A stretch of DNA of 64,000 bases from a virus: positions 124,001 through 188,000 of IMG/VR virus record IMGVR_UViG_3300048121_001678. The stretch is one strand, 5' to 3'. The notes beneath the pieces are model-generated. The model saw only the letters and a program-made list of their open reading frames with translations, did no database searches and was not told where the DNA came from. Below are positions 1-64,000 of the stretch, one piece after another (within the stretch, counting starts at the first letter, position 1; every line of letters begins with the position of its first letter). Position numbers and translations under genes: made by a program.

Positions 1-777
1 TGATGGGTCATAAATTGTGTAAATACCATCTTCCATACTCTTAGTCTGATTACCGTAAAGTGCAATCGCTAATGTATCGATATCATGTTCAGCCATTTCA
101 ATATCTAATGTAATTGGATTAAAATATGTATTAGTAATTATAATGTCTTGGTCAGGTTGACCAATGAATGGTGTTGCGTTAGGTTTGTTTGACGGAGCAC
201 TTGAAGGTGATAACGTACAGAACAATAAATCACTACCATTCTCAACATATCGATATCGAATACTTTTTTGTGAACTATTAGTTAAATTAGTAGTTACTGG
301 CTCACAATAAAATGAAGATGTTACAATTCTGTAAAAGTTAGGTATTTTAGTTCCATTATCGTTTAGATATTCAACTCTAAACCCAACTAATCCTTGTGCC
401 ACAAATTTATTTCTAAACTTGGCATCAACATTATTTAAATCAACAATAATACCTTTAACGTTAGGTAACGCAGATAAAACACCACAATCTGTTATTGTTG
501 TTCTAATCTCTGCAGGACGAATATATAGTGTATATATACCTGTTTGATTAAATTCATTTGCGGGTAAACGTAAATTATACATACCACCCAAAATTTCATT
601 TGTATTCCCACCAGTGTCGTTGTTGTGGAAATAAGGCGTCAATAAAGAAGCCGCATCTAATTCTTTAAGTACAAAGTCTTCAGTCACATCTCTACTTGGT
701 GTGTAGTTCATAATGATTTCAACGTCTTCTGGAGACATATCTGCGGGTCTTGTAATTCCGTAAGTTCCTAATGCCAT
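1..777 (-). CDS. Virion-associated protein of unknown function (C-terminus cut by window edge)
   Basis: An open frame runs leftward from an ATG at 777 to the window edge without a stop, giving 259 codons; the C-terminus is missing. The protein begins MALGTYGITRPADMSPEDVE and is rich in Asn, Thr and aromatic residues, with a mostly beta-type pattern. I do not recognise a family. It is the last visible member of a minus-strand operon beginning at 9593, and only 3 bases separate it from the upstream PKD-domain gene. Neighbouring baseplate wedge genes (gp25, gp6) further upstream suggest a baseplate or tail-fibre component; that is inference from position only. Confidence 0.7.
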   Translation of the reverse strand, partial: MALGTYGITRPADMSPEDVEIIMNYTPSRDVTEDFVLKELDAASLLTPYFHNNDTGGNTNEILGGMYNLRLPANEFNQTGIYTLYIRPAEIRTTITDCGVLSALPNVKGIIVDLNNVDAKFRNKFVAQGLVGFRVEYLNDNGTKIPNFYRIVTSSFYCEPVTTNLTNSSQKSIRYRYVENGSDLLFCTLSPSSAPSNKPNATPFIGQPDQDIIITNTYFNPITLDIEMAEHDIDTLAIALYGNQTKSMEDGIYTIYDPS

Positions 778-780
778 TTT

Positions 781-1863
781 TTAAGTTTCATTAATTTTAT
801 AGAAACCATAACCATATCTAGTTAGGTCTCCAAGGTTATCAACTTCACCCAATCTTTCTAATCCTTCAAAAGCTGAGTTCTTGCCTCTGTCTATAAATAC
901 TTCACTCTGTATTTCTGGTGAAGAAACCATGTCTAATAATACCTCTTGTTTTGTAATCGCACTAACACTGATGTCATTTTCAGTAATTCCTGAGGATTTT
1001 TGAATATATATTGTCGACCCATCTGGGTAATCATAATAAGTAACCTCATTAATAGTATATGCGGTATATTGTGGGTTTATCTCATCTATCACACCCAATA
1101 AATCACCGTTTTTAAAAATAGGGACGTTAGTTGCGTACCTAATAGAACCATAACTACTTAAAGTTGTTAACTGACTTATAGTATACCCTGAAACTAAAAA
1201 AGGTACAGACACATAATTTGATGAAATTTGCGAATTTATATTATTCTCCGCGTCACCACTAAAAATAAAGTTGTAATTTAATGGTGTTCCTGACCAACTA
1301 CCTCCTTGAGGTGTAAAAGTTATATTACCTTGTTGATTTGATATCGTAACTCCGGTCATCGGAATAGTAATAGTTTTTTTAACTTCAGTTGTACCCCATG
1401 GATTCGTTTGAGTAATGGTTATTTTATAATCACCGCTACTTGCATAGGTGTGCGTTAAGAATGAAGGTGTTGTATCATTAATTGTTTGTGTAGATAACCC
1501 GTCTCCCCAATCAATAACATAGTTGGCTAACTTTAAAAACTTTTTAAAATCCCTATCAGACGTATTAAAGACTTTAATATCATAACCACTTGCAGTACTT
1601 GCAGAATAAACAAAGTTATTGACCACATCTTTCTGTAAAAGATAACCGTCAAATGGTGTGTAGTAACCCAAATCATTAAAGGATTGTGTAAACACTAATG
1701 GTATGGTTAAACCAGTTAATAATGAAGAACCACCCGTACCACCACTAAGTATTTCACTCATACCCGAATATACACCAAAAGTATTACCACTATAAGTTTC
1801 CTGAACAATGTCATCTTTTAACACTTCAGGTGAAATTTTAATATATGTTCTATCGGTCTTCAT
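781..1863 (-). CDS. Virion protein with a PKD-like (Ig-fold) domain
   Basis: 360 residues from an ATG at 1863 whose A overlaps the stop of the upstream gene. Residues about 105-168 look like a PKD domain: a VIDWGDG core, then a THTYASSGDYKITIT strand pair, the usual W-G-D-G / H-x-Y-x-x-x-G-x-Y spacing. PKD domains are beta-sandwich modules used for binding or as spacers on extracellular and virion surface proteins. The rest of the chain is not recognised. The gene lies in a compact operon with other large structural-looking genes and is probably a baseplate or fibre component exposed on the particle. The PKD call is good; the role is inferred. Confidence 0.75.
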   Translation of the reverse strand: MKTDRTYIKISPEVLKDDIVQETYSGNTFGVYSGMSEILSGGTGGSSLLTGLTIPLVFTQSFNDLGYYTPFDGYLLQKDVVNNFVYSASTASGYDIKVFNTSDRDFKKFLKLANYVIDWGDGLSTQTINDTTPSFLTHTYASSGDYKITITQTNPWGTTEVKKTITIPMTGVTISNQQGNITFTPQGGSWSGTPLNYNFIFSGDAENNINSQISSNYVSVPFLVSGYTISQLTTLSSYGSIRYATNVPIFKNGDLLGVIDEINPQYTAYTINEVTYYDYPDGSTIYIQKSSGITENDISVSAITKQEVLLDMVSSPEIQSEVFIDRGKNSAFEGLERLGEVDNLGDLTRYGYGFYKINET

Positions 1864-2702
1864 TATGGATTAACGTATTCGTAAAACTTCACAGGATTAT
1901 CTGTTGTACCAATTCTTATACCATTTAAATCAGTTAGTTTATATTGATAATTATCATAGTCGAGTACTATTTTACTATAAAACTTATCCTCTTTATTAAA
2001 GGTGAATATGTTTGGCATTAACGTTTGTGGTTCAATCATCATTCTAGTGAATTCACCTGTCTTACCATTAAAATGTTTTACAGACATATAAAATTCATCT
2101 AAATTGATATATCCCCTATCTTTTAACCAATACACAAAGAACCCCTCTTTATCACCTATATAATCTAAATAATATGTTGGTATTCTAACATTCACATTTT
2201 TAGGGACGGTATTTGAACCTATATTAACATTATTAGTTTGTCCCTGATATGAAGGTAGAATTATGGTAAAATATATCTGTTGACTTTGACTCTCATTTGT
2301 GTCATAAAAATCTAATTTAAAAAAACTATTTTTATAAGAATTTGCACTATAATATATTTCTTTATTTGTAAATCCTGCAGCGTTATAGTTATTAACCCAA
2401 TCACTAGATGTTGCACCTGTTACATCCACATTATCAGGTAAAAAATAAAACTGATAATTAACACTTGATTTAAATTCGGTTTGAGGAACATCTGGGTCTT
2501 TATTTACTATTCGATATGATTCATGGTCAAATCTAGTTACTTCAAAATCCTCAGTAGGATTTATCACTTGTTCAACAACATCTTGTTCATATATTTCAAT
2601 AGCGTCTTCACGGCCATTAACATCCCAAAATTGTTCTATTGGTATCTGAAGTTCCCTTTCTACCCCATTATCTGAAAATCTATACTTATTCACAATTATC
2701 AA
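1863..2702 (-). CDS. Unknown virion-type protein in the baseplate operon
   Basis: 279 residues beginning at a TTG codon (2702), which gives a 17-base overlap with the end of the upstream gene; a GTG at 2693 is an alternative start three residues in. The protein begins MIIVNKYRFSDNGVERELQI, a pattern of short beta strands, and is rich in Asn, Tyr and Phe without cysteines, signal peptide or membrane segment. No family recognised. Its embedding between two structural-looking genes with overlapping ends suggests translational coupling and a role in the same particle substructure. Confidence 0.65.
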   Translation of the reverse strand: MIIVNKYRFSDNGVERELQIPIEQFWDVNGREDAIEIYEQDVVEQVINPTEDFEVTRFDHESYRIVNKDPDVPQTEFKSSVNYQFYFLPDNVDVTGATSSDWVNNYNAAGFTNKEIYYSANSYKNSFFKLDFYDTNESQSQQIYFTIILPSYQGQTNNVNIGSNTVPKNVNVRIPTYYLDYIGDKEGFFVYWLKDRGYINLDEFYMSVKHFNGKTGEFTRMMIEPQTLMPNIFTFNKEDKFYSKIVLDYDNYQYKLTDLNGIRIGTTDNPVKFYEYVNP

Positions 2703-4386
2703 TTATTGGTTGTACTATCATATTTAAACCACTGTATCTTACTTGTGGTGACATCTGATAAAAGTTTATGTCTTTAAAGGGATAATGAGCACCATTTAAA
2801 AATGGGTAATCAACACCAACACCTTCACTATCAACATATCCGTAAGGATAAAGGTCTCTCCATCTCCATCTCTCCTCAAAATTTGAGTAAAACGCATAAT
2901 CAGGAATATTATCAACATCCTTTACGTTACCCGTTTCAACATATGACGAAAATTCTTTTACGTTAATTTTATGATAAGGGTAATAAACATAACCAATAGG
3001 AACCGCAGGATTATTTCTCATAAAAAAGTGGTCAACATTAAAACTATATTTATGTAAAAGTGGCGATATTACATTTTCAGTCATTAAAAAGTCATTCCAT
3101 TCACAAAAATCACCTAATAGTTCGTCACCATTTGATAAATTTTCATTATAATAAAATTGTTTACCATTTTTGGTGTATGTTGATAATGGTATATTATCTT
3201 TATTGTTACTATTAGTTGGTAACCACCAATTATCCACCACATTTTCAAGACGATTAAATTCCCAACCTATATTAATTGAGGTGTTTTGATTTGTTGGAGA
3301 CGGCTTATTAAACCAACCCATATAACCCTTATTAAGAATCGTTACAAATAATTCAGTTAAGGGCCTATCTTGGTTATCCCTATATTTCGATATATCAATG
3401 TCTTTTTCGAACGTATAGGATGCTGTTTGTGAACTATTTCTAACTGAAACTCGTTGTACATTATTTGGCGTTAGTGCCGAATACTCTAATTTTGAATTAT
3501 TATTAAATGGAATGTTTTCAAAACCCATTCTAGCTAAATTATAATCCTTAATATCTGTTAATATTTTGTGTTTTCTAACATAATACTTTGATGTGGTTTC
3601 GTCTGAGTTATTTTTATTAATAACCCTTTTAAGTGTACCCGTTACACCATCACCAAACGTAGTTCCCGTATACCCTAAATCATATATAGAAAAAACATTT
3701 AAATCACTTTTATATTCCTCATCACCCAATTCATAAACTTGAAAATAATATTCTCCATTGTAGTCAAATGATAATTTAGCGTACTCCCCAACACTTAAAT
3801 TATGATTTCCACCACAGTAAAAGGTAATCAGTTCTTTACCACTCACCTTCCTTTTTTTCATTACGAATGGAATACCGTCACTTACATTAAATAATGTCGT
3901 AGCACTTAATCTTTCATTGGTGTAGGACATTGTCTGAGCAGTTACATTTTCAAACGCGTATGAGAGATACATAGTCCAATTATATGTCGTTGCACTTTTT
4001 GTGACTAAATCAACATGACCATCTATACCTTCAGTCCTTAAGAAACTAAACTCATCATATTGTGGGTACCCTCTCCAATCATTACTAGTGACTGAGTTAA
4101 GAGCATCTACATAATATAAATCATTTCTAAATGGAGAATATGTTGTTTTACCAGTATATATATTATCAAAAATATTACTTAATTTACCCGTAATTCTTAT
4201 AGTGTTAGACGATTGACGTTCTTTATCAAACCTTTCAGCTAAATTTACTATAACTGTACGGTCACCTTCAACCATTTGTCTTTTCTGACCTTCTAAAGTA
4301 ATTGGTAATCCACTATCTAAAGTGGGTGCCCCTTTATACTGTTTTTCGCTCGGAACTATTCTTATATTGTTTGGTTCCTTACTCAT
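2686..4386 (-). CDS. Unknown large virion-type protein
   Basis: 566 residues, ATG at 4386 overlapping the TGA of the upstream 1736-residue gene (ATGA arrangement). The N-terminus is polar (MSKEPNNIRIVPSEKQYKG), followed by a long beta-rich, Asn/Tyr-rich body typical of phage tail and baseplate proteins; no membrane segments or catalytic motifs were found. Function not recognised. The 4-base overlap implies coupled translation with the 4383-9593 gene, so the products are probably made in fixed ratio and may contact each other in the particle. Confidence 0.7.
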   Translation of the reverse strand: MSKEPNNIRIVPSEKQYKGAPTLDSGLPITLEGQKRQMVEGDRTVIVNLAERFDKERQSSNTIRITGKLSNIFDNIYTGKTTYSPFRNDLYYVDALNSVTSNDWRGYPQYDEFSFLRTEGIDGHVDLVTKSATTYNWTMYLSYAFENVTAQTMSYTNERLSATTLFNVSDGIPFVMKKRKVSGKELITFYCGGNHNLSVGEYAKLSFDYNGEYYFQVYELGDEEYKSDLNVFSIYDLGYTGTTFGDGVTGTLKRVINKNNSDETTSKYYVRKHKILTDIKDYNLARMGFENIPFNNNSKLEYSALTPNNVQRVSVRNSSQTASYTFEKDIDISKYRDNQDRPLTELFVTILNKGYMGWFNKPSPTNQNTSINIGWEFNRLENVVDNWWLPTNSNNKDNIPLSTYTKNGKQFYYNENLSNGDELLGDFCEWNDFLMTENVISPLLHKYSFNVDHFFMRNNPAVPIGYVYYPYHKINVKEFSSYVETGNVKDVDNIPDYAFYSNFEERWRWRDLYPYGYVDSEGVGVDYPFLNGAHYPFKDINFYQMSPQVRYSGLNMIVQPIIDNCE

Positions 4387-7300
4387 AATATTTCTTGGTT
4401 AAGTATAAATTTATCAATATATTTGTTCATCGCAGATTTACCCGACCTAAGACCAAAATAAAAATGATAGGGTGCACCAACTAACAACTTATCTCTATAT
4501 TTTCCTTGACTATTATACGTAATATTAGTACCAGTTAATTTTGAATTATATATAAATCCTGGTTTTTCACTAGTTGGTGTCTGTATTGAAGATGGAAACG
4601 TATGTGGGTTAGTTAATCTATCAATAGATTGGTAGTTTACCGTATATATACTACTTGTAGTATTTTTATATGACCAATCATTATCCTCATCTCCAAAAAT
4701 AACACCGTTATTTTTAACCGTCCATGGGTGGAACGGTATTTCTTGGTCTTTAAAACCATAGTAATTAAATAACGGACTAGACACTTGATTGTCTCTAAAT
4801 GTTACTCTACCTGGTGTTATTAAGTCTCTATCAATAGTATTTCCCTCAAAGAATATCCCAATATTTGGGTCGTTTGAATTCACATCGTAATATATTGCAT
4901 CTCCAGAGTAATTATTACCTAAGAAAGGTGTAACACCAAATTCTGAGTTAATACTAATTAATTGGGATAAATCACCGTCTAATCTTTGGTTTTCTCTACT
5001 GAATAATTTTCTTATTGATGCATTACCAAGACCAGTTATTTGACCAAGCCAGGTAGTGTTTGATAGTCTACTTATAATAAAAACTTGTAATAAATCTGAG
5101 GTATCTTTATAGGACGTCGAACTAACACTATCAATAATATACCCCTGATAGTCATCATTAAAACATATCTCCTGTAAAAATTCGTCTCTAGGTCCCAAAT
5201 CCATAATAGTCGTAGGGTTACCTAACATCACATTATTTTGACCAGGGTAAGTATTACCGTTATTTTTAAGTGGCGGTAATTTACCTGTGAAACTACCATT
5301 GTTAAATGGTGATGCTCTGTAGAAAAATGAATTATTTATTTCTTGGTACGAAATCGTGTCTTTACAATAATCATAATCTGGTGATGTTAAGAATTTTGTA
5401 TCGTTAATATCATTACTATAAACATCTTGTTTTTGAAAAGAATACATATATAATGTACCGTTTACCCAGTTATTTACAAATGTTAATGACATTACATTAC
5501 GGCATATACCAAACATCATTCTAAATCTAGCCTTCCACTCAGTAAAGTTACCAATATCTCTACCAATCGAGAAATATGGTTTCTGTAATAAAGTATAACA
5601 CCCATTCTTAACTAATGTTGGATTAGTGTTACTCGGACAATTTGGTATAACTATTATGGTATTATTTGGACCCGGTTGGTAACATTCTAGTGGTACCATA
5701 TTTGCACATGAAAAAGAATCCGTAACACTATTGATTGATGCATTATTGTTAAACTCATCATCTAAAGATTCCGCACCATCACTAGTATCAAAACCATTTT
5801 CACTTAACGATTCACCGCCGTCAGCGTCAACTTTAAATACCGCAAAATCTCTATTCAAGTGAAAAGCCATACTATTATGGTTACTAATACCAATAGTCTC
5901 ATTATCCGATGTCGGTAAATTATCACTCCTAATAATTAATTTTGGATTTGGACCACTAATATTTACATTTATATTACCGTATTTTGGTGAAATAGCATTC
6001 CCTTGTGGACTTGCAGCCGGTCCATTGAATCCAGGCGATACTAATAGTGTACCACCATTTACTATGTTTTGACTAACATTAACTGTGGGATTAGAAGAAG
6101 CAAATAACCTAATTTTATTTATATTATCATTTGATGTTACAACATTACCCGCAGATGAGGTGGCGTAAGTACTTAGATTCCAGGTTCCGTTAAAATTCTC
6201 GCCTAATGACGAATAATATTTTATCTTATTTGACGTTACCGTAGAATATGCAGATGGGTCAACCGCAAAATTATAAGGTTCGTGATAAAGTTTTTGGTTT
6301 GGGTCTGTGTATGATATTGTATGAGATGTATTACTATATCTGTTACTCGTAATTTCTTGAATGGGGACATTCATATAAAAGTCACCACTCACTACTTCAG
6401 TACCATAACCTTGACCAGATAATTTTGATAAATCATATTTAATATTTTGTTTATCTGTCCAAACATCAACACCCCTAACCATAATAACCAATTTAAAATT
6501 ATTTGTTAGGTTAGAACCCATCAAGGTAAATGGGTTACCCACCACATAACCTACACTATTATTATCCGGATTAAAATAAGGTATTTCAGATTGAGGAAGA
6601 TTAAAATGTCGATTTATTATACCACCATTTGTGTTTTGTATATCAGTAAATGTTTTAGTAGTGATGACCTGAAAATACTCAACACCTGTCTTAAATTCAT
6701 ATTCTTTTTCAGTTGTTGACGCACTTACGGCAACTGTTGCGTTGGCTAGTCCACCATTTTCATTAATATAGTTAATAGTTTTTGTGGCGGTTAACATCGA
6801 TGTTCCTGTAATTGATTGAGAACCAAATTGATTTATTGGGTTTGTACTTCCACTATAATTTGTGTCATTTATATCACCTACATCGTTGAATGTGACGATA
6901 TCTCCCTGATTGAATGAACCGTTAGACACTAACATCATAACAACATTATCTGTATATTCTGGTCCCCCATTAACTTCAGTTTTAATTATATTTTGACCAT
7001 TAGTCGTATTATATGTCGAATTAAAGTATCTTGACCTAACATTCATAAGATTCATTGACTGAGCAACTGTCGCCTGACTTGTCAAAAAATATTGTGAGGG
7101 GAGTGTTGGAAATGTTAGGTCCAAACCAGTATAGTCTCTAGTTATTGGTAATCCGTAATGTGGTGAATTTAAATCTGCATATCCAGCAAGCCCATATCTA
7201 AAACCGAATAAATTAGCCTGATATTTTTCATTTTTCTTACTTTGACTACCTGAATAATTATCTGGGTCCATACCAACAGGTTTTTCATTAGCTGGGTCAC

Positions 7301-9593
7301 CAGCTAATTTAGACCATGTAGTAGTATTTGTAAGTGGAGCCAAAATACTTTCACCACTATTATCCCATACTACATATGATTGACCTATATTTACACCACC
7401 ACTACCACTACTACTCTTACCTGTTAATATATTTGTAGTTATCTCATCACCATCTAAATCATCAACATCGCAATCGCAAGTTAGACAATCAGGATAACTC
7501 ATCATTGGTAAATTAAAACTTTTAAACTTAAATTTAACAAGGAGTGGTGACACAACAATAGCGAACGCCGTCGCAGCAGCCGCGAATACAAGCGCCAATA
7601 ACGCATTGACCACTATCAAACCAACCGCCGGAAATGAACTAACTGCCGCGATACCAAATTGAACCGCCTGAAACGCTAAAAACGCCGGAAAAAATATCGC
7701 TAAAAACCATTTAAGTATCGGCCAAAGTCCCGCGATTACATGTAATAGAACTATCAATGGTATCGCCACAAAACCAATTATCGTAATTATTATATTAAAT
7801 AAAAGAAATAAGAAATCAAAATTTCTAACTCCGTCATTCGTTGGAAATTTATTAGTTGTTGACTCACATCCTCTATCAAGTATCTCTTTAATACCCATAA
7901 ATTTAGCACGACCCGAACCTTTTCTATGTTCGTCAATCATTTGAGCAGTAGTATACACCTTATTGTATACCATATCATAAAAGAAATCTTCACATTTAAC
8001 ACCGGCTTCTTTATCCGCATATTCATTCCAATTTAATGAAAACCCATAACTCTTTTGAAACTGTGAATATCGGTAATCATATAATGTGTAACTAACATTT
8101 ACAGGTACAATGAACCCACCTGTAGAATTTTGTTTTTTAGTAACCCGTATCTCTAATGTACCACCCGATGGAAAATCTATCCACTTCTCAGTTCTTAGCT
8201 GTCCATTAACATAAGTTTCTATTTTTTCCGCATCAGTATTTTGTAATACTTCAACACTACGATTAAATGGTATAGTGATAAATGATGTTTGAACTTCGTT
8301 ACTATTGTTAAATACTTCAACTAAATTACCAACAGGTGTAGATAACGTACTAGGGTCAACACCAGGATTTGACGCATTTCCTTGCCAACCGTACTCACGA
8401 ATTTGTGGGACCAGGAAATTCGCTCTAATAATATCACCTTTAATAAAATTAAGAGTACCATCAGTGATAGCAGGTCCATTTTCCTCAGACTGATACTTAA
8501 CCTTAAATCTATATTTACCTTTTGTCGGTATACCTATTGAAGGGTCATTAGATGTCACCTGTTCACCAAACTCATTAGTAATTACATAATCTAAATTCAT
8601 TGGAATATCAGTGACAAACGTACCCTCATCATCAATAACTTTACCCCCATTAGGTAGTAAGTATTGTTCCAATACTGGATATCCATCCTCATCCAAATCT
8701 ATTGATTGTCTCACAGATAAAACCTCACCCGGTCCTGTAACCAACCCACATAAATCACCCTGCTCTGTTCTTGGCTTACAATTCTTCTTTAACATCTGAC
8801 TATCCGATGACGAAAAAATAGAACCCATAAAGACTGCGGTCGGCTGAATCTCAATGTTTATATCCCTTAAATCGAAATCAGTTCTTGTTATCCCAATATT
8901 ACATAAATCCTCTTGACCCCAAAAAGAGGCAACATCAATATCTTTAACTTGATTTATAATTTGAGGTAATGAATTAATATCTTGTGATGATTTAAATTGG
9001 GAACCATTGAACTGTGATGACACACCTCTACCCATTCTAATCAAATCTTGAGGTCTCAAAGAAAAACACCCCATATTAGATAAATCTAAATCTAACACTA
9101 ATTTTTGATTACCGAGTGGGACCCCTGTTATCATAAAATCACCAGAGTCATTTGTCTTAACAGTATACCTATAGTATTTTTCGTATATTTCTAAAACCTC
9201 ACTTCGGGTCATTACATCAGACCTTGATGGGAATGTTCCTGTCGGCGTATGTCCTCCGTATTGTTTTTCGTATGGAAGTAAGTTATATCTATACCCATCC
9301 TCATTCTTATCTGTAACAGACTTATATGGATATAATGTAGATATTACTGGGTCTTGTAAGTCTATTTCGTCTATTGGTACGAATATCGATACCGTAGCAT
9401 TAGGTATACCAAATCCACTGTTAGCCACCACACGACCAACAACAACACCGTAATCGGCACAAAATCTTGAGTACACGTCTTCTTGTCTTAACTTTAAAGA
9501 AAGTATCTCTAAAAAGTCAAAATCTTGTTCAACCGTAACATTAATATTTTGGTCGGTTCCTAACTTGGTTCTTATTCTATATGATTTAGACAT
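4383..9593 (-). CDS. Giant virion protein with carboxypeptidase-like Ig domain and an internal hydrophobic block
   Basis: 1736 residues, first gene of a five-gene minus-strand operon. Residues about 45-165 resemble a CarbopepD-regulatory-like Ig module: a VVGRVVANSGFGIPNATVSI strand set, then a TNDSGDFMITGVPLGNQKL hairpin. Residues about 590-690 are strongly hydrophobic, with four or more stretches long enough to cross a membrane, followed at about 700-710 by a C-x2-C-x-C-D-x-D-D cluster. The remainder is beta-rich and Asn/Ser-rich. Being next to gp6/gp25 suggests a baseplate or tail-tip protein, and the hydrophobic block is what one would expect of a component that touches or enters a membrane; that role is inference. 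A TATTTATC box lies 13 bases before the start. No T4 counterpart recognised. Confidence 0.8.
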   Translation of the reverse strand: MSKSYRIRTKLGTDQNINVTVEQDFDFLEILSLKLRQEDVYSRFCADYGVVVGRVVANSGFGIPNATVSIFVPIDEIDLQDPVISTLYPYKSVTDKNEDGYRYNLLPYEKQYGGHTPTGTFPSRSDVMTRSEVLEIYEKYYRYTVKTNDSGDFMITGVPLGNQKLVLDLDLSNMGCFSLRPQDLIRMGRGVSSQFNGSQFKSSQDINSLPQIINQVKDIDVASFWGQEDLCNIGITRTDFDLRDINIEIQPTAVFMGSIFSSSDSQMLKKNCKPRTEQGDLCGLVTGPGEVLSVRQSIDLDEDGYPVLEQYLLPNGGKVIDDEGTFVTDIPMNLDYVITNEFGEQVTSNDPSIGIPTKGKYRFKVKYQSEENGPAITDGTLNFIKGDIIRANFLVPQIREYGWQGNASNPGVDPSTLSTPVGNLVEVFNNSNEVQTSFITIPFNRSVEVLQNTDAEKIETYVNGQLRTEKWIDFPSGGTLEIRVTKKQNSTGGFIVPVNVSYTLYDYRYSQFQKSYGFSLNWNEYADKEAGVKCEDFFYDMVYNKVYTTAQMIDEHRKGSGRAKFMGIKEILDRGCESTTNKFPTNDGVRNFDFLFLLFNIIITIIGFVAIPLIVLLHVIAGLWPILKWFLAIFFPAFLAFQAVQFGIAAVSSFPAVGLIVVNALLALVFAAAATAFAIVVSPLLVKFKFKSFNLPMMSYPDCLTCDCDVDDLDGDEITTNILTGKSSSGSGGVNIGQSYVVWDNSGESILAPLTNTTTWSKLAGDPANEKPVGMDPDNYSGSQSKKNEKYQANLFGFRYGLAGYADLNSPHYGLPITRDYTGLDLTFPTLPSQYFLTSQATVAQSMNLMNVRSRYFNSTYNTTNGQNIIKTEVNGGPEYTDNVVMMLVSNGSFNQGDIVTFNDVGDINDTNYSGSTNPINQFGSQSITGTSMLTATKTINYINENGGLANATVAVSASTTEKEYEFKTGVEYFQVITTKTFTDIQNTNGGIINRHFNLPQSEIPYFNPDNNSVGYVVGNPFTLMGSNLTNNFKLVIMVRGVDVWTDKQNIKYDLSKLSGQGYGTEVVSGDFYMNVPIQEITSNRYSNTSHTISYTDPNQKLYHEPYNFAVDPSAYSTVTSNKIKYYSSLGENFNGTWNLSTYATSSAGNVVTSNDNINKIRLFASSNPTVNVSQNIVNGGTLLVSPGFNGPAASPQGNAISPKYGNINVNISGPNPKLIIRSDNLPTSDNETIGISNHNSMAFHLNRDFAVFKVDADGGESLSENGFDTSDGAESLDDEFNNNASINSVTDSFSCANMVPLECYQPGPNNTIIVIPNCPSNTNPTLVKNGCYTLLQKPYFSIGRDIGNFTEWKARFRMMFGICRNVMSLTFVNNWVNGTLYMYSFQKQDVYSNDINDTKFLTSPDYDYCKDTISYQEINNSFFYRASPFNNGSFTGKLPPLKNNGNTYPGQNNVMLGNPTTIMDLGPRDEFLQEICFNDDYQGYIIDSVSSTSYKDTSDLLQVFIISRLSNTTWLGQITGLGNASIRKLFSRENQRLDGDLSQLISINSEFGVTPFLGNNYSGDAIYYDVNSNDPNIGIFFEGNTIDRDLITPGRVTFRDNQVSSPLFNYYGFKDQEIPFHPWTVKNNGVIFGDEDNDWSYKNTTSSIYTVNYQSIDRLTNPHTFPSSIQTPTSEKPGFIYNSKLTGTNITYNSQGKYRDKLLVGAPYHFYFGLRSGKSAMNKYIDKFILNQEIL

Positions 9594-9606
9594 AAAGTAG
9601 TTTTAA

Positions 9607-9615
9607 GATAAATAC
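9607..9615 (-). promoter_or_regulatory. TATTTAT box upstream of the 4383-9593 gene
   Basis: Minus-strand sense reads GTATTTATC, ending 13 bases before the ATG at 9593. It is a variant of the TATTTATA box that recurs in sense orientation before most virion genes in this window. The 76-base gap it lies in holds no gene. Confidence 0.45.
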
Positions 9616-9669
9616 TTATTTATCCGTTTTACAATGATAAACCCATAAGTAAGTTTTGTAAAACGTATA

Positions 9670-11508
9670 TTACTTGTAGTCCACGTTTTTAAGGTTTTTA
9701 ACCCTAACTTTGATATCTTTTTCTGGAAACCTAACTTGATAAATTTGAGATGGTTCTGCAAATATTGTCTCATCAATTAACGCAATTTCTCTTGTTTTTG
9801 GGTCAGAATATCTTTGAGAGGTTTCAGAAGAGGAGTATTGACCACCTACCTTATTAAAAACTTTTAAATCGGTCACAGATATCACACCCGCAACATCTTG
9901 TATGTTTTTCTTAACCTCAGATATAAACACGTTCTCACCCATCGTACTATTAATTGGTGACATGATACTTGTTACCTCATCAATTATTTTTGTGATTACA
10001 TTACCTTGGTTTTGACCCGAATCAATAACAACAGAAATATCGTACTCTAAATCAATCACTAAACCAACATTTACAGATATATAATCATTTATCATTCTAT
10101 ATTTTGAAAGGTAGTTAGCAATATTTTGTTTTAATGTATTAGACACTGTCTGTGTTAAACTTCCATTTGAATCGTATGATAAAACATTAATATTAATTTT
10201 ATTATCTTTTTCAGTGATTGCTGTTTTAGCAGGTGCACCGTATTTTCCTGGCATTTTTCTAATTAATGCATTATAATCATTAATTGTAACGGCCCTATTT
10301 TGAGAAGCATAATTAAATGTTACCATATTTCTAACCTCTTCAATAGATGGTTGGTTAGCACCACCAATAGCAGCAGTGACATTGTTAACCGTTAATGAGT
10401 TAGTTACCGTTTGATTAATAGTGTTAGAGGGACCACTCACAAAGAAGTTTACCGTACCTACTTGATTAATCGCATTAACACCAATATTCGATTGTGCACC
10501 TCCACCAACTCTATATTTAACAAATAAAGTTGTGTTAGCAGTAACTGTCCTACCTAACCCAATATTGTTTTGATATTCTTGTATTCTTAATGATACCCCG
10601 TTTCTAGCAAACTCAGCTAATTGGTCATCAGGTGTTGTTGTACCTCCACCAAACTGTACTTTCATAAAACCCTGTGGTGTATATTCTGTTATAAACCTTG
10701 TTTCGGTATCTATGTATTTACCAACCTTTAATCCCGGTAAGTCAGAAGGTTTTGTTGTGTCCTCAATGAAAACAGTACTCTCAGCCAATGAGTCCACTTC
10801 ATACCACTTATCTTGAGCATTAACAAATTCTGAATACGTTGGTGTGGATTGGAAGGATGTCCCATCTTTTTGTATGATGTCCACAACCTCTAAAACGTTT
10901 TGTTCAGGTAAGAAAAACTCGTAAAATGGTTTAACATCATTAGGGTTAACCGTTTTCTTAAAAACTTTTGTTATACCATTAACAACAACCTCTCTTTTAG
11001 TGATAGTGTAGTTTATTAATACATTGTTAGAATCAAAGTTAGGTATCTTAGTTCTATTAGGAAAACCCTCGTTGTTATATTGAGAGGCGAAATCAATGTC
11101 GTAAACATTTTCAAATACTTGACCTGCACCAATAACTTGAGAACCGGCTCTTAAGATACCTAAATATCTTGTATCTTCTTGGTCACCAGATGCTGGTACC
11201 ACAATAGAAAAATCAACAATACCTACTGAAGGTCTATTACCAGGTATTTTTAAACCGTAAGTTCTGGCGATGTTAAAAATAGATGAACGTTGTTGAGCAT
11301 ATTGTAAAACAGTTTCTTGAACACTTCTATCAATATGATAGTTTAGATTATCACCAATGGCAGCATTTAGGTCCATCAATACTGAATAAACCGCAGCGTC
11401 ATTAAAGTTATCTATCAATTCAGGATAATATTGTTTAGTGTAGTTTACTAAATCTTGTCTTAGTCCTTCAAAGTCTCTTTCTGTATATGAAATCTTTTTA
11501 CTTGCCAT
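9670..11508 (-). CDS. gp6: Baseplate wedge protein, gp6-like (baseplate J family)
   Basis: 612 residues, close to T4 gp6 (660). The N-terminus (ISYTERDFEGLRQDLVNYTK, then a Y-P-E-L-I-D-N-F-N-D segment) is the hallmark of gp6/gpJ-type baseplate wedge proteins, followed by the DxNAAIGDNLNYHIDR region that forms the core of this family. In T4, gp6 dimers form the continuous ring of the inner baseplate that triggers sheath contraction. It starts 6 bases after the stop of gp25, and the gp25-gp6 pairing is the standard order in contractile phages. No anomalies seen. Confident on family. Confidence 0.88.
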   Translation of the reverse strand: MASKKISYTERDFEGLRQDLVNYTKQYYPELIDNFNDAAVYSVLMDLNAAIGDNLNYHIDRSVQETVLQYAQQRSSIFNIARTYGLKIPGNRPSVGIVDFSIVVPASGDQEDTRYLGILRAGSQVIGAGQVFENVYDIDFASQYNNEGFPNRTKIPNFDSNNVLINYTITKREVVVNGITKVFKKTVNPNDVKPFYEFFLPEQNVLEVVDIIQKDGTSFQSTPTYSEFVNAQDKWYEVDSLAESTVFIEDTTKPSDLPGLKVGKYIDTETRFITEYTPQGFMKVQFGGGTTTPDDQLAEFARNGVSLRIQEYQNNIGLGRTVTANTTLFVKYRVGGGAQSNIGVNAINQVGTVNFFVSGPSNTINQTVTNSLTVNNVTAAIGGANQPSIEEVRNMVTFNYASQNRAVTINDYNALIRKMPGKYGAPAKTAITEKDNKININVLSYDSNGSLTQTVSNTLKQNIANYLSKYRMINDYISVNVGLVIDLEYDISVVIDSGQNQGNVITKIIDEVTSIMSPINSTMGENVFISEVKKNIQDVAGVISVTDLKVFNKVGGQYSSSETSQRYSDPKTREIALIDETIFAEPSQIYQVRFPEKDIKVRVKNLKNVDYK

Positions 11509-11514
11509 ATATTA

Positions 11515-11979
11515 TTAAATATTTATAATTATGAAATCTTTAGATTGAAAAGTACTATCTGTGATTGTATAATCTATCCTTAATTTTGCTGTATACTCTT
11601 CGACACCCCTACCAGGTAATCTATATATCCCCCCAACACCTAATTTATCCATGTTTAATTCACCTTGAGACTCTAAGTCATCTAAATAAGGTGTAATTGT
11701 AATTTCATTAATTGTTAGGTTTGGTATATATTTTTCAACTGAATTTGTGATATCTGTTTTTATCCCTTCGAATGTTGTACCATCCATAGGTTCAAATATA
11801 AACTCATATATTCTAGTACCAAAGTCAGGTAAATAATACCTACTACCCTTTCTAGTTAGAATAAGATGTAACAAATCAGTCCTTATCTCCTCATCAGTTG
11901 TTTGAGAGAGTGAGACGTATTTTCCATCCCTACTATCTTGAAAAGGAAAATTAATACCATATGTTTTACCGTTTGCCAT
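11515..11979 (-). CDS. gp25: Baseplate wedge protein gp25 (GPW/gp25 family)
   Basis: 154 residues (T4 gp25 is 132). Shows the GPW/gp25 signature: an N-terminal GINFPFQDS segment, a T-x-x-x-E-I-R-x-D-L-x-x-L-I-x-T-x-x-G-x-R region, then YLPDFGTRIYEFIFEPMD, the sheath-like beta core that nucleates the tail sheath on the baseplate. Followed immediately by gp6, as in other contractile-tail systems. A TATTTATA box ends only 4 bases before the ATG. High confidence. Confidence 0.92.
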   Translation of the reverse strand: MANGKTYGINFPFQDSRDGKYVSLSQTTDEEIRTDLLHLILTRKGSRYYLPDFGTRIYEFIFEPMDGTTFEGIKTDITNSVEKYIPNLTINEITITPYLDDLESQGELNMDKLGVGGIYRLPGRGVEEYTAKLRIDYTITDSTFQSKDFIIINI

Positions 11980-11983
11980 TATC

Positions 11984-11991
11984 TATAAATA
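11984..11991 (-). promoter_or_regulatory. TATTTATA box upstream of gp25
   Basis: Sense strand reads GATATTTATAGATAATG: the box ends 4 bases before the gp25 start. Same element as upstream of tail sheath, tail tube and fibre genes. If it is a -10 element, transcripts would be leaderless or nearly so. Confidence 0.5.
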
Positions 11992-12010
11992 TCTTAACAC
12001 TATAAATTAT

Positions 12011-12038
12011 AAAAAAAAGAGGACCGAAGTCCTCTTTT
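12011..12038 (-). terminator. Intrinsic terminator after nrdA
   Basis: A perfect stem AAAAGAGGAC / GTCCTCTTTT with a four-base loop that reads TTCG on the minus strand, followed on that strand by a run of T. It lies 28 bases beyond the nrdA stop and before gp25, so it closes the leftward replication and nucleotide operon and separates it from the baseplate genes. The A/T flanks make it able to work in both directions. Confidence 0.85.
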
Positions 12039-12065
12039 ATATTTATTGTATGTTAATTTTAACAA

Positions 12066-13772
12066 TTATCCCTCACATGCAACACATTGTAAATCATTCA
12101 GCCCTAACTTCTTTCTTGAGAAAGCTTGAGCGGAATTCATTGAGTGTTGGTAGTATAATGTTTTAACCCCTAATTTCCAAGAATCAATAAGAAGTTTGTT
12201 AACATCTTTTGTTGGCATATCAGGTGACACCATTAAATTTAACGACTGTGATTGGTCAATATATGTTTGACGTACTGCCGCTTGATTGATAATTGATGAT
12301 TGGTTAATTTCCGCAAAAGTTCTAAATACATCTTTTTGTTCATCATTTAAAAAATCTAAATGTTGTACTGAACCATCTGCCTGTTTAATACTATTCCACA
12401 CTTCTTTAGTATCCTTATCCATAGTTACTAATAACTCTTTAAGAACAGGATTCTTAATTGTGACTTTCATCTTAGCAACATCCTTTACATAACAATTAGA
12501 CCATATGGGTTCGATTGATTGTGAAACCTGTCCAAGAATAAACGCCGATGAGGTTGTGGGTGCAACTGCGTTAAGCGTTACATTTCTTCTCCCATACCCT
12601 TTTAAGTATTCAGGTTCCCCAAACATTTCAGCTAATTGCTCCGATGCTTTATATGACTTTTCTTTGATGTTTTTAAATACCTCAACATTCAGTCTTGCCG
12701 TTTCTCTTGTATCGAAAGCCAATCCTTTAGATTGAAGTAATGAGTGCCATCCTAATACACCTAATCCTAGTGCTCTTTGTCTTTTAGAGAAGTTATATGC
12801 TTTCTCTAAGTAGAAGAACGCTCTTTTACCCTCAATTGTTCCGTTGTCTCTTAACTCTTCAATTTTCGTCAATAATTCAGTAACTACAGCATCTAAGAAC
12901 ATAGTCATCACTTCAACAGCGTCTGTGTCTTTCCACTCATCATAATGAAGAACATTCATTGATGATAAAACACAAACAAATGATTCTTCCTCTGAATTGT
13001 GTAACGCAATCTCAGAACAAAGATTTGAATTATTAATTGTCGCTCCTTTGTCTTTATAAACGTCAACAGTACCATTGTTCATTGTGTCATGGAACATAAT
13101 ATATGGATACCCAATCTCACCTCTTCTTTGAATTACCTTAGCCCATATTGCTCTCTTATCTTGGTCACCAGCAATCATATCATTCATAAACTCATCAGTT
13201 ACTGTAACTGCGTGTGTTAAATCTTGGATAGGGAACCCTTCTGTACCTATTTCTAAGAACTCCATAATATCTGGATGTTCAACAGGTAGGTATGGTGAGA
13301 AACGACCTCTTCTAGTCGAACCTTGTGATATATTATCTACAACACTCTCAAAAAGATTCATAAAGTGTACTGCACCTGGTGCCAATCCGTTATCTGTGAT
13401 TTCAGCACCACGTCCTCGGATATTACCGAAGTAACCTGAAGTACCTCCACCCATTTTAGACATTTCACCAACCTCAGCTTGCGTATATAAAATTGATTCA
13501 ATATTATCACCAATATTAGAACCAAAACAACTTACAGGTAAACCTCTCTTTTTTCCGAAGTTTGCCCATACAGGTGATGATAGGGAATACCAACCCTTAC
13601 CCATATAGTCATAAAATTTATCAGCAAAACCTTCTATACCTAAAAGTTTTTCTGCGTGGTTAGCGATTGTTCTAATCCTTTCTAATGGTTCCTCTCCCTC
13701 ACTTAGATATCCTCTACGTAGGAAGGTAATTGATTCTTCATTAATCCAATCAAATGGTTTTTTATTATTCAT
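12066..13772 (-). CDS. nrdA: Ribonucleoside-diphosphate reductase, large (alpha) subunit, without ATP-cone
   Basis: 568 residues, class I alpha subunit that reduces ribonucleotides to deoxyribonucleotides. Visible catalytic set: active-site Cys82 (GLPVSCFGS), Asn250/Cys252/Glu254 in NSNLCSEIA, Cys267 in FVCVLSSMN, the radical-relay Tyr pair Y540-Y541 in KTLYYQHSMN, and the C-terminal redox pair Cys563/Cys566 (QCVACEG). Compared with T4 NrdA (about 750) it is short because the N-terminal ATP-cone is absent: the chain starts directly in the alpha-subunit helical domain. The ATP-cone is instead on NrdB just upstream, 19 bases away. Last gene of the operon before the terminator. No intein or intron is present, although phage nrd genes often carry them. 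Confidence 0.95.
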   Translation of the reverse strand: MNNKKPFDWINEESITFLRRGYLSEGEEPLERIRTIANHAEKLLGIEGFADKFYDYMGKGWYSLSSPVWANFGKKRGLPVSCFGSNIGDNIESILYTQAEVGEMSKMGGGTSGYFGNIRGRGAEITDNGLAPGAVHFMNLFESVVDNISQGSTRRGRFSPYLPVEHPDIMEFLEIGTEGFPIQDLTHAVTVTDEFMNDMIAGDQDKRAIWAKVIQRRGEIGYPYIMFHDTMNNGTVDVYKDKGATINNSNLCSEIALHNSEEESFVCVLSSMNVLHYDEWKDTDAVEVMTMFLDAVVTELLTKIEELRDNGTIEGKRAFFYLEKAYNFSKRQRALGLGVLGWHSLLQSKGLAFDTRETARLNVEVFKNIKEKSYKASEQLAEMFGEPEYLKGYGRRNVTLNAVAPTTSSAFILGQVSQSIEPIWSNCYVKDVAKMKVTIKNPVLKELLVTMDKDTKEVWNSIKQADGSVQHLDFLNDEQKDVFRTFAEINQSSIINQAAVRQTYIDQSQSLNLMVSPDMPTKDVNKLLIDSWKLGVKTLYYQHSMNSAQAFSRKKLGLNDLQCVACEG

Positions 13773-13791
13773 TGTATTTTTAATTTTTTTG

Positions 13792-15054
13792 TTAAAATAA
13801 ATCGTTAGATGTAATTGATTTCGACTTCTTACTGTAGTTAATACTTCTCTTATTAAAGAAATCTGTGTGTTTTGTAGTTAATATCTCATCATCAAACCAC
13901 TCTGTAGTTTCCAACAAAGATTCGTTAACTTCGAAGATACCATCTACACCAATAGAGTTTAATGATACATTAAATCTATGTTTAATAAATTCCATAGTTT
14001 GGTTTTTAGTTAAGAAATCTAAATCTCCCTCCTCAAAAATCCATTCTACGATTTCTGACTCCGCCTCATATGCTTCCATAGTTGCAACAATTAAGTCTTC
14101 TTTTAGTTCGTCTGTCCACCAACTTGGGTTTTCATTTTTAATTAAGTTTACCAAATCAAAACCAAATCCAGCATGTATGTTTTCTTCTTTTGATGTCGCT
14201 TCAACAGCGTTACTAATACCTTTCAACATATTCTTATGTTTATTGAATGACATAATAACTAAAAATTGTGAGAATAGTGACACATTCTCTACGAACATTG
14301 AGAATAGAACAACCGATTCGAAGTATTCCTTGTCTTCAACTGCCTTTGAATTTGTAATTGCTTTCTCTAAATACTTAATTCTTTTACGAATAGCAGGTAC
14401 TTGTAAAAGTGTTTCAAACTCATTATTTAATCCCAACAATTGTACTAAATGTGAGTAAGCATCAGCATGTCTCACCTCTGACTCTGCAAAAGTAGCACCA
14501 ACGTTACCAATCTCTGGTTTTGGCATTCTTTTGTATATGTCACCCCAAAATGATTTAACAGCAACCTCAATTTGTGAAATCGCCAACATTGCTCTTTTAA
14601 CTGCAGTTCTTTCTTTTTTGTCGAGATTCACTTTAAAGTCCTGAATATCAGAAGTAAAATTAAATTCTGTATGTACCCAATATGAGTGTCTAATAGCGTC
14701 AACATACTCATTAAGATTAGGGTACTCGTAAGGTTTTAAGTTCGTTCTTTTTGTAAAGATATTCGGACCATTATCCTTACGGTAAATGATGTATTCTTTT
14801 GCAACGTCATTTAGACCGTTATCCATAAGTTTATTCTCTACCATATCGTGTATTTCATCAACGTGAGGAACTCTATCTGGTTCCCCTCTGAAAATCCCTT
14901 TTCTCGTTATTCTTGCAATTTTTTCAGCCATATCATCATCAATATTACCGACACTCTTCATTGCTTTTAATACCGCATATTTTATTTTTTCGGACTGAAA
15001 CTCTACTTTCTCCCCGCTTCTTTTAATCACATAATTAGTTTCTTTACTGTTCAT
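13792..15054 (-). CDS. nrdB: Ribonucleotide reductase small (beta) subunit with N-terminal ATP-cone
   Basis: 420 residues. Residues about 5-95 form an ATP-cone (YVIKRSGEKVEFQSEKIKYA, then the helical RVPHVDEIHDMVENKLM part), the allosteric ATP/dATP switch normally on NrdA. Residues about 120-400 are the ferritin-like beta subunit: likely metal ligands Glu163, Glu193 and His196 (ESEVRHADAY), a later Glu in FVENVSLF and Glu/His in EENIHAGFG; Tyr200 sits at the radical-tyrosine position (E-x-x-H-x-x-x-Y). The C-terminus (SNDLF) is the usual free tail that docks on NrdA. An ATP-cone on NrdB is established for Leeuwenhoekiella blandensis, where it drives beta-subunit oligomerisation; this supports a Bacteroidota host. 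Which metals are used cannot be told from sequence. Confidence 0.93.
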   Translation of the reverse strand: MNSKETNYVIKRSGEKVEFQSEKIKYAVLKAMKSVGNIDDDMAEKIARITRKGIFRGEPDRVPHVDEIHDMVENKLMDNGLNDVAKEYIIYRKDNGPNIFTKRTNLKPYEYPNLNEYVDAIRHSYWVHTEFNFTSDIQDFKVNLDKKERTAVKRAMLAISQIEVAVKSFWGDIYKRMPKPEIGNVGATFAESEVRHADAYSHLVQLLGLNNEFETLLQVPAIRKRIKYLEKAITNSKAVEDKEYFESVVLFSMFVENVSLFSQFLVIMSFNKHKNMLKGISNAVEATSKEENIHAGFGFDLVNLIKNENPSWWTDELKEDLIVATMEAYEAESEIVEWIFEEGDLDFLTKNQTMEFIKHRFNVSLNSIGVDGIFEVNESLLETTEWFDDEILTTKHTDFFNKRSINYSKKSKSITSNDLF

Positions 15055-15090
15055 ACTAGTAATTCTATTTTAGTTTATTTATATTTTATT

Positions 15091-16467
15091 TTAAATGTTC
15101 TCACGTTGCTTTCGCTTTTCCATGAGCTCCTTAATTCTATCCCTTTGTTTTTCTTCTTTCTGTTCTTCCAAACCTAAGAATGTCATACTTTGTTCAGTAT
15201 CAATTACCAACATTTCATTATCATACTTACAATTCTCAAACACAACACCATCTTTCCCGATACGAGACTTAGTGATTGCGATAGTTGCCAAGTTCATTTC
15301 TTTCTGTTGTAATGATTTAGCAACAGAAATGATTACGTGACCTACTTGAGCCTTCTTAATAGAACCACCCATTTGGTCTGTTGTTACAACTTCTGAAGAA
15401 ATCGATGAACGGTTACCTTGAGTTGCTGTCCATCCAACAATGTCCAATTCATGACACATCGCTTCAAACGCTCTCATTACTGAACCCTCACTCTTCCATT
15501 CATCACCTAAATTCTTATCAGGTGTAATACAATCAATATAATCTATAACTATCATATCAATCTTATTTCCTTCAGCAATCATCTTCCTAACTTGATTTTT
15601 TATCTGATTCATGGTCATCGTATCAGAAGGTAGTTTTTTCAAAGTTAAAGAGTTATTTGTGTTCTCCTTAATCTGTCTAACTTTCTCCATTACGTCATCC
15701 CTATGATTAGATAAATTATCAGGTGCAATTTCAGTCCATAGTGTGAAATGCTTACGTTGGATAATTTTCGGGTTATCCTCAAAGAAAATCTGTAACACAT
15801 TGTAACCCAAGTTAAATGCGTGATTCGACATCTTTGTTAGGAAAGTAGTTTTACCCACACCTGTTGGTGCCAATATAACACCGATTTCTCCCTTAGCTAA
15901 CCCACCTTTCATTAGATTATCAATACCTGGTACCCCCATCGGAATAGGGTGACGATAGTCATCGTCTAAAACCACATCTAAATTTGAGAACACATCTGCT
16001 GTTCCGGTATCAACTTCACCAACTTGTAACGCTTCTCTAACCATCTCTTCTAAATGGTCATACGATTCGAAATCACCCTTATCGATGATTTTCTGAGCCT
16101 TTGACATTACTTTCTGTAACTCTTGTTGTTTACAGAATTTAAGTGATTTTTCCTGTACGAAATCTGAACCTTCAATAGGTGAGTCTTTAACACTCTCTAT
16201 CATGTCAAAAACCATCTTCTGAGCCATAGGTGAACTAATTTCACTCTTCGTAAGTTGTTCCAATGTTGCAAATGTTGGAGTATGTTCGTACTTACTATAG
16301 TACTCCTTAATCATTTGCATTATGATTTTAAAATATTGATTATCAAAATACTTCGGGTCAATAACATCAACAATCGAATTGGCAAAATCCTTGTCAATAA
16401 CGATGTTGTTTATAAGTTGTATTTGAAATGAGTTACCTAAGTAACCGAAGTTTTTTTCTTTTGACAT
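15091..16467 (-). CDS. gp41: Replicative DNA helicase, DnaB/gp41-like
   Basis: 458 residues (T4 gp41 is 475). An N-terminal helical domain (about 1-150) precedes a RecA-type ATPase core with Walker A APTGVGKTT at 200-208 (Lys206) and Walker B MIVIDYID around Asp309, followed by a DnaB-type TATQGNRSS segment and a GGSIKKAQVGHVIIS region. It unwinds duplex DNA 5'-3' on the lagging strand at the phage fork and loads primase. Placed in the same operon as rnh and uvsX upstream and nrdBA downstream. A TATTTATA box lies 26 bases upstream of its ATG. No primase gene (gp61 type) was seen in the window. Confidence 0.92.
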   Translation of the reverse strand: MSKEKNFGYLGNSFQIQLINNIVIDKDFANSIVDVIDPKYFDNQYFKIIMQMIKEYYSKYEHTPTFATLEQLTKSEISSPMAQKMVFDMIESVKDSPIEGSDFVQEKSLKFCKQQELQKVMSKAQKIIDKGDFESYDHLEEMVREALQVGEVDTGTADVFSNLDVVLDDDYRHPIPMGVPGIDNLMKGGLAKGEIGVILAPTGVGKTTFLTKMSNHAFNLGYNVLQIFFEDNPKIIQRKHFTLWTEIAPDNLSNHRDDVMEKVRQIKENTNNSLTLKKLPSDTMTMNQIKNQVRKMIAEGNKIDMIVIDYIDCITPDKNLGDEWKSEGSVMRAFEAMCHELDIVGWTATQGNRSSISSEVVTTDQMGGSIKKAQVGHVIISVAKSLQQKEMNLATIAITKSRIGKDGVVFENCKYDNEMLVIDTEQSMTFLGLEEQKEEKQRDRIKELMEKRKQRENI

Positions 16468-16493
16468 ATCAATTAATTTTCTTTAGGGTAAAA

Positions 16494-16501
16494 TATAAAT
16501 A
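16494..16501 (-). promoter_or_regulatory. TATTTATA box upstream of the helicase gene
   Basis: Sense strand reads ATATTTATATTTTACCC, 26 bases before the ATG at 16467, in the 37-base gap after the 150-residue unknown gene. It matches the element found before virion genes and could give the helicase-nrd section of the operon an extra start. Confidence 0.35.
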
Positions 16502-16504
16502 TGG

Positions 16505-16957
16505 TTATACTAAGCTATAATCCATGTACTCGTAAGTTAAATTTTCAGATGAGAAAATATCCGTTAGACCCCTAAGTACACTTTTTAGTTGCGGACGTAT
16601 GTCTACGGTGTATCTTATTTTAGGTGGGTATAATTTTCCGTTAAATACTCTATGACAAATTGTCTCATCACCAAGTCTAATTTTAATGTGGAAATTCTCT
16701 TCACCATCAGTATTTGAAGTGTCTAAGATTGCCGGGTCCAACGCAATTTGATTGTAGTGGTCTAACAAATACATGTTAGTTCTATCTTTCAAAATGTCGG
16801 TTAATTGACTCGTAAAATCATTAACAAATTCAAGTACATCAATACTCTTTCTTGCTTTAGGATTGTAACCTCTAACGTTGAAGTATCTTTGAACAACTAT
16901 GTTCTCATTCAACATCATTACAAACTCCATTTTTGTTACGTCATTTTTTTCTTTCAT
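16505..16957 (-). CDS. Hypothetical protein in the replication operon
   Basis: 150 residues beginning MKEKNDVTKMEFVMMLNENI. The start is ATG at 16957, 4 bases from the stop of the rnh gene. A helix-rich first half (DVLEFVNDFTSQLTDIL) is followed by a beta-rich part with an HIKIRLGDETICHRVFNG segment. No family recognised; no membrane segment or catalytic motif. Sandwiched between RNase H/exonuclease and the replicative helicase, so a helicase- or fork-associated accessory role is likely by position only (T4 places gp59, a helicase loader, in such neighbourhoods, but I see no sequence evidence for that). Confidence 0.65.
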   Translation of the reverse strand: MKEKNDVTKMEFVMMLNENIVVQRYFNVRGYNPKARKSIDVLEFVNDFTSQLTDILKDRTNMYLLDHYNQIALDPAILDTSNTDGEENFHIKIRLGDETICHRVFNGKLYPPKIRYTVDIRPQLKSVLRGLTDIFSSENLTYEYMDYSLV

Positions 16958-16961
16958 TTTT

Positions 16962-17969
16962 TTAAATTTTGTTTTTGTAACGTTTTTTTTCTTTTCTTGT
17001 TAGTTTCATAAAAGGTGTTATAAACTCTACCCAATTATCGTCTTTTTTGGGTAAATATTTGAAGATTCCATCACTCATCATCATTCTCATTAGATTCTGA
17101 TATCCTCTTCCTTCAGGGTCTAACTCTTCCGTATAGTAGAGTTCAACCATTTCCATACCTTCATTACTTATCATTGGTGAGGACAAATCTACAACTTTTT
17201 TGTTAATATCAAAGAATTCTTTTCCTAAAACCCCTCTTTTAGTTTTTCCTTCTTTGATACTTTGTAAAATCTTTCGATTATCTCCCTCCGATTGTAATTC
17301 TTTAGTACGTTGTATAATATCGTCAACAGATATGACATTGTCCAATATCTCAGGAAATATCTTAACAAATGTTTTCTCCCCTAATAAATAAATACCATCA
17401 ATATTGTCAGACTTATCACCTGACAAGATTTTAAATGTAGTAATATTATAGTGTGGTATTGAAATGTCTTTAAGGGGTATATTATCTCCTTCCTTATAGA
17501 CTCTTCTGTGGTTAGGTGAGTAAACCTCTACTTTGTCTGAGATAAGTTGTGTAAGGTCCTTATCTGATGAAAATATAGTTTTGTATTCATCATGAGATAT
17601 ATTACAATAGTGAGCAATTGCGTCATCAGACTCACACCCATCTATGGATACTTGTCTAATGAACATCTCTTCTAAATACTTCTTAACTCTCGACAACTGC
17701 CATTCAAATGAAATCTGTTGTTGTTCGTTAAGACTTCTTTTTCTATTTCTTTTGTATTGTTCGAGTATGTCTCTTCTCGAATTAGAATTATTCTCAGCAT
17801 CCCAAAATACAATTACTTTATCATAATTGTGGTCAACTAAGAATTTTTTCAATGTATTCACAAAGTGGAAAATACCACCAATATGGTTACCCTCATGGTA
17901 GAATTCCCTTACTCCGTGAAACCCAATTTTAAATAAGTTATTTCCGTCTACTAATAATGTTTTTGTCAA
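16962..17969 (-). CDS. rnh: RNase H / 5'-3' exonuclease (T4 Rnh, FEN family)
   Basis: 335 residues (T4 Rnh is 305), starting at TTG 17969. PIN/FEN-type metal-binding acids are all visible: Asp8 in LLVDGNNL, Asp in VIVFWDAENN, the GCESDDAIAHY and FSSDKDLTQL pairs, and GDKSDNIDG in the helix-hairpin-helix region. In T4 this enzyme removes RNA primers and adjacent DNA from lagging-strand fragments and works with gp32 and ligase. It sits 17 bases downstream of uvsX. The ORF continues with an extra basic C-terminal tail ending in KKRYKNKI. Confidence 0.9.
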   Translation of the reverse strand: MTKTLLVDGNNLFKIGFHGVREFYHEGNHIGGIFHFVNTLKKFLVDHNYDKVIVFWDAENNSNSRRDILEQYKRNRKRSLNEQQQISFEWQLSRVKKYLEEMFIRQVSIDGCESDDAIAHYCNISHDEYKTIFSSDKDLTQLISDKVEVYSPNHRRVYKEGDNIPLKDISIPHYNITTFKILSGDKSDNIDGIYLLGEKTFVKIFPEILDNVISVDDIIQRTKELQSEGDNRKILQSIKEGKTKRGVLGKEFFDINKKVVDLSSPMISNEGMEMVELYYTEELDPEGRGYQNLMRMMMSDGIFKYLPKKDDNWVEFITPFMKLTRKEKKRYKNKI

Positions 17970-17986
17970 AATACCTTTATTATAGG

Positions 17987-18988
17987 TTAGACTTCTTTTA
18001 CTTCTTCCAATTTGTAGTCACCATCAGTACCGATGACTTTTTTCCAATATTCCGCTTGTTCTCCTTTATATTGCTCAATAGACTTCTTTTCTTCAGTAGA
18101 TTCCTTACCAGCAAGGAAACCATGTGGTGTTACAATAATTTTACCGTCTTCATAACCTAATCCATTGATATGGTTTTTCATTACCGATATTTTTGTTCTT
18201 ACCGCAAACTTAACCTTTCTCTTGTCTTTAACCGCAGCAATCTTGTTGGTTCCCGCATTTTTCTGATTACCAAATAAAAACACTAAAGATGAGTTTAACC
18301 AAATTGCCTCACCACCCTTAGCTTTAATCTTTGGTTGACCAAATGGGTTGTCAGGTAATTCCACCCACGGTTGATTAACAATCAATAAGGTGTTTTCGTA
18401 TTTTGATGTCGCCTTACGTGAACCCGCAATTCTTTGGTTGATACCCATACCAATCTTATCCGCTAATGTTGCGGCATTGTGTTGTTTACCTCCCTTACCA
18501 TCAAAAGTCATCTTACAAGGGACAGAACCAACAGAGTCCCACAAGAATAGTAAGTCATATTCTAACTCACCTTTTTCTTGTGCATCTAATAGTTCGTTGA
18601 TATAGTCGGTAATTTGTTCGATATACTCGAAGTTGTTATTGAATAGGAAGAATCCATCCCAATCCAATTCACCTGTTTCTTCATCGACAACTTCCTCACA
18701 TTCGAAACCCATTGTTCTTGCATGGTCAAATGACCACTTTTGTTCAGTTATAATGAATACGGGTAACACTCCTTTATTTTGTGCATCAACAGCTGCCTTT
18801 ACAAGTGCCGTTGTCTTGCCTGTATCAGAATGACCTAAGAACATATTTAGATGACCAATAGCAGGACCTGGTACACCAACCGCATCTAAAAATGCTTCAC
18901 CCAAATCAAAGAACCTTTGTGGTTTATATTTTGCAGAAGTAGAATACTTCTTCTTCAGAGAACTGAAATCTGTTTTTTTAATTGCCAT
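17987..18988 (-). CDS. uvsX: UvsX-like RecA-family recombinase
   Basis: 333 residues (T4 UvsX is 391). Walker A GHSDTGKTT at 52-60 (Lys58); Walker B-like LLFLWDSVGSV; an MGINQRI and LLIVNQPW segment in the DNA-binding loop part; C-terminal acidic and lysine-rich tail. It catalyses strand exchange for recombination-dependent replication and repair, together with the gp32-like SSB encoded just upstream. The A-rich leader ACTAAAAAAAT before ATG and absence of a Shine-Dalgarno match Bacteroidota-type translation. A 13-bp hairpin stands between this gene and gp32. Confidence 0.92.
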   Translation of the reverse strand: MAIKKTDFSSLKKKYSTSAKYKPQRFFDLGEAFLDAVGVPGPAIGHLNMFLGHSDTGKTTALVKAAVDAQNKGVLPVFIITEQKWSFDHARTMGFECEEVVDEETGELDWDGFFLFNNNFEYIEQITDYINELLDAQEKGELEYDLLFLWDSVGSVPCKMTFDGKGGKQHNAATLADKIGMGINQRIAGSRKATSKYENTLLIVNQPWVELPDNPFGQPKIKAKGGEAIWLNSSLVFLFGNQKNAGTNKIAAVKDKRKVKFAVRTKISVMKNHINGLGYEDGKIIVTPHGFLAGKESTEEKKSIEQYKGEQAEYWKKVIGTDGDYKLEEVKEV

Positions 18989-19005
18989 ATTTTTTTAGTG
19001 ATAAA

Positions 19006-19033
19006 GATGGTACCGATAAATATCGGTACCATC
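19006..19033 (-). terminator. Strong hairpin between gp32 and uvsX, with a TATTTAT core in its loop
   Basis: A 13-bp perfect inverted repeat GATGGTACCGATA / TATCGGTACCATC separated by two bases. It follows the gp32 stop by 13 bases. The poly-T tract after it is weak (TTTATC), so it may act as a partial terminator or an RNA-end stabiliser that lets gp32 be made in excess over uvsX. Its centre reads GATATTTATC on the coding strand, the same core as the TATTTATA boxes, 26 bases before the uvsX start. Confidence 0.6.
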
Positions 19034-19046
19034 ATGTTAGTTTTAG

Positions 19047-19904
19047 TTAAAACGGTAAGTCCTCATCCACATCCATTTTAGATTGTGGGTCCTCAGTTTT
19101 TTCTGTTGTTGACTCAGTTGTAACACTACTTCCGAATGTTGTTTCAGTATTGTCACCGTATACGTATTTCTTAAGTTCTGTATCCCAAACAGGTGTCTCA
19201 CCTCTTGCGATTGCCTCTAAATACTCAACAGGTTTCTGTGCGTAAACATCTTGCCAAGTTAACTCATCTTCAACCCATTCCGTCATCTGACTCTTATCAG
19301 AGTGTATCGGTGCAGGGTCATCATACATAATAGTCTTAACTACTGTATATTCAATTCCTGAAGGTGTTTTTGCCTTAGACAAATCAACAATCAAGTCACG
19401 ACCTTCGTTAGCGTCAGTCACATCACCTTTTTGTCTCCAAATTGGAATGATTTTATCCAAGATACCCTCTTGTTTGTAATTATCTTTGAATCTCCAAAAC
19501 TTTGGTCCGTGGTCTTCATTCTCACGGTCAATAACCTTAACGATGTAGAATTTACGTGGACGGTACTGACGAGCCAATTCCTTATCTGAGTCTTTACCTG
19601 TTGACATCAATTCTTCGTAAACCTCAGTAAGTGGTGAACGCTCACCGTCATTTTTACCTGGGTCAAATAATTTAGTCCATTTACCGTCGATTTGAACTTC
19701 GTGATACCATACTTCTTTGAATGGTGATGAACCGTCTGGTGTTGGAAGGATACGAATAACCTTTTGTCCTGACTTAGTTCCTTTTGGGAGATACGTTGTA
19801 AAGTATCTTTTTAATCTGTCTTCTTGAGAGATTCTGTTACCTCCACCCGTGTTTTGGGTGTTCTTTTCATACTGCGATAACACAGCATCTAATGCATTTG
19901 CCAT
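19047..19904 (-). CDS. gp32: Single-stranded DNA-binding protein, gp32-like, lacking the zinc site
   Basis: 285 residues (T4 gp32 is 301). N-terminal basic LKRYF region, OB-type core with VIRILPTPDGSSPFKEVWYH and YRPRKFYIVKVIDREN, and an acidic C-terminus ending DVDEDLPF, the typical protein-interaction tail. It coats ssDNA at the fork and recruits other replication proteins. Unlike T4 gp32, there is no cysteine in the whole chain, so the His-Cys3 zinc module is absent; the corresponding stretch is LFDPGKNDGERSPLTEVYEE. Driven by a strong-looking Bacteroidota-type promoter at 19953-19983, in line with high early or middle expression, and followed by a hairpin before uvsX. Confidence 0.88.
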   Translation of the reverse strand: MANALDAVLSQYEKNTQNTGGGNRISQEDRLKRYFTTYLPKGTKSGQKVIRILPTPDGSSPFKEVWYHEVQIDGKWTKLFDPGKNDGERSPLTEVYEELMSTGKDSDKELARQYRPRKFYIVKVIDRENEDHGPKFWRFKDNYKQEGILDKIIPIWRQKGDVTDANEGRDLIVDLSKAKTPSGIEYTVVKTIMYDDPAPIHSDKSQMTEWVEDELTWQDVYAQKPVEYLEAIARGETPVWDTELKKYVYGDNTETTFGSSVTTESTTEKTEDPQSKMDVDEDLPF

Positions 19905-19952
19905 AATTTTTCTTTTTTTACTCTGTTAATTGTTTTCTCTTAAACTCAATAA

Positions 19953-19983
19953 TAAAGATAGTAATTATGTCAATAAAGTCAAA
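19953..19983 (-). promoter_or_regulatory. Bacteroidota-type promoter for gp32
   Basis: On the minus strand TTTG is followed by exactly 19 bases and then TATCTTTA, a near-perfect match to the Bacteroidota vegetative consensus TTTG-N19-TAnnTTTG. The predicted transcript start is about 40 bases upstream of the gp32 ATG. A terminator for the preceding gene ends 11 bases upstream, so this is a clean independent transcription start read by host polymerase. Confidence 0.65.
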
Positions 19984-19993
19984 CTCTATAAAC

Positions 19994-20020
19994 AAAAAAA
20001 ACCACTCTATTTGAGTGGTC
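19994..20020 (-). terminator. Intrinsic terminator after the acidic coiled-coil gene
   Basis: On the minus strand the stem ACCACTC/GAGTGGT (7 bp, five-base loop) is followed by eight T residues. It lies about 45 bases beyond the stop at 20063 and just upstream of the gp32 promoter. Confidence 0.8.
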
Positions 20021-20062
20021 TTTATTATAGTTGTAAAATTTAATTAAGTCAAATGATTAATT

Positions 20063-20680
20063 TTATTCTGTTGGTCCGTTGAATGATTTACGAATGTCGG
20101 AATCAGAATAATTCTCAACCTCATCAGAAGTTAAAATATATTCATTCTTACCCGTTTTTTCCATATCGTCTTCTTTATCTGCAAAGAAATCGGTTAACTT
20201 TTGATTATAAGGATAACTATCTAAACTTCTTAGTTGTAGTTTCTCCTCAGGTGATTTTTGACGATACTTCTCGACTTTAGTTTCAATATCATTAATCTTA
20301 GTGAAAATTTGGTCCATCTGAGAAAGTTTACCTTCTAAATCAGATAACTTCTCGAACATTGTATCCATATACTCGTCTTGTTTATCTGATATCTTGTTCT
20401 GTGTATTCACTAAATCAGTTATATCTAACTCTTCAGTGTCCCCACCCATGTCTTTATCAGACTCAACATTTCCTTCGTCGTCAATTTTTTCAACTTCAGG
20501 GTCAGTATCAACATCAACTGGTTCCGCAATTTCTTCAGCACCACCTTCGACATCCATATCTAACTCTAAATCATCACCAGCCTCATCAGCGGTGTCTGTG
20601 GGTTCTTCTTGTTCAATAAGGTAACGATTAATAGTATTGTGTCTATTAAGTTCCTCAAGTATTTTTTTATCTATTGACAT
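20063..20680 (-). CDS. Acidic coiled-coil protein of unknown function
   Basis: 205 residues. The first half (about 20-90) is extremely acidic, with runs such as DEAGDDLELDMDVEGGAEE; residues about 90-140 form a predicted coiled coil (ISDKQDEYMDTMFEKLSDLE then GKLSQMDQIFTKIND). The C-terminus is polar. No family recognised. The composition resembles prohead core/scaffold or tail chaperone proteins, but there is no direct evidence. It follows the 74-residue gene by 11 bases and ends in its own terminator, at the junction between the tail block and the replication operon. Confidence 0.65.
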   Translation of the reverse strand: MSIDKKILEELNRHNTINRYLIEQEEPTDTADEAGDDLELDMDVEGGAEEIAEPVDVDTDPEVEKIDDEGNVESDKDMGGDTEELDITDLVNTQNKISDKQDEYMDTMFEKLSDLEGKLSQMDQIFTKINDIETKVEKYRQKSPEEKLQLRSLDSYPYNQKLTDFFADKEDDMEKTGKNEYILTSDEVENYSDSDIRKSFNGPTE

Positions 20681-20691
20681 AATTTTTTATT

Positions 20692-20916
20692 TTAACCATT
20701 AAGTAATGTCTTAACACCATGAGGTGTTTCAACCTTTAAGGTTCTATTAACTTGTCTAGTATTATCAACTCGCTCAATAAGTCCGTCTCTCATACTAACT
20801 GTATAACAATCACCTGTATCTAAGTCACAAACCTCTTTGTAACCATTTCCGGCATCTCTTTCAGTAATTCTAGTGTCTTTTGACAAATACTGGTCTAATA
20901 ATGATTTAACATTCAT
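20692..20916 (-). CDS. Small conserved-looking protein of unknown function
   Basis: 74 residues from the ATG at 20916 (MNVKSLLDQYLSKDTRITER). A longer frame open to 21021 would overlap the end of the giant hub gene by 62 bases; the inner ATG is preferred because it lies 15 bases after a TATTTATA box and removes the overlap. Contains two cysteines in EVCDLDTGDCYTV. Not recognised. Probably co-transcribed with the acidic coiled-coil gene that follows. Confidence 0.6.
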   Translation of the reverse strand: MNVKSLLDQYLSKDTRITERDAGNGYKEVCDLDTGDCYTVSMRDGLIERVDNTRQVNRTLKVETPHGVKTLLNG

Positions 20917-20931
20917 AATATTACTTTTATA

Positions 20932-20939
20932 TATAAATA
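20932..20939 (-). promoter_or_regulatory. TATTTATA box upstream of the 74-residue gene
   Basis: Sense strand reads GTATATTTATATATAAAAG; the box ends 15 bases before the ATG at 20916 and lies just after the stop of the hub gene. It supports the choice of the internal start. Confidence 0.45.
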
Positions 20940-20959
20940 TACGTTTATTATCGTTTTTC

Positions 20960-23900
20960 TTACAATCCGTTATTTTTAGACCATCTAAAGGCCTGTTTAA
21001 ATATTGGGATTGAATTATCATACGTCTTTTTTATTAATTTTTCATCGTCAGTGGTAGGGTTATTTAATATATCATTAAGTTCATTATCGGTATTAATTCT
21101 TCTAAACCAATTTCTAATATATACCTTAGAATACGCAACAGCATAATTATCTTCACTAAAGTCAGAACCTATATAGTCTGTCAGTTGAGTACGTACTGAG
21201 TTACTATTATATCTAACCAATAATGGGTCAAAAGACCCGTTAGGGTCACTGAATGAAAAGTAACTTCTAGCCCTACCGTCAGATGTTGATGACACACAAA
21301 ATTGTCCACTAACTTTATCATTATCTAAACCTGACCACCGACCACTATCAGTAGTTAACCCAACGTAGTTATTATTAATTCCTTTAACATAACCATTTTT
21401 ATAACCTTGTTCTCTCCAAACAGTACCAATTGTTAATCTTTTAACATCAAAATTAGTAGTTTTAGTATTAACATACGTTATAATATCATTATAAGAATAC
21501 TGTGTGTTTTGTTTAGTTATAAAATCTAAACCTTGGTAAGCACTTACTGGCGAACAATTACTTGAACCCACACTTGAACCATTAGTTGAGTTAGTACTAA
21601 CACCATTAGAGTTTGAAGACCCATTCTGTAATGTTGGTGTGGTAGAAGGTGTTTCACTTGTTGGTTTTGCTTCTTTAGGTTTTTTATATGATTTATTAAT
21701 TCTCTTTAGTAAATCAATATTAACACTCATTGTTAGTTCGGTAATACTCGGGAATGAATATTTAGAAATTCTAACACCACTAAATGTAGTGATAAAATTA
21801 CCAGGACTAATACTGTGAGACACATCTGTAATCCAATACGGACCTGTGAACATTGGTACGTATCTTAGGTTAAAATACATTGTCGGCTGTATCATCATAT
21901 TACCCATTGACATAATCTGACAATTATAACTTCTATTTTTATAGATATTATATAATGAAGTTGATTGTTGAGATGTTTTCGAACCTTTACTCTGATTCGC
22001 CATGTCTGTTAATATACGGAACGATTCTGAGGTATCTTTAAATTGTGATTGGTCTAAACTTACGGATTTAAATATCCCTTGATTTCTCACACCAAAGTCA
22101 ACATTGAAACCAACCACTTTATTTGAGAAAGCATAATCTGTTTTATTTGTTTGATTTTCCCTAAGAACCTGTGCCTTGTACATATCAAAGCTATCATCAC
22201 CAAACCTATAATCTATATTTTCTGTTTGTTTTAAATGTTTCGACACTTTATCTGTGTATAAACATAAAAACCGAGGTCTACTTTTATTATCGTCAACCTC
22301 TAAGAACGTACCAAATACGTCGGACGCTGAGTTTTCAAAACCTTCTTCAGGTTTCGCGTTTTTAGATGGTTCATTAACACCATAAAAATTCGTATAGGAT
22401 GGTAATGCCATAAATAATAGGTTATTACCCTTAAATAAATGACCTATCAATGTGTAAATAGAATTAGAACCTGACTTATCATTAATAAATCCTGTTAGTG
22501 TACTAACATCCACAATAAGCTTATCACCAATATCTCTGTTCGCCCTATCTAAAAATAAAAATTCCTCAAATAATGTTCTATTTTGAAAGTCACCCCCTGC
22601 AATCCATTTATCATTTAATGTTTTAAAGAATTCATACAACTCTAACTTAGCCACCTCTCCCGACATAGACGTTTTAATCTGTTCAGTCTCTTCAGTAATT
22701 TTAGGTAAGTCTTTATTTAGTTTGGTAAATAAATTGTTTTGTACCTTCTTTTGTGAATTATCCATCAATGTCAAATATTGATTAAACAGCGACATAAACT
22801 TAGTACTTGTCATTGTTGGGTCTTGATATTTTTGAGTGGCGTAAATTTGTATGATTGGACCCAATTGTCTAACATTATTTTCACTAAATAGAATATCCAT
22901 TTCAACAAAGAAATCTGTAATTGTTGAACCACTATCACTATACTTCATTCTATCCTCATCATACACACCGACCACTAATCTTAGGGCGTTCCACGCATCG
23001 GGGTATTGTGATTCACTAATAGCTATTGTTGTTAAATTACTTGCAGTGGGTAGTGAGTCATTAATATAGTTACCAAAATTAATTTTTTGATTCTGAGTTT
23101 GATATTTTGTATCATCAGTGAATGAGTACCAAACACGTCTATTAAAATTAGAAGGATTACCCTGTTTAAAAATAAAAGTTTCTGATAATAAATTTTGAAC
23201 AGTATTTCTTAAACTAATCATTTGTTGATTGGCTATTATTTGTCCGTCTAAATCAGATTGACCTGTTAATGTTGGTCTATTAATAAAAAACAAACCATTT
23301 AAACTTGTCATTAAATTTGGTTTAAGAATATCTTCAGCGGGTATATTATCACGAACAGGGTCTTTACAGAACTCTAAAAATTCAGTCTCAAACATATCCA
23401 TAATACCCTCATTAAACACCGCCAGTATTTCATCAATTGATGAGTATTCAGATACCGACTCTAAACTAAATGCCGTTTGGTTGTTAGTTGTATTATCAAT
23501 TGTTTTTATATATTGTCTATATGTTGGTTTTTTAATTAAAGACGTATCAAAATACCCATAGTGTGAACCACCCCAAAGAGTTTTTATTGAACCATCATAT
23601 AACGATTGTCTTAACGGCTCCCCCTCATATATGCCAGGAATTTTACATATTTCAAACTCATACTGATTAAAATTACCACCACCCGCAGAAGGATAACATA
23701 GTAACTTTTCTGTATTATTAGTATTATCATAGGTTTTAGGTTTATCGTAAAAAGTGTAATATGAGGACACGCTATACGTAGTGTTTCCTGAAGACATATT
23801 AATAATGGAATCCGAATTACTCGCAATCTTTAAACCATTACCATCAAATTGTGTATTACCACTAAAATAATTATCAAAGTCTGACTGGGTCGTACCACTA

Positions 23901-26900
23901 ATAAACTCATCATAACCAAATAAATAATTAACATCATTAACCAATTTAGGATAAAATCCAACGTTAGATGTGTTAAAATTAAAGGTAAATAAAGGCGGTA
24001 TTGATATTAGTGATGGGTTCATACTGTATGTTGTATTACCACTTCCACCATAGTTTGGGAACGTATATGTCTTTGTCTTTGATGGTGTGGTACTAAAAGG
24101 GTCGTATAAGTCGTCTTCATTGACACTATTCCAAACACTATCTAATATATCCACGTTTTCATTAATGTATTTTTTATACCTATGCCATATTGAACCGTAT
24201 TTAACAACCCATGCGTACGGCATCTTGTGTAGTGCACCGAACTTATTATAAATTGCAAAATTATAATCATTAGACTTACCACCAGTACCATGATTCATCT
24301 TTTCTTTTAACGTCTGAAGTGGTAATGAATTTAAATACATATAACCCATCGTAACATATGGATTATCCACATTATTTTTTCTGTTTTCGACAGACTCACT
24401 AAGTGAGTTTATAAAATATGGACTGTTCAATAAAGAGGTTGTCTGATATCTAGACGTGAAACCTGAATAATTATTTCCGTAATCTATTTTTCCTTCCGTA
24501 GCAAAATAATCATTATTTGTGATTGTTTTATCAAACTTAGTCTTAATTGAAGAATAACCAGGTATACTTATAGTCGCGTCTGTATTGTTCACCCACGAAC
24601 GGTTCAAACTAGGGGTGTCAGCAAAATCACCAAATAACCTATTCTCATTAAATGATGTTATTGTCATTTTACTATTTGAAAAGTACATGGAATTAATTGT
24701 TGAATTAGCCCCATTAACACTTGTTACACCACCACCTTTAGATATGTTTTTTCTTAACCAAGTTAGGTCTGTTAGAGGATAAACATCCGTAAAACTTATA
24801 GCATCAGTGTCTGATGACGACTTTAAAAAGTCGTTCATTTTTTGTTGACTCTCATCTGAAACGTCAATCACAGGTGAGTTTGACTCATAAGTTAATAAAT
24901 CATATAAACCATAATATTTTTCATTATATTCCCTAATATATGGTGTTACGAAAACATCGGCCAAATAAGTATTCCATAACTCACCAGTACCATTATTAGA
25001 AATATGAGATAGAACATTTTCAAAGTTTGACGAGTTTATTCCAAGTTTCTTAAGTTTCATCTTAAGATATGGGTCACTTTTAATTGAGTTTTTTATTGTT
25101 AACGTTTCGAAATCTGCGACCACCTGAAATAAATTCTGTGACGAGTTTTTTTCTCTATATATTTTACTGTAGTTTGATGATAGTAACGTCCTTTCCCATA
25201 ATTCATATAAGAAATTCACTTCACTTAAGTTGATATAAGGTGGGTTGTCATAAGGGAACTCCGTAGCATTTACGGGTATGGTTTTAATTTCTTTTTTTTC
25301 ATTTGTGAAATTAGCACTTCTTTGTTCCTCTTTTCTTTGTAGTTTACCTTTTATAAATTCTTCAATGAATTCTACTTCAGGCCACTTATCATACAAATAC
25401 GCCTTAGTTCTAGACTCAACTTTTGGGTCACCAACATATTTTACGACATATTTCTCATTACCGTCTTCGTCAGATTCTGTTTCGAAATATTGTGGCCATG
25501 GGTATATAATTTTTTCACCATCGTTAGTTGATAGAACACTATCCTTTGAATCAACACCATTAGCTGTTGACTCACTAATAATGACATTTTGTCTAATTGG
25601 GTCCGCTTTAACGTTCCACGCATCTCTATGTACCTCATCCATTAACCTATAAAACGCATCAACATTTGCCATCAACATACCCATAACATTTCTAATTGTC
25701 GGCTTAAACCCTAACCCTCCATCAGGACTTTCAATTTTTTGAGCCAATGCGGTAGATAACTCTTTCTGTATAGACTCGGCCTTATCGGTATATATTCTTT
25801 CAATCTTATCTAACTTATTTAAAAATGAACCAGGTAACGTCTTTTGAGAACCACTTACCTGACCAAAACCATAAAATTTAGAACTCAATTCTTCATCTAC
25901 CGTTAAGTCTTTGTTGTAATATTTGTCTTTAATTTCAAAATAACTAAGTGTCTCCGCAGAAAATTTAGTCAATTCAATTTCTGTGGGTGTCGCCTTTTTT
26001 TGTAACTCATAAGTCTTTTCAAGATTTAAATCATCATATTCTAAATCAAACATAAGGTCACTACTAGAAATAGTTACAGGTATGTTTGAAGATTGTTCTT
26101 TACCTAAAATACTATAAGTACCTTCGTCACCAAAAGTACCATTAGTCGTCAACTTATTATTATACTCATTAATTTTGGCGTCTAATAATGCTTGAGCAGA
26201 CTCTTGACCTTGTAACCCGTCAGCCCCCTTTTTTAGCCCATAATATAAATTACCTTCATTATCAACAAAAGTTTTACCTACATCTAAATTTTCAAAAGGC
26301 CATCTTTTAGACCTAAAAAGAGTAATATACTCTCTATATTGATTTAAAGTTTTTCTATATAATTCAATATCATTTAATACCGATAAATCCTCCTTACTAA
26401 ATTGTTGTCTTACATACTCTTCTAAACCATTTAGTCTCGAAGCAAGTGCAGATAGATTTAACCTTGGTATTGAGGGGTCTATTAGTCCCTTAGAGATATA
26501 TGTAGAATACACATCATTAATAACCTTACTACCTCTGGTTACTGTAACAGGTGTTGTTTGAACATCATTATTACCCGCAGCCATTTCTATTAGTCCTTGA
26601 ACATTTAACTGACTTTCTAATGAACTTAAATCTCCATTATAATCAGAAGGGTCTTCATTACTATCAATTAATAAATTCGTTTCATACATATGAGGTAACG
26701 CAAATAGTGCACCTAAAGATAAATCTGAAAGTATTGCGGCAGTACGACCAATAAATGAAACTGAAACTTTATAATTACCATCTGTAGGGTCAAATCGAGC
26801 GTTAAAACTTTTCATCATTAACTCATATTTGACAGCTTTACCGTAGTATCCTTTAACCGTTAGAAAGAATAATGGGTATGGTAATTGTAAAAATGCGGAA

Positions 26901-27439
26901 TATGGTGATTTTTCACCTAACTCAAATAATGTTCTTCCTTGGACATCCACCATTTCAATATCTACCTGTGGTATGTATGAACTATTATTTTTAATATTGA
27001 TACTTGTAATACCTAAAAGTTGAGTATCTTTAGAGTTGTTAACAACAGTACCCTCTTCAGTTATTTGTGTTTGATTAATTCCTTTACCATTCAACGAATC
27101 TTGTCCCGTTAATTGGTCAGTATATGAAGTATCTAAATAACTCTTACCTTGTGGTTTTAGAAAATTAATTTTACCGTCTTCATTACCACCAAAATTAGCA
27201 ATCTTAAGATTTTTAGACATTTGGTCAGTATTTTCACCTAACGCTAATTTTGTTCTTGGAATCATTCTAGCTTCTAAGTTAGCGTACATAACCAAATTTT
27301 CGTGGTCAACCAACCTTTCAATTTGTTTACCATCTGAATCAACAACCTTATTTGGGTCGACTAACACGATATTATCAAACTGGTCAAAGGCAATCTTCTC
27401 ACCTCCATAGAAACTTCTGAAATTTTTATTAACGGCCAT
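20960..27439 (-). CDS. Giant baseplate hub/tail-tip protein with a C-terminal glucosaminidase-like domain
   Basis: 2159 residues. The N-terminal 250 residues (FRSFYGGEKIAFDQFDNIVL; later LQLPYPLFFLTVKGYYGKAV) and the segment around residues 1890-1930 (GPYWITDVSHSISPGNFITT) match the pattern of baseplate hub proteins, where a substrate-facing domain ends in a 'Y-x-I-T-x-V-x-H-x-I' strand pair. After a Ser/Thr/Asn-rich linker, about 2010-2159 carry TIGTVWREQGYKNGYVKGIN followed by NNYVGLTTDSGRW, resembling the E-x-G...N-N-x-x-G core of glucosaminidase/muramidase-type peptidoglycan hydrolases. Likely delivers wall-cutting activity at the tail tip. Overlaps the LysM-like gene by 11 bases. Hub assignment moderate; hydrolase assignment tentative. 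Confidence 0.7.
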   Translation of the reverse strand: MAVNKNFRSFYGGEKIAFDQFDNIVLVDPNKVVDSDGKQIERLVDHENLVMYANLEARMIPRTKLALGENTDQMSKNLKIANFGGNEDGKINFLKPQGKSYLDTSYTDQLTGQDSLNGKGINQTQITEEGTVVNNSKDTQLLGITSINIKNNSSYIPQVDIEMVDVQGRTLFELGEKSPYSAFLQLPYPLFFLTVKGYYGKAVKYELMMKSFNARFDPTDGNYKVSVSFIGRTAAILSDLSLGALFALPHMYETNLLIDSNEDPSDYNGDLSSLESQLNVQGLIEMAAGNNDVQTTPVTVTRGSKVINDVYSTYISKGLIDPSIPRLNLSALASRLNGLEEYVRQQFSKEDLSVLNDIELYRKTLNQYREYITLFRSKRWPFENLDVGKTFVDNEGNLYYGLKKGADGLQGQESAQALLDAKINEYNNKLTTNGTFGDEGTYSILGKEQSSNIPVTISSSDLMFDLEYDDLNLEKTYELQKKATPTEIELTKFSAETLSYFEIKDKYYNKDLTVDEELSSKFYGFGQVSGSQKTLPGSFLNKLDKIERIYTDKAESIQKELSTALAQKIESPDGGLGFKPTIRNVMGMLMANVDAFYRLMDEVHRDAWNVKADPIRQNVIISESTANGVDSKDSVLSTNDGEKIIYPWPQYFETESDEDGNEKYVVKYVGDPKVESRTKAYLYDKWPEVEFIEEFIKGKLQRKEEQRSANFTNEKKEIKTIPVNATEFPYDNPPYINLSEVNFLYELWERTLLSSNYSKIYREKNSSQNLFQVVADFETLTIKNSIKSDPYLKMKLKKLGINSSNFENVLSHISNNGTGELWNTYLADVFVTPYIREYNEKYYGLYDLLTYESNSPVIDVSDESQQKMNDFLKSSSDTDAISFTDVYPLTDLTWLRKNISKGGGVTSVNGANSTINSMYFSNSKMTITSFNENRLFGDFADTPSLNRSWVNNTDATISIPGYSSIKTKFDKTITNNDYFATEGKIDYGNNYSGFTSRYQTTSLLNSPYFINSLSESVENRKNNVDNPYVTMGYMYLNSLPLQTLKEKMNHGTGGKSNDYNFAIYNKFGALHKMPYAWVVKYGSIWHRYKKYINENVDILDSVWNSVNEDDLYDPFSTTPSKTKTYTFPNYGGSGNTTYSMNPSLISIPPLFTFNFNTSNVGFYPKLVNDVNYLFGYDEFISGTTQSDFDNYFSGNTQFDGNGLKIASNSDSIINMSSGNTTYSVSSYYTFYDKPKTYDNTNNTEKLLCYPSAGGGNFNQYEFEICKIPGIYEGEPLRQSLYDGSIKTLWGGSHYGYFDTSLIKKPTYRQYIKTIDNTTNNQTAFSLESVSEYSSIDEILAVFNEGIMDMFETEFLEFCKDPVRDNIPAEDILKPNLMTSLNGLFFINRPTLTGQSDLDGQIIANQQMISLRNTVQNLLSETFIFKQGNPSNFNRRVWYSFTDDTKYQTQNQKINFGNYINDSLPTASNLTTIAISESQYPDAWNALRLVVGVYDEDRMKYSDSGSTITDFFVEMDILFSENNVRQLGPIIQIYATQKYQDPTMTSTKFMSLFNQYLTLMDNSQKKVQNNLFTKLNKDLPKITEETEQIKTSMSGEVAKLELYEFFKTLNDKWIAGGDFQNRTLFEEFLFLDRANRDIGDKLIVDVSTLTGFINDKSGSNSIYTLIGHLFKGNNLLFMALPSYTNFYGVNEPSKNAKPEEGFENSASDVFGTFLEVDDNKSRPRFLCLYTDKVSKHLKQTENIDYRFGDDSFDMYKAQVLRENQTNKTDYAFSNKVVGFNVDFGVRNQGIFKSVSLDQSQFKDTSESFRILTDMANQSKGSKTSQQSTSLYNIYKNRSYNCQIMSMGNMMIQPTMYFNLRYVPMFTGPYWITDVSHSISPGNFITTFSGVRISKYSFPSITELTMSVNIDLLKRINKSYKKPKEAKPTSETPSTTPTLQNGSSNSNGVSTNSTNGSSVGSSNCSPVSAYQGLDFITKQNTQYSYNDIITYVNTKTTNFDVKRLTIGTVWREQGYKNGYVKGINNNYVGLTTDSGRWSGLDNDKVSGQFCVSSTSDGRARSYFSFSDPNGSFDPLLVRYNSNSVRTQLTDYIGSDFSEDNYAVAYSKVYIRNWFRRINTDNELNDILNNPTTDDEKLIKKTYDNSIPIFKQAFRWSKNNGL

Positions 27440-27746
27440 AGTAATAGAAATGTGTGTCTAAAGCATTTTTATAATCCTGTAAAGATTGTACCAATGGAAA
27501 TGGAACAATCAAAACAGACCCATCAGGTATGTCTTTTTCTAAACTACCATATTGAGGATTAGCCATTTGTATTAACCAACCAAAATAAGGTGTTTGGTAA
27601 AATTCAAAACTAATTTTATCTAATCTACTCACATCTGCTTTATAAACATACCTCTTATCTGTAGTTTTTGAAGGCAAAACTATATTTGGGACCACAGTTT
27701 GTTGCCCATTTAATAAAAACTTTTGATATCTATCGTAGTATCTCAT
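27429..27746 (-). CDS. LysM-like / gp53-like baseplate protein
   Basis: 105 residues. Residues about 38-82 have the LysM-type pattern: D-x-I-S-x-x-x-Y, then FGWLIQMANPQYG and DIPDGSVLIVPFP. The same pattern occurs in T4 gp53, the wedge protein whose LysM-like fold clamps the inner baseplate (A-I-Y-G-N-P-Q-L-Y-W-V-L-L). The length favours a minimal clamp/LysM protein. It starts at the base where the 1545-residue gene ends and overlaps the next gene, so all three are translated together as a hub/tail-tip set. Confidence 0.7.
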   Translation of the reverse strand: MRYYDRYQKFLLNGQQTVVPNIVLPSKTTDKRYVYKADVSRLDKISFEFYQTPYFGWLIQMANPQYGSLEKDIPDGSVLIVPFPLVQSLQDYKNALDTHFYYYGR

Positions 27747-30700
27747 TATTGTAGTTTTACTTTATTATTCCATTTTGTTGGGTCACCTTCATTACCACCT
27801 GTGTATAATATATCAATTAAATCTTTATCTAAAGCTGATGGTGATGGATTATTAGTGAATGTAAATTCTCTTATTTTACCCTTAGTATATGGTATGTCAT
27901 TAAATTCACTTTTTAATTTAGTCTCATTTTCGTAAGCTTCAAATAATTTTTTAATTTGTGTTTCACCCTTTTTAAAATCCGATAAAAGATTGTTTATGTT
28001 ATCTGTAATTGATTTCACCCATATCTCAGTGTTTTTAAACTTGTTCTCTTTAACAAATTTTGTTAACTCATCAATTAAGTCATTACTATTATCTAACATA
28101 TATCGATAAAAAGTTAAGTAAAATCTTTTAAATTCTGCGTCTGAAAAATCTGAAACCATTATTGTCATACTCAAATCTTTTTGGTAAGTAGTGTTTGTGT
28201 TTTCAAGTGACAAAATTTCAAATCCATTATTATTAACATTATAAACTTTAGTTTTAGTAATAGTATCTAACTCATTTAATTTATCTTGTATTATAACTAA
28301 GTCCCCATTTAATTCATCTAAGGTGTTAGCGTAGTTTGAACTATAAACCTCAGTAGTTGCTGTTAAATCATACACCACGGTATTACCACCTTGAATAAAA
28401 CCATCAATTTCTTCATTAATAACATTCATCTTATCAATGACTCTCGTTAAATCGGTTTCATATTTTGTTAATGTCTGAAGGTTTGTAACCATTTCAGATT
28501 CAAAATTATTAATTCTTGAATTAATTATTTGTTTTAGTTTATTGTTATATTTTCTAACATCTTTTCTTTTAAAATCATTACCCTCACTAAAAGTTTGTGT
28601 TTTATTAGCAAACTGCAATGGATGTTTATCATTATCAACATCAATTAATGATTGTTCAAATTGGTAACTTACTTTTTCTGTAATCTTTTCTGACTTACCA
28701 AACAATTTAGTATTACCATTTGCAACATACGCCACCGAAGCAATATTACCTTCAATTAAATTTCTATCTTTAGTGAATAATCTTAAACCGATTTCCCCAT
28801 AGTTTTCAGCAACACTTTGTAGTGATGGACCTATCGAGTCCCTATATGTTTCATACTTAACTATTAAATCATCCATTATTGTTTTATAGTTGATTACCCC
28901 ACTAATTGATGTCCCACTATTGGATATCTCTTTACTCGTAATTTCACCAATCGTACTACCACCATCTTTAGTATCTAAATTACTAATATCATCAATACTA
29001 AATGGTACCTCAGGTCCTAACGCCTCAATAGTTTCTAAATCAATCTTAGTTGTGTCTTCTGTTGCCACTGCCCTTTCATCATACATTTCAGTATTAGCGT
29101 AATAGTTAAACGACAACGCATTTTGTAATCGTGCTACAGGACCCTTTAATCCATGTCCACCAATAAAGTAGAATGATAAAGTAACATCCGCAATCATTGG
29201 TTGAACACCAATACCTTCAGGGTTTATATCTAACGTCAAAGGCTCATACCTTATACTCATCTGATTTATGGCAATTTTAGTATGAAAGAAATCCCCAACC
29301 CTTAAAATACATATTGGTGGTGAACCAAATGAAGTATTTAACGCATTGTTTTCTAAAGGTTGACCATCAGGACCAATAGTCGGTATAGTCTCACCCGGTC
29401 TCATACATTGTTGTAAGAACGTTAATCTACTGTTTAACCCTTCAGGTGTCATTGAATGGAATGTAGGATTAAAATATTTAATCTTTTCTTTTATTCCTTG
29501 ATATAAAAAAGATGTGTCCTCAGCAACACTTTCAAAATAATCACATTCTGATAATAACTTTCTTAACACCTTTTTAGTTATTCCCTCTCTTAATGAAACC
29601 TCACTCGTTGTTCTTGGTGCCCCTTTTCCTTTTTCAATCACAGCAACCTTATCATCACCAACACTAACACTTGTAGTTTCTTCCTCAACGGGTGGTGTTT
29701 CCTCTACAGGTGGTGAAATAATATTAATTGATTTTATTGTCGTTCTACGACATTTCATAGCTTGTGTTGAATATATTTTAGCTACTTTATTAGTTATTTC
29801 CTGAGAACAATCTGTACCACCAATAGTTATCGATTCACCACTAAATGCACTCTGAATACCAATATATCCTTTTTCGTTAACTTTTTTAATTCTAGGGTCA
29901 TTTAAAATTTGTTTTTTAACTGAATCTACCCTTCTTTTAGATAGGTTAACATTATAACTTTTATCGTTAGGTGAAGATGCAGAACCCGTTAATAAAATAT
30001 TAACACCAAATTTATTGGTCGCCGCGTCAACTAACTTATCAATTAAACTATCAAGTTCATTCTTACCTTTCTCAATGTTATTTTCAAAAAATGTTTCAAC
30101 CTGTTGTTCTTCATTAATTGTTTTGGCTTTTGTTAAATAATCACTTTTTTTCGCAATATAATTATTATAAGTTACATCATAATTAACTGATGAGGTTGTC
30201 CCTCTAGACCTTGAATCTGGCTTATCATTATCAAAATATAAATTTACACCTTCAAATTGATTGAAATTTGGTTTTTGTATCGTTTCTGTTTCGACATTAT
30301 CAGGTTCAGGGTTTTGTTTAGGTATTTCCTTAACAACTTCTCTAAAAACATCAGGATTATTAGTTTTACTAACAACCTCATAGATGTCGTTAAAACTTAA
30401 CTGACCATACTTTCGAGCCAATTCATAGATATCTAAAGTTTTACACCCAGAAAAGAAACTATCAACAATCTTAGTAACCTCAGAGTCGGGTGTCACATTC
30501 GCTAATTCCTTATCAACTAACGTATTTAATACCGATGGATGGTCAACTATTATTTTAAAACTTAATGAACCCTGTCTTTGGGTATTTGAGTATGTATATA
30601 TCGGTTCAGGTCTACCTAAAAAATCATTAGTTGTCCAACTTGCAGACACGTTCTCATCAACTCTTAAATCATAAGGGGGGAACCACATTACACGTCCACC

Positions 30701-32383
30701 ATTAGGTCCTTTCTCACACTCAGCTAAATCTTGAGTCATATTTGACGTTCTCCAAGCAAGGTTCTCAAGTGATAACATATATTTAGTCATGTTTTCACCT
30801 TTATCATTTACCCCAAAATTTGTTGGTATTCCTCCTGATTTTTGTGGTGCAATATTTAAATTATATGTGTTATCCAAAACAGAATTGGTAAATTTACGTA
30901 TGTTACCATCCCTTTTTTGTAAGTCAGCCATTGTATAGTATGGTGTGTCTTTTGTGAATACACGACAATATTCCTCACCAACAAACGCACCATTTTCATT
31001 AACATATCTTTTAACTCTTGAACCCTTAGTTATCTCACGTGTCCCGTCAAAAAATACTTTAGACACTTGATTAATTGCGGTACCAACGTGACTTAAACGT
31101 GCTTGACCCTGTAGTCCATCCGCAGAATCAACTAATCTCTGTGTATCATCAAGTATTGACCCTTCAGTTAATTTATAACTACTTGAAGATGATGAGGTAA
31201 ATTGTGAACTAATAGGTCCAAATCCAGCATCTCCTGACTTGATATCACCACCTACACCAACTTTTTTACCCGCAGCCCCACTGCTTTTTGGTGATACCCA
31301 TGTGAATCCACCTTGGATATCGGGGTTATCCCCTGGCTCAACTGTGTTTAATCCAAATTTAAAATTTTGTTCACCTTCATATAGTTTAGCCAATTCTCCA
31401 TAACCTCTAACTGCCGTTTGAACTCTCTCACCATCCATATTAACAGGTAACTCATCAGGTGGAGAAATTATATCGTTAGGGTCCTGAGTTCGTTTACCAA
31501 CATAGTAGTTACCGTTAGGTGCACTTAAATTAAGGTCAGAAATAAAGTTTGCTTTATAGTCAGGTCTAAATCTATTATACTCAAGTGATTTAAACATTGT
31601 TGATGTCTGACCACCACCAGTATTATTTAGGAATATATCAGAACCACTTTTTCTCTCAGGTAGCAGTTTACCACCACCAAATAAATTAGAAATTTTGTTT
31701 ACCGCAATGTTTGAGTATACTTTTTTACCACCAAAATAATCACCTGGTATCCATGAAAAAGGAACATAAACACCAGTAATTCTACTTATAAAATCTAATC
31801 CCTTCCCAACTATGTTTGTTGGTGAGGATATTACCCAATCAGGCTCTATTAACTCTTGTCGTCCTGTTAAAATATCTGCGGCAATGAAAGGGTCTTTTAA
31901 GGCATTAAGGAAGTTTGCTCGACCTAATGTCTCTTGTCTAATCTCCTCATCAACACGGTACTGAAATTCATCTTTCAATGATTTTGCACCAATCTGAATC
32001 ATTGCAGAATCTTGTGTTAACGAACCATTAGTTCCCTGTGGGTCTTTATTAAATAGTATATCAGCGCTTGTATATGTTGATGAAACAAACTTAAAATAAG
32101 TGTCCCTATCAGTGATTAACTGTTGTACATCTTGTACACTATACCTATTATCATATCCCCCTGCTGGTCCATATTGATTCTGTAAAAATAATTTTACTTC
32201 TTCAACATCACCAATATCCTCAACCTCGGCACTATCAACAACTGCGTAGTTTGAAAGTATTAATTCAGACTGTCCAGGATTTGTAGAAGGGGCAAAACCA
32301 TCACTATTAAAAGGTGGTAAGTTTTTGACCAACAGTTTTTTTCTGAAGTTTTCTGTAGAATTAAATGATAATGGACTTGGCAT
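27746..32383 (-). CDS. Giant tail/baseplate protein with an embedded OmpA-like peptidoglycan-binding domain
   Basis: 1545 residues. Around residues 760-885 an OmpA-C-type module is visible: ILLTGSASSPNDKSYNVNLS followed by KRRVDSVKKQI, i.e. the G-x-A-S...N-x-x-L-S-x-x-R-A/V-x-x-V signature that binds diaminopimelate peptidoglycan. A proline/glutamate linker (PPVEETPPVEEE) follows. The C-terminal 350 residues are helix-rich and probably coiled-coil. The N-terminal half is typical of large virion proteins but unassigned. Located between tape measure and the LysM-like/hub genes, so probably a tail-tip or hub component that docks to the cell wall. A TATTTATA box lies 16 bases before the ATG. Confidence 0.75.
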   Translation of the reverse strand: MPSPLSFNSTENFRKKLLVKNLPPFNSDGFAPSTNPGQSELILSNYAVVDSAEVEDIGDVEEVKLFLQNQYGPAGGYDNRYSVQDVQQLITDRDTYFKFVSSTYTSADILFNKDPQGTNGSLTQDSAMIQIGAKSLKDEFQYRVDEEIRQETLGRANFLNALKDPFIAADILTGRQELIEPDWVISSPTNIVGKGLDFISRITGVYVPFSWIPGDYFGGKKVYSNIAVNKISNLFGGGKLLPERKSGSDIFLNNTGGGQTSTMFKSLEYNRFRPDYKANFISDLNLSAPNGNYYVGKRTQDPNDIISPPDELPVNMDGERVQTAVRGYGELAKLYEGEQNFKFGLNTVEPGDNPDIQGGFTWVSPKSSGAAGKKVGVGGDIKSGDAGFGPISSQFTSSSSSSYKLTEGSILDDTQRLVDSADGLQGQARLSHVGTAINQVSKVFFDGTREITKGSRVKRYVNENGAFVGEEYCRVFTKDTPYYTMADLQKRDGNIRKFTNSVLDNTYNLNIAPQKSGGIPTNFGVNDKGENMTKYMLSLENLAWRTSNMTQDLAECEKGPNGGRVMWFPPYDLRVDENVSASWTTNDFLGRPEPIYTYSNTQRQGSLSFKIIVDHPSVLNTLVDKELANVTPDSEVTKIVDSFFSGCKTLDIYELARKYGQLSFNDIYEVVSKTNNPDVFREVVKEIPKQNPEPDNVETETIQKPNFNQFEGVNLYFDNDKPDSRSRGTTSSVNYDVTYNNYIAKKSDYLTKAKTINEEQQVETFFENNIEKGKNELDSLIDKLVDAATNKFGVNILLTGSASSPNDKSYNVNLSKRRVDSVKKQILNDPRIKKVNEKGYIGIQSAFSGESITIGGTDCSQEITNKVAKIYSTQAMKCRRTTIKSINIISPPVEETPPVEEETTSVSVGDDKVAVIEKGKGAPRTTSEVSLREGITKKVLRKLLSECDYFESVAEDTSFLYQGIKEKIKYFNPTFHSMTPEGLNSRLTFLQQCMRPGETIPTIGPDGQPLENNALNTSFGSPPICILRVGDFFHTKIAINQMSIRYEPLTLDINPEGIGVQPMIADVTLSFYFIGGHGLKGPVARLQNALSFNYYANTEMYDERAVATEDTTKIDLETIEALGPEVPFSIDDISNLDTKDGGSTIGEITSKEISNSGTSISGVINYKTIMDDLIVKYETYRDSIGPSLQSVAENYGEIGLRLFTKDRNLIEGNIASVAYVANGNTKLFGKSEKITEKVSYQFEQSLIDVDNDKHPLQFANKTQTFSEGNDFKRKDVRKYNNKLKQIINSRINNFESEMVTNLQTLTKYETDLTRVIDKMNVINEEIDGFIQGGNTVVYDLTATTEVYSSNYANTLDELNGDLVIIQDKLNELDTITKTKVYNVNNNGFEILSLENTNTTYQKDLSMTIMVSDFSDAEFKRFYLTFYRYMLDNSNDLIDELTKFVKENKFKNTEIWVKSITDNINNLLSDFKKGETQIKKLFEAYENETKLKSEFNDIPYTKGKIREFTFTNNPSPSALDKDLIDILYTGGNEGDPTKWNNKVKLQ

Positions 32384-32399
32384 CTATTTTAGTTTACTA

Positions 32400-32407
32400 T
32401 ATAAATA
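32400..32407 (-). promoter_or_regulatory. TATTTATA box upstream of the OmpA-domain tail gene
   Basis: Sense strand reads GTCTATTTATATAGTAAAC, 16 bases before the ATG at 32383, in the 45-base gap after the tape-measure gene. Confidence 0.5.
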
Positions 32408-32428
32408 GACGAATTACTTATTTTATAA

Positions 32429-34231
32429 TTAATAAGTCGTTCCTTGTCTAGCAATTTCTTGTTGTATCATATTAGTTAAGTTTGACAAAGCCGCTGGGTC
32501 TGTTTGTAATGATTGTATTGTCATTCCTGCACCCTGTAACTGTATGGTTCCTGTATGGTTTACATTTAGGTCCTCATGTTTTTGTATTGCGGTTTCAACC
32601 TTCATCGGAGTATTCGTTGTTATTTCCGCAATATTAACAGGTGATAAACTTAGTGGTGTAGGGTTACTCATTGTACCCATAGTATTACTCGATGAGGTAT
32701 TTGGATTTATTGGTACATTAGTATTACTTGCAGGTCTTGGGGTGTTTTGAGTACTTCCTGATGACGAACTAAAAGAAGGTAATGTATATGTTGGAAGCGG
32801 TACACTTGGTAGATTTATACCTTGAAGCAAATCATTAAATCCAACAGCAATTGATTTACCAAGACCTATTGCCCCTTCATTTGCATACGTGGTAAAAGCG
32901 TCACTAAAAATACGTCCGGCGTCTTTGAAGACGTCGTCTGTTACTTCAAATGCTTTTTGTACGTTTTCAGGTGTTAAAGATTTCTCGATAGTCCCACTAA
33001 TTGTCTCGGCGGTGGATTTTAACCTAGTTTCTAACTTATCAAATTCATCAGTTGCTGCAACTCCGGCGGTAATACCTTTAGCACCTTGTTTAAGGGTAGT
33101 TTCTATTTGTTCTAAAACCGTAAGTTGTTCTACTGCAACTTCTTTTGAACTCAACTGACCTTTTTGAAAACTGTCTTTTAATGTAGCAATTTCTTCAGTT
33201 GTCAAGTCGGTTGCTGACTTCAACACTTCTTGACCAGGTATTTTAAATTTTAACTCACCCCCCTCAAACTGACCAATATTTGATAAAAATTCTTTAGTAT
33301 CGTCATCATAGTTACTACTAAAATCTAATTGTGATAGTGCCTCCTGTTTTTGTGCAGATTTCACTGCAGTATTAGCTAATTCTTCATAGTCCATACCAAG
33401 AGCACTTGCCTGAGCCCTTAATCTTCTCATCTCAGTCGCTGAAATAGCAAAACTACCTGTTTCTGAATTAAATGATACCGTAGCACTCGCAGCGTCAATA
33501 ATCGATTCTTGGAGACCATCAATATCATTCTGAGCCATGTTCATTAACTGAAATGGGTCCGCTAAAGCACCAACAGCACCACCTAACATTTGGAACTCAG
33601 CAGCTAGATTGATTGCTTCAGAAGGGTCGAGTAGTTTACCCGCCAAACTAGTTACATCCGCCATGTTAATTCTTAATGCCTGAGAACGAGCAACCATATT
33701 AGTAAATCCTTCTACACCATTTCTAAAATTATAAGAGTTGATAAGTTTTACATTAGCACCAACAGTTTTTAAGAATTGTCCTGTATTAAGACCTAAAGAC
33801 GCCGCCCTTTTACGTGATAACTCTATTTGTTCAGCAGCTTGAGTCGGCCCAACACCTATCGAGTCAAAACCCTCAACTAAGGAACCCATATCTTCACCAG
33901 TAAGATTCGCGGCTTTTTGAATTGCTACAAAATTTTCAAGTTGTTCATTAGTTAGATAAACATTTCTTTGTAATGAAGTGGTAATTGAAGCGTAGACAGA
34001 ACCAACCTCAGACGCAGTAACACCTAATTTAGCCATATTACCCACCGCCTGTGCAATTTCTTTTCTCATCTCCTTCGCGGAATCTGCACCTTGACCGAAG
34101 ACATCGGCGGAAACTGATTTAGCAACTTTATCGAATTCTAAAATTGCTGATTGTAACTGAGTATAGGCCTGAGCGGCACTACTAAATGCCCCTTTTAAAT
34201 CTGATGGTCCACCTGTGTCTTGTAAAAACAT
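32429..34231 (-). CDS. Probable tail tape-measure protein
   Basis: 600 residues, close to T4 gp29 (590). The body is almost entirely helical with many Ala/Gln/Ser residues (AFSSAAQAYTQLQSAILEFD, AEFQMLGGAVGALADPFQLM) and phage tape-measure-like repeats of N-x-A-x-x-L-G. The C-terminal quarter is Pro/Thr/Asn-rich (PSVPLPTYTLPSFSSSSG). Position fits: after the tail tube and gp26-like genes and before the hub genes. If it is the ruler, its length predicts a tail about as long as T4's. No soluble-enzyme motif seen. Confidence 0.6.
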   Translation of the reverse strand: MFLQDTGGPSDLKGAFSSAAQAYTQLQSAILEFDKVAKSVSADVFGQGADSAKEMRKEIAQAVGNMAKLGVTASEVGSVYASITTSLQRNVYLTNEQLENFVAIQKAANLTGEDMGSLVEGFDSIGVGPTQAAEQIELSRKRAASLGLNTGQFLKTVGANVKLINSYNFRNGVEGFTNMVARSQALRINMADVTSLAGKLLDPSEAINLAAEFQMLGGAVGALADPFQLMNMAQNDIDGLQESIIDAASATVSFNSETGSFAISATEMRRLRAQASALGMDYEELANTAVKSAQKQEALSQLDFSSNYDDDTKEFLSNIGQFEGGELKFKIPGQEVLKSATDLTTEEIATLKDSFQKGQLSSKEVAVEQLTVLEQIETTLKQGAKGITAGVAATDEFDKLETRLKSTAETISGTIEKSLTPENVQKAFEVTDDVFKDAGRIFSDAFTTYANEGAIGLGKSIAVGFNDLLQGINLPSVPLPTYTLPSFSSSSGSTQNTPRPASNTNVPINPNTSSSNTMGTMSNPTPLSLSPVNIAEITTNTPMKVETAIQKHEDLNVNHTGTIQLQGAGMTIQSLQTDPAALSNLTNMIQQEIARQGTTY

Positions 34232-34246
34232 TTAAATTACTTTTAT

Positions 34247-34254
34247 TATAAATA
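34247..34254 (-). promoter_or_regulatory. TATTTATA box upstream of the tape-measure gene
   Basis: Sense strand reads GGTATTTATAATAAAAGTAA, 15 bases before the ATG at 34231; nearly identical to the context of the plus-strand box at 45367. Confidence 0.5.
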
Positions 34255-34259
34255 CCTTA

Positions 34260-34448
34260 TCAAGACTTTTGTCTGCGTTTTTCATTTAAGTTTTCCATAT
34301 CAGATATGAATTTATTAATAAAATACTTTCTTTCAAAAGTGGGCATTTTGAGCACGTCTGAGTATGAGAAACCTAATTCCTTAACGGAATAGTAAATCTC
34401 ATCGAGCATAGCTTGCCTGTAATCAGAAGAAAGGACGAAAAAACTCAC
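34260..34448 (-). CDS. Small overlapping frame between gp26-like gene and tape measure (possible frameshift product)
   Basis: 62 residues if started at GTG 34448, helical and basic at the end (KLGFSYSDVL is not present; the visible core is SVKELGFSYSDVLKMPTFER). It overlaps the end of the 34423-35175 gene by 26 bases, in the +1 (equivalently -2) frame. The overlap contains six consecutive T on the coding strand (34438-34443). In position it matches the second frame of tail-assembly chaperone pairs (gpG/gpGT) that precede the tape-measure gene in many tailed phages, and the small gp51-type hub-assembly factor of T4. Whether it is made separately or as a fusion is not decidable here. Confidence 0.6.
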   Translation of the reverse strand: MSFFVLSSDYRQAMLDEIYYSVKELGFSYSDVLKMPTFERKYFINKFISDMENLNEKRRQKS

Positions 34449-35175
34449 CCCCGAAGGCTATACGAGTAGTAACCTTTTCTCCTGACGGGGCGTTAAAGAC
34501 GCGTGTCAAGTCTAATCTTGGCTCCGCACCTTCCATTGTTTTTTTAATATGTTTAGAATCTGCGATTGGTAAATTAGCAATTATTGATGAAATTTCTGAA
34601 AGGTCTTTTGACCCGTCAAATTCAACAATAGTTCTTTCAAGACGTTTTGTTACTACTGGTGTAACAACTCCATCAGGATATGATTCCATCATTTTTTGAA
34701 GTTCTTGAGTATCTCTTTGATTTAATAATCTACATTTTACCATTTTTTTAGAAACGGGTAACATTATTTCAAAAAGACCTTCTGTGTTTGGTTCGATAGT
34801 TGCCGCCTTAACTGAAATCTCGTCTAAGGTGATTGTACTTTCAAAATCTTTAAGTGTTTTTGGGTCTTTTAAATTAAAGGTATAACTACTACCAAATGAA
34901 GTGTTTCTTAGAAATATTAAAATCGCTTCAACATCACATTCAAGTAGTTCCATTGGGTCAAAATTTGGCTCGTATATTTTATTCCTCAAAAGAGTCATAA
35001 TTACATTGTCATTTTGCCTTTGACCACCTAATAAGGTGTTTTCATCAGAAGCAGTTAAATAACCAACTTTAATTGATGATTTACCATTTGCATAAAATTT
35101 ACCTTTAGAGGGTAACTCAACCACGTCATGTGGTAGGTTAAAATCTTGTTGTCCATATTGTGCTGATGTATCCAT
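34423..35175 (-). CDS. T4 gp26-type baseplate / tail-assembly protein
   Basis: 250 residues. The start DVVELPSKGKFYANGKSSIK and the following VGYLTASDENTLLGG, then LLECDVEAILIFLRNTSFGS, match the pattern of the T4_baseplate (gp26) family: LPS-x-G-x-x-Y, LTA-x-x-E, D-x-x-x-L-L-x-x-L-R-x-x-x-Y/F-G. In T4, gp26 is a hub assembly protein. Its place between tail tube and tape measure is also where tail-assembly chaperones lie. The 3' end overlaps a small second frame. It follows a clear terminator after the tail tube gene, so it probably has lower expression. Confidence 0.7.
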   Translation of the reverse strand: MDTSAQYGQQDFNLPHDVVELPSKGKFYANGKSSIKVGYLTASDENTLLGGQRQNDNVIMTLLRNKIYEPNFDPMELLECDVEAILIFLRNTSFGSSYTFNLKDPKTLKDFESTITLDEISVKAATIEPNTEGLFEIMLPVSKKMVKCRLLNQRDTQELQKMMESYPDGVVTPVVTKRLERTIVEFDGSKDLSEISSIIANLPIADSKHIKKTMEGAEPRLDLTRVFNAPSGEKVTTRIAFGGEFFRPFF

Positions 35176-35190
35176 ATTTTGTAAATTAAA

Positions 35191-35220
35191 AAACCATAGA
35201 AAGTTTCCCTTCTATGGTTT
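35191..35220 (-). terminator. Intrinsic terminator after the tail tube gene
   Basis: An 11-bp perfect stem AAACCATAGAA / TTCTATGGTTT with an eight-base loop, followed on the minus strand by further T residues (GGTTTTTTAATTT). It sits between gp19 and the gp26-like gene and probably sets tube protein above downstream products. Confidence 0.8.
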
Positions 35221-35258
35221 AATTATAGTTGAACTGATTTTAACGTAAATAGTATTTC

Positions 35259-35747
35259 TTAATAAACTAAAACACATCTATCAGGACGTAATGTCGCCGT
35301 AATAGTTGCAATACCATCGTCAGAGTAACCTAACGAATCAAAGTTCACATCAGTTAAGAATGTTCCTTGTAATATCCACTTTTCGACAGCTACACCTGTT
35401 GGGTCTAACATTTCTAAGTTGATATTCTTTTTATATCCTGCTGCGTATCCCATACGACCAGTTACAGATTCTGCGTGTAAACGAACCCACTCCATTAATG
35501 CTTGTGAAGCTGAAGGACCGATTGGGTCACGGAATGTCACGTTAAGTGTACTCCATGTGAACCTACCTGCCACATATGTTGAAGTGTTTAAAAAAGGAAC
35601 CTCAACAGGGTTAATTGATACTTGTGGACGTGAAGTTGACTCTACGTACCAAGAGTTGATACCTAACGACGAATCGAAAGTCATTATAAACCTGTTCTTT
35701 CTTTTTGGTTCGTAAGGTACCGGCATTTTCATTAATAAATCAGCCAT
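35259..35747 (-). CDS. gp19: Tail tube protein (gp19)
   Basis: 162 residues (T4 gp19 is 163). Shows the T4-gp19 tube family pattern: PYEPKRKNRFIMTF at the start, W-Y-V-E-S-T-S-R-P, then VEVPFLNTSTYVAGRFTW and the LNVTFRDP strand, ending in VNFDSLGYSDDGIATITATL. Subunits stack as hexamers forming the inner tube through which DNA passes. Flanked by a TATTTATA box 36 bases upstream and a strong terminator downstream, consistent with high-level single-gene expression. Confidence 0.92.
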   Translation of the reverse strand: MADLLMKMPVPYEPKRKNRFIMTFDSSLGINSWYVESTSRPQVSINPVEVPFLNTSTYVAGRFTWSTLNVTFRDPIGPSASQALMEWVRLHAESVTGRMGYAAGYKKNINLEMLDPTGVAVEKWILQGTFLTDVNFDSLGYSDDGIATITATLRPDRCVLVY

Positions 35748-35783
35748 TGTATTTTAATTTTAATTGTTTTTTAGTTTATTACT

Positions 35784-35791
35784 TATAAATA
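35784..35791 (-). promoter_or_regulatory. TATTTATA box upstream of tail tube gene
   Basis: Sense strand reads AACTATTTATAAGTAATAAAC, 36 bases before the ATG at 35747, inside a 118-base gap that holds no gene. Confidence 0.55.
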
Positions 35792-35865
35792 GTTGAAGTC
35801 TTAAAATTTTTTCTATTTACTTTTAATCTTAATTTTCCATAATATATAAAAATATCTAGAAAATT

Positions 35866-36720
35866 TTATACTTCTATTTTATCTCCTCCTTTAGTTAAAT
35901 AAGTTTTAACTGGTTTTTCATCTTTATATTCTTTATCTAGAAAATCTTTAATAGAATCAATATTTCCTGGGTCATCATCAGAAAATCCAATCATTGGTAC
36001 AAAGTTATTTTTTACATCATTTTTGAAAAAAGCTCTTTGATTAAGTTTTGATGACATTTCTTTCACATATGAGATAAATCCTCTTAATGCCTTTATCTTA
36101 CCCTCCTCAGGATTCGCAGCACTACCTTCACCATATGTCACAGGGTGGAACTTCAACATATCTAAGTATTTTTCAATCATATCTTCACTAGTCATTTCTT
36201 CTTCACCAGCAAATTCACGAAATCTTTTAAGATTACCTATTAACTCTTCCTTACTTATACCCTTGTGGTTCGTCATAATCATATTATAGACCGCATCTCT
36301 TAATACTGAGGGTGTGTGTCCACGTGCGGTGATGATTGAGAATATAGACCCCCCATTTACCGCTTCAACAAAATCTTCCCATGATGGACCAACATCAGCA
36401 ACCATAGAATCAACTATAAATTGTGAATCACCCTTTACGGTAAAGTTTCTATACGGGTCTTCAGCATAACCAACAATTGTTTCACCATTATAGTTAAAAG
36501 GTTCTTTACCCAATATACCTCTATATTCTGCAAAATCTTCAGTAGACATACCAATTTCTTTACCTTCATCATTCAACACAATAATTTGTGTTGGCATATA
36601 AAGTATGTTGTCGTCCCAATCGAAAGCATAATACTTTAAATTAGGGTTACCGACATCATCAAAACCCTCTTTGAGTTCTTTTTCTTCGATGTACTCTTTT
36701 AATATTTTACGAAATATCAT
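35866..36720 (-). CDS. HAD-superfamily phosphatase-like protein
   Basis: 284 residues. HAD motif I is AFDWDDNIL (Asp34 nucleophile, Asp36 acid/base), motif II is IITARGHTP (Thr131), and motif IV is GFSDDDPGN (Asp248-250); a Lys near 208 in NPEEGKIKA may serve as motif III. The family includes phosphatases acting on nucleotides, sugars or DNA/RNA 3' ends; the substrate cannot be told from sequence. An unusual helical insert (about 60-125) forms the cap. It is translationally coupled to a 47-residue gene upstream (ATGA overlap) and sits alone among tail genes. A nucleic-acid end-processing or nucleotide-recycling role is possible but unproven. Confidence 0.8.
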   Translation of the reverse strand: MIFRKILKEYIEEKELKEGFDDVGNPNLKYYAFDWDDNILYMPTQIIVLNDEGKEIGMSTEDFAEYRGILGKEPFNYNGETIVGYAEDPYRNFTVKGDSQFIVDSMVADVGPSWEDFVEAVNGGSIFSIITARGHTPSVLRDAVYNMIMTNHKGISKEELIGNLKRFREFAGEEEMTSEDMIEKYLDMLKFHPVTYGEGSAANPEEGKIKALRGFISYVKEMSSKLNQRAFFKNDVKNNFVPMIGFSDDDPGNIDSIKDFLDKEYKDEKPVKTYLTKGGDKIEV

Positions 36721-36860
36721 TTCTTGTTGTTTAATTTTTCGATTAGTCTTTCAAGTTGTTCTTCAGATATAATTACATTTTGTGGTTTTTCTGAAAAAGT
36801 CTTAACCCCATTATCTTTCACATTGAGGTGTTCTGTTAACATGTGCTTTTTAAATTCCAT
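36717..36860 (-). CDS. 47-residue protein coupled to the HAD phosphatase gene
   Basis: An ATG at 36860 opens a 47-codon frame (MEFKKHMLTEHLNVKDNGVK...) ending in TGA at 36717; the stop overlaps the ATG of the HAD gene (ATGA). The second half is a short amphipathic helix (ISEEQLERLIEKLNNKK). Too short to assign. The overlap and the A-rich leader (TTAAAGAA) before ATG support that it is translated and possibly serves to couple HAD expression. Confidence 0.55.
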   Translation of the reverse strand: MEFKKHMLTEHLNVKDNGVKTFSEKPQNVIISEEQLERLIEKLNNKK

Positions 36861-36894
36861 TTCTTTAATTTATTTAAACGTTTAATTAAGGCTA

Positions 36895-36919
36895 ATGGGG
36901 ACCACTATGTAGTCCCCAT
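36895..36919 (-). terminator. Hairpin terminator after tail sheath gene
   Basis: Perfect 8-bp GC-rich stem ATGGGGAC / GTCCCCAT with a nine-base loop, 21 bases beyond the tail sheath stop. The following minus-strand bases (TAGCCTTAATTAAAC) are not a strict T-run, so termination may be partial. Confidence 0.6.
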
Positions 36920-36939
36920 ATTAATATAAATATACCGAA

Positions 36940-39900
36940 TTAGATATCTTCGAAAGATGCTCCTGTTGGAGTTATCAAGAATTCAATATCGATGAATTCA
37001 AGTGCTCTCGTTGGTTTAAGATAAATCTTACCCGTTAACGTGTTATTATCCAAATCTTCAGGTGTGTTTTCTACAACCACACGGAAGTCAATAAGACCTC
37101 TATCTCTTCTAATTGAGTCTAAGATTGGATTAACCGCATCTAAGAAGTCTTGTCTTACTTGGTCATCATTCTGTTCGAACAATAATCTTACCGCCACCGC
37201 AGAAATCAATTTACGTGCTTGTAACAATAATCTTCTTACGTTAATTCTATCAAGTGCAGATTCTCTAAGTTGTAGAGTTTTATTACCCCAAATTACGGTA
37301 CCGACATCAGAGAAGGTTGCAATTGGGTTTAATCTACCTTGATATAGTGTATCTCTATCTTCTTGTGTTAGCTTCTTACGTGCTTTAACAGAATTAACTA
37401 AACCTCTTGTGTAACCCGCAGTTGCGAACCAAGGGAAAGCTACGTTATCCGTTAACGCCAAGTTTTTAACTACCTCAGATGTTGGTGGAATATAAACTTG
37501 TGTGTTATTTACACCATCTCTTGTTAAAATCCATGGGTAATAAGTTGCAGTGTAGTTAGAATCAATATCTGATTCCTCTAAATTGTCAACCGCTTCATCA
37601 GGATAGATAAAGTCCGTATCAAATGACGATGTGTTAGGTACAAACATATTGTAATCAGGTGTTGTACAGATGTAGATAGAATCTGCTCTATCTGTTTCAA
37701 TCATATCAATTGCATCCTCAACTAAGTTTGAATGATTAGTATAATCAATACCTGGTGTTACAAAAATATTAATGTTTACCGCTTCAGGGTTTTCAAAAGT
37801 TTTCTGACCCATTAAGTAAGCGTAGTAATCAGTATTTGCCCAATCAGTTGAATCTTCACCTACTGTGATTTGTTTAAACTGTCCCCATCCTGATGCTGTT
37901 GGGAATGTAGGTGAAGGTGTAGCACCTAATAAGTAACCTGTACCACCTAATCTAAACGAGTCTTGATTAGAACGGAATTCTCTGTAAACATCCCATCCGT
38001 CAAAACCACCTTTAGCTAATAAAGTGAATTTACGTGCATTTAATTTATAGTAAGGATTAGTTTGGGATGTTGGTTCACTTGTGAAATCCGCGACACCGAC
38101 ATCAAACGCTGACGTACCTGAACTAATATATTGACCAGAAATTGTAACAACAGTTGCTCCTGAATCCATATGGAAACCTTTTGTAAGGTAAGACCAATCA
38201 CTACTTTCAGTTGCTGTTCCTAAGTTAGATGGGTTTTGTTTACCACCATAGTTAAAGAAGTCTGGGTCAATTCCAACAGTATTAGAAATACCTAAATAAG
38301 TTTTTCTCACTTTATCACCTGAACTTCTCGTAGCGTTACTACTTCCTGCGGTTGTACCGAATGGTGGGTTATAAATAACTTCTCCTGGTGTGTTATATTT
38401 TGTTTTAAATTCAACAAAAGGACTCCTTGCCCCTGAGTATTCTCTCATCACATAACCTTCAAATCCACATGGTAGTGCATCTACAGGTGCGTCTTCATCC
38501 ATATCTAACATTATGAATCTTGACTTAAGTTCAAACTCACCGTTAGAAGTACCAACTTTCTTAGCCACGTAACCATTCTCACCTGGACTCATAGTACAGT
38601 TTGTGAATTTTTCTAAAACTACCGGATTTGCATCTGTATCAAAATAATCACGAACGATTATATCAAATGTGTTATTTGAGAATGACATATTTGTCAATGA
38701 TACTTTTACTAAATTATTAGCCGCGTTACCATCAGATATTAAGATAAACCTAAATAACCTATCTACTTTACTACCTCTTAGTTCTGAAACCACAAACGGT
38801 GTTGATGGTGTTTGATACTGTTCTAAATACCAACCAATTGAAGTATTGCTAGCATTATCTTCTCTAGCTGAAGGTAAATTAATTAATTCACAATTAAGTC
38901 CACGAACTTTACCAAGTCTATATCCTTGTGTTAGTAATGAGTAATATGTTTCTTCCACAAATAATGGGAACTCACTACTTGTTTTACCGAAATTAGTAGA
39001 ACCAAAAACTTTAGTTAGGTAGTTTGTATCTGATAGTGAAAAAGATGTTTTAAATGTAAAAACATCACCACCCGACGTTAAACCTGATATTCCAAATGGT
39101 GAGTAAGGATTTTTCTGTACATCAGCGTATGAACCTGAACAATCCATTACTACATCAGTTAACCCTGTTACGTTGTAAACGGGTCCACCATCAGAGTTGT
39201 CATTAACACCTCTTGAACGAAGTGTTGCAACAACAACATCATTATATTCAGTGAATGCCGTTGCGTTGTATGTTAATACAGTACCACTAATCGTACCTGC
39301 AAAGACACCAGGACTTGTTTCTGTAAATGTTCCCGGTTCCATAACTGCATTAAATGACATACCCGAATAGTTGTCCCCTGAACCAGGTTCAAAACACCCG
39401 TAATACCAAGGGTCCATTAATGAGTCATCATAATCTGCAACTGAATTGTATAAACCATCAACACCTAAGTTATTAGTAACTGTTGTATAACCGTTACCAG
39501 TATACGCAGAATATACTGAATCTGTTAATACTCCCCATTGAGAAGAGGTTGTTGCTGATGACGGATTATCTAACATTAAATTGAGTACAAAAGTTTGTAA
39601 CTGACCTTTAATAGTTGCTGAATCACCGTTATATAAGGTAATGTCATCATCAAAGTAATCACTAATTGGTGATGGGATAGTACCAGTAAATTCAACAGTG
39701 TCTGTTGAACCTGTACTACCCGTAAATGTTACCGACCAAGTGGTTTCTACAGGTGTAGATAATGTTGCCGGGTCTAAGTTTGCTTGAGTCGTTATAGACC
39801 AAGACGGACCCGCATCATAACCTGATAAACCTAATACTCTGGTTACAAATAATTGATTTGATTGTTGTAAATATGCTTTCGCAATATATGCCGCTTCATA

Positions 39901-40122
39901 TTTTGGAATTTGTGTGTTCACAAATTTAGTTGGATTTGTTCCCCCGAAGTAGGATTGAAACTCGTCAAAGTTTGTGATAAAAATTGGTTCAAATGCGGGA
40001 CCTGTTAATGTCTCCCCTACTAAACCTAAAGTTGTTACCCCAACACTTTGTGCTACGAAACTCAAATCTCTTTCTGATGTATATACACCTGGTGAAACGA
40101 AGACTGTGTTTGAACTTGCCAT
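36940..40122 (-). CDS. gp18: Tail sheath protein (gp18-like)
   Basis: 1060 residues, much larger than T4 gp18 (659), owing to extra outer domains in the middle. The N-terminus (FVSPGVYTSERDLSFVAQSV, then GLVGETLTGPAFEP) and the C-terminal core (NPIATFSDVGTVIWGNKTLQ; later VRRLLLQARKLISAVAVRLL and EFIDIEFLITPTGASFED) are the conserved sheath handshake regions. The sheath contracts to drive the tube through the envelope. It is preceded by a TATTTATA box 32 bases upstream and followed by a GC-rich hairpin. Confident. Confidence 0.93.
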   Translation of the reverse strand: MASSNTVFVSPGVYTSERDLSFVAQSVGVTTLGLVGETLTGPAFEPIFITNFDEFQSYFGGTNPTKFVNTQIPKYEAAYIAKAYLQQSNQLFVTRVLGLSGYDAGPSWSITTQANLDPATLSTPVETTWSVTFTGSTGSTDTVEFTGTIPSPISDYFDDDITLYNGDSATIKGQLQTFVLNLMLDNPSSATTSSQWGVLTDSVYSAYTGNGYTTVTNNLGVDGLYNSVADYDDSLMDPWYYGCFEPGSGDNYSGMSFNAVMEPGTFTETSPGVFAGTISGTVLTYNATAFTEYNDVVVATLRSRGVNDNSDGGPVYNVTGLTDVVMDCSGSYADVQKNPYSPFGISGLTSGGDVFTFKTSFSLSDTNYLTKVFGSTNFGKTSSEFPLFVEETYYSLLTQGYRLGKVRGLNCELINLPSAREDNASNTSIGWYLEQYQTPSTPFVVSELRGSKVDRLFRFILISDGNAANNLVKVSLTNMSFSNNTFDIIVRDYFDTDANPVVLEKFTNCTMSPGENGYVAKKVGTSNGEFELKSRFIMLDMDEDAPVDALPCGFEGYVMREYSGARSPFVEFKTKYNTPGEVIYNPPFGTTAGSSNATRSSGDKVRKTYLGISNTVGIDPDFFNYGGKQNPSNLGTATESSDWSYLTKGFHMDSGATVVTISGQYISSGTSAFDVGVADFTSEPTSQTNPYYKLNARKFTLLAKGGFDGWDVYREFRSNQDSFRLGGTGYLLGATPSPTFPTASGWGQFKQITVGEDSTDWANTDYYAYLMGQKTFENPEAVNINIFVTPGIDYTNHSNLVEDAIDMIETDRADSIYICTTPDYNMFVPNTSSFDTDFIYPDEAVDNLEESDIDSNYTATYYPWILTRDGVNNTQVYIPPTSEVVKNLALTDNVAFPWFATAGYTRGLVNSVKARKKLTQEDRDTLYQGRLNPIATFSDVGTVIWGNKTLQLRESALDRINVRRLLLQARKLISAVAVRLLFEQNDDQVRQDFLDAVNPILDSIRRDRGLIDFRVVVENTPEDLDNNTLTGKIYLKPTRALEFIDIEFLITPTGASFEDI

Positions 40123-40154
40123 GTTTTTTTAATTTCTTTTAGAATTTATTTTAT

Positions 40155-40162
40155 TATAAATA
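40155..40162 (-). promoter_or_regulatory. TATTTATA box upstream of tail sheath gene
   Basis: Sense strand reads AAATATTTATAATAAAATAAA, 32 bases before the ATG at 40122. Faces away from a second box at 40200 on the plus strand in the same 126-base gap. Confidence 0.55.
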
Positions 40163-40199
40163 TTTAGAAAAAACGCAAAAAACTTTCACTGAGGGGACA

Positions 40200-40207
40200 T
40201 ATTTATA
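40200..40207 (+). promoter_or_regulatory. TATTTATA box upstream of the ribbon-helix-helix gene
   Basis: Plus-strand ACATATTTATAAATTAGG, divergent from the tail-sheath box. It is followed directly by a hairpin with a T-run (40212-40236) before the small gene at 40249. Confidence 0.4.
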
Positions 40208-40211
40208 AATT

Positions 40212-40236
40212 AGGCAGTATTTATTCTGCCTTTTTT
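40212..40236 (+). terminator. Terminator-like hairpin in the leader of the ribbon-helix-helix gene
   Basis: Stem AGGCAG / CTGCCT with an eight-base loop (TATTTATT), followed on the plus strand by six T. It lies between the putative start signal at 40200 and the ATG at 40249, where no upstream plus-strand gene exists, so it would act as an attenuator of the small gene rather than as an end-of-gene signal. Confidence 0.5.
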
Positions 40237-40248
40237 CTACCTTTATTT

Positions 40249-40398
40249 ATGAAAGAGATAAAAAATATTAAAATATCGACAGAAGTTCACACTACCTTAA
40301 AAACCTATTGTGAAGAAAATGGTCTAAAAATGTATAAGTTTTTGGAAAAGATGATTATGGATAAATGTTCCAAACCAAAAGACATCTACGGAGAGTAG
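40249..40398 (+). CDS. Small ribbon-helix-helix-type DNA-binding protein
   Basis: 49 residues (MKEIKNIKISTEVHTTLKTY...), ATG at 40249, TAG at 40396. The pattern K-I-S-x-E-V-H-x-x-L-K-x-Y-C-E-E-N-G then K-x-Y-K-F-L-E-K-M-I is the classic short strand plus two helices of the MetJ/Arc/CopG fold, which binds DNA as a dimer through the strand. It could be a phage transcription regulator acting in the divergent region where it is encoded. It is the lone plus-strand gene between sheath and neck genes and converges on the next gene with 1 base between stops. Confidence 0.65.
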   Translation: MKEIKNIKISTEVHTTLKTYCEENGLKMYKFLEKMIMDKCSKPKDIYGE

Positions 40399-40399
40399 A

Positions 40400-41446
40400 T
40401 TATAGTAACTTTGCAGTTGTAAACATCTTTGATTCACCCGATGTGTTTTTAGTAACTACGAACCTTACTAAATCATTAGTATTAATTTGTACTTTGTTTT
40501 CGTCCTTATTTAGTTCACCGACATAGTCATTATTAATATAAACATCACAAGTTTTTATGTTTTCTGTTCTGTCTAAATATAAATCTATAGTGTATCTGAA
40601 AATTTCACTCAATTCGTCATTACCATCTACAAATAATAAATCAACAGGAAACTCATTTGGGTTCTCAGGTTGTGGGTCAACTTTTCTTGATTTATTTAGT
40701 AATGGTACTTCGTACATTGTAAGTGCTCTTGATATACCAGGGCTAACCTCAAACTCATCTTCATCCATTAAGAACCCTAACATTGTAAACTCGTAGTTTT
40801 GAATGTAGTATTTTCTTTTATCAATATCTAAAACAGATTCATCAGAAATGTTATTTAATACAATTGGTATATAGTGTCCTTTAATGTTAGTATATGCCTG
40901 ACGAGACGCAAAATTTTGAAGAACGTTTTTGTTGAACTCATTCAACGACCTCATTCTGTTTACAAACAGTTTAACATTATAAGTAATATCAACAGGAATA
41001 GGTTGAGGAATTTTATAGACATCGACACCTTTTCTTTGTCCGTCCCAAGTTGGTACTTTAGCATAATAAAATTGTTTTCTATTTGGAATTGTATATTGTA
41101 ATGATGGGTTAGAACCATAAGGAACTTCAGGTTGTCTAACTGTAGACACAAAAGGGGGTTTTACATTCTTATCTAAATCTTGAAAGTTCCAAGTCTCAGT
41201 AAACTGTGCCCAATTCTGTGTTGTTATAATAATATCAACAGTAGGTATAACCTTACCATCCATAAATGTTTTTAAATCATTTTTAACAAAATCCAACATA
41301 CCACGGTCTAAATCCGCGTGACCAATACCTTTCGGCAAATAAGTACCATCCCTTTGAATATCCTCCAAAAGTTCTATCCTTCTATCTAAACCTGTTTTTT
41401 TAGGTATAAGATTAATCGTTTTCTTTATTTTTTTTGGTAATGCCAT
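40400..41446 (-). CDS. Tail completion / sheath terminator-like protein (gp15-like)
   Basis: 348 residues. The middle segment (IPQPIPVDITYNVKLFVNRM then RSLNEFNKNVLQNFASRQAY) resembles the T4 gp15 tail-terminator pattern P-S-P-I-x-M-x-Y-E-L-x-I-F-x-x-x-x-x-x-x-x-x-x-x-I-L-P-x-F, followed by a KYYIQNYEFTMLGFLMDEDE strand set like the gp15 core. gp15 forms the hexameric cap that ends the sheath and joins the neck. The C-terminal 90 residues are an added beta domain. It directly follows the 41446-41961 gene with overlapping start and stop, and is adjacent to the sheath gene. Assignment moderate. Confidence 0.5.
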   Translation of the reverse strand: MALPKKIKKTINLIPKKTGLDRRIELLEDIQRDGTYLPKGIGHADLDRGMLDFVKNDLKTFMDGKVIPTVDIIITTQNWAQFTETWNFQDLDKNVKPPFVSTVRQPEVPYGSNPSLQYTIPNRKQFYYAKVPTWDGQRKGVDVYKIPQPIPVDITYNVKLFVNRMRSLNEFNKNVLQNFASRQAYTNIKGHYIPIVLNNISDESVLDIDKRKYYIQNYEFTMLGFLMDEDEFEVSPGISRALTMYEVPLLNKSRKVDPQPENPNEFPVDLLFVDGNDELSEIFRYTIDLYLDRTENIKTCDVYINNDYVGELNKDENKVQINTNDLVRFVVTKNTSGESKMFTTAKLL

Positions 41447-41961
41447 TATACTCCGTTGAATTCATCATTTGATACCGGCGACGCAGTGATACTGCGGTAA
41501 TATGGTTTATAACCACCATAAGTGTGCCTGTTATCCGAGGTGATACGTCCGTCATCAACAACGGAATAATACCTAACTCTATCTTCTTTTTCATAATAAC
41601 CAATATAGTCTCCGAACTCAACATCTACATCCATCTCATCTAAATAAGACTGATAAATACCAACCTTGAGATTACCAGGTTCTAATTGTTCAATTCTTGA
41701 AGACCCCATATACGCATTTGTCGGTGCTTCAACCTGAACATATCCTTTGAGTTCCACAGGTGCGTGATATTGTACCCCTTCGGAGACCACCTCACCATAA
41801 ACATCATCTTTTTTTGTTCGTTGTTTATCAACACGATACAATACAAACGTAAAGTTCATATCCCCGTGTAACCATTCTTGGCCGAGAGATATGTCTAAAT
41901 CAAAATCTTCTTCTGCGAAGAATTTATTTAATCGTGTTATTGGAACTTTTCTTTGACTCAT
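41446..41961 (-). CDS. Neck / head-tail connector-type protein
   Basis: 171 residues if begun at the ATG at 41961 (MSQRKVPITRLNKFFAEEDF). The frame stays open to 42090, but that would overlap the divergently transcribed helicase gene by 80 bases, and a GATATTTATC box lies 5 bases before 41961, so the inner start is preferred. The C-terminal half (VEFGDYIGYYEKEDRVRYYS VVDDGR without gap) resembles the gp14-type neck pattern G-D-x-I-Y-x-x-x-x-x-x-x-x-F/Y-x-I-V. Gene order next to gp15-like and sheath supports a neck role; direct homology is weak. Confidence 0.5.
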   Translation of the reverse strand: MSQRKVPITRLNKFFAEEDFDLDISLGQEWLHGDMNFTFVLYRVDKQRTKKDDVYGEVVSEGVQYHAPVELKGYVQVEAPTNAYMGSSRIEQLEPGNLKVGIYQSYLDEMDVDVEFGDYIGYYEKEDRVRYYSVVDDGRITSDNRHTYGGYKPYYRSITASPVSNDEFNGV

Positions 41962-41966
41962 CAATT

Positions 41967-41974
41967 GATAAATA
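41967..41974 (-). promoter_or_regulatory. TATTTATC box upstream of the neck gene
   Basis: Sense strand reads AGATATTTATCAATTGATG, ending 5 bases before the chosen start. Lies in the 49-base divergent gap with the SNF2-type helicase gene. Confidence 0.45.
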
Positions 41975-42010
41975 TCTATAAAATGATTATATTTAAATGT
42001 ATTTAAGTTT

Positions 42011-43765
42011 ATGCAAGAAAATAAAGTGGTATCAAAGATACCCGAAATTAAGGCAACACGTATTTTAGAAGAATACGAAGGGTACAACAATTATATACTT
42101 TTGTTGAAAAAAAAGATGCAAATAAAAAAGCATTTTAAAATGACCCGAGCACAGGCTGACTATATTATTGATTTTCATAAACGAACACCAAAAGTTGCAA
42201 GAAAGTGGGTTGAGTTAGATGAATACTTTGCTAATAAAATGAAAGAAGAAAAATTACTTTCTAAAAAACCAACTCAAATTTATGTTGAAAAAATATTGGT
42301 AGAGAAGGACAAATCATTTCATATTTATGGGAAATTATTTGAAACAGAGGAACTCCACGATTTTTGGTTACCCAAGGCAGCAGTAATACAAAATAAGGAA
42401 AGAAAGGTTGAGGTTGACTACACTAAATATTCAAACAGACCGCCACTAGAACATCAGAAACTTGCCGTCGAAAAACTAGTTGGTAACGATAAATACATTT
42501 TAGCAGATGACATGGGTCTTGGTAAGACGACCGCAACTGTAATGGCGGCATTAGAGTCAGGAGCAAAAAAAATATTAATCATATGTCCCGCATCTTTAAA
42601 AATCAATTGGCAAAGGGAAATTGAAAACTACACGGATAAGTCAATATCGATAGTAGAGGGTAAAAAATGGGAACCCGCCGATTTTATGATAATAAACTTC
42701 GACATATTAAAAAACTTTCACAACCTAAAAAAAATAAAAGAATCTGTTATCCTTAATTATGGTTTTGATTTAGTGGTAATAGATGAGGCACATTACATAC
42801 AAAACAAACAAGCACAGAGAACAAAAATAGCAAATGATATTTGTAAAAAGGTTGGTAAAGTATGGTTACTAACGGGAACACCAATGACCTCAAGACCAAT
42901 TAATTATTACAACCTACTGGACTTGGTCGACTCACCAGTCGCATATAATTGGATGGCATATGCAATTCGATATTGTGAGGGTTACCAATTTAGTGTGGGG
43001 AATAGAAGAGTGTGGAATGTTAATGGTGCATCAAATCTATTAGAACTTAGAGACAGAACAAAAACACACGTACTAAGAAGATTAAAAGAAGATATTTTAG
43101 ACTTACCTGAAAAAATATTAACACCTGTTTACCTCAGACTTAAATCTAAACAATACGAGGCAATGATGGGTGAATATTTTGAGTGGTATGATAATTCAGA
43201 GGAATCGTCCTCATTAACAGTGCAATTCTCAAAGCTGATGAAAGTAAGACAAATCATCGCAGAAGAAAAAGTTAGAAACACAATAGAAATTGCACAAAAC
43301 ATTATAGAACAAGGAAAAAAAGTTATTATTTTTACAAACTTTACAGATACATTAAATCAAATAAAAACTCATTTTGGTAAAGAGGCCGTCACTTTAGATG
43401 GACGAATGAGTAAACCTAACCGACAGCACTCCGTTGACGAGTTTCAAACAAACGACAAGGTCAAAGTATTTGTTGGTAATCTTAAAGCTGCGGGTGTTGG
43501 TATAACACTAACAGCCGCGGAAGCGGTTATCATGAACGACTTATCTTTTGTACCTTCGGACCATTCACAGGCCGAAGATAGGGCATATAGATATGGTCAA
43601 AAATCCAATGTGTCTGTCTTTTACCCAATTTTTGAAAATACTATTGAAGGTGCAATATATGATATCTTATCAAAAAAGAAAAATGTATTTGAAACAGTTA
43701 TGGGTGATAATGAAGATAAAGGGAATATTGTAGAAGAAATATTAAACTCAATCACAAGAAGATAG
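42011..43765 (+). CDS. SNF2-family helicase (annealing/branch-migration type)
   Basis: 584 residues. SNF2 motifs in order: Q/I region (HQKLAVEKL, then ILADDMGLGKTTATVMAALE), Ia ILIICPASLKINWQREIE, II VVIDEAHYIQN (DEAH), III LLTGTPMTSRP, V LKAAGVGITLTAAEAVI, VI DHSQAEDRAYRYGQ. The motif set and size resemble HARP/SMARCAL1-type annealing helicases. In T4-like phages, UvsW plays the fork-regression and Holliday-branch role; this gene may fill that job although it belongs to a different helicase branch. It heads the plus-strand block and is divergent from the neck gene. Confidence 0.88.
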   Translation: MQENKVVSKIPEIKATRILEEYEGYNNYILLLKKKMQIKKHFKMTRAQADYIIDFHKRTPKVARKWVELDEYFANKMKEEKLLSKKPTQIYVEKILVEKDKSFHIYGKLFETEELHDFWLPKAAVIQNKERKVEVDYTKYSNRPPLEHQKLAVEKLVGNDKYILADDMGLGKTTATVMAALESGAKKILIICPASLKINWQREIENYTDKSISIVEGKKWEPADFMIINFDILKNFHNLKKIKESVILNYGFDLVVIDEAHYIQNKQAQRTKIANDICKKVGKVWLLTGTPMTSRPINYYNLLDLVDSPVAYNWMAYAIRYCEGYQFSVGNRRVWNVNGASNLLELRDRTKTHVLRRLKEDILDLPEKILTPVYLRLKSKQYEAMMGEYFEWYDNSEESSSLTVQFSKLMKVRQIIAEEKVRNTIEIAQNIIEQGKKVIIFTNFTDTLNQIKTHFGKEAVTLDGRMSKPNRQHSVDEFQTNDKVKVFVGNLKAAGVGITLTAAEAVIMNDLSFVPSDHSQAEDRAYRYGQKSNVSVFYPIFENTIEGAIYDILSKKKNVFETVMGDNEDKGNIVEEILNSITRR

Positions 43766-43785
43766 TAATTTTTCCCATATGGTGT

Positions 43786-43793
43786 TATTTATA
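43786..43793 (+). promoter_or_regulatory. TATTTATA box upstream of the SOD-fusion gene
   Basis: Plus-strand GTGTTATTTATAAATAAAAC, 16 bases before the ATG at 43810, in the 44-base gap after the helicase gene. Places the SOD-fusion gene in the same expression class as virion genes. Confidence 0.5.
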
Positions 43794-43809
43794 AATAAAA
43801 CACAGACTT

Positions 43810-45348
43810 ATGGAGTTTAAAAAGAGCCAGGAAAAAATCCGTGAAATAGAAAACAAAATTACGGAATCAGAAAGAAAAGATATCGTTACCGAGAATAAAA
43901 AAGGTAGTAAAATGATAACGGCAATAAAGTTACCATATTCATATTCGTCGTTAAAACGATTCATAGATAAAGAAACAATGAATGTTCATTATAACCAACA
44001 CTATAAAGGTTATATTAGAAAACTTAACAAAGCGTTAGAAAATGTTAAAGATAAAGACCTTGATTTAGAGTCTTTAATAAAGGGTGTTTCAAGATATAGT
44101 AATACCATCAAAAATAATGCTGGTGGGGCATATAATCATGAGTTATTTTGGCAGATGTTATCACCAAAACAACAACAACCAAATGGTCCAGTATTAGATA
44201 AAATTAAGAAGAAGTTTAAAACATTTTCAAATTTTAAGAAAACATTTAAAAACAAAGCTTTAGGTCAATTTGGTTCAGGATGGGTATGGTTAGTACTCAC
44301 AAAAAGTGGTGACGTTAAAATTGTAACTACATCTAATCAAGATAATCCGTTAATGAACACTATTAAATTTGGTGGAATACCATTATTAGGTTTAGATTTA
44401 TGGGAACACGCATATTACTTAAAATACAAAAATAAAAGAAACGAATATATTGATAATTTCTTTACAGTTATTAATTGGTCTTTTGTTAATAGACAATTTG
44501 ATTCACATCAAAAGGGTAAACTTAACGAATCAAAAGTTGTAAAGAGCTTAATTAGTGAGGGTTTATCTAAAGGATGTTCACCACAACAGGTAAACACATA
44601 TAGAATGGTCTTTAACAGAAATCCGCAAGTTAAGAAAAAGTTTATGTACGCAATTATGGATATACTTAAAGAAGTTTATTCTGAATTTCATTACGAAAAA
44701 AATCAATACGCAGATGGACAAATGTCAGGAATATACGATTTTGAACAACCTGGTCGTTCAGTAATTAATAAATTAAACACTAACTACTCCGCATTTTGTA
44801 TTTTAGTTAATGACCTTAATGCAGTATTAAAACACTACGGGCAGAATCCATTAAATTTTGTAGGTGTTAATGATAAACAACAGTTGAGGGAGGTACAAAG
44901 AATGATAAAACTTATGGTTGAATTCAGATATCGTATTTTTAATCAAGAATCAGGAACATTCCAAAGCATTATGGCGTCATTAGACAAAACAAATAAATTT
45001 GGTGATGAAAGGGAAATAAAGGCAGTTGTTAATATGAAAGATATCTTTAACACTAAAAAAGTATTCAAAGTAGGTGAACTAGGTGGGAAAGATGATATGA
45101 TTGGAGGTATTGATGCGACAGTAGAAATAAATGGCGAAACTAAAACAATACAAATAAAACCATTTAATAATACTGAAGAAAGTGAAGGTAGAGTCACTGT
45201 ATTTGGTACAGGTAATGTTAAACCCTATAAAACCGACTATATGTGTTTTCATGATAACTCTAAAGGTACGTTAGTTTTTGAAAATAATGATACAAAAATT
45301 GTTAACGGTAGATACACTTTCCCTATCGATAGTTTAATAAAACAATAA
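43810..45348 (+). CDS. Fusion of a Mn-type superoxide dismutase domain with a PD-(D/E)XK nuclease-like domain
   Basis: 512 residues. Residues about 38-232 are a full Fe/Mn superoxide dismutase domain: LPYSYSSLKRFID, TMNVHYNQHYKGY with His60, GGAYNHELFW with His110, FGSGWVWLV, NQDNPLM with the Mn-type Gln177, and LGLDLWEHAYYLKY with Asp196 and His200. All four metal ligands are kept. A 35-residue charged N-terminus precedes it. Residues about 240-390 are helical and unassigned. Residues about 395-500 look like a PD-(D/E)XK-type core: acidic E400/E402 region, GGIDATVEI with Asp435, then TIQIKPF giving Gln448-x-Lys450. The gene lies between helicase and neck-protein genes behind a late-type box, so it may be a virion or packaging-associated protein. 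Catalysis by either domain is predicted, not shown. Confidence 0.8.
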   Translation: MEFKKSQEKIREIENKITESERKDIVTENKKGSKMITAIKLPYSYSSLKRFIDKETMNVHYNQHYKGYIRKLNKALENVKDKDLDLESLIKGVSRYSNTIKNNAGGAYNHELFWQMLSPKQQQPNGPVLDKIKKKFKTFSNFKKTFKNKALGQFGSGWVWLVLTKSGDVKIVTTSNQDNPLMNTIKFGGIPLLGLDLWEHAYYLKYKNKRNEYIDNFFTVINWSFVNRQFDSHQKGKLNESKVVKSLISEGLSKGCSPQQVNTYRMVFNRNPQVKKKFMYAIMDILKEVYSEFHYEKNQYADGQMSGIYDFEQPGRSVINKLNTNYSAFCILVNDLNAVLKHYGQNPLNFVGVNDKQQLREVQRMIKLMVEFRYRIFNQESGTFQSIMASLDKTNKFGDEREIKAVVNMKDIFNTKKVFKVGELGGKDDMIGGIDATVEINGETKTIQIKPFNNTEESEGRVTVFGTGNVKPYKTDYMCFHDNSKGTLVFENNDTKIVNGRYTFPIDSLIKQ

Positions 45349-45366
45349 TAAACGGGTAAAGCCAGA

Positions 45367-45374
45367 TATTTATA
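45367..45374 (+). promoter_or_regulatory. TATTTATA box upstream of the gp13-like neck gene
   Basis: Plus-strand GATATTTATAATAAAAGTTA, 13 bases before the ATG at 45388; nearly the same as the box before the tape-measure gene on the other strand. Confidence 0.5.
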
Positions 45375-45387
45375 ATAAAAGTTAACG

Positions 45388-46500
45388 ATGTCAATAATTT
45401 TAGAACCACAAAGAACCAAGCTATACACTAGAATTCGTCATCTTTTAGGTGCACCTTTAAGGGGTATTGAAATAGAAGATGAAATGATGGATTCATTATT
45501 GGAATTATCTATTGAAGATTACTCACAATATGTAAATGATTGGTTAATTGAATCACAATGGACATCACTATATGGTTTGAATCAGGATACTCAGTCCGTT
45601 GCCAAAGCATTAATAACACGTTCTTTAGATTGGGAAACACAGTACACTTACGCATATTCTAAAATTGTTGGTTTACAAGCGGGTGGTGATTCTGAATTAA
45701 AAAAGGACTATTTTGACCTTAAGGCTAACCAACAAATTTATGAAATACCTGCAGGTAGGGAAATAAATGAACTTTTATGGTTTACACGTGCCGAACTTGA
45801 TGCCGCTTTCTTTGACCCATTTATGGGTGGATTTGGTGGATTTGGTGGTATTGGTTTAGGTGGTGGTGCCGGTTTCTCACAAATGGGTGGTCAGGGCAAT
45901 TACTTTGTTTCACCAGGTTTTGACATCTTACTTAGAATGCAAGATATTAACATAAAAAGAAGACTTATAGGTGGAGAGCTAACTTATAGAATAACTGCAT
46001 TACCTGAGGGTAAAAAGGCTATACATCTTTATAATGTTCCTGGTGGTAAGTTTGATTTTGGTAACATGGCTAACAACAACTATAGAGTGTGGTATTGGTA
46101 TTATGAAACAGACGATAGAGAAAGTTGTTTAGCTAAAAATCCTGATATTGTTAGATTACCATCAGACGTTAATATGGAAAATTTAAATTGGGCGGAATTA
46201 AATTCACCCGCACAAACATGGGTTCGTAGATGGTTTACCGCATATGTTAAAGAGACACTGGGTCGAGTAAGAGGTAAATTTAGTGGTAACTTAAAAACAC
46301 CTGATTCAGAATTACAATTAGAATACGATTCTTTATTGAGTGAATCTAAAGATGAGAAGTCTAAACTAGAAGAAGAATTAAAAATGAGACTAGAAAGACT
46401 TCGTCCTGATAAAATGATGGAAGTTAAGGCCAATCAAGCAGAAAGTTTAAACAAATCACTACAATATAGAGCACTTCCTCGTCAAATCTATATAATATAA
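45388..46500 (+). CDS. Neck protein, gp13-like
   Basis: 370 residues (T4 gp13 is 309). The N-terminus (LYTRIRHLLGAPLRGIEIED, then a helical EMMDSLLELSIEDYSQYVND) follows the gp13/gp14 neck pattern R-I-x-x-x-L-G-A-P-x-x-x-V-E-I-x-D-x-x-x-D, and YFDLKANQQIYEIPAGREIN is the conserved Y-D-L-x-x-x-Q-x-Y-x-I/L-P segment. A Gly/Phe-rich loop (FMGGFGGFGGIGLGGGAGF) at about 145-165 is unusual. The C-terminus is a charged helix. The protein would sit between portal and tail. Last base of the stop is the first base of the next gene's ATG. Confidence 0.6.
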   Translation: MSIILEPQRTKLYTRIRHLLGAPLRGIEIEDEMMDSLLELSIEDYSQYVNDWLIESQWTSLYGLNQDTQSVAKALITRSLDWETQYTYAYSKIVGLQAGGDSELKKDYFDLKANQQIYEIPAGREINELLWFTRAELDAAFFDPFMGGFGGFGGIGLGGGAGFSQMGGQGNYFVSPGFDILLRMQDINIKRRLIGGELTYRITALPEGKKAIHLYNVPGGKFDFGNMANNNYRVWYWYYETDDRESCLAKNPDIVRLPSDVNMENLNWAELNSPAQTWVRRWFTAYVKETLGRVRGKFSGNLKTPDSELQLEYDSLLSESKDEKSKLEEELKMRLERLRPDKMMEVKANQAESLNKSLQYRALPRQIYII

Positions 46501-46832
46501 TGGGAATATTTAAATCATACCCCGTTACTAAAATAATAAATGGGGTTGAAATAAAAACTTCAGATGCAATAATATGTACTAACTCTAGTCATACCACAAA
46601 TGGGGAGTCTGCAATAATTGTTAAAAACACCGATAGTTGTGTGGTTACATTAAATGAAAATACAACAGACCACATAACAATTAAATCTATGACTAATGTT
46701 ACTATCAAAAGTGACTTACTCATTGATGATGAATATAATCAGATTGAAACTGAAAGAGGTGCGTCTGTTGAATTACGTTTCATCGGTAAAGGATGGTATA
46801 TAATGTCTTCTGATGGATTAAAAAACTCTTAA
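46500..46832 (+). CDS. Small beta-rich protein of unknown function
   Basis: 110 residues, ATG sharing a base with the stop of the neck gene, so translation is coupled. The chain (FKSYPVTKIINGVEIKTSDA; later HITIKSMTNVTIKSDLL; ending ELRFIGKGWYIMSSDG) is a run of short strands with Thr/Val/Ile and resembles small phage decoration or fibre-tip folds with a closing 'G-x-G-W-Y' strand. No family recognised. It ends convergently with the polymerase gene: the two stops overlap by 4 bases. Confidence 0.6.
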   Translation: MGIFKSYPVTKIINGVEIKTSDAIICTNSSHTTNGESAIIVKNTDSCVVTLNENTTDHITIKSMTNVTIKSDLLIDDEYNQIETERGASVELRFIGKGWYIMSSDGLKNS

Positions 46833-49672
46833 CCAAATAGTGATTGTTGATTAGTTTCAATCTTCTTTTTAACTACTTTTCTCTTTTCTGCGATATAAGG
46901 TTTTTCTTCATTTCTAACATTCTCAACTTCAAGACCTAACATTATATCACTATTTTTCTTAATGTAATCACCATCAACAAGTTCCATTGTACCATCAACA
47001 TACATATAGTATGGGTCAATACCAACCTTCTGCCAAAATGTAATCTCAGTATCTGATAATGTTAAAACTTCTTCAAGAGTATCTTGGTCACCTTCTCTAC
47101 GAGGGAAACCACGAACTAATTTTGATTGTGTTTTAGTAAAGACAGGTCTATCTTTTGGGTCATCAATTAAAATATCGGGTCTAATGTCTGGTGAGAATAC
47201 AACTAAAAGTGGTTCGATTCTTTTATTAAATGCTGCTAAGTAACGTGCGACATTATATTCACCTAACATATCAGGACTTTCTGTGATATATTTTTCGTCA
47301 ATATGATAACAATTTAATACCACCTCATCTTTTTTCTTTTGTACGTCACCATGTGATTTTCTCTCACCATTATTTACGTAATATATGGTGTCACCTAAAC
47401 CGATGGGTAAATTGTGTTTCATTGCCAACTCCATATGTGCTTGACGAGACATTAATGAACCAGATTTAGTTCTTTTTGTAATGTGTTTTTTGTATTCTTC
47501 AATACTTTGTTTTACACGGGCTTTATTGGCTATTTTAGAAATAGGTATTTCTCTGTTGTATATGACCTCAACATATTCATAATAGTAATCTAAAAATTCA
47601 TGACCCTTACCGTCCAATAACATACGAAGACTTTTATCTAAAAATTCCGCCACATATGTTGGTAATTTTTTTGACTTAATTGTGTTACCTGTAAGTTTAA
47701 CTTTCCCCTTATCTGTTAATAGTGCGTAGTTCTTACGTGCCACATTTATAGTTGCTGGCCATTGACCATCAGTATCTAACCCCATTTCATTTCTCATAAA
47801 AAGGTCGTTATACTCGGCAACATCCGCTTCTGAACCATAATAGGTTTTACCTTTTTCAACTAAACCATTAAGACCAATACCAACATAACTATGATTTTCC
47901 TTACCTTCAGGAACTGAAAAGTTAACACCATCCGTATCCATGACTAATGGTTTATAATCCCTTTCCATGAACCACATAATCATCTGTCTTAAGTATTGTC
48001 GACCAGTACAGGTTATCTGCTCACCCATATCCATATCACCCCACGGAAATACATGAGGTGCAGATAGTGAACCAAAGAACGCATTAATAAAAATCTTAAT
48101 AGGTAATTGTTTACGGTTGTATTGTGAAGAAAGTTTAGGGTCTGTCTTTGAATAGTCAGCAGCTAATTTCTTATATTTAATACGAGTATCACGGAAATAC
48201 TTTAACATACTCTTCATTGCCCCTGTAACATCACATTTAGGGAACACATCATGAACTAATTGAATAGATGGGTATAGAGAGGAGTAATCGAGTTTTAATA
48301 CGTTTGTAGAGTAACCCACAGCTAATAGTCTCGATAGACCTCCCGTGAATGGTCTTTTCTCACCTTTCTTAGGTATTGCTAATCCGTGCTTGTATGACCA
48401 AGACGCCATAATCATTTTCCATAAAGTTGCAGTACCCATTGTTGATAGTCTCTCATATGTTGTTGGTACTAACTTTGCAAGAAGAAAGTTTGCTTGGTTA
48501 AACTCCTCATCAACCACCATGGTCTCCCAAATATCATCATAAAGATATCTTTCTACAATATACTTACCCGTTACCTTTTCATAATGACCAGGAAACTTAC
48601 CCATCAAGTTTTCAGTACCTTTTGAACCAACTTCTTTAAACCCACCTGTTTTTGGGTTAAAGTAGTAATCTTTATTGTCGAAATAAGTTTTACCAATCTT
48701 ATCACCCTGAACGTACACACGATTTTCTTTCCCAGCACCGATAAACTGAGTGATATATTTAAGTCCCCAACTCTTAATGTCAGAGTTAATTGCCTGTGCC
48801 CTACGTACCGCATGTGCAATATCAACAACATTATAACCCCACATTTGCATCTGAGTAAAATCTTCCATCTCATTTGCAAGTTTGAGTATACTATCTTTTT
48901 GTCTAAACTTAACTTCGGGATTTAAGGTCCTAATTATCTTTTTAGGGTCTAATCCTAATATTTCTGCTCTACGAATTAAAAACGGAAAATCGAAGAATGC
49001 CGAGTTATACCCACCAATTAGTGTTGGTTTTAATTGATTAACAATCTTAAAAAACTCAATAATAAGTTGTCTTTCTTCTTCATCGTTGTTGGCTGAGATA
49101 ACTTTTTCATATCCTTTATTGTCTTTCATACCAATAAGAAATATACTACTATCTTCAGGTGAAAGACCTGTGGTCTCAATATCGAATACAAATCTATGTA
49201 CCTCATCATATTCATCAAAACCTTTGAATAACCTCTTTCCCTTTTGACAGAGATATTGTTCAACAGGTGACATTATCATTATGTGTTCTGAATTACCCCT
49301 TTCCCATGGGTCTAAACCACCACCTTTAAAGAAGTTAACTAAGTTGGAGTAAGACTTCGTAGTCTTAACCATATATTTTAAACCTTTTTCCATTCTATCG
49401 TCACCATGAGTATCTAACTTTTCAATTAATATACCATGTGTTGACATTGCTTGTTTTTGTGCAGCTTTAGACCCACCATAAAACTTTTTACCGTGAAGGT
49501 CACCAACCCAAGCAAATGGAATAAATGTGTCTGATTTTATTTGTTTACCCTGAATCGGGTCTTGAATTACTTTAAATACTTTTCCTGAGCGATAGTCGTA
49601 TTCTAACGCAACAATGTACTTTTCAGGGTCTTCCCCTAATAGGAACTGTTCGATTACTTCTTGTGATACCAT
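46829..49672 (-). CDS. gp43: DNA polymerase, family B (gp43-like)
   Basis: 947 residues (T4 gp43 is 898). Exonuclease motifs: Exo I FDIETTGL (Asp164, Glu166), Exo II GYNSAFFDFP (Asp228). Polymerase motifs: A LDYSSLYPSI (Asp462), B KIFINAFFGS (Lys526 to Ser535), C MDTDGVNF (Asp579/Asp581). The last residues NQQSLFG look like a sliding-clamp binding peptide. It is the phage replicative polymerase with proofreading. It is transcribed leftward on its own, from a gap with a Bacteroidota-like promoter match, and is separated from the main replication operon by 27 kb of tail genes. No intein seen. Confidence 0.95.
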   Translation of the reverse strand: MVSQEVIEQFLLGEDPEKYIVALEYDYRSGKVFKVIQDPIQGKQIKSDTFIPFAWVGDLHGKKFYGGSKAAQKQAMSTHGILIEKLDTHGDDRMEKGLKYMVKTTKSYSNLVNFFKGGGLDPWERGNSEHIMIMSPVEQYLCQKGKRLFKGFDEYDEVHRFVFDIETTGLSPEDSSIFLIGMKDNKGYEKVISANNDEEERQLIIEFFKIVNQLKPTLIGGYNSAFFDFPFLIRRAEILGLDPKKIIRTLNPEVKFRQKDSILKLANEMEDFTQMQMWGYNVVDIAHAVRRAQAINSDIKSWGLKYITQFIGAGKENRVYVQGDKIGKTYFDNKDYYFNPKTGGFKEVGSKGTENLMGKFPGHYEKVTGKYIVERYLYDDIWETMVVDEEFNQANFLLAKLVPTTYERLSTMGTATLWKMIMASWSYKHGLAIPKKGEKRPFTGGLSRLLAVGYSTNVLKLDYSSLYPSIQLVHDVFPKCDVTGAMKSMLKYFRDTRIKYKKLAADYSKTDPKLSSQYNRKQLPIKIFINAFFGSLSAPHVFPWGDMDMGEQITCTGRQYLRQMIMWFMERDYKPLVMDTDGVNFSVPEGKENHSYVGIGLNGLVEKGKTYYGSEADVAEYNDLFMRNEMGLDTDGQWPATINVARKNYALLTDKGKVKLTGNTIKSKKLPTYVAEFLDKSLRMLLDGKGHEFLDYYYEYVEVIYNREIPISKIANKARVKQSIEEYKKHITKRTKSGSLMSRQAHMELAMKHNLPIGLGDTIYYVNNGERKSHGDVQKKKDEVVLNCYHIDEKYITESPDMLGEYNVARYLAAFNKRIEPLLVVFSPDIRPDILIDDPKDRPVFTKTQSKLVRGFPRREGDQDTLEEVLTLSDTEITFWQKVGIDPYYMYVDGTMELVDGDYIKKNSDIMLGLEVENVRNEEKPYIAEKRKVVKKKIETNQQSLFG

Positions 49673-49739
49673 AATATTTGTTTTTCGTTTGAGACATTTT
49701 ACTCACACCACAATGGCATGATTTCCCTTAACATTCAAA

Positions 49740-49772
49740 CAAATAATAGTGTATTAATAAATCTAAGTCAAA
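49740..49772 (-). promoter_or_regulatory. Possible Bacteroidota-type promoter for the polymerase gene
   Basis: On the minus strand TTTG, 20 bases, then TATTATTTG; off by one base in both spacers from the consensus TTTG-N19-TAnnTTTG. It shares the longer box GTTTGACTT with the gp32 promoter. The predicted start is about 60-70 bases before the polymerase ATG, within a 135-base gap that holds no gene and no other clear signal. Confidence 0.4.
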
Positions 49773-49807
49773 CTATTTGTTTTGATTCTTTTCTTGTATC
49801 CCCATAA

Positions 49808-50161
49808 TTAAATAATATTGATATATAAATTTTCTCTGATTGGGGTAATGAGTTCACCCATTGAATTAATTATCGAGAATTCACCCAAAAAACGACCTTT
49901 TCTTTTAGTGTCCCTCAATAACCACTTATAATATATGTAGTATGTGATTGGGGCGTTAGGGTTGTCTTGTGTTTTTTCAGTTATAAACGCATTGTTCATA
50001 ATAATCTTTGGAATGCCAGTCGACTCTTCTTTCATTGAAAAACGGATTGTTGCGTTGTCTAAATCAGCGTCGAACAATTTCCAAGAATCTGTTCGACCAT
50101 CTCTTACAACTTCCATCTTTAAGATTGGTAACTCACTGTTTTGTTTTATAAAGAATTCCAT
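49808..50161 (-). CDS. Short fibre/baseplate protein, paralogue of the N-terminus of the 53640-58664 fibre
   Basis: 117 residues beginning MEFFIKQNSELPILKMEVVR. It aligns along its whole length with residues 1-115 of the 1674-residue fibre protein (MEFFIKKNSTLPKLQVEVLN; shared V/I-x-F-S-M-x-x-x-x-T-G-I-x-K-I and final N-x-x-G-x-x-x-x-P-I-x-x-x-L-x-I). The pattern resembles BppU-type N-terminal domains, which attach receptor-binding proteins to the baseplate. It could be a stand-alone attachment adaptor or a remnant of a fibre gene. A TATTTATA box ends 3 bases before the ATG. Confidence 0.65.
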   Translation of the reverse strand: MEFFIKQNSELPILKMEVVRDGRTDSWKLFDADLDNATIRFSMKEESTGIPKIIMNNAFITEKTQDNPNAPITYYIYYKWLLRDTKRKGRFLGEFSIINSMGELITPIRENLYINII

Positions 50162-50164
50162 AAT

Positions 50165-50172
50165 TATAAATA
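50165..50172 (-). promoter_or_regulatory. TATTTATA box upstream of the short BppU-like gene
   Basis: Sense strand reads GATATATTTATAATTATG, the box ending 3 bases before the start codon. It lies right after a perfect terminator. Confidence 0.45.
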
Positions 50173-50184
50173 TATCAATAAAGA

Positions 50185-50208
50185 AAAACCCCTCCGAAGA
50201 GGGGTTTT
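50185..50208 (-). terminator. Intrinsic terminator after the 1117-residue mucin-like fibre gene
   Basis: Perfect 10-bp stem AAAACCCCTC / GAGGGGTTTT with a four-base loop that reads TTCG on the minus strand, followed by TTTTTC. Located 24 bases after the stop at 50232. Same UUCG-loop design as the terminator after nrdA. Confidence 0.88.
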
Positions 50209-50231
50209 ATATTTTATAGGTTTTTAATTTA

Positions 50232-53200
50232 TTATAATGCCTGTGGTACAAAGTCGTAACTAATCGTTATATTGTTGTTACCAAGTGTGAACGACCTTGA
50301 AGCATTTCCAGGATTTATTCCACTATTTGCAGAAATCGATGATACACTTTGTCCTGTTACTGATGCGACACCTTGTGTTTCTCCGTATATCTGACATCCC
50401 GAACCTAACACACCTTGAGATTCAATGTAGAATAGGATTGTATCACCAGCTACCGCTTGGATTGAATCTGTTGAATCATTTCCACTACCAGTCGCTTGGT
50501 ATGAAGATTGTAACACTCCGTTCACATAAATAGAACCTGAACCTCTAGCACATGTCGCACTTGTGAAATTGAGATTAATTGTTCTCAGTGTTACCGAGGT
50601 TGACGGTGTTGGTGTTGGTGTCTTAGTTGGTGTACGTGTTGGTGTTGCCGACCTCGTTACTGAAGGTGTTGGTGTTGGTGAAGCAGGTGCCGGAGTACCT
50701 GTTGGTGTTCTCGTTGGTGTACTCGTTGGAGTCGGTGTTGGTAGTGCACAGAATGAACAAGTGTCCCCAACGGCAGTAATTGTATACGGCGGTGGTTCAG
50801 GGCTTTCATCAATAGCCACAATCTGCCAACAACCCGTTGTCTCTTTAACAGAACAGTAATCACCGATTGACGGTACTGATGAGAAACCAGAACCTAATAA
50901 TGCACTTGCTTGTGTTCCACCTGGTTGACAATTACCGTCAACGTAATTTATTGACTGTAATATGAATTTATATTCTACACATGGATGCTCTTGTAAACAT
51001 GATGTACATCCTTCATAGAACGAACCTCCTGGTGACCATATACCCTCTTGATTCCTAAATGTTCCGTCAATTATACCTAAATCGGTTACGTCGTCACCAC
51101 CATAGCTCTGTCCAATAAACTTAACACAAGTATCAAGAATACCTGTTTGTTCTTCTAAGTATAACGACACGTCACTACTCTCTTCGAGTGCGGATAAAAT
51201 GGAACCTGTCTGACTTTGATTTAAGGATATTCTATATACTAGTGCTGGTGTATTACAACATTCTGAGAAGTACATTGGGTAATATACCGTAGATGGTGTT
51301 ACTGATGGAGTAACAGACGGAGTAACACTAGTAGATGGTGTTATCGTTGGCTGTGGAGTTTGTGTTGCCTGTGGAGTATTAGATGGTGTAACCGTTTGTG
51401 TAGGTGCCGGTGTTTGTGTTGCCTGTGCCGTTGGAGTAACTGTTGAAGTTGCCGTAGGTTCAGGTGTTGATGTCGGAGCCGGTGTACCTGTTGGTTCAGG
51501 TGTTGACGTAGGTGCCGGTGTACCTGTTGGTTCAGGTGTTGACGTAGGAGTTACACTTGAAGTTTGAGTTGGTGTATTAGTCGGTGTTTCTGTAGGTGTT
51601 GGGGTTACACTTGCAGTTGGAGTTACACTCGCTGTTGGAGTAGGACTCGATGTTGGAGTATTAGTTGGTGTATATGTTGGCGACGGTGTCACTGAACTTG
51701 TAGGGGTTACAGACGATGTCGGTGTAACCGTTGATGTCGGAGTGTTACTTGGTGTTACTGTATTAGTAGGTGTTGGTGACTGAGTAGGTGTGTTTGTCGG
51801 TGTTCTTGATAGAGAAACCGTTGGAGTCACTGTACTTGTTGAAGTAACGGTTGGAGTAACTGTCGGTGTTACTGATGACGTTACTGAAGGCGTTGGTGTT
51901 ACTGAGGCAGTTACTGTTGCGGTAACTGTAGGTGTTACGGTCGATGTAGCCGTCGGTGTGAATGTTGACGTTGGTGTTACTGTCGATTGAGGGGTAACAG
52001 AAGGTGTTACTGAAGAACTTGGAGTTACTGTAGGTGTTACCGTTGATGTGTTTGTTGGTGTAACGGAAGGTGTTACTGAAATTGTTGGTGTAACTGTAGA
52101 TGTGTTTGTTGGTGTTATTGTTTGAGTAGGGTCAGGTGTTGAACTTACTCCTGGCGTTTGAGATACTGATGCAGTTATCGATGGTGTCGGTGTAACATCT
52201 GCGGTTGGAGTCACACTCGATGTTGGTGTAACTGGTGGTGTTGAAGTTTTAGTCGGCGTTGGTGTTGAAGTAGATGTTGATACAGGTGTTGCTGTTGTTG
52301 TTGGTGTTACTGTAGATGCTGGTGTTGATGTCGGTGCAGGTGTGGATGTTGTTGTTGGCGTAGAAGTACCACCTGGTGTTGACGTAGGTTGAGGTGTAGA
52401 TGTCGGTGCCGGTGTACCTGTTGGTTCAGGTGTTGTAGTTGCCTCAGGTGTGGATGTCGGTTCAGGTGTTGTAGTTGCCTCAGGTGTTGTAGTCGCCTCA
52501 GGAGTAACTGTAGACGCTGGTGTACCTGTTGGTGTTGGAGTAGCACTTGAACCTGGTGTATTTGATACTGAAACCGTTGGTGTTACAGTTGGTGACGGAG
52601 TTGCTGTCACTGATTGTGTTGGAGTGTTTGTAGGTGTAGACTCAGGAGTCAATGTAGGTTGTGCTGTCGAAGTAGGTGTTGGAGTCGATGTACCACCTGG
52701 TGTTTGTGTAGGGTTAGGTGTTAATGTAGCTTGTGGTGTTTGACTTACACTAGCCGTAACTGATGGTGTCGGAGTTGCCGTACCACCTGGTGTTTGTGTA
52801 GGAGTATTAGTTGGTGTTGCAGTTGCCGTGTTAGACGGTGTAACTGAACTACTTGGCGTATTTGTTGGGGTAACATCAGGTGTTGATGAAATGGTAGGGG
52901 TTGGTGTTGCACTTGCACCTGGAGTATCAGATACTGAAACTGAAGGTGTCGGTGTACTTGTTGTTGTTGATGTTGGAGTAGATACCGGTGTACCCGTTGG
53001 GGTTGGCGTCCCTGTAGACTGTGGAGTACTTGTTGGAGTTGCAGTTGTTGTAGAAGTTGGTGTTGAAACAGGTGTACCTGTTGGAGTTGCCGTCGTTGTC
53101 GATGTCGGTGTTGTTGTTGGTAACGGTGTACGAGTTGGAGTAGTCGTTGTGGTTGGCTCTGGTGTTGAAGTAACAGTAGCCGTAATAGTTGCTGTTGGCG

Positions 53201-53585
53201 TTGAAGTGGATTGTGGAGTACTTGTTGGTGTTCTTGTTGGAGAAACCGTTTGAGTAATCGTTGCCGTCATCGTAGGTGTTACCGTAGATGTTATCGTTGC
53301 AGTGATAGATGGTGTTACCGATGGTGTATTTGACGGGGTAATTGTTGGGGTAACTGTCTGTGTTTGTGTTGGGGTTGGTGTTGGATGACCAATTACATAA
53401 GTGTAAGATGCTTCGTATGTTTCAGAATAGATTGTGTAGGTACCGTAAAAATAATCAGTAACTAAATCAGCCGGCATAGTAACAACACCAAAGTCCGTTA
53501 CAGTCGAACCTGTATCCGCAGTAAAAGTAATGTGAACACTTTCACCTACTAAATTATCACTCAAAAATCTAATTCCATCTGCCAT
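50232..53585 (-). CDS. Mucin-like Thr/Pro/Ser-rich fibre or adhesin with Cys-rich domain
   Basis: 1117 residues. Residues 1-63 are a small beta domain ([20 protein letters not shown]). Residues about 64-766 are an almost pure Thr/Pro/Ser/Val stalk built from T-P-T, S-T-P-x-P-T and V-T-P units. Residues about 767-945 are a folded domain with 11 cysteines ([36 protein letters not shown]). A second short Pro/Thr linker (about 946-1000) leads to a beta-rich C-terminus (about 1001-1117). The stalk would be extended and, in the host cell, a possible target for O-glycosylation, which is common in Bacteroidota; glycosylation is speculation. Flanked by fibre genes. No enzyme motif seen. Confidence 0.75.
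51290..53395 (-). repeat. Degenerate tandem repeats coding the Thr/Pro stalk
   Basis: About 2.1 kb of imperfect short repeats of the type GGTGTTNNNGTTGGNGT on the plus strand, coding T-P-T and S-T-P units on the minus strand. The plus strand reads through in several frames as Gly/Val-rich shadow ORFs because the repeat contains few stop triplets. A second short block lies at 50585-50745. Confidence 0.85.
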
Positions 53586-53589
53586 TGTG

Positions 53590-53597
53590 TATAAATA
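53590..53597 (-). promoter_or_regulatory. TATTTATA box upstream of the mucin-like fibre gene (proximal copy)
   Basis: Sense strand reads AGTATTTATACACAATG; ends 4 bases before the ATG. A second copy lies 17 bases further upstream at 53614-53621. Confidence 0.5.
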
Positions 53598-53613
53598 CTT
53601 TAATATATTATTT

Positions 53614-53621
53614 TATAAATA
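53614..53621 (-). promoter_or_regulatory. TATTTATA box upstream of the mucin-like fibre gene (distal copy)
   Basis: Sense strand reads AACTATTTATAAAATAAT, 28 bases before the ATG at 53585. Tandem with the proximal copy and in the same orientation; only this gene has two. Confidence 0.5.
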
Positions 53622-53639
53622 GTTTATCTTATGAGAATA

Positions 53640-56600
53640 TTATGGGTAAGGTGTGGTAGTATTAAAGTTGTTTAATATTTGTGACGATGTTAACGCGGTA
53701 TTGTATAATCTAATAATACCGTACTCACCCCTAAAGTCACCAGTATTATCCGCACCTGGATTCTGTTGACCAAAGAAGATGTTATTATCAACACCACTTG
53801 ATAAGTATGATACCCCCGCTTCTGAGTCATTTAACACACCATTGATGTATAAACTTTGTGTACCACTTGAGAAATCCCAAACCAATACCACCTGATACCA
53901 CTGACCTTGATTAAATGGTGATGTTGAGTAAAGATAGTTATTCTGCCAAATCTTACCTCTAAATCTACCATCTTCAGCAGCTATTGGTGGCATGTTCCAT
54001 CCCGTTTGTGGGTTTGATTCCGACATTGACATAATGTTACCATTAGTATCATCGGGATTAATCCACAATTCATAAGTGAATGATTGAGTGGCGTTACCTG
54101 TACCCGCAACATTACTTAATAATATGTAATCGTCAATACCATCTGTGACTATAGACTTATCTGTGGAGTTATATGTTGGTCCATTAACTAAAGTACCATT
54201 ATAGTTACCTTGTAAATCCGTCCATAGAGTTCCGGTACCCAGATATGAATTTGAATTTCTGGCGTCTAAATAGACTAATAAATTAGATACTATTGGAGAT
54301 GTCCCTGATGGTGTTACTGTTTGTGTTGGCGTTATTGATGGAGTAACAGAAGATGTTACAGATGGTGTTGGAGTAGATGTCACCTGTGGTGTTTGTGTAG
54401 GTGTTGGTGTAGGCGTAATACAATCATCCGCAAAATAACCTGAAACCCCACCGTGGTTATCTTGGAAAATGTTTCTTAGTGTTACAAAACTTGGTTTAGT
54501 TAAAACTGGTGCGAAATAAGAATTAAATAAGTTATAACCTAAAATATTATTTGTTTGAATACCCGATGGAGTTCTCATATTATCATTCCACTCAGGAGAT
54601 AAAGAACCTCCCGCCCAAAACTCAGACATCTCCCACATACTCCAGTTAAGTAAATACATATACTCTTTATATGCTAATTGAGCCTGTTCTGTATCACCTG
54701 ACCAATTAGGTGCGTATTCACTAGGGTCAAACATACTATTGTCAATAGCTTGTTTCATAGCCAAATGTAAGTCAGTTGTTTGCCAATTCGGATTTTGTTC
54801 CGCCATCCAGTTTACTGCGGTTGACGAACCAGGAACCGCACCCATTATACCAAACAAGTGAACCGTATGGAAAATATGTTCAAATACTTCTCCAATCACA
54901 GTATCTCCACTTGTGGAGCCACTACTGTACCACACCATGTCATTAGTTGCGTGAGTATCTAAGAATTCTTGGTATCCTGTATACCCTGTTATACCTTCAT
55001 CGGTCAACCAATTAGGGTCATAGTCGTCCCCACTACCATAACCAACTCTTTGGGCTGTAGGTATTCCCTCATGTATTGTGCCTACATCACCTCTTAAAGT
55101 GGCTACTAAATTATTTTGATATGACAAAGTAATCCCTGTTGCTGATGGGTCCATTATTAATTGGAATGAACGGGCAACTTTTTTAGAGAATTCATCAGGT
55201 ACAGCAACATTACCACCAACCGCACCGGCTATAACTTCTAACATACCACTAACATTTATACTTCTATCGAATACTGCCCCATTACTGGTATCGGCAGTTA
55301 AAGGTCCTGCGACATAACAACTAAGAAGAGATGCTGCGGATGGGGTCGGTGTTGGAGTTACAGATGCTGTTGGTGTATATGTCGGAGTTGTTGTTGGTGT
55401 AGGTGTATTAGATGCAGTAACTGTAGGTGTTGGTGTTACGTATGGTAAAGGTGATAATGAATATCTCTGTCTGTATTGGTCATAGAATGATGTGATATCT
55501 GAATCAGATATTGCACTATCATATAATGCAACAATACCCATATCTCCATCAAAGAAGTCATCAGCAGCCCAGTTACTATCACCAATGTAATTATTATTTC
55601 TTGTAATTACGTTTGGTAACACACTTGTTAAACCAGATACCGAAGTCGTTTGATTAAACATCGTGTATGTTGAACCGTCAAGACGACCCACATAGAATCC
55701 CCAACCATTGTTTGTTATACCATTAGTAATTGTTTGTGTGAATGCTTGAGTGGCCCCTTGTCTAATCTCAAACCATAGATTATTAGTAGAGCCATTCCTA
55801 CCAAATATGATATTATCACTCTCATCTCCATTACCAAAGTCTATTATTCTCTCCCAATTAGATACCCCATTGAAATTAACAAAGGCTAATATTGTAATAC
55901 CATTACTAAAGTTGTCAAAGCCTGAAGGTACTTCACCATATTGAGATGTTCCGTCAAATGTTACAATACCACCATTAGATGATGACACTGTTGGAGAATT
56001 ATATAATGTGGCATCGTTTCCACCACCACTTGTATCTGTCCATGTTGATGATGTTGCATTCGCACCATCAAGTAATAATATTGGTGAACCTACAACCGAT
56101 GTAGGTGATGGTGTTGGTGTCAATGTAGGAGTTGGAGTGGCTGAATTAGCAAATGGTGTTGCGGTGAAGTCCATTGTCGGTGCTGGTGTATCAGTTGGAG
56201 TAACTGATTGAGTGACCGTAGGTGTTACCGTTGACTCAGGAGTGACTGAAGGAGTTACAGATTGTGTCAATGTTGGAGTTACCGTCGATGTCTTAGTGAC
56301 CGTAGGTGTGTTTGTCGGTGTATTAGATGGTGTTAATGTTTGAGTAACAGAAGCGGTTACTGTTTGTGTTGGGGTGTTTGTATTTGTTACAGTCGGAGTA
56401 ACAGTAGAGGTAACTGACGGAGTTACTGTATTTGTTGGAGTACTCGTTGGTGTTACACCCGGTGTTTCAGATGCGGTTACTGTTTGTGTTGGGGTGTTTG
56501 TATTGGTGACAGTTGGTGTTACTGTTGATGTCACTGACGGAGTTACTGTATTTGTTGGTGTGTTAGAAGGGGTTAATGTTTGAGTAACCGAAGGACTTAC

Positions 56601-58664
56601 TGTCTGTGTTGGCGTATTTGTTGGAGTAACCGTAGGTGTACTTGTTGAAGATGATGTTGGTGTTATGGTGTTTGTTGGTGTGATACTTGCAGTCACCGTT
56701 GGTGTAACCGTACTCGTAGGTGTCGATGTAGGACTTGATGGTGGAGTTACCGAAACTGAAATACTTGGGGTATTTGTTGGTGTGTGTGTTGGAGTAACTG
56801 TAGAAGTGACAGTCGGTGTTACTGACGAAGTAACCGATGGTGTTAATGTTGCAGTCGCAGATGGTGAAACCGTTTGAGTCGGAGTGTTTGTGTTCGTTAC
56901 TGTTGGTGTTACCGTTGAAGTAACCGAAGGTGTTACTGATTGTGTTGGTGTATTTGTTGGTGTCAATGAAGGCGTAACAGATGCCGTTACCGTTTGAGTC
57001 GGAGTATTAGTTGCCGTCACTGTTGGTGTAACAGATGAGGTAACCGAAGGAGTAACCGTCTGAGTTGGGGTGTTTGTCGGTGTTAATGTTGGGGTAATTG
57101 ATGCCGTAACTGTTTGAGTAGGTGTATTTGTGTTCGTCACTGTTGGTGTTACTGACGAAGTGACTGATGGCGTTAAACTTGGACTCACTGAAACCGAAGG
57201 TGTGATACTTACAGAAACCGTGGGTGTTGGAGTATTAGTTGCGGTTTTAGATATCGTAATTGTGGGGTTAGGTGTGTTAGTGGTAGAAGGTGTAACTGTC
57301 GGTAACGGAGTCGTCGATACAGAAGGTGTTAACGTATTTGTTGGCGTGGGCGTCGAAGACCCGATAGGTGTTGCGGTAACATCTGAAGTTGGTATAGGTG
57401 TAGATGTCATAGTAGGTGTTGCAGTACCAATAGGTGTTGCGGTAATATCAAAAGTGGGTATCGGAGTATCCGTAGGGTTTGGTGTATTTGTTGGTGTTGG
57501 GGTAACATCTATAGTTGGAGTAACTGTCGGTGTTGATGTATGACTAATACTTGGTGTGTTTGTTGGAGTTAATGTATTACTAACAATAGGTGTGTCAGTA
57601 GGGTTTGGTGTATTTGTTGCCGTTGGGGTAACATCTATAGTCGATGTAGGTGTAACAGTTGGGCTTTTACTAATAGTTGGTGTGTTTGTTGGAGTTAATG
57701 TATTACTAACAATAGGTGTGTCAGTAGGGTTTGGTGTATTTGTTGCCGTTGGGGTAACATCTATAGTTGGAGTAACTGTCGGTGTTGATGTATGACTAAT
57801 ACTTGGTGTCTGAGTAAGACTAACAGAAATGGAAGGTGTTACACCAATTGTTTTTGTAACTGTTGGTGTTGATGTGATTTGTAAAGTGGATGTGGGTGTG
57901 ATTGATGTTGTCGGAGTTACCGTTGGTGTTGGTGAAGGTGTAGATGTTGGTGTCGGAGTAATCGTAGTATCAAAGTTAGACTTTGGCTCAACCACAAACC
58001 TATATTTACCTGAAGAACTTATATTGTCAACTTTAATATCTTCATAGTAACTTTCACCAGTAATTAAATTATAATTGTATGGGCTTATAATTTTATATGT
58101 GGCATTTTTCTCACCCTTATTTATGGTTAATTTAACTTCATTAACTATTTGACGACCATCAACCATTAAAAGTACATTTTTAAAGGTGATATTCACTTCA
58201 GTATCCACAGGGTATGTTGCGTTGGCTGCGTAGTCAGAAATTACAGAGCCACTACTGTGTGTGTCAGTAAGTGATATTTGATTTGATATCTTATTTCTAC
58301 GACAACACATTTCAGAGTCGGCAAATGATTCCGCAACCGTAATAAATAAACTACTCTCTATCGGTACTCGGTATACTCCCCTTTCATTAGTTATTGTGAA
58401 AAAACCATTGTAACTACCGTTTTTATTAGTATTCTTTTTAGAGAATTGATAAGACAAGATGTAACCTGAATCATCTTTATTTGGTAATACTTGTGCTTTT
58501 GAATTTGCAATCTTATAAATACCTGTTTCGACATCCTGCATTGAAAAGGTAACAGTGGATGCATAGATAAGTGGGTCAAGTTGGTTGTAACCATTTCTTG
58601 ATTCATTTAGAACCTCAACTTGTAGTTTAGGTAACGTACTATTCTTTTTTATAAAAAACTCCAC
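53640..58664 (-). CDS. Large fibre/adhesin: BppU-like N-terminus, Thr/Pro stalk, two LamG-type lectin domains and a His-rich central domain
   Basis: 1674 residues, GTG start at 58664. Residues 1-115 are the BppU-like attachment domain also found at 49808-50161; about 116-225 an Ig-like region; about 232-857 a Thr/Pro/Ser stalk. About 858-1061 form a concanavalin/LamG-type domain (FDGTSQYGEVPSGF, ITILAFVNFNG, GDMGIVALYDSAISDSDI). About 1110-1450 form a helical domain with EVFEHIFHTVHLFG near residue 1261, a H-x-x-H-x-x-H cluster suggesting a metal site. About 1458-1673 form a second LamG domain (SFTYELWINPDD, YGIIRLYNTALTSSQI). Probably a receptor-binding fibre recognising surface glycans. Long exact repeats within the stalk show recent internal recombination. 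Confidence 0.8.
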   Translation of the reverse strand: MEFFIKKNSTLPKLQVEVLNESRNGYNQLDPLIYASTVTFSMQDVETGIYKIANSKAQVLPNKDDSGYILSYQFSKKNTNKNGSYNGFFTITNERGVYRVPIESSLFITVAESFADSEMCCRRNKISNQISLTDTHSSGSVISDYAANATYPVDTEVNITFKNVLLMVDGRQIVNEVKLTINKGEKNATYKIISPYNYNLITGESYYEDIKVDNISSSGKYRFVVEPKSNFDTTITPTPTSTPSPTPTVTPTTSITPTSTLQITSTPTVTKTIGVTPSISVSLTQTPSISHTSTPTVTPTIDVTPTATNTPNPTDTPIVSNTLTPTNTPTISKSPTVTPTSTIDVTPTATNTPNPTDTPIVSNTLTPTNTPSISHTSTPTVTPTIDVTPTPTNTPNPTDTPIPTFDITATPIGTATPTMTSTPIPTSDVTATPIGSSTPTPTNTLTPSVSTTPLPTVTPSTTNTPNPTITISKTATNTPTPTVSVSITPSVSVSPSLTPSVTSSVTPTVTNTNTPTQTVTASITPTLTPTNTPTQTVTPSVTSSVTPTVTATNTPTQTVTASVTPSLTPTNTPTQSVTPSVTSTVTPTVTNTNTPTQTVSPSATATLTPSVTSSVTPTVTSTVTPTHTPTNTPSISVSVTPPSSPTSTPTSTVTPTVTASITPTNTITPTSSSTSTPTVTPTNTPTQTVSPSVTQTLTPSNTPTNTVTPSVTSTVTPTVTNTNTPTQTVTASETPGVTPTSTPTNTVTPSVTSTVTPTVTNTNTPTQTVTASVTQTLTPSNTPTNTPTVTKTSTVTPTLTQSVTPSVTPESTVTPTVTQSVTPTDTPAPTMDFTATPFANSATPTPTLTPTPSPTSVVGSPILLLDGANATSSTWTDTSGGGNDATLYNSPTVSSSNGGIVTFDGTSQYGEVPSGFDNFSNGITILAFVNFNGVSNWERIIDFGNGDESDNIIFGRNGSTNNLWFEIRQGATQAFTQTITNGITNNGWGFYVGRLDGSTYTMFNQTTSVSGLTSVLPNVITRNNNYIGDSNWAADDFFDGDMGIVALYDSAISDSDITSFYDQYRQRYSLSPLPYVTPTPTVTASNTPTPTTTPTYTPTASVTPTPTPSAASLLSCYVAGPLTADTSNGAVFDRSINVSGMLEVIAGAVGGNVAVPDEFSKKVARSFQLIMDPSATGITLSYQNNLVATLRGDVGTIHEGIPTAQRVGYGSGDDYDPNWLTDEGITGYTGYQEFLDTHATNDMVWYSSGSTSGDTVIGEVFEHIFHTVHLFGIMGAVPGSSTAVNWMAEQNPNWQTTDLHLAMKQAIDNSMFDPSEYAPNWSGDTEQAQLAYKEYMYLLNWSMWEMSEFWAGGSLSPEWNDNMRTPSGIQTNNILGYNLFNSYFAPVLTKPSFVTLRNIFQDNHGGVSGYFADDCITPTPTPTQTPQVTSTPTPSVTSSVTPSITPTQTVTPSGTSPIVSNLLVYLDARNSNSYLGTGTLWTDLQGNYNGTLVNGPTYNSTDKSIVTDGIDDYILLSNVAGTGNATQSFTYELWINPDDTNGNIMSMSESNPQTGWNMPPIAAEDGRFRGKIWQNNYLYSTSPFNQGQWYQVVLVWDFSSGTQSLYINGVLNDSEAGVSYLSSGVDNNIFFGQQNPGADNTGDFRGEYGIIRLYNTALTSSQILNNFNTTTPYP
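57551..57641 (-). repeat. Exact 91-bp direct repeat, copy 1
   Basis: Identical over 91 bases to 57677-57767; offset 126 bases, exactly 42 codons, so the duplication keeps frame within the fibre stalk. Confidence 0.9.
57677..57767 (-). repeat. Exact 91-bp direct repeat, copy 2
   Basis: Second copy of the 57551-57641 repeat. Its 3' part also belongs to a 62-bp exact repeat pair (57496-57557 and 57748-57809, offset 252 bases or 84 codons). Confidence 0.9.
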
Positions 58665-58668
58665 AGAC

Positions 58669-58676
58669 TATAAATA
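58669..58676 (-). promoter_or_regulatory. TATTTATA box upstream of the large fibre gene
   Basis: Sense strand reads ATGTATTTATAGTCTGTGG; ends 4 bases before the GTG start at 58664, in an 19-base gap after the upstream gene. Confidence 0.45.
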
Positions 58677-58683
58677 CATTTAA

Positions 58684-60717
58684 TTAATCATTAACTTCAA
58701 TACCAACATCACAGTTAGGATTGGAAACACTGAATCCTACACCACAATCAGTATCTACAACATCAAAACCAAATGCACAACCTTCATCGACAACATCAAA
58801 ACCAAAATTACATGACACATCATTCATAATGAAATCAAAATCACAAGCATTCAAATCAATGTTAAAATCGAAGAAACACTCCGATAATATTTCTAAACAA
58901 TTAGGACACCAAAAATCAAATAAATTATATGTGTCTCTTTCAACTCTAAAATTATGTTGTACCTGTGGTGAATTTAATGGTTCTGTGTAAAATCTCATTT
59001 TAGAAATCCCACCCATAAAAGTCCCACCAAAATTAGGTTCCATCTCAATATTAGTGACAAGTATTGGCTCATATGTTGTACCTGAAATCATTTCATTTGG
59101 CATACATTCAGGGTCTTGTATATATGGTCCGTTTATGTTAGTACAAGATGTTGGTATTAAACTCTCTCTTAAACCTTGTGTACCACCACCCCATGAAATC
59201 GTATATGGTACACCTATTTGTTTTTCTTTCTCAGTGTTTAATTCATGTGGTATAATTTCTTCAAAATCTTCAATAACCATAAACAAATATCCGTTTACGT
59301 ATAATTTTAAAGAACCACGCCTATCACTTACCTCATCCAACCATTTTTGAGTCCATTTAATGTTACCAACTTTTTCATCGTTAGCACCACTTGGACCTAT
59401 TAGTTTAACAGTGTCACCTGCAGTAGATGCCGTATATGTTTCGGTACGGATATCCCCTAATCCACCGACATTTAATAAATCACAATTTTCTAAGTACCTA
59501 TATCTTTCAAAAACGGCAGATAACATAACCCACCTTTCTTTAGTTTTTTCAGACTCGTTAATCGGGTATCCACAAACATCGTATATACCTGATGTCGAAC
59601 ATATCTCATTAATACAATACCCTGATGAGTATGTTGTCCCTGTATTTTCACATGTTCCTGTTGTAATACAACTACCAGTATATTTTATATATTTGACACA
59701 TAATTTAGGATTTTTTGGGTCACCACTTAATCGTAGTGAAACGGCATTTGATAATAAATCAAGTACGGGGTCAGACTCCTTATTAGGGTATATGGTGATA
59801 TTACCACAAGTTTTAAAACAACTAACTAATCCGGCGGTAACCCTTTTATAGTCTTCGACAGATGCACTACTAATCACTTCATTTGAACCACAGATAAACA
59901 AACCATTGTAAATTACAGGTATACCTGTGGCTTTATGGTAAAATTTATTTTCAGAGCGTGTACCAAGAAAAAAGAATGTACCAGAATTACCTGAATAAAC
60001 ATCATTAAGATATTCTTGACTATCACTTAATTCATATTCATCGTACTGTCGGGGTTTGATAAGTGTTTCCATTGACCATCCTTTGTTTACTCTCTCAGGA
60101 AAAATTTCATAGTCATAACCATGTAATTTATAAAATCCTTGAAAGAATCCACCATATAATTCTTGGTAGTAACCTACAGAACTATCTATTTTGTTAACAA
60201 TATTATAAACAGTTTCTTTTGTTTTACCCGTAAATCTTTGGTTTGGGTTTTTGGCAAATGTATTTACAGGGTGTAATTTCATTCTCCTATCGTGATATAG
60301 TGGGTCGTGAGTTTTACTTGGAAAAACACCCATAGAATAATATAATGTATTACCCGATATCTTATCAAACATACCTACATCAATCATTGTAAGACCTACA
60401 TCACAAATACCAGTGAATCCTGTATAACAAGATAAATCGACATTATTAGGGTTATAATAATTTAAAGATGTAAAAGTGTTCGCTGTATTTGCAACATTCC
60501 AGTAAAGGTTTGGTTTCGTAGTTGTACCCGATTGAGTTAAATCAAAATTAATTGGTAAACGATTACCATCATCATATGCAATGACTTTATCTGAAAAAAC
60601 AACTTCGCTGTCGTAGTCGCTCTCATCAGATGCCAAAGTAATATCAAAATACTCACTGGTATCCAACTTAACCTTAAATCTTTTGGAGTTATAACTATTA
60701 ATACTCTGACCTGCCAT
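58684..60717 (-). CDS. Virion surface protein with LamG-like fold and C-terminal 11-residue cysteine repeats
   Basis: 677 residues. Residues about 200-590 have concanavalin/LamG-like features: GWSMETLIKPRQYDE, ERWVMLSAVFERYRYL, SLKLYVNGYLFMVIEDF, and a closing GGISKMRFYTEPLNSPQVQH, the usual arrangement in phage fibre lectin domains. A Cys-rich insert lies at about 345-385. Residues 614-677 are six units of an 11-residue repeat, each starting with Cys (C614, C625, C636, C647, C658, C669) with pattern C-x-F/V-G/D-F/I-x-V/I. This would suit a small beta-solenoid with stacked cysteines. It heads the leftward fibre block and is preceded by a TATTTATC box 12 bases upstream. Confidence 0.75.
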   Translation of the reverse strand: MAGQSINSYNSKRFKVKLDTSEYFDITLASDESDYDSEVVFSDKVIAYDDGNRLPINFDLTQSGTTTKPNLYWNVANTANTFTSLNYYNPNNVDLSCYTGFTGICDVGLTMIDVGMFDKISGNTLYYSMGVFPSKTHDPLYHDRRMKLHPVNTFAKNPNQRFTGKTKETVYNIVNKIDSSVGYYQELYGGFFQGFYKLHGYDYEIFPERVNKGWSMETLIKPRQYDEYELSDSQEYLNDVYSGNSGTFFFLGTRSENKFYHKATGIPVIYNGLFICGSNEVISSASVEDYKRVTAGLVSCFKTCGNITIYPNKESDPVLDLLSNAVSLRLSGDPKNPKLCVKYIKYTGSCITTGTCENTGTTYSSGYCINEICSTSGIYDVCGYPINESEKTKERWVMLSAVFERYRYLENCDLLNVGGLGDIRTETYTASTAGDTVKLIGPSGANDEKVGNIKWTQKWLDEVSDRRGSLKLYVNGYLFMVIEDFEEIIPHELNTEKEKQIGVPYTISWGGGTQGLRESLIPTSCTNINGPYIQDPECMPNEMISGTTYEPILVTNIEMEPNFGGTFMGGISKMRFYTEPLNSPQVQHNFRVERDTYNLFDFWCPNCLEILSECFFDFNIDLNACDFDFIMNDVSCNFGFDVVDEGCAFGFDVVDTDCGVGFSVSNPNCDVGIEVND

Positions 60718-60729
60718 TCCCTTTTTTAA

Positions 60730-60737
60730 GATAAATA
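60730..60737 (-). promoter_or_regulatory. TATTTATC box upstream of the lectin-like gene
   Basis: Sense strand reads AAGTATTTATCTTAAAAAAG, 12 bases before the ATG at 60717, almost the same as the box at 9607-9615. It is back to back with a plus-strand box at 60750. Confidence 0.5.
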
Positions 60738-60749
60738 CTTTCTTTGTTG

Positions 60750-60757
60750 TATTTATA
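60750..60757 (+). promoter_or_regulatory. TATTTATA box upstream of the right-hand plus-strand operon
   Basis: Plus-strand TTGTATTTATAGTTAAAAATG, ending 7 bases before the ATG at 60765. Divergent partner of the minus-strand box at 60730-60737. Confidence 0.5.
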
Positions 60758-60764
60758 GTTAAAA

Positions 60765-61469
60765 ATGAGTATGATAAAGCCCGATATCTTTAGAAAAGAA
60801 AAAGCTGCAGAAAAAAAGGCACTAGAAATAGGATGTAAAGGAACTCACAAACATGACAACGGTTTTATGCCTTGTGGGTCACACAAAGAGTTTGAGGAGG
60901 TGACTTCAAAAACAGAAGGTGAAATTGATGAATTAGTTGATTTTGATGGTACTATGAATAACTCAAAAATACCAATTATTGACCCACACGTATCACCAAA
61001 GAAAACTACTGACCAAACAGTCGCAGCTGCACGTACAAAACAAGACCCATATGCATTAGGGTTCAGAAGATATATAGGTGAGGAAGATATGTCCTCAGCA
61101 TTTGGATGGGAGGAGACAGAAGATATGAGTTTTGATGATACCATAGAGTATCTTGAAGACGAATTAGGGGTTGACAACGCAGAAGAAAGAGCTGAAGAAA
61201 TGGGTAAGGACCCAAAACTTGAAAAGAGAAAAGTAGATGGGGCATTTACGAGGATGAGACTTCAAGAAAAAGAAAAAATGTTCACTAAAGAACAAATAAT
61301 TAAAATGAAAGAAGATTTGTTAGTTGATAAAGGTAGTGATAACGATATCAGTATTTCTGATGATTCAATTTCAAAAATAATTATGAGAAATATTAAATCA
61401 CTTAAGAAATTGGCAGATAAAGAGGGTATAAGTGTAAAACAGTTATCAAGGTTAATGAGTAATGAATAG
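60765..61469 (+). CDS. Virion-type protein with a N-terminal Cys/His cluster
   Basis: 234 residues. Near the N-terminus Cys24, His28, His30, Cys37 and His40 (EIGCKGTHKHDNGFMPCGSH) form a pattern like the G-x-H-x-H...G-x-x-M-P-C-x-x-H segments of phage head or portal-associated proteins and may bind a metal. The middle is acidic and unstructured; the C-terminal 80 residues are helical (MFTKEQIIKMKEDLL; SIMRNI region), ending KQLSRLMSNE. It is the first gene of a plus-strand operon; its end overlaps the next gene by 8 bases. Family not recognised with certainty. Confidence 0.65.
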   Translation: MSMIKPDIFRKEKAAEKKALEIGCKGTHKHDNGFMPCGSHKEFEEVTSKTEGEIDELVDFDGTMNNSKIPIIDPHVSPKKTTDQTVAAARTKQDPYALGFRRYIGEEDMSSAFGWEETEDMSFDDTIEYLEDELGVDNAEERAEEMGKDPKLEKRKVDGAFTRMRLQEKEKMFTKEQIIKMKEDLLVDKGSDNDISISDDSISKIIMRNIKSLKKLADKEGISVKQLSRLMSNE

Positions 61470-61917
61470 TAATTTATACGATAGAAAAGCAAAGTTACCT
61501 AAATCACTAATTAAGTATTTAGAAGAGTGCGGTGGTATGGTTGAGGCTGACTCAAACACAGAGGGGTTTAATAGAAATAAGGAACTCAGGGAATCGGGTG
61601 TGGTTAGTTATCAACAAATCAAAAGAATTAAGAATTTCTTTGATTCTTTTGATGGTAAGAAAGAAGACGCACCATTCGTATTAAACGGAGGTGATAGAAT
61701 GCAAAAATGGTGTGACCACGTATTAAACCATTGGAGGTCAGTAGAACAAGGTGGTAAAAAAAGAAAAGCCGATGGGGGAATGGAAAACCAATTCATAGAT
61801 AACCATGAAAAAAATGGTATAGTTATGAATCCACATGATAAACATGAAAAAGGTATTAATAAGTTTGATACAACCGTAAGAGAAAGTATCATTAAAAGAT
61901 TTAAAAGATTAACATAA
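61462..61917 (+). CDS. Conserved-looking phage protein of unknown function
   Basis: 151 residues, start overlapping the upstream gene by 8 bases. The chain (LPKSLIKYLEECGGMVEADS; later GDRMQKWCDHVLNHWRSVEQ and GGMENQFIDNHEKN) is helical and basic at the end (SIIKRFKRLT). The 'G-G-x-x-M-x-x-W-x-x-x-x-L-x-x-x-R' part recalls small proteins common in T4-like phage genomes, but I cannot name the function. Followed one base later by the next gene, within one operon. Confidence 0.65.
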   Translation: MNSNLYDRKAKLPKSLIKYLEECGGMVEADSNTEGFNRNKELRESGVVSYQQIKRIKNFFDSFDGKKEDAPFVLNGGDRMQKWCDHVLNHWRSVEQGGKKRKADGGMENQFIDNHEKNGIVMNPHDKHEKGINKFDTTVRESIIKRFKRLT

Positions 61918-61918
61918 A

Positions 61919-62215
61919 ATGGCAGAACAAAACGACAGATTAGATTTCTCACAACCAAAAAACACTTTGAGTGAAATCGCAGAAAGAGAAAGAGCAAGAC
62001 TTTTTCCACGTAATGACTATTCACCTGTTTCAGACAAGTATTCAGCAGAGCACCCTGACGCACTTGCGGATGGTGATGATGAAGGTAGAGGTACCGGAGT
62101 ATTCTTAGACATCCATAACTTAGGTGGTGGAACAAGTACTGATATCAACGAAAGAAACGATGATATAAAAATTAATAAGTATAACTACAAAAACGGTTAT
62201 AAAGTAGAAGAATAA
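61919..62215 (+). CDS. Small hydrophilic protein of unknown function
   Basis: 98 residues, polar and acidic, low in hydrophobics, with a Gly-rich patch (HNLGGGTSTDINERNDD). No family recognised. Ends with its last base on the A of the next gene's ATG, so translation is coupled. Composition suggests a flexible scaffold-like or adaptor segment rather than an enzyme. Confidence 0.6.
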   Translation: MAEQNDRLDFSQPKNTLSEIAERERARLFPRNDYSPVSDKYSAEHPDALADGDDEGRGTGVFLDIHNLGGGTSTDINERNDDIKINKYNYKNGYKVEE

Positions 62216-62610
62216 TGAATTTACAAGATACTCTAAGGTCAGTTCTTTTAGAAGTTGCATCAATGGACGATGTTCAAAATGCAATTAGAAAAAAACAGGT
62301 TGTCACTATTTTTTACGATGGTGATGAACCAGGTGGTCGTGGTTTAAGAACCATAGAACCCGTTTGTTTAGGGACCTCAAAATCGGGAAATAGAGTATTA
62401 AGAGCGTGGGACATGGAAGGTGCTTCCCACACTGCCAAAATAGGTGAACAACCCTTACCAGGATGGAGACTTTTTAGACTAGATAAGGTTATGACAATTA
62501 AACCTACAAATGATTACTTTACATCTCCTAGACCTGGCTATAACTTTAATGGTGATAAGAGTATGACTAACGTCATCATTAACGCACAATTTAATAATAA
62601 CGATGAATAA
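62215..62610 (+). CDS. WYL-like domain protein
   Basis: 131 residues. The pattern from residue 20 on fits a single WYL-type Sm-like beta fold: NAIRKKQVVTIFYDGDEPGG, RGLRTIEPVCLGTSKSGNRV, LRAWDMEGASH, and PGWRLFRLDKVMTI, i.e. Y-x-G...R-x-I-E-P...L-R-A-x-D...W-R-x-F-R-L-D-x-I. WYL domains sense ligands or nucleic acid in regulators such as those of CRISPR and defence islands; small stand-alone versions occur in phages with unknown role. Embedded in a structural-looking operon, so it may have a virion or assembly role. No helix-turn-helix partner domain is present. Confidence 0.65.
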   Translation: MNLQDTLRSVLLEVASMDDVQNAIRKKQVVTIFYDGDEPGGRGLRTIEPVCLGTSKSGNRVLRAWDMEGASHTAKIGEQPLPGWRLFRLDKVMTIKPTNDYFTSPRPGYNFNGDKSMTNVIINAQFNNNDE

Positions 62611-63181
62611 CGACTTAATGCAAAAATTGGCAATGTCTAAAAAAATTATGGACGCCTCTGACAATATTAAACCAGGACAATCAGGTGCCGGATTACCTAT
62701 GACTGAAAATGTAAATGCGACATATAACATACCGCCAAATATGATTCAACAATCATCACCACAACAAATGTCTCAACCACAACCAGTGACTGAAGATAGA
62801 ATTCAAAACTCTAAATTACCTGATGAAATCAAACAATTAATGATGGAACACCCAATCCAACAACCAGGTTTTGGTGCAGGTGGACCAGTACTTTCTAATG
62901 ATATTATTGAAGGTGCTCAGAGATTAATGGGTAATAACCAAAAAAGTTCAGTTAACGAAACAAAAACAACAAATAGTGTTGCTACACCAAACTACGATTC
63001 GGACCTCAAACAAATGATTAGGGATGTTGTACGTGACACAGTAAGAGATGTTGTTAGAGAAGAACTACAAAACTCAGGAATGTTAACTGAGAGTGGTGTG
63101 AAAACAAATGAATCATTACAACTTAAAGTGGGTAAACACGTTTTTGAGGGAAAAGTTACTAAAATTAAAAAAGTAAAATAG
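62603..63181 (+). CDS. Low-complexity helical protein of unknown function
   Basis: 192 residues, overlapping the previous gene by 8 bases. The first 110 residues are Gln/Pro/Met-rich and disordered-looking (MIQQSSPQQMSQPQPVTED). Residues about 135-160 form a charged amphipathic helix (MIRDVVRDTVRDVVREELQN) likely to oligomerise, and the C-terminus is a short beta segment (QLKVGKHVFEGKVTKIKKVK). Such a disordered region plus coiled helix is typical of scaffold or capsid-associated proteins, but there is no family match that I can state. Confidence 0.6.
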   Translation: MNNDLMQKLAMSKKIMDASDNIKPGQSGAGLPMTENVNATYNIPPNMIQQSSPQQMSQPQPVTEDRIQNSKLPDEIKQLMMEHPIQQPGFGAGGPVLSNDIIEGAQRLMGNNQKSSVNETKTTNSVATPNYDSDLKQMIRDVVRDTVRDVVREELQNSGMLTESGVKTNESLQLKVGKHVFEGKVTKIKKVK

Positions 63182-63236
63182 TCACCCCCTTTTCTTATTA
63201 CTATTTTTATCTTATACTTTTTAATAAATTAAAAGT

Positions 63237-64000
63237 ATGTCAAAGATAAAAGTATTAGTTTTACCATCTGACCGTACAGGTGTTGGTAAATTCCGTTCAG
63301 TAGAACCCCATATATTCCTACAACAATCATATCCTGAAGATTTTCATGTCGATATTGACTATGAACCAAAACTCAACGATTTAGAGTATTGGAAGAACTA
63401 TGATATGGTGGTTTATCATCGCTCTATTGGTCGTAATCCGAGCCAATCGATAGAGATTATTAAGATGTTAAATAGTATGGGTATTGTTACCGTAATGGAT
63501 TTAGATGATTATTGGTTACCAACAAAAGACCACCCCGCACATAATATTGTAAAGCAAAATAAGATACATCTTTCGATTATTGAGAATTTAAAAGTTGCAC
63601 AACACGTCACAACAACAACTACAATTTTTGCAAATGAAATTAAAAAATACAATAAAAGTGTTTTTGTACTACCAAATGCAATTAACCCTAAAGAACCTCA
63701 ATTCATGGAGGAAACAAAACCATCAGACAAATTAAGATTTGGATGGTTAGGTGGGTCATCTCACTTGGAGGACCTAAAACTACTTAAAGGCTCATTCAAT
63801 AGATTAAAATCGGACAAAGATAAATTTAGGTTATTTTTATGTGGGTTTGACATTCGTGGAACTGTAACTGAAATTAACCAACAAACGGGAGAACAAAAAC
63901 AAAGACCTATCAAACCACATGAAACTGTGTGGTCTGAGTACGAAAATATATTCACAGAAAGAGGTTCATTAATCACACCTGAACATAAGGAGTTCTTATC
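63237..64000 (+). CDS. Glycosyltransferase-like protein (GT-B/GT4-type; C-terminus cut by window edge)
   Basis: ATG at 63237 opens a frame that runs to the window edge (254 complete codons). The protein begins MSKIKVLVLPSDRTGVGKFR, then has MVVYHRSIG, TVMDLDDYWL, VTTTTTIFANEI, VFVLPNAINPKEP and KLRFGWLGGSSHLEDLKLLK: the N-terminal Rossmann fold, the 'P-N-A-I/V' hinge and the 'G-W-x-G-G-x-x-H-x-x-D' loop of GT-B glycosyltransferases. Phages use such enzymes to modify DNA bases, virion proteins or host surface glycans; here, target unknown. Its nearness to fibre genes with Thr/Pro stalks makes fibre or surface modification a plausible guess. Confidence 0.75.
   Translation, partial: MSKIKVLVLPSDRTGVGKFRSVEPHIFLQQSYPEDFHVDIDYEPKLNDLEYWKNYDMVVYHRSIGRNPSQSIEIIKMLNSMGIVTVMDLDDYWLPTKDHPAHNIVKQNKIHLSIIENLKVAQHVTTTTTIFANEIKKYNKSVFVLPNAINPKEPQFMEETKPSDKLRFGWLGGSSHLEDLKLLKGSFNRLKSDKDKFRLFLCGFDIRGTVTEINQQTGEQKQRPIKPHETVWSEYENIFTERGSLITPEHKEFL

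Follow-up and report, generated by a model that had tools for sequence, protein, structure and literature searches.

A conserved fusion of a Mn-type superoxide dismutase with a predicted PD-(D/E)XK nuclease in uncultivated contractile-tailed phages

The window, that is, the whole stretch of 64,000 nucleotides that was analyzed, belongs to a virus record of 297,164 bp (IMG/VR record IMGVR_UViG_3300048121_001678, positions 124,001 to 188,000) and holds a gene in which a superoxide dismutase (SOD) is followed in frame by a helical domain and a nuclease-like domain. The gene, its parts and its immediate neighbors are arranged as follows, in window coordinates.

42011-43765, + strand: SNF2-type DNA helicase (phrog_62), the conserved upstream neighbor
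43784-43799, + strand: T4-late-like promoter box TTATTTATAAATAAA, about 24 bases 5' of the ATG
43810-45348, + strand: whole SOD-nuclease fusion gene, 512 aa, a single uninterrupted ORF from ATG to TAA
43810-43920, + strand: N-terminal leader, residues 1-37, helical and weakly conserved
43921-44505, + strand: Mn-type superoxide dismutase, residues 38-232, assigned by Pfam, NCBIfam, solved SODs and invariant sites
44506-44961, + strand: helical middle domain, residues 233-384, with the signature G-R-S-x-I-N-K-L-N-T-N-Y
44962-45345, + strand: PD-(D/E)XK-type nuclease domain, residues 385-512, with E402, D429, D435 and Q448-x-K450 invariant
45388-46500, + strand: neck/head-tail adaptor (phrog_211, E 2e-10), the conserved downstream neighbor

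The gene order SNF2 helicase, (SOD)nuclease, neck, 110-aa gene and DNA polymerase is conserved among the relatives. Both flanking genes are adjacent at 184 of 192 loci, overlapping pieces of one contig being counted apart; a contig end cuts six more loci and two were not resolved. The position between helicase and neck genes given in the preliminary description is therefore correct, with phrog_62 upstream and phrog_211 downstream, and the late-type box that it reported was also found: TATTTATA lies 24 bases upstream of the ATG and is kept in most homologues sampled, diverse relatives included. In the window, boxes of the TATTTAT type also stand before the neck, sheath and tube genes, several baseplate genes and a few replication genes. 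The tail sheath (36940-40122), at 1060 aa, is roughly double the best-matching PHROG model in length, and TPTPT-type threonine/proline repeats make up most of a 1117-aa protein encoded at 50232-53585. Among named phages, the closest DNA polymerases (24-27% identical) come from those of Salinibacter and cyanobacteria, and the neck protein had no match. The carriers form a widespread clade of uncultivated phages of ~300 kb with contractile tails; the analysis found no cultured member. In two relatives the SNF2-type helicase (L181:1877-4723 and L183:2602-5490) carries intein-like inserts at two different sites, giving 948 and 962 aa against 584; the insert of L183 follows DDMGLGK and holds a LAGLIDADG-like motif.

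The SOD half is recognized by both Pfam domains of the family, PF02777 at residues 125-228 (E 6.5e-39) and PF00081 at residues 39-118 (E 2.2e-20), and both exceed the gathering score (132.5 and 73.3 bits against 20.9 and 27). The NCBIfam Mn-SOD equivalog model matches with E 3e-50, at 171 of 363 bits and hence below its curated cut-off, and solved SOD structures match residues 40-232 by sequence with E 3e-55. The metal ligands H60, H110, D196 and H200 are invariant in all 92 distinct fused sequences and in the only split one, as are the Mn-type pair Q177/G106, in which G106 occupies the alternative (Fe-type) Gln position, and the residues H64, Y68, W158, W198, E199 and Y203. The ligands and Gln177 had been read as intact from a single sequence; their retention in 92/92 fused sequences extends that reading to the family. 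Across 371 pairs (Nei-Gojobori), the SOD has a median dN/dS of 0.086, the middle domain 0.194 and the nuclease 0.187; the pairs share branches, so that these values compare domains and are not a statistical test. The strongest purifying selection is on the SOD part, which argues that it is kept as an enzyme, and the invariant active sites together with the low dN/dS rule out a decayed relic, in agreement with the preliminary description. Its residues make continued superoxide dismutation most likely, by a dimer or a larger oligomer as is typical of the family, and a preference for Mn is suggested by Q177/G106 and other site residues. Mn-type SOD enzymes can use iron too.

No second SOD was found anywhere in the 297,164-bp record. 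The nearest cellular SODs found, from Sphingobacterium and Clostridioides among others, are 45-48% identical, and the SOD tree is consistent with a single acquisition. Several of the SOD matches in phage records (H1-H9 and H11) look like host DNA, being short unannotated contigs or, in H11, having chromosomal neighbors such as degS and tRNA genes.

In the C-terminal half, E402, D429, D435, Q448 and K450 are invariant in 106/106 sequences, those without SOD included. The PD-(D/E)XK-like arrangement of D435 and Q448-x-K450 that was first proposed therefore holds across the family; of the acidic pair E400/E402 placed before it, E402 stands, whereas E400 is variable (E in only 15/65). An AlphaFold2 model of this half, built from an alignment of 37 relatives, has a mean pLDDT of 85 and predicts a helical domain, a long helix bearing E402 and then a sheet, D435 and Q448-x-K450 being located at neighboring strands: one strand follows D435, and Q448 and K450 lie on another. 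The predicted active-site residues thus fall on helix 1 and the central strands, as in the core PD-(D/E)XK fold, and E402, D435, Q448 and K450 make up the acid...D...(D/E/Q)xK motif. In Foldseek searches with this model the best solved match was I-Ssp6803I (E 4e-3, probability 0.98), followed by the Hjc resolvases of Sulfolobus and Archaeoglobus; the E-values are modest, no solved match falling below 1e-3. Several viral PD(D/E)XK or Holliday-resolvase entries were among the structure matches in BFVD. The likeness to resolvases would accordingly be a resemblance at the level of the predicted fold only.

Profile searches had been expected to recognize each half; they did so for the SOD (PF00081, PF02777) but not for the nuclease, which matched no family in Pfam or NCBIfam and gave only weak matches in PHROGs. 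The weak Pfam and PHROG matches to the C-terminus were scattered and were taken as chance. Sequence searches of the PDB returned nothing meaningful for this half, no cellular relatives of the nuclease were found in a scan of 84,980 cellular genomes, and the C-terminal half was not found in named phages. It is a predicted nuclease family without relatives in Pfam, among named PHROGs or among PDB sequences.

We scanned IMG/VR with the C-terminal half alone, with the whole protein and with progressively more distant alignments; each scan gave up to 408 confirmed stretches, of which the best 80 at most were taken. Among the matches listed, 92 of 106 distinct aligned sequences have the fused architecture, and their overall identity with the protein of the window falls as low as about 50%. 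A local artefact or assembly join is ruled out by these 92 distinct fused sequences, and separate genes in all relatives, which would have pointed to such an artefact, were not seen: there is one split lineage among many fused. The fusion of a complete Mn-type SOD to a nuclease-like domain reported in the preliminary description is thus genuine, conserved and encoded by one intact 512-aa ORF.

The SOD is nevertheless not a constant part of the protein. Among the best homologues listed in one scan, 30 of 79 lack the SOD from the frame and keep the rest of the protein and its place in the genome, and a further scan returned many more of this kind. The leader of many SOD-less relatives is similar to residues 1-37, and the middle domain and the nuclease were always found joined. 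By structure, both of these domains also occur in a 1113-aa protein of an uncultured marine phage (UniProt A0A8D9CCA0, 23% identity). In a group of 309-aa relatives (L134-L142) the leader continues into INEMKKIEIEKLKSIISEG, whose EMKKIEIEKL corresponds to EMKKIGIEKL at the start of the fused SOD; this sequence marks the group as carrying a deletion relic of the SOD. In the tree of the C-terminal half the group is nested within fused relatives, and a second SOD-less clade (L163-L183) is also nested among fused sequences, so that the tree needs two changes of state. The tree is rooted at its midpoint, and a root in the larger SOD-less clade would make that clade possibly primitively SOD-less; for this reason the L134 event is a secure loss, by which the SOD was lost at least once, and the loss in L163-L183 is only likely. 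Four records of 178-318 kb whose nuclease gene lacks the SOD were found to hold none elsewhere. In L181, a member of this second clade and the one split found among the matches listed, the SOD (4766-5491, 241 aa) and the nuclease (5557-6393) are separate neighboring genes. The nuclease is therefore the core, always kept, and the SOD is an optional module, separated from it or absent in some relatives. Since it was lost without replacement, it is not needed for the role of the nuclease. Of the two-function unit first envisaged, the fusion stands (92 sequences); the unity does not, the SOD being split off or lost in relatives.

We propose, with a probability of about one in two, that the protein is a late DNA-processing nuclease core, acting at the packaging stage, with an accessory, dispensable and most likely active SOD. 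The core, expressed late, would pair the helical domain with a nuclease belonging to the Hjc/I-Ssp6803I-like structural group of PD-(D/E)XK enzymes. Working with the adjacent SNF2-type helicase, the nuclease would most likely resolve or trim branched phage DNA around packaging and head completion, a role comparable to that of T4 gp49 (resolvase) or gp4 (head-completion nuclease). In T4, branched DNA that stalls at the packaging portal is released by the gp49 resolvase (PMC9958956); packaging also depends on the DNase of gp4, and resolvases of the RuvC or endonuclease VII type are common in jumbo phages (PMC7824862). The resemblance of the fold to resolvases and the neighboring SNF2-type helicase favor branch resolution, and the adjoining neck gene and the absence of gp4 favor end processing. 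HMM searches of the genome of the fusion gene gave no match to RuvC, RusA, Hjc (PF01870 included) or endonuclease VII; the same search recovered T4 endonuclease VII as a positive control, the search for endonuclease I having none, and such an absence does not prove that the known resolvases are lacking. In the ancestor of the sampled clade, a Mn-type SOD would have been fused between the N-terminal leader and the nuclease core. There it may have provided accessory removal of superoxide near the protein or the particle, useful in most lineages and dispensable; judged by its sequence, it probably removes superoxide in or near DNA processing or simply rides along. The sequences show the structure of the gene, its homology, the invariant sites, the selection, the synteny, and the loss and the split; the enzymatic activities, the oligomerization, the packaging-stage role and the benefit of the SOD are points that we infer.

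A tentative reading that keeps considerable weight is that the fusion mainly secures expression of an auxiliary SOD along with a late gene, SOD and nuclease being mechanistically unlinked. The SOD is dispensable, a separate adjacent gene in L181 and lost in others, and other phages have standalone SODs, all of which agrees with this. However, the covalent fusion is kept down to about 50% identity with one split among the matches listed, and this retention speaks against mere co-expression, which would not need a fusion.

It is also possible, though rather unlikely, that the nuclease trims or seals the end of the packaged DNA at the portal or neck as an analogue of gp4, and that within the virion the SOD protects the DNA or the particle. 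The gene lies directly 5' of the neck gene with a late box of its own, and gp4 is likewise a PD-(D/E)XK nuclease (PMC1189080). No match to gp4 (phrog_218) was found in the genome of the fusion gene or in four of five relatives searched, and the lone match, in the fifth, is false, as it falls inside an intein-like insert splitting a dUTPase gene. This dUTPase-like gene, in L194, is interrupted by an apparent intein and then a homing-type nuclease, which produces the false match. Protection within the particle would agree with phage PA5oct, whose standalone SOD-like protein (L306:965-1513), annotated as 'hypothetical', bears an ESI-MS/MS note, SOD peptides reportedly having been detected for this jumbo phage. 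Against the gp4 analogy, a relation to gp4 is undetectable, homology being ruled out by profile comparison (hhalign, 0.2% probability), the fold matches favor Hjc and I-Ssp6803I, and relatives without the SOD occupy the same position, which makes the SOD unnecessary for such a role.

A true bifunctional protein of the packaging or neck stage, in which an active Mn-SOD tethered to the nuclease would clear superoxide at the DNA or particle being finished, seems to us doubtful; if true, it would be a site-directed antioxidant of the phage assembly machine.

The use of the SOD fold purely as an idle dimerization or structural scaffold for the nuclease, raised in the preliminary description, is very unlikely. 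The SOD precedes the nuclease core in the fusion, and such a use would be in line with the oligomeric state of both enzyme kinds, dimeric for Hjc-type PD-(D/E)XK resolvases and dimeric or tetrameric for Mn-SODs. But the catalytic residues, including Y68, Q177 and W158, which a scaffold would not obviously need, are all invariant (92/92), the dN/dS of the SOD is the lowest, half that of the nuclease, and SOD-less nucleases persist. A homing endonuclease of the mobile-element type is scarcely credible for the C-terminal domain, even though the best solved fold match, I-Ssp6803I, is one, given a genomic position fixed in nearly all relatives read, no copies seen at varied sites, no intron or intein around the gene, purifying selection and a middle domain that is always joined.

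The protein joins two known enzyme kinds in a new combination. No description of a SOD-nuclease fusion was found in literature searches that covered few subscription journals, which agrees with the initial statement that no described protein of this kind was known. Within an abundant group of phages, the fused, split, relic and lost forms make up a natural variant set of a SOD linked to a viral DNA-processing enzyme, and the SOD-less and split relatives make the gain of a virus from its own SOD directly testable. In the C-terminal nuclease family, this phage group may have its missing resolvase or head-completion nuclease.

Compared with known systems, the phage protein shares with the Mn/Fe SOD family (PF00081 and PF02777) two complete domains, the ligands and the Mn-type second-sphere residues; unlike that family, it carries a C-terminal nuclease and is phage-encoded. 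With the Hjc and I-Ssp6803I-type PD-(D/E)XK nucleases it shares the predicted fold and an E-D-(Q)xK site in the expected order; it differs from them by an extra helical domain and strands, by QxK in place of ExK and by the fused SOD, and significant sequence matches were absent in PDB searches. T4 gp4 (phrog_218) has in common with it the nuclease superfamily and a site near morphogenesis genes; no sequence relation was detected, the best fold matches reported for gp4 are TnsA and T7 endonuclease I (PMC1189080) against Hjc and I-Ssp6803I for the fusion protein, and the latter adds a SOD and a helical domain. The standalone SODs of PA5oct, Vibrio phage 2.275.O and MW462191 are likewise phage-encoded, but unfused; those of PA5oct and the Vibrio phage lie far off in the SOD tree, and that of MW462191 falls among cellular SODs. 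The same architecture was recovered by structure search of BFVD in a 501-aa protein of an uncultured Caudovirales phage (UniProt A0A6J5L953, 46% identity over 478 columns), whose database name is 'superoxide dismutase' only, so that the fusion type is already deposited.
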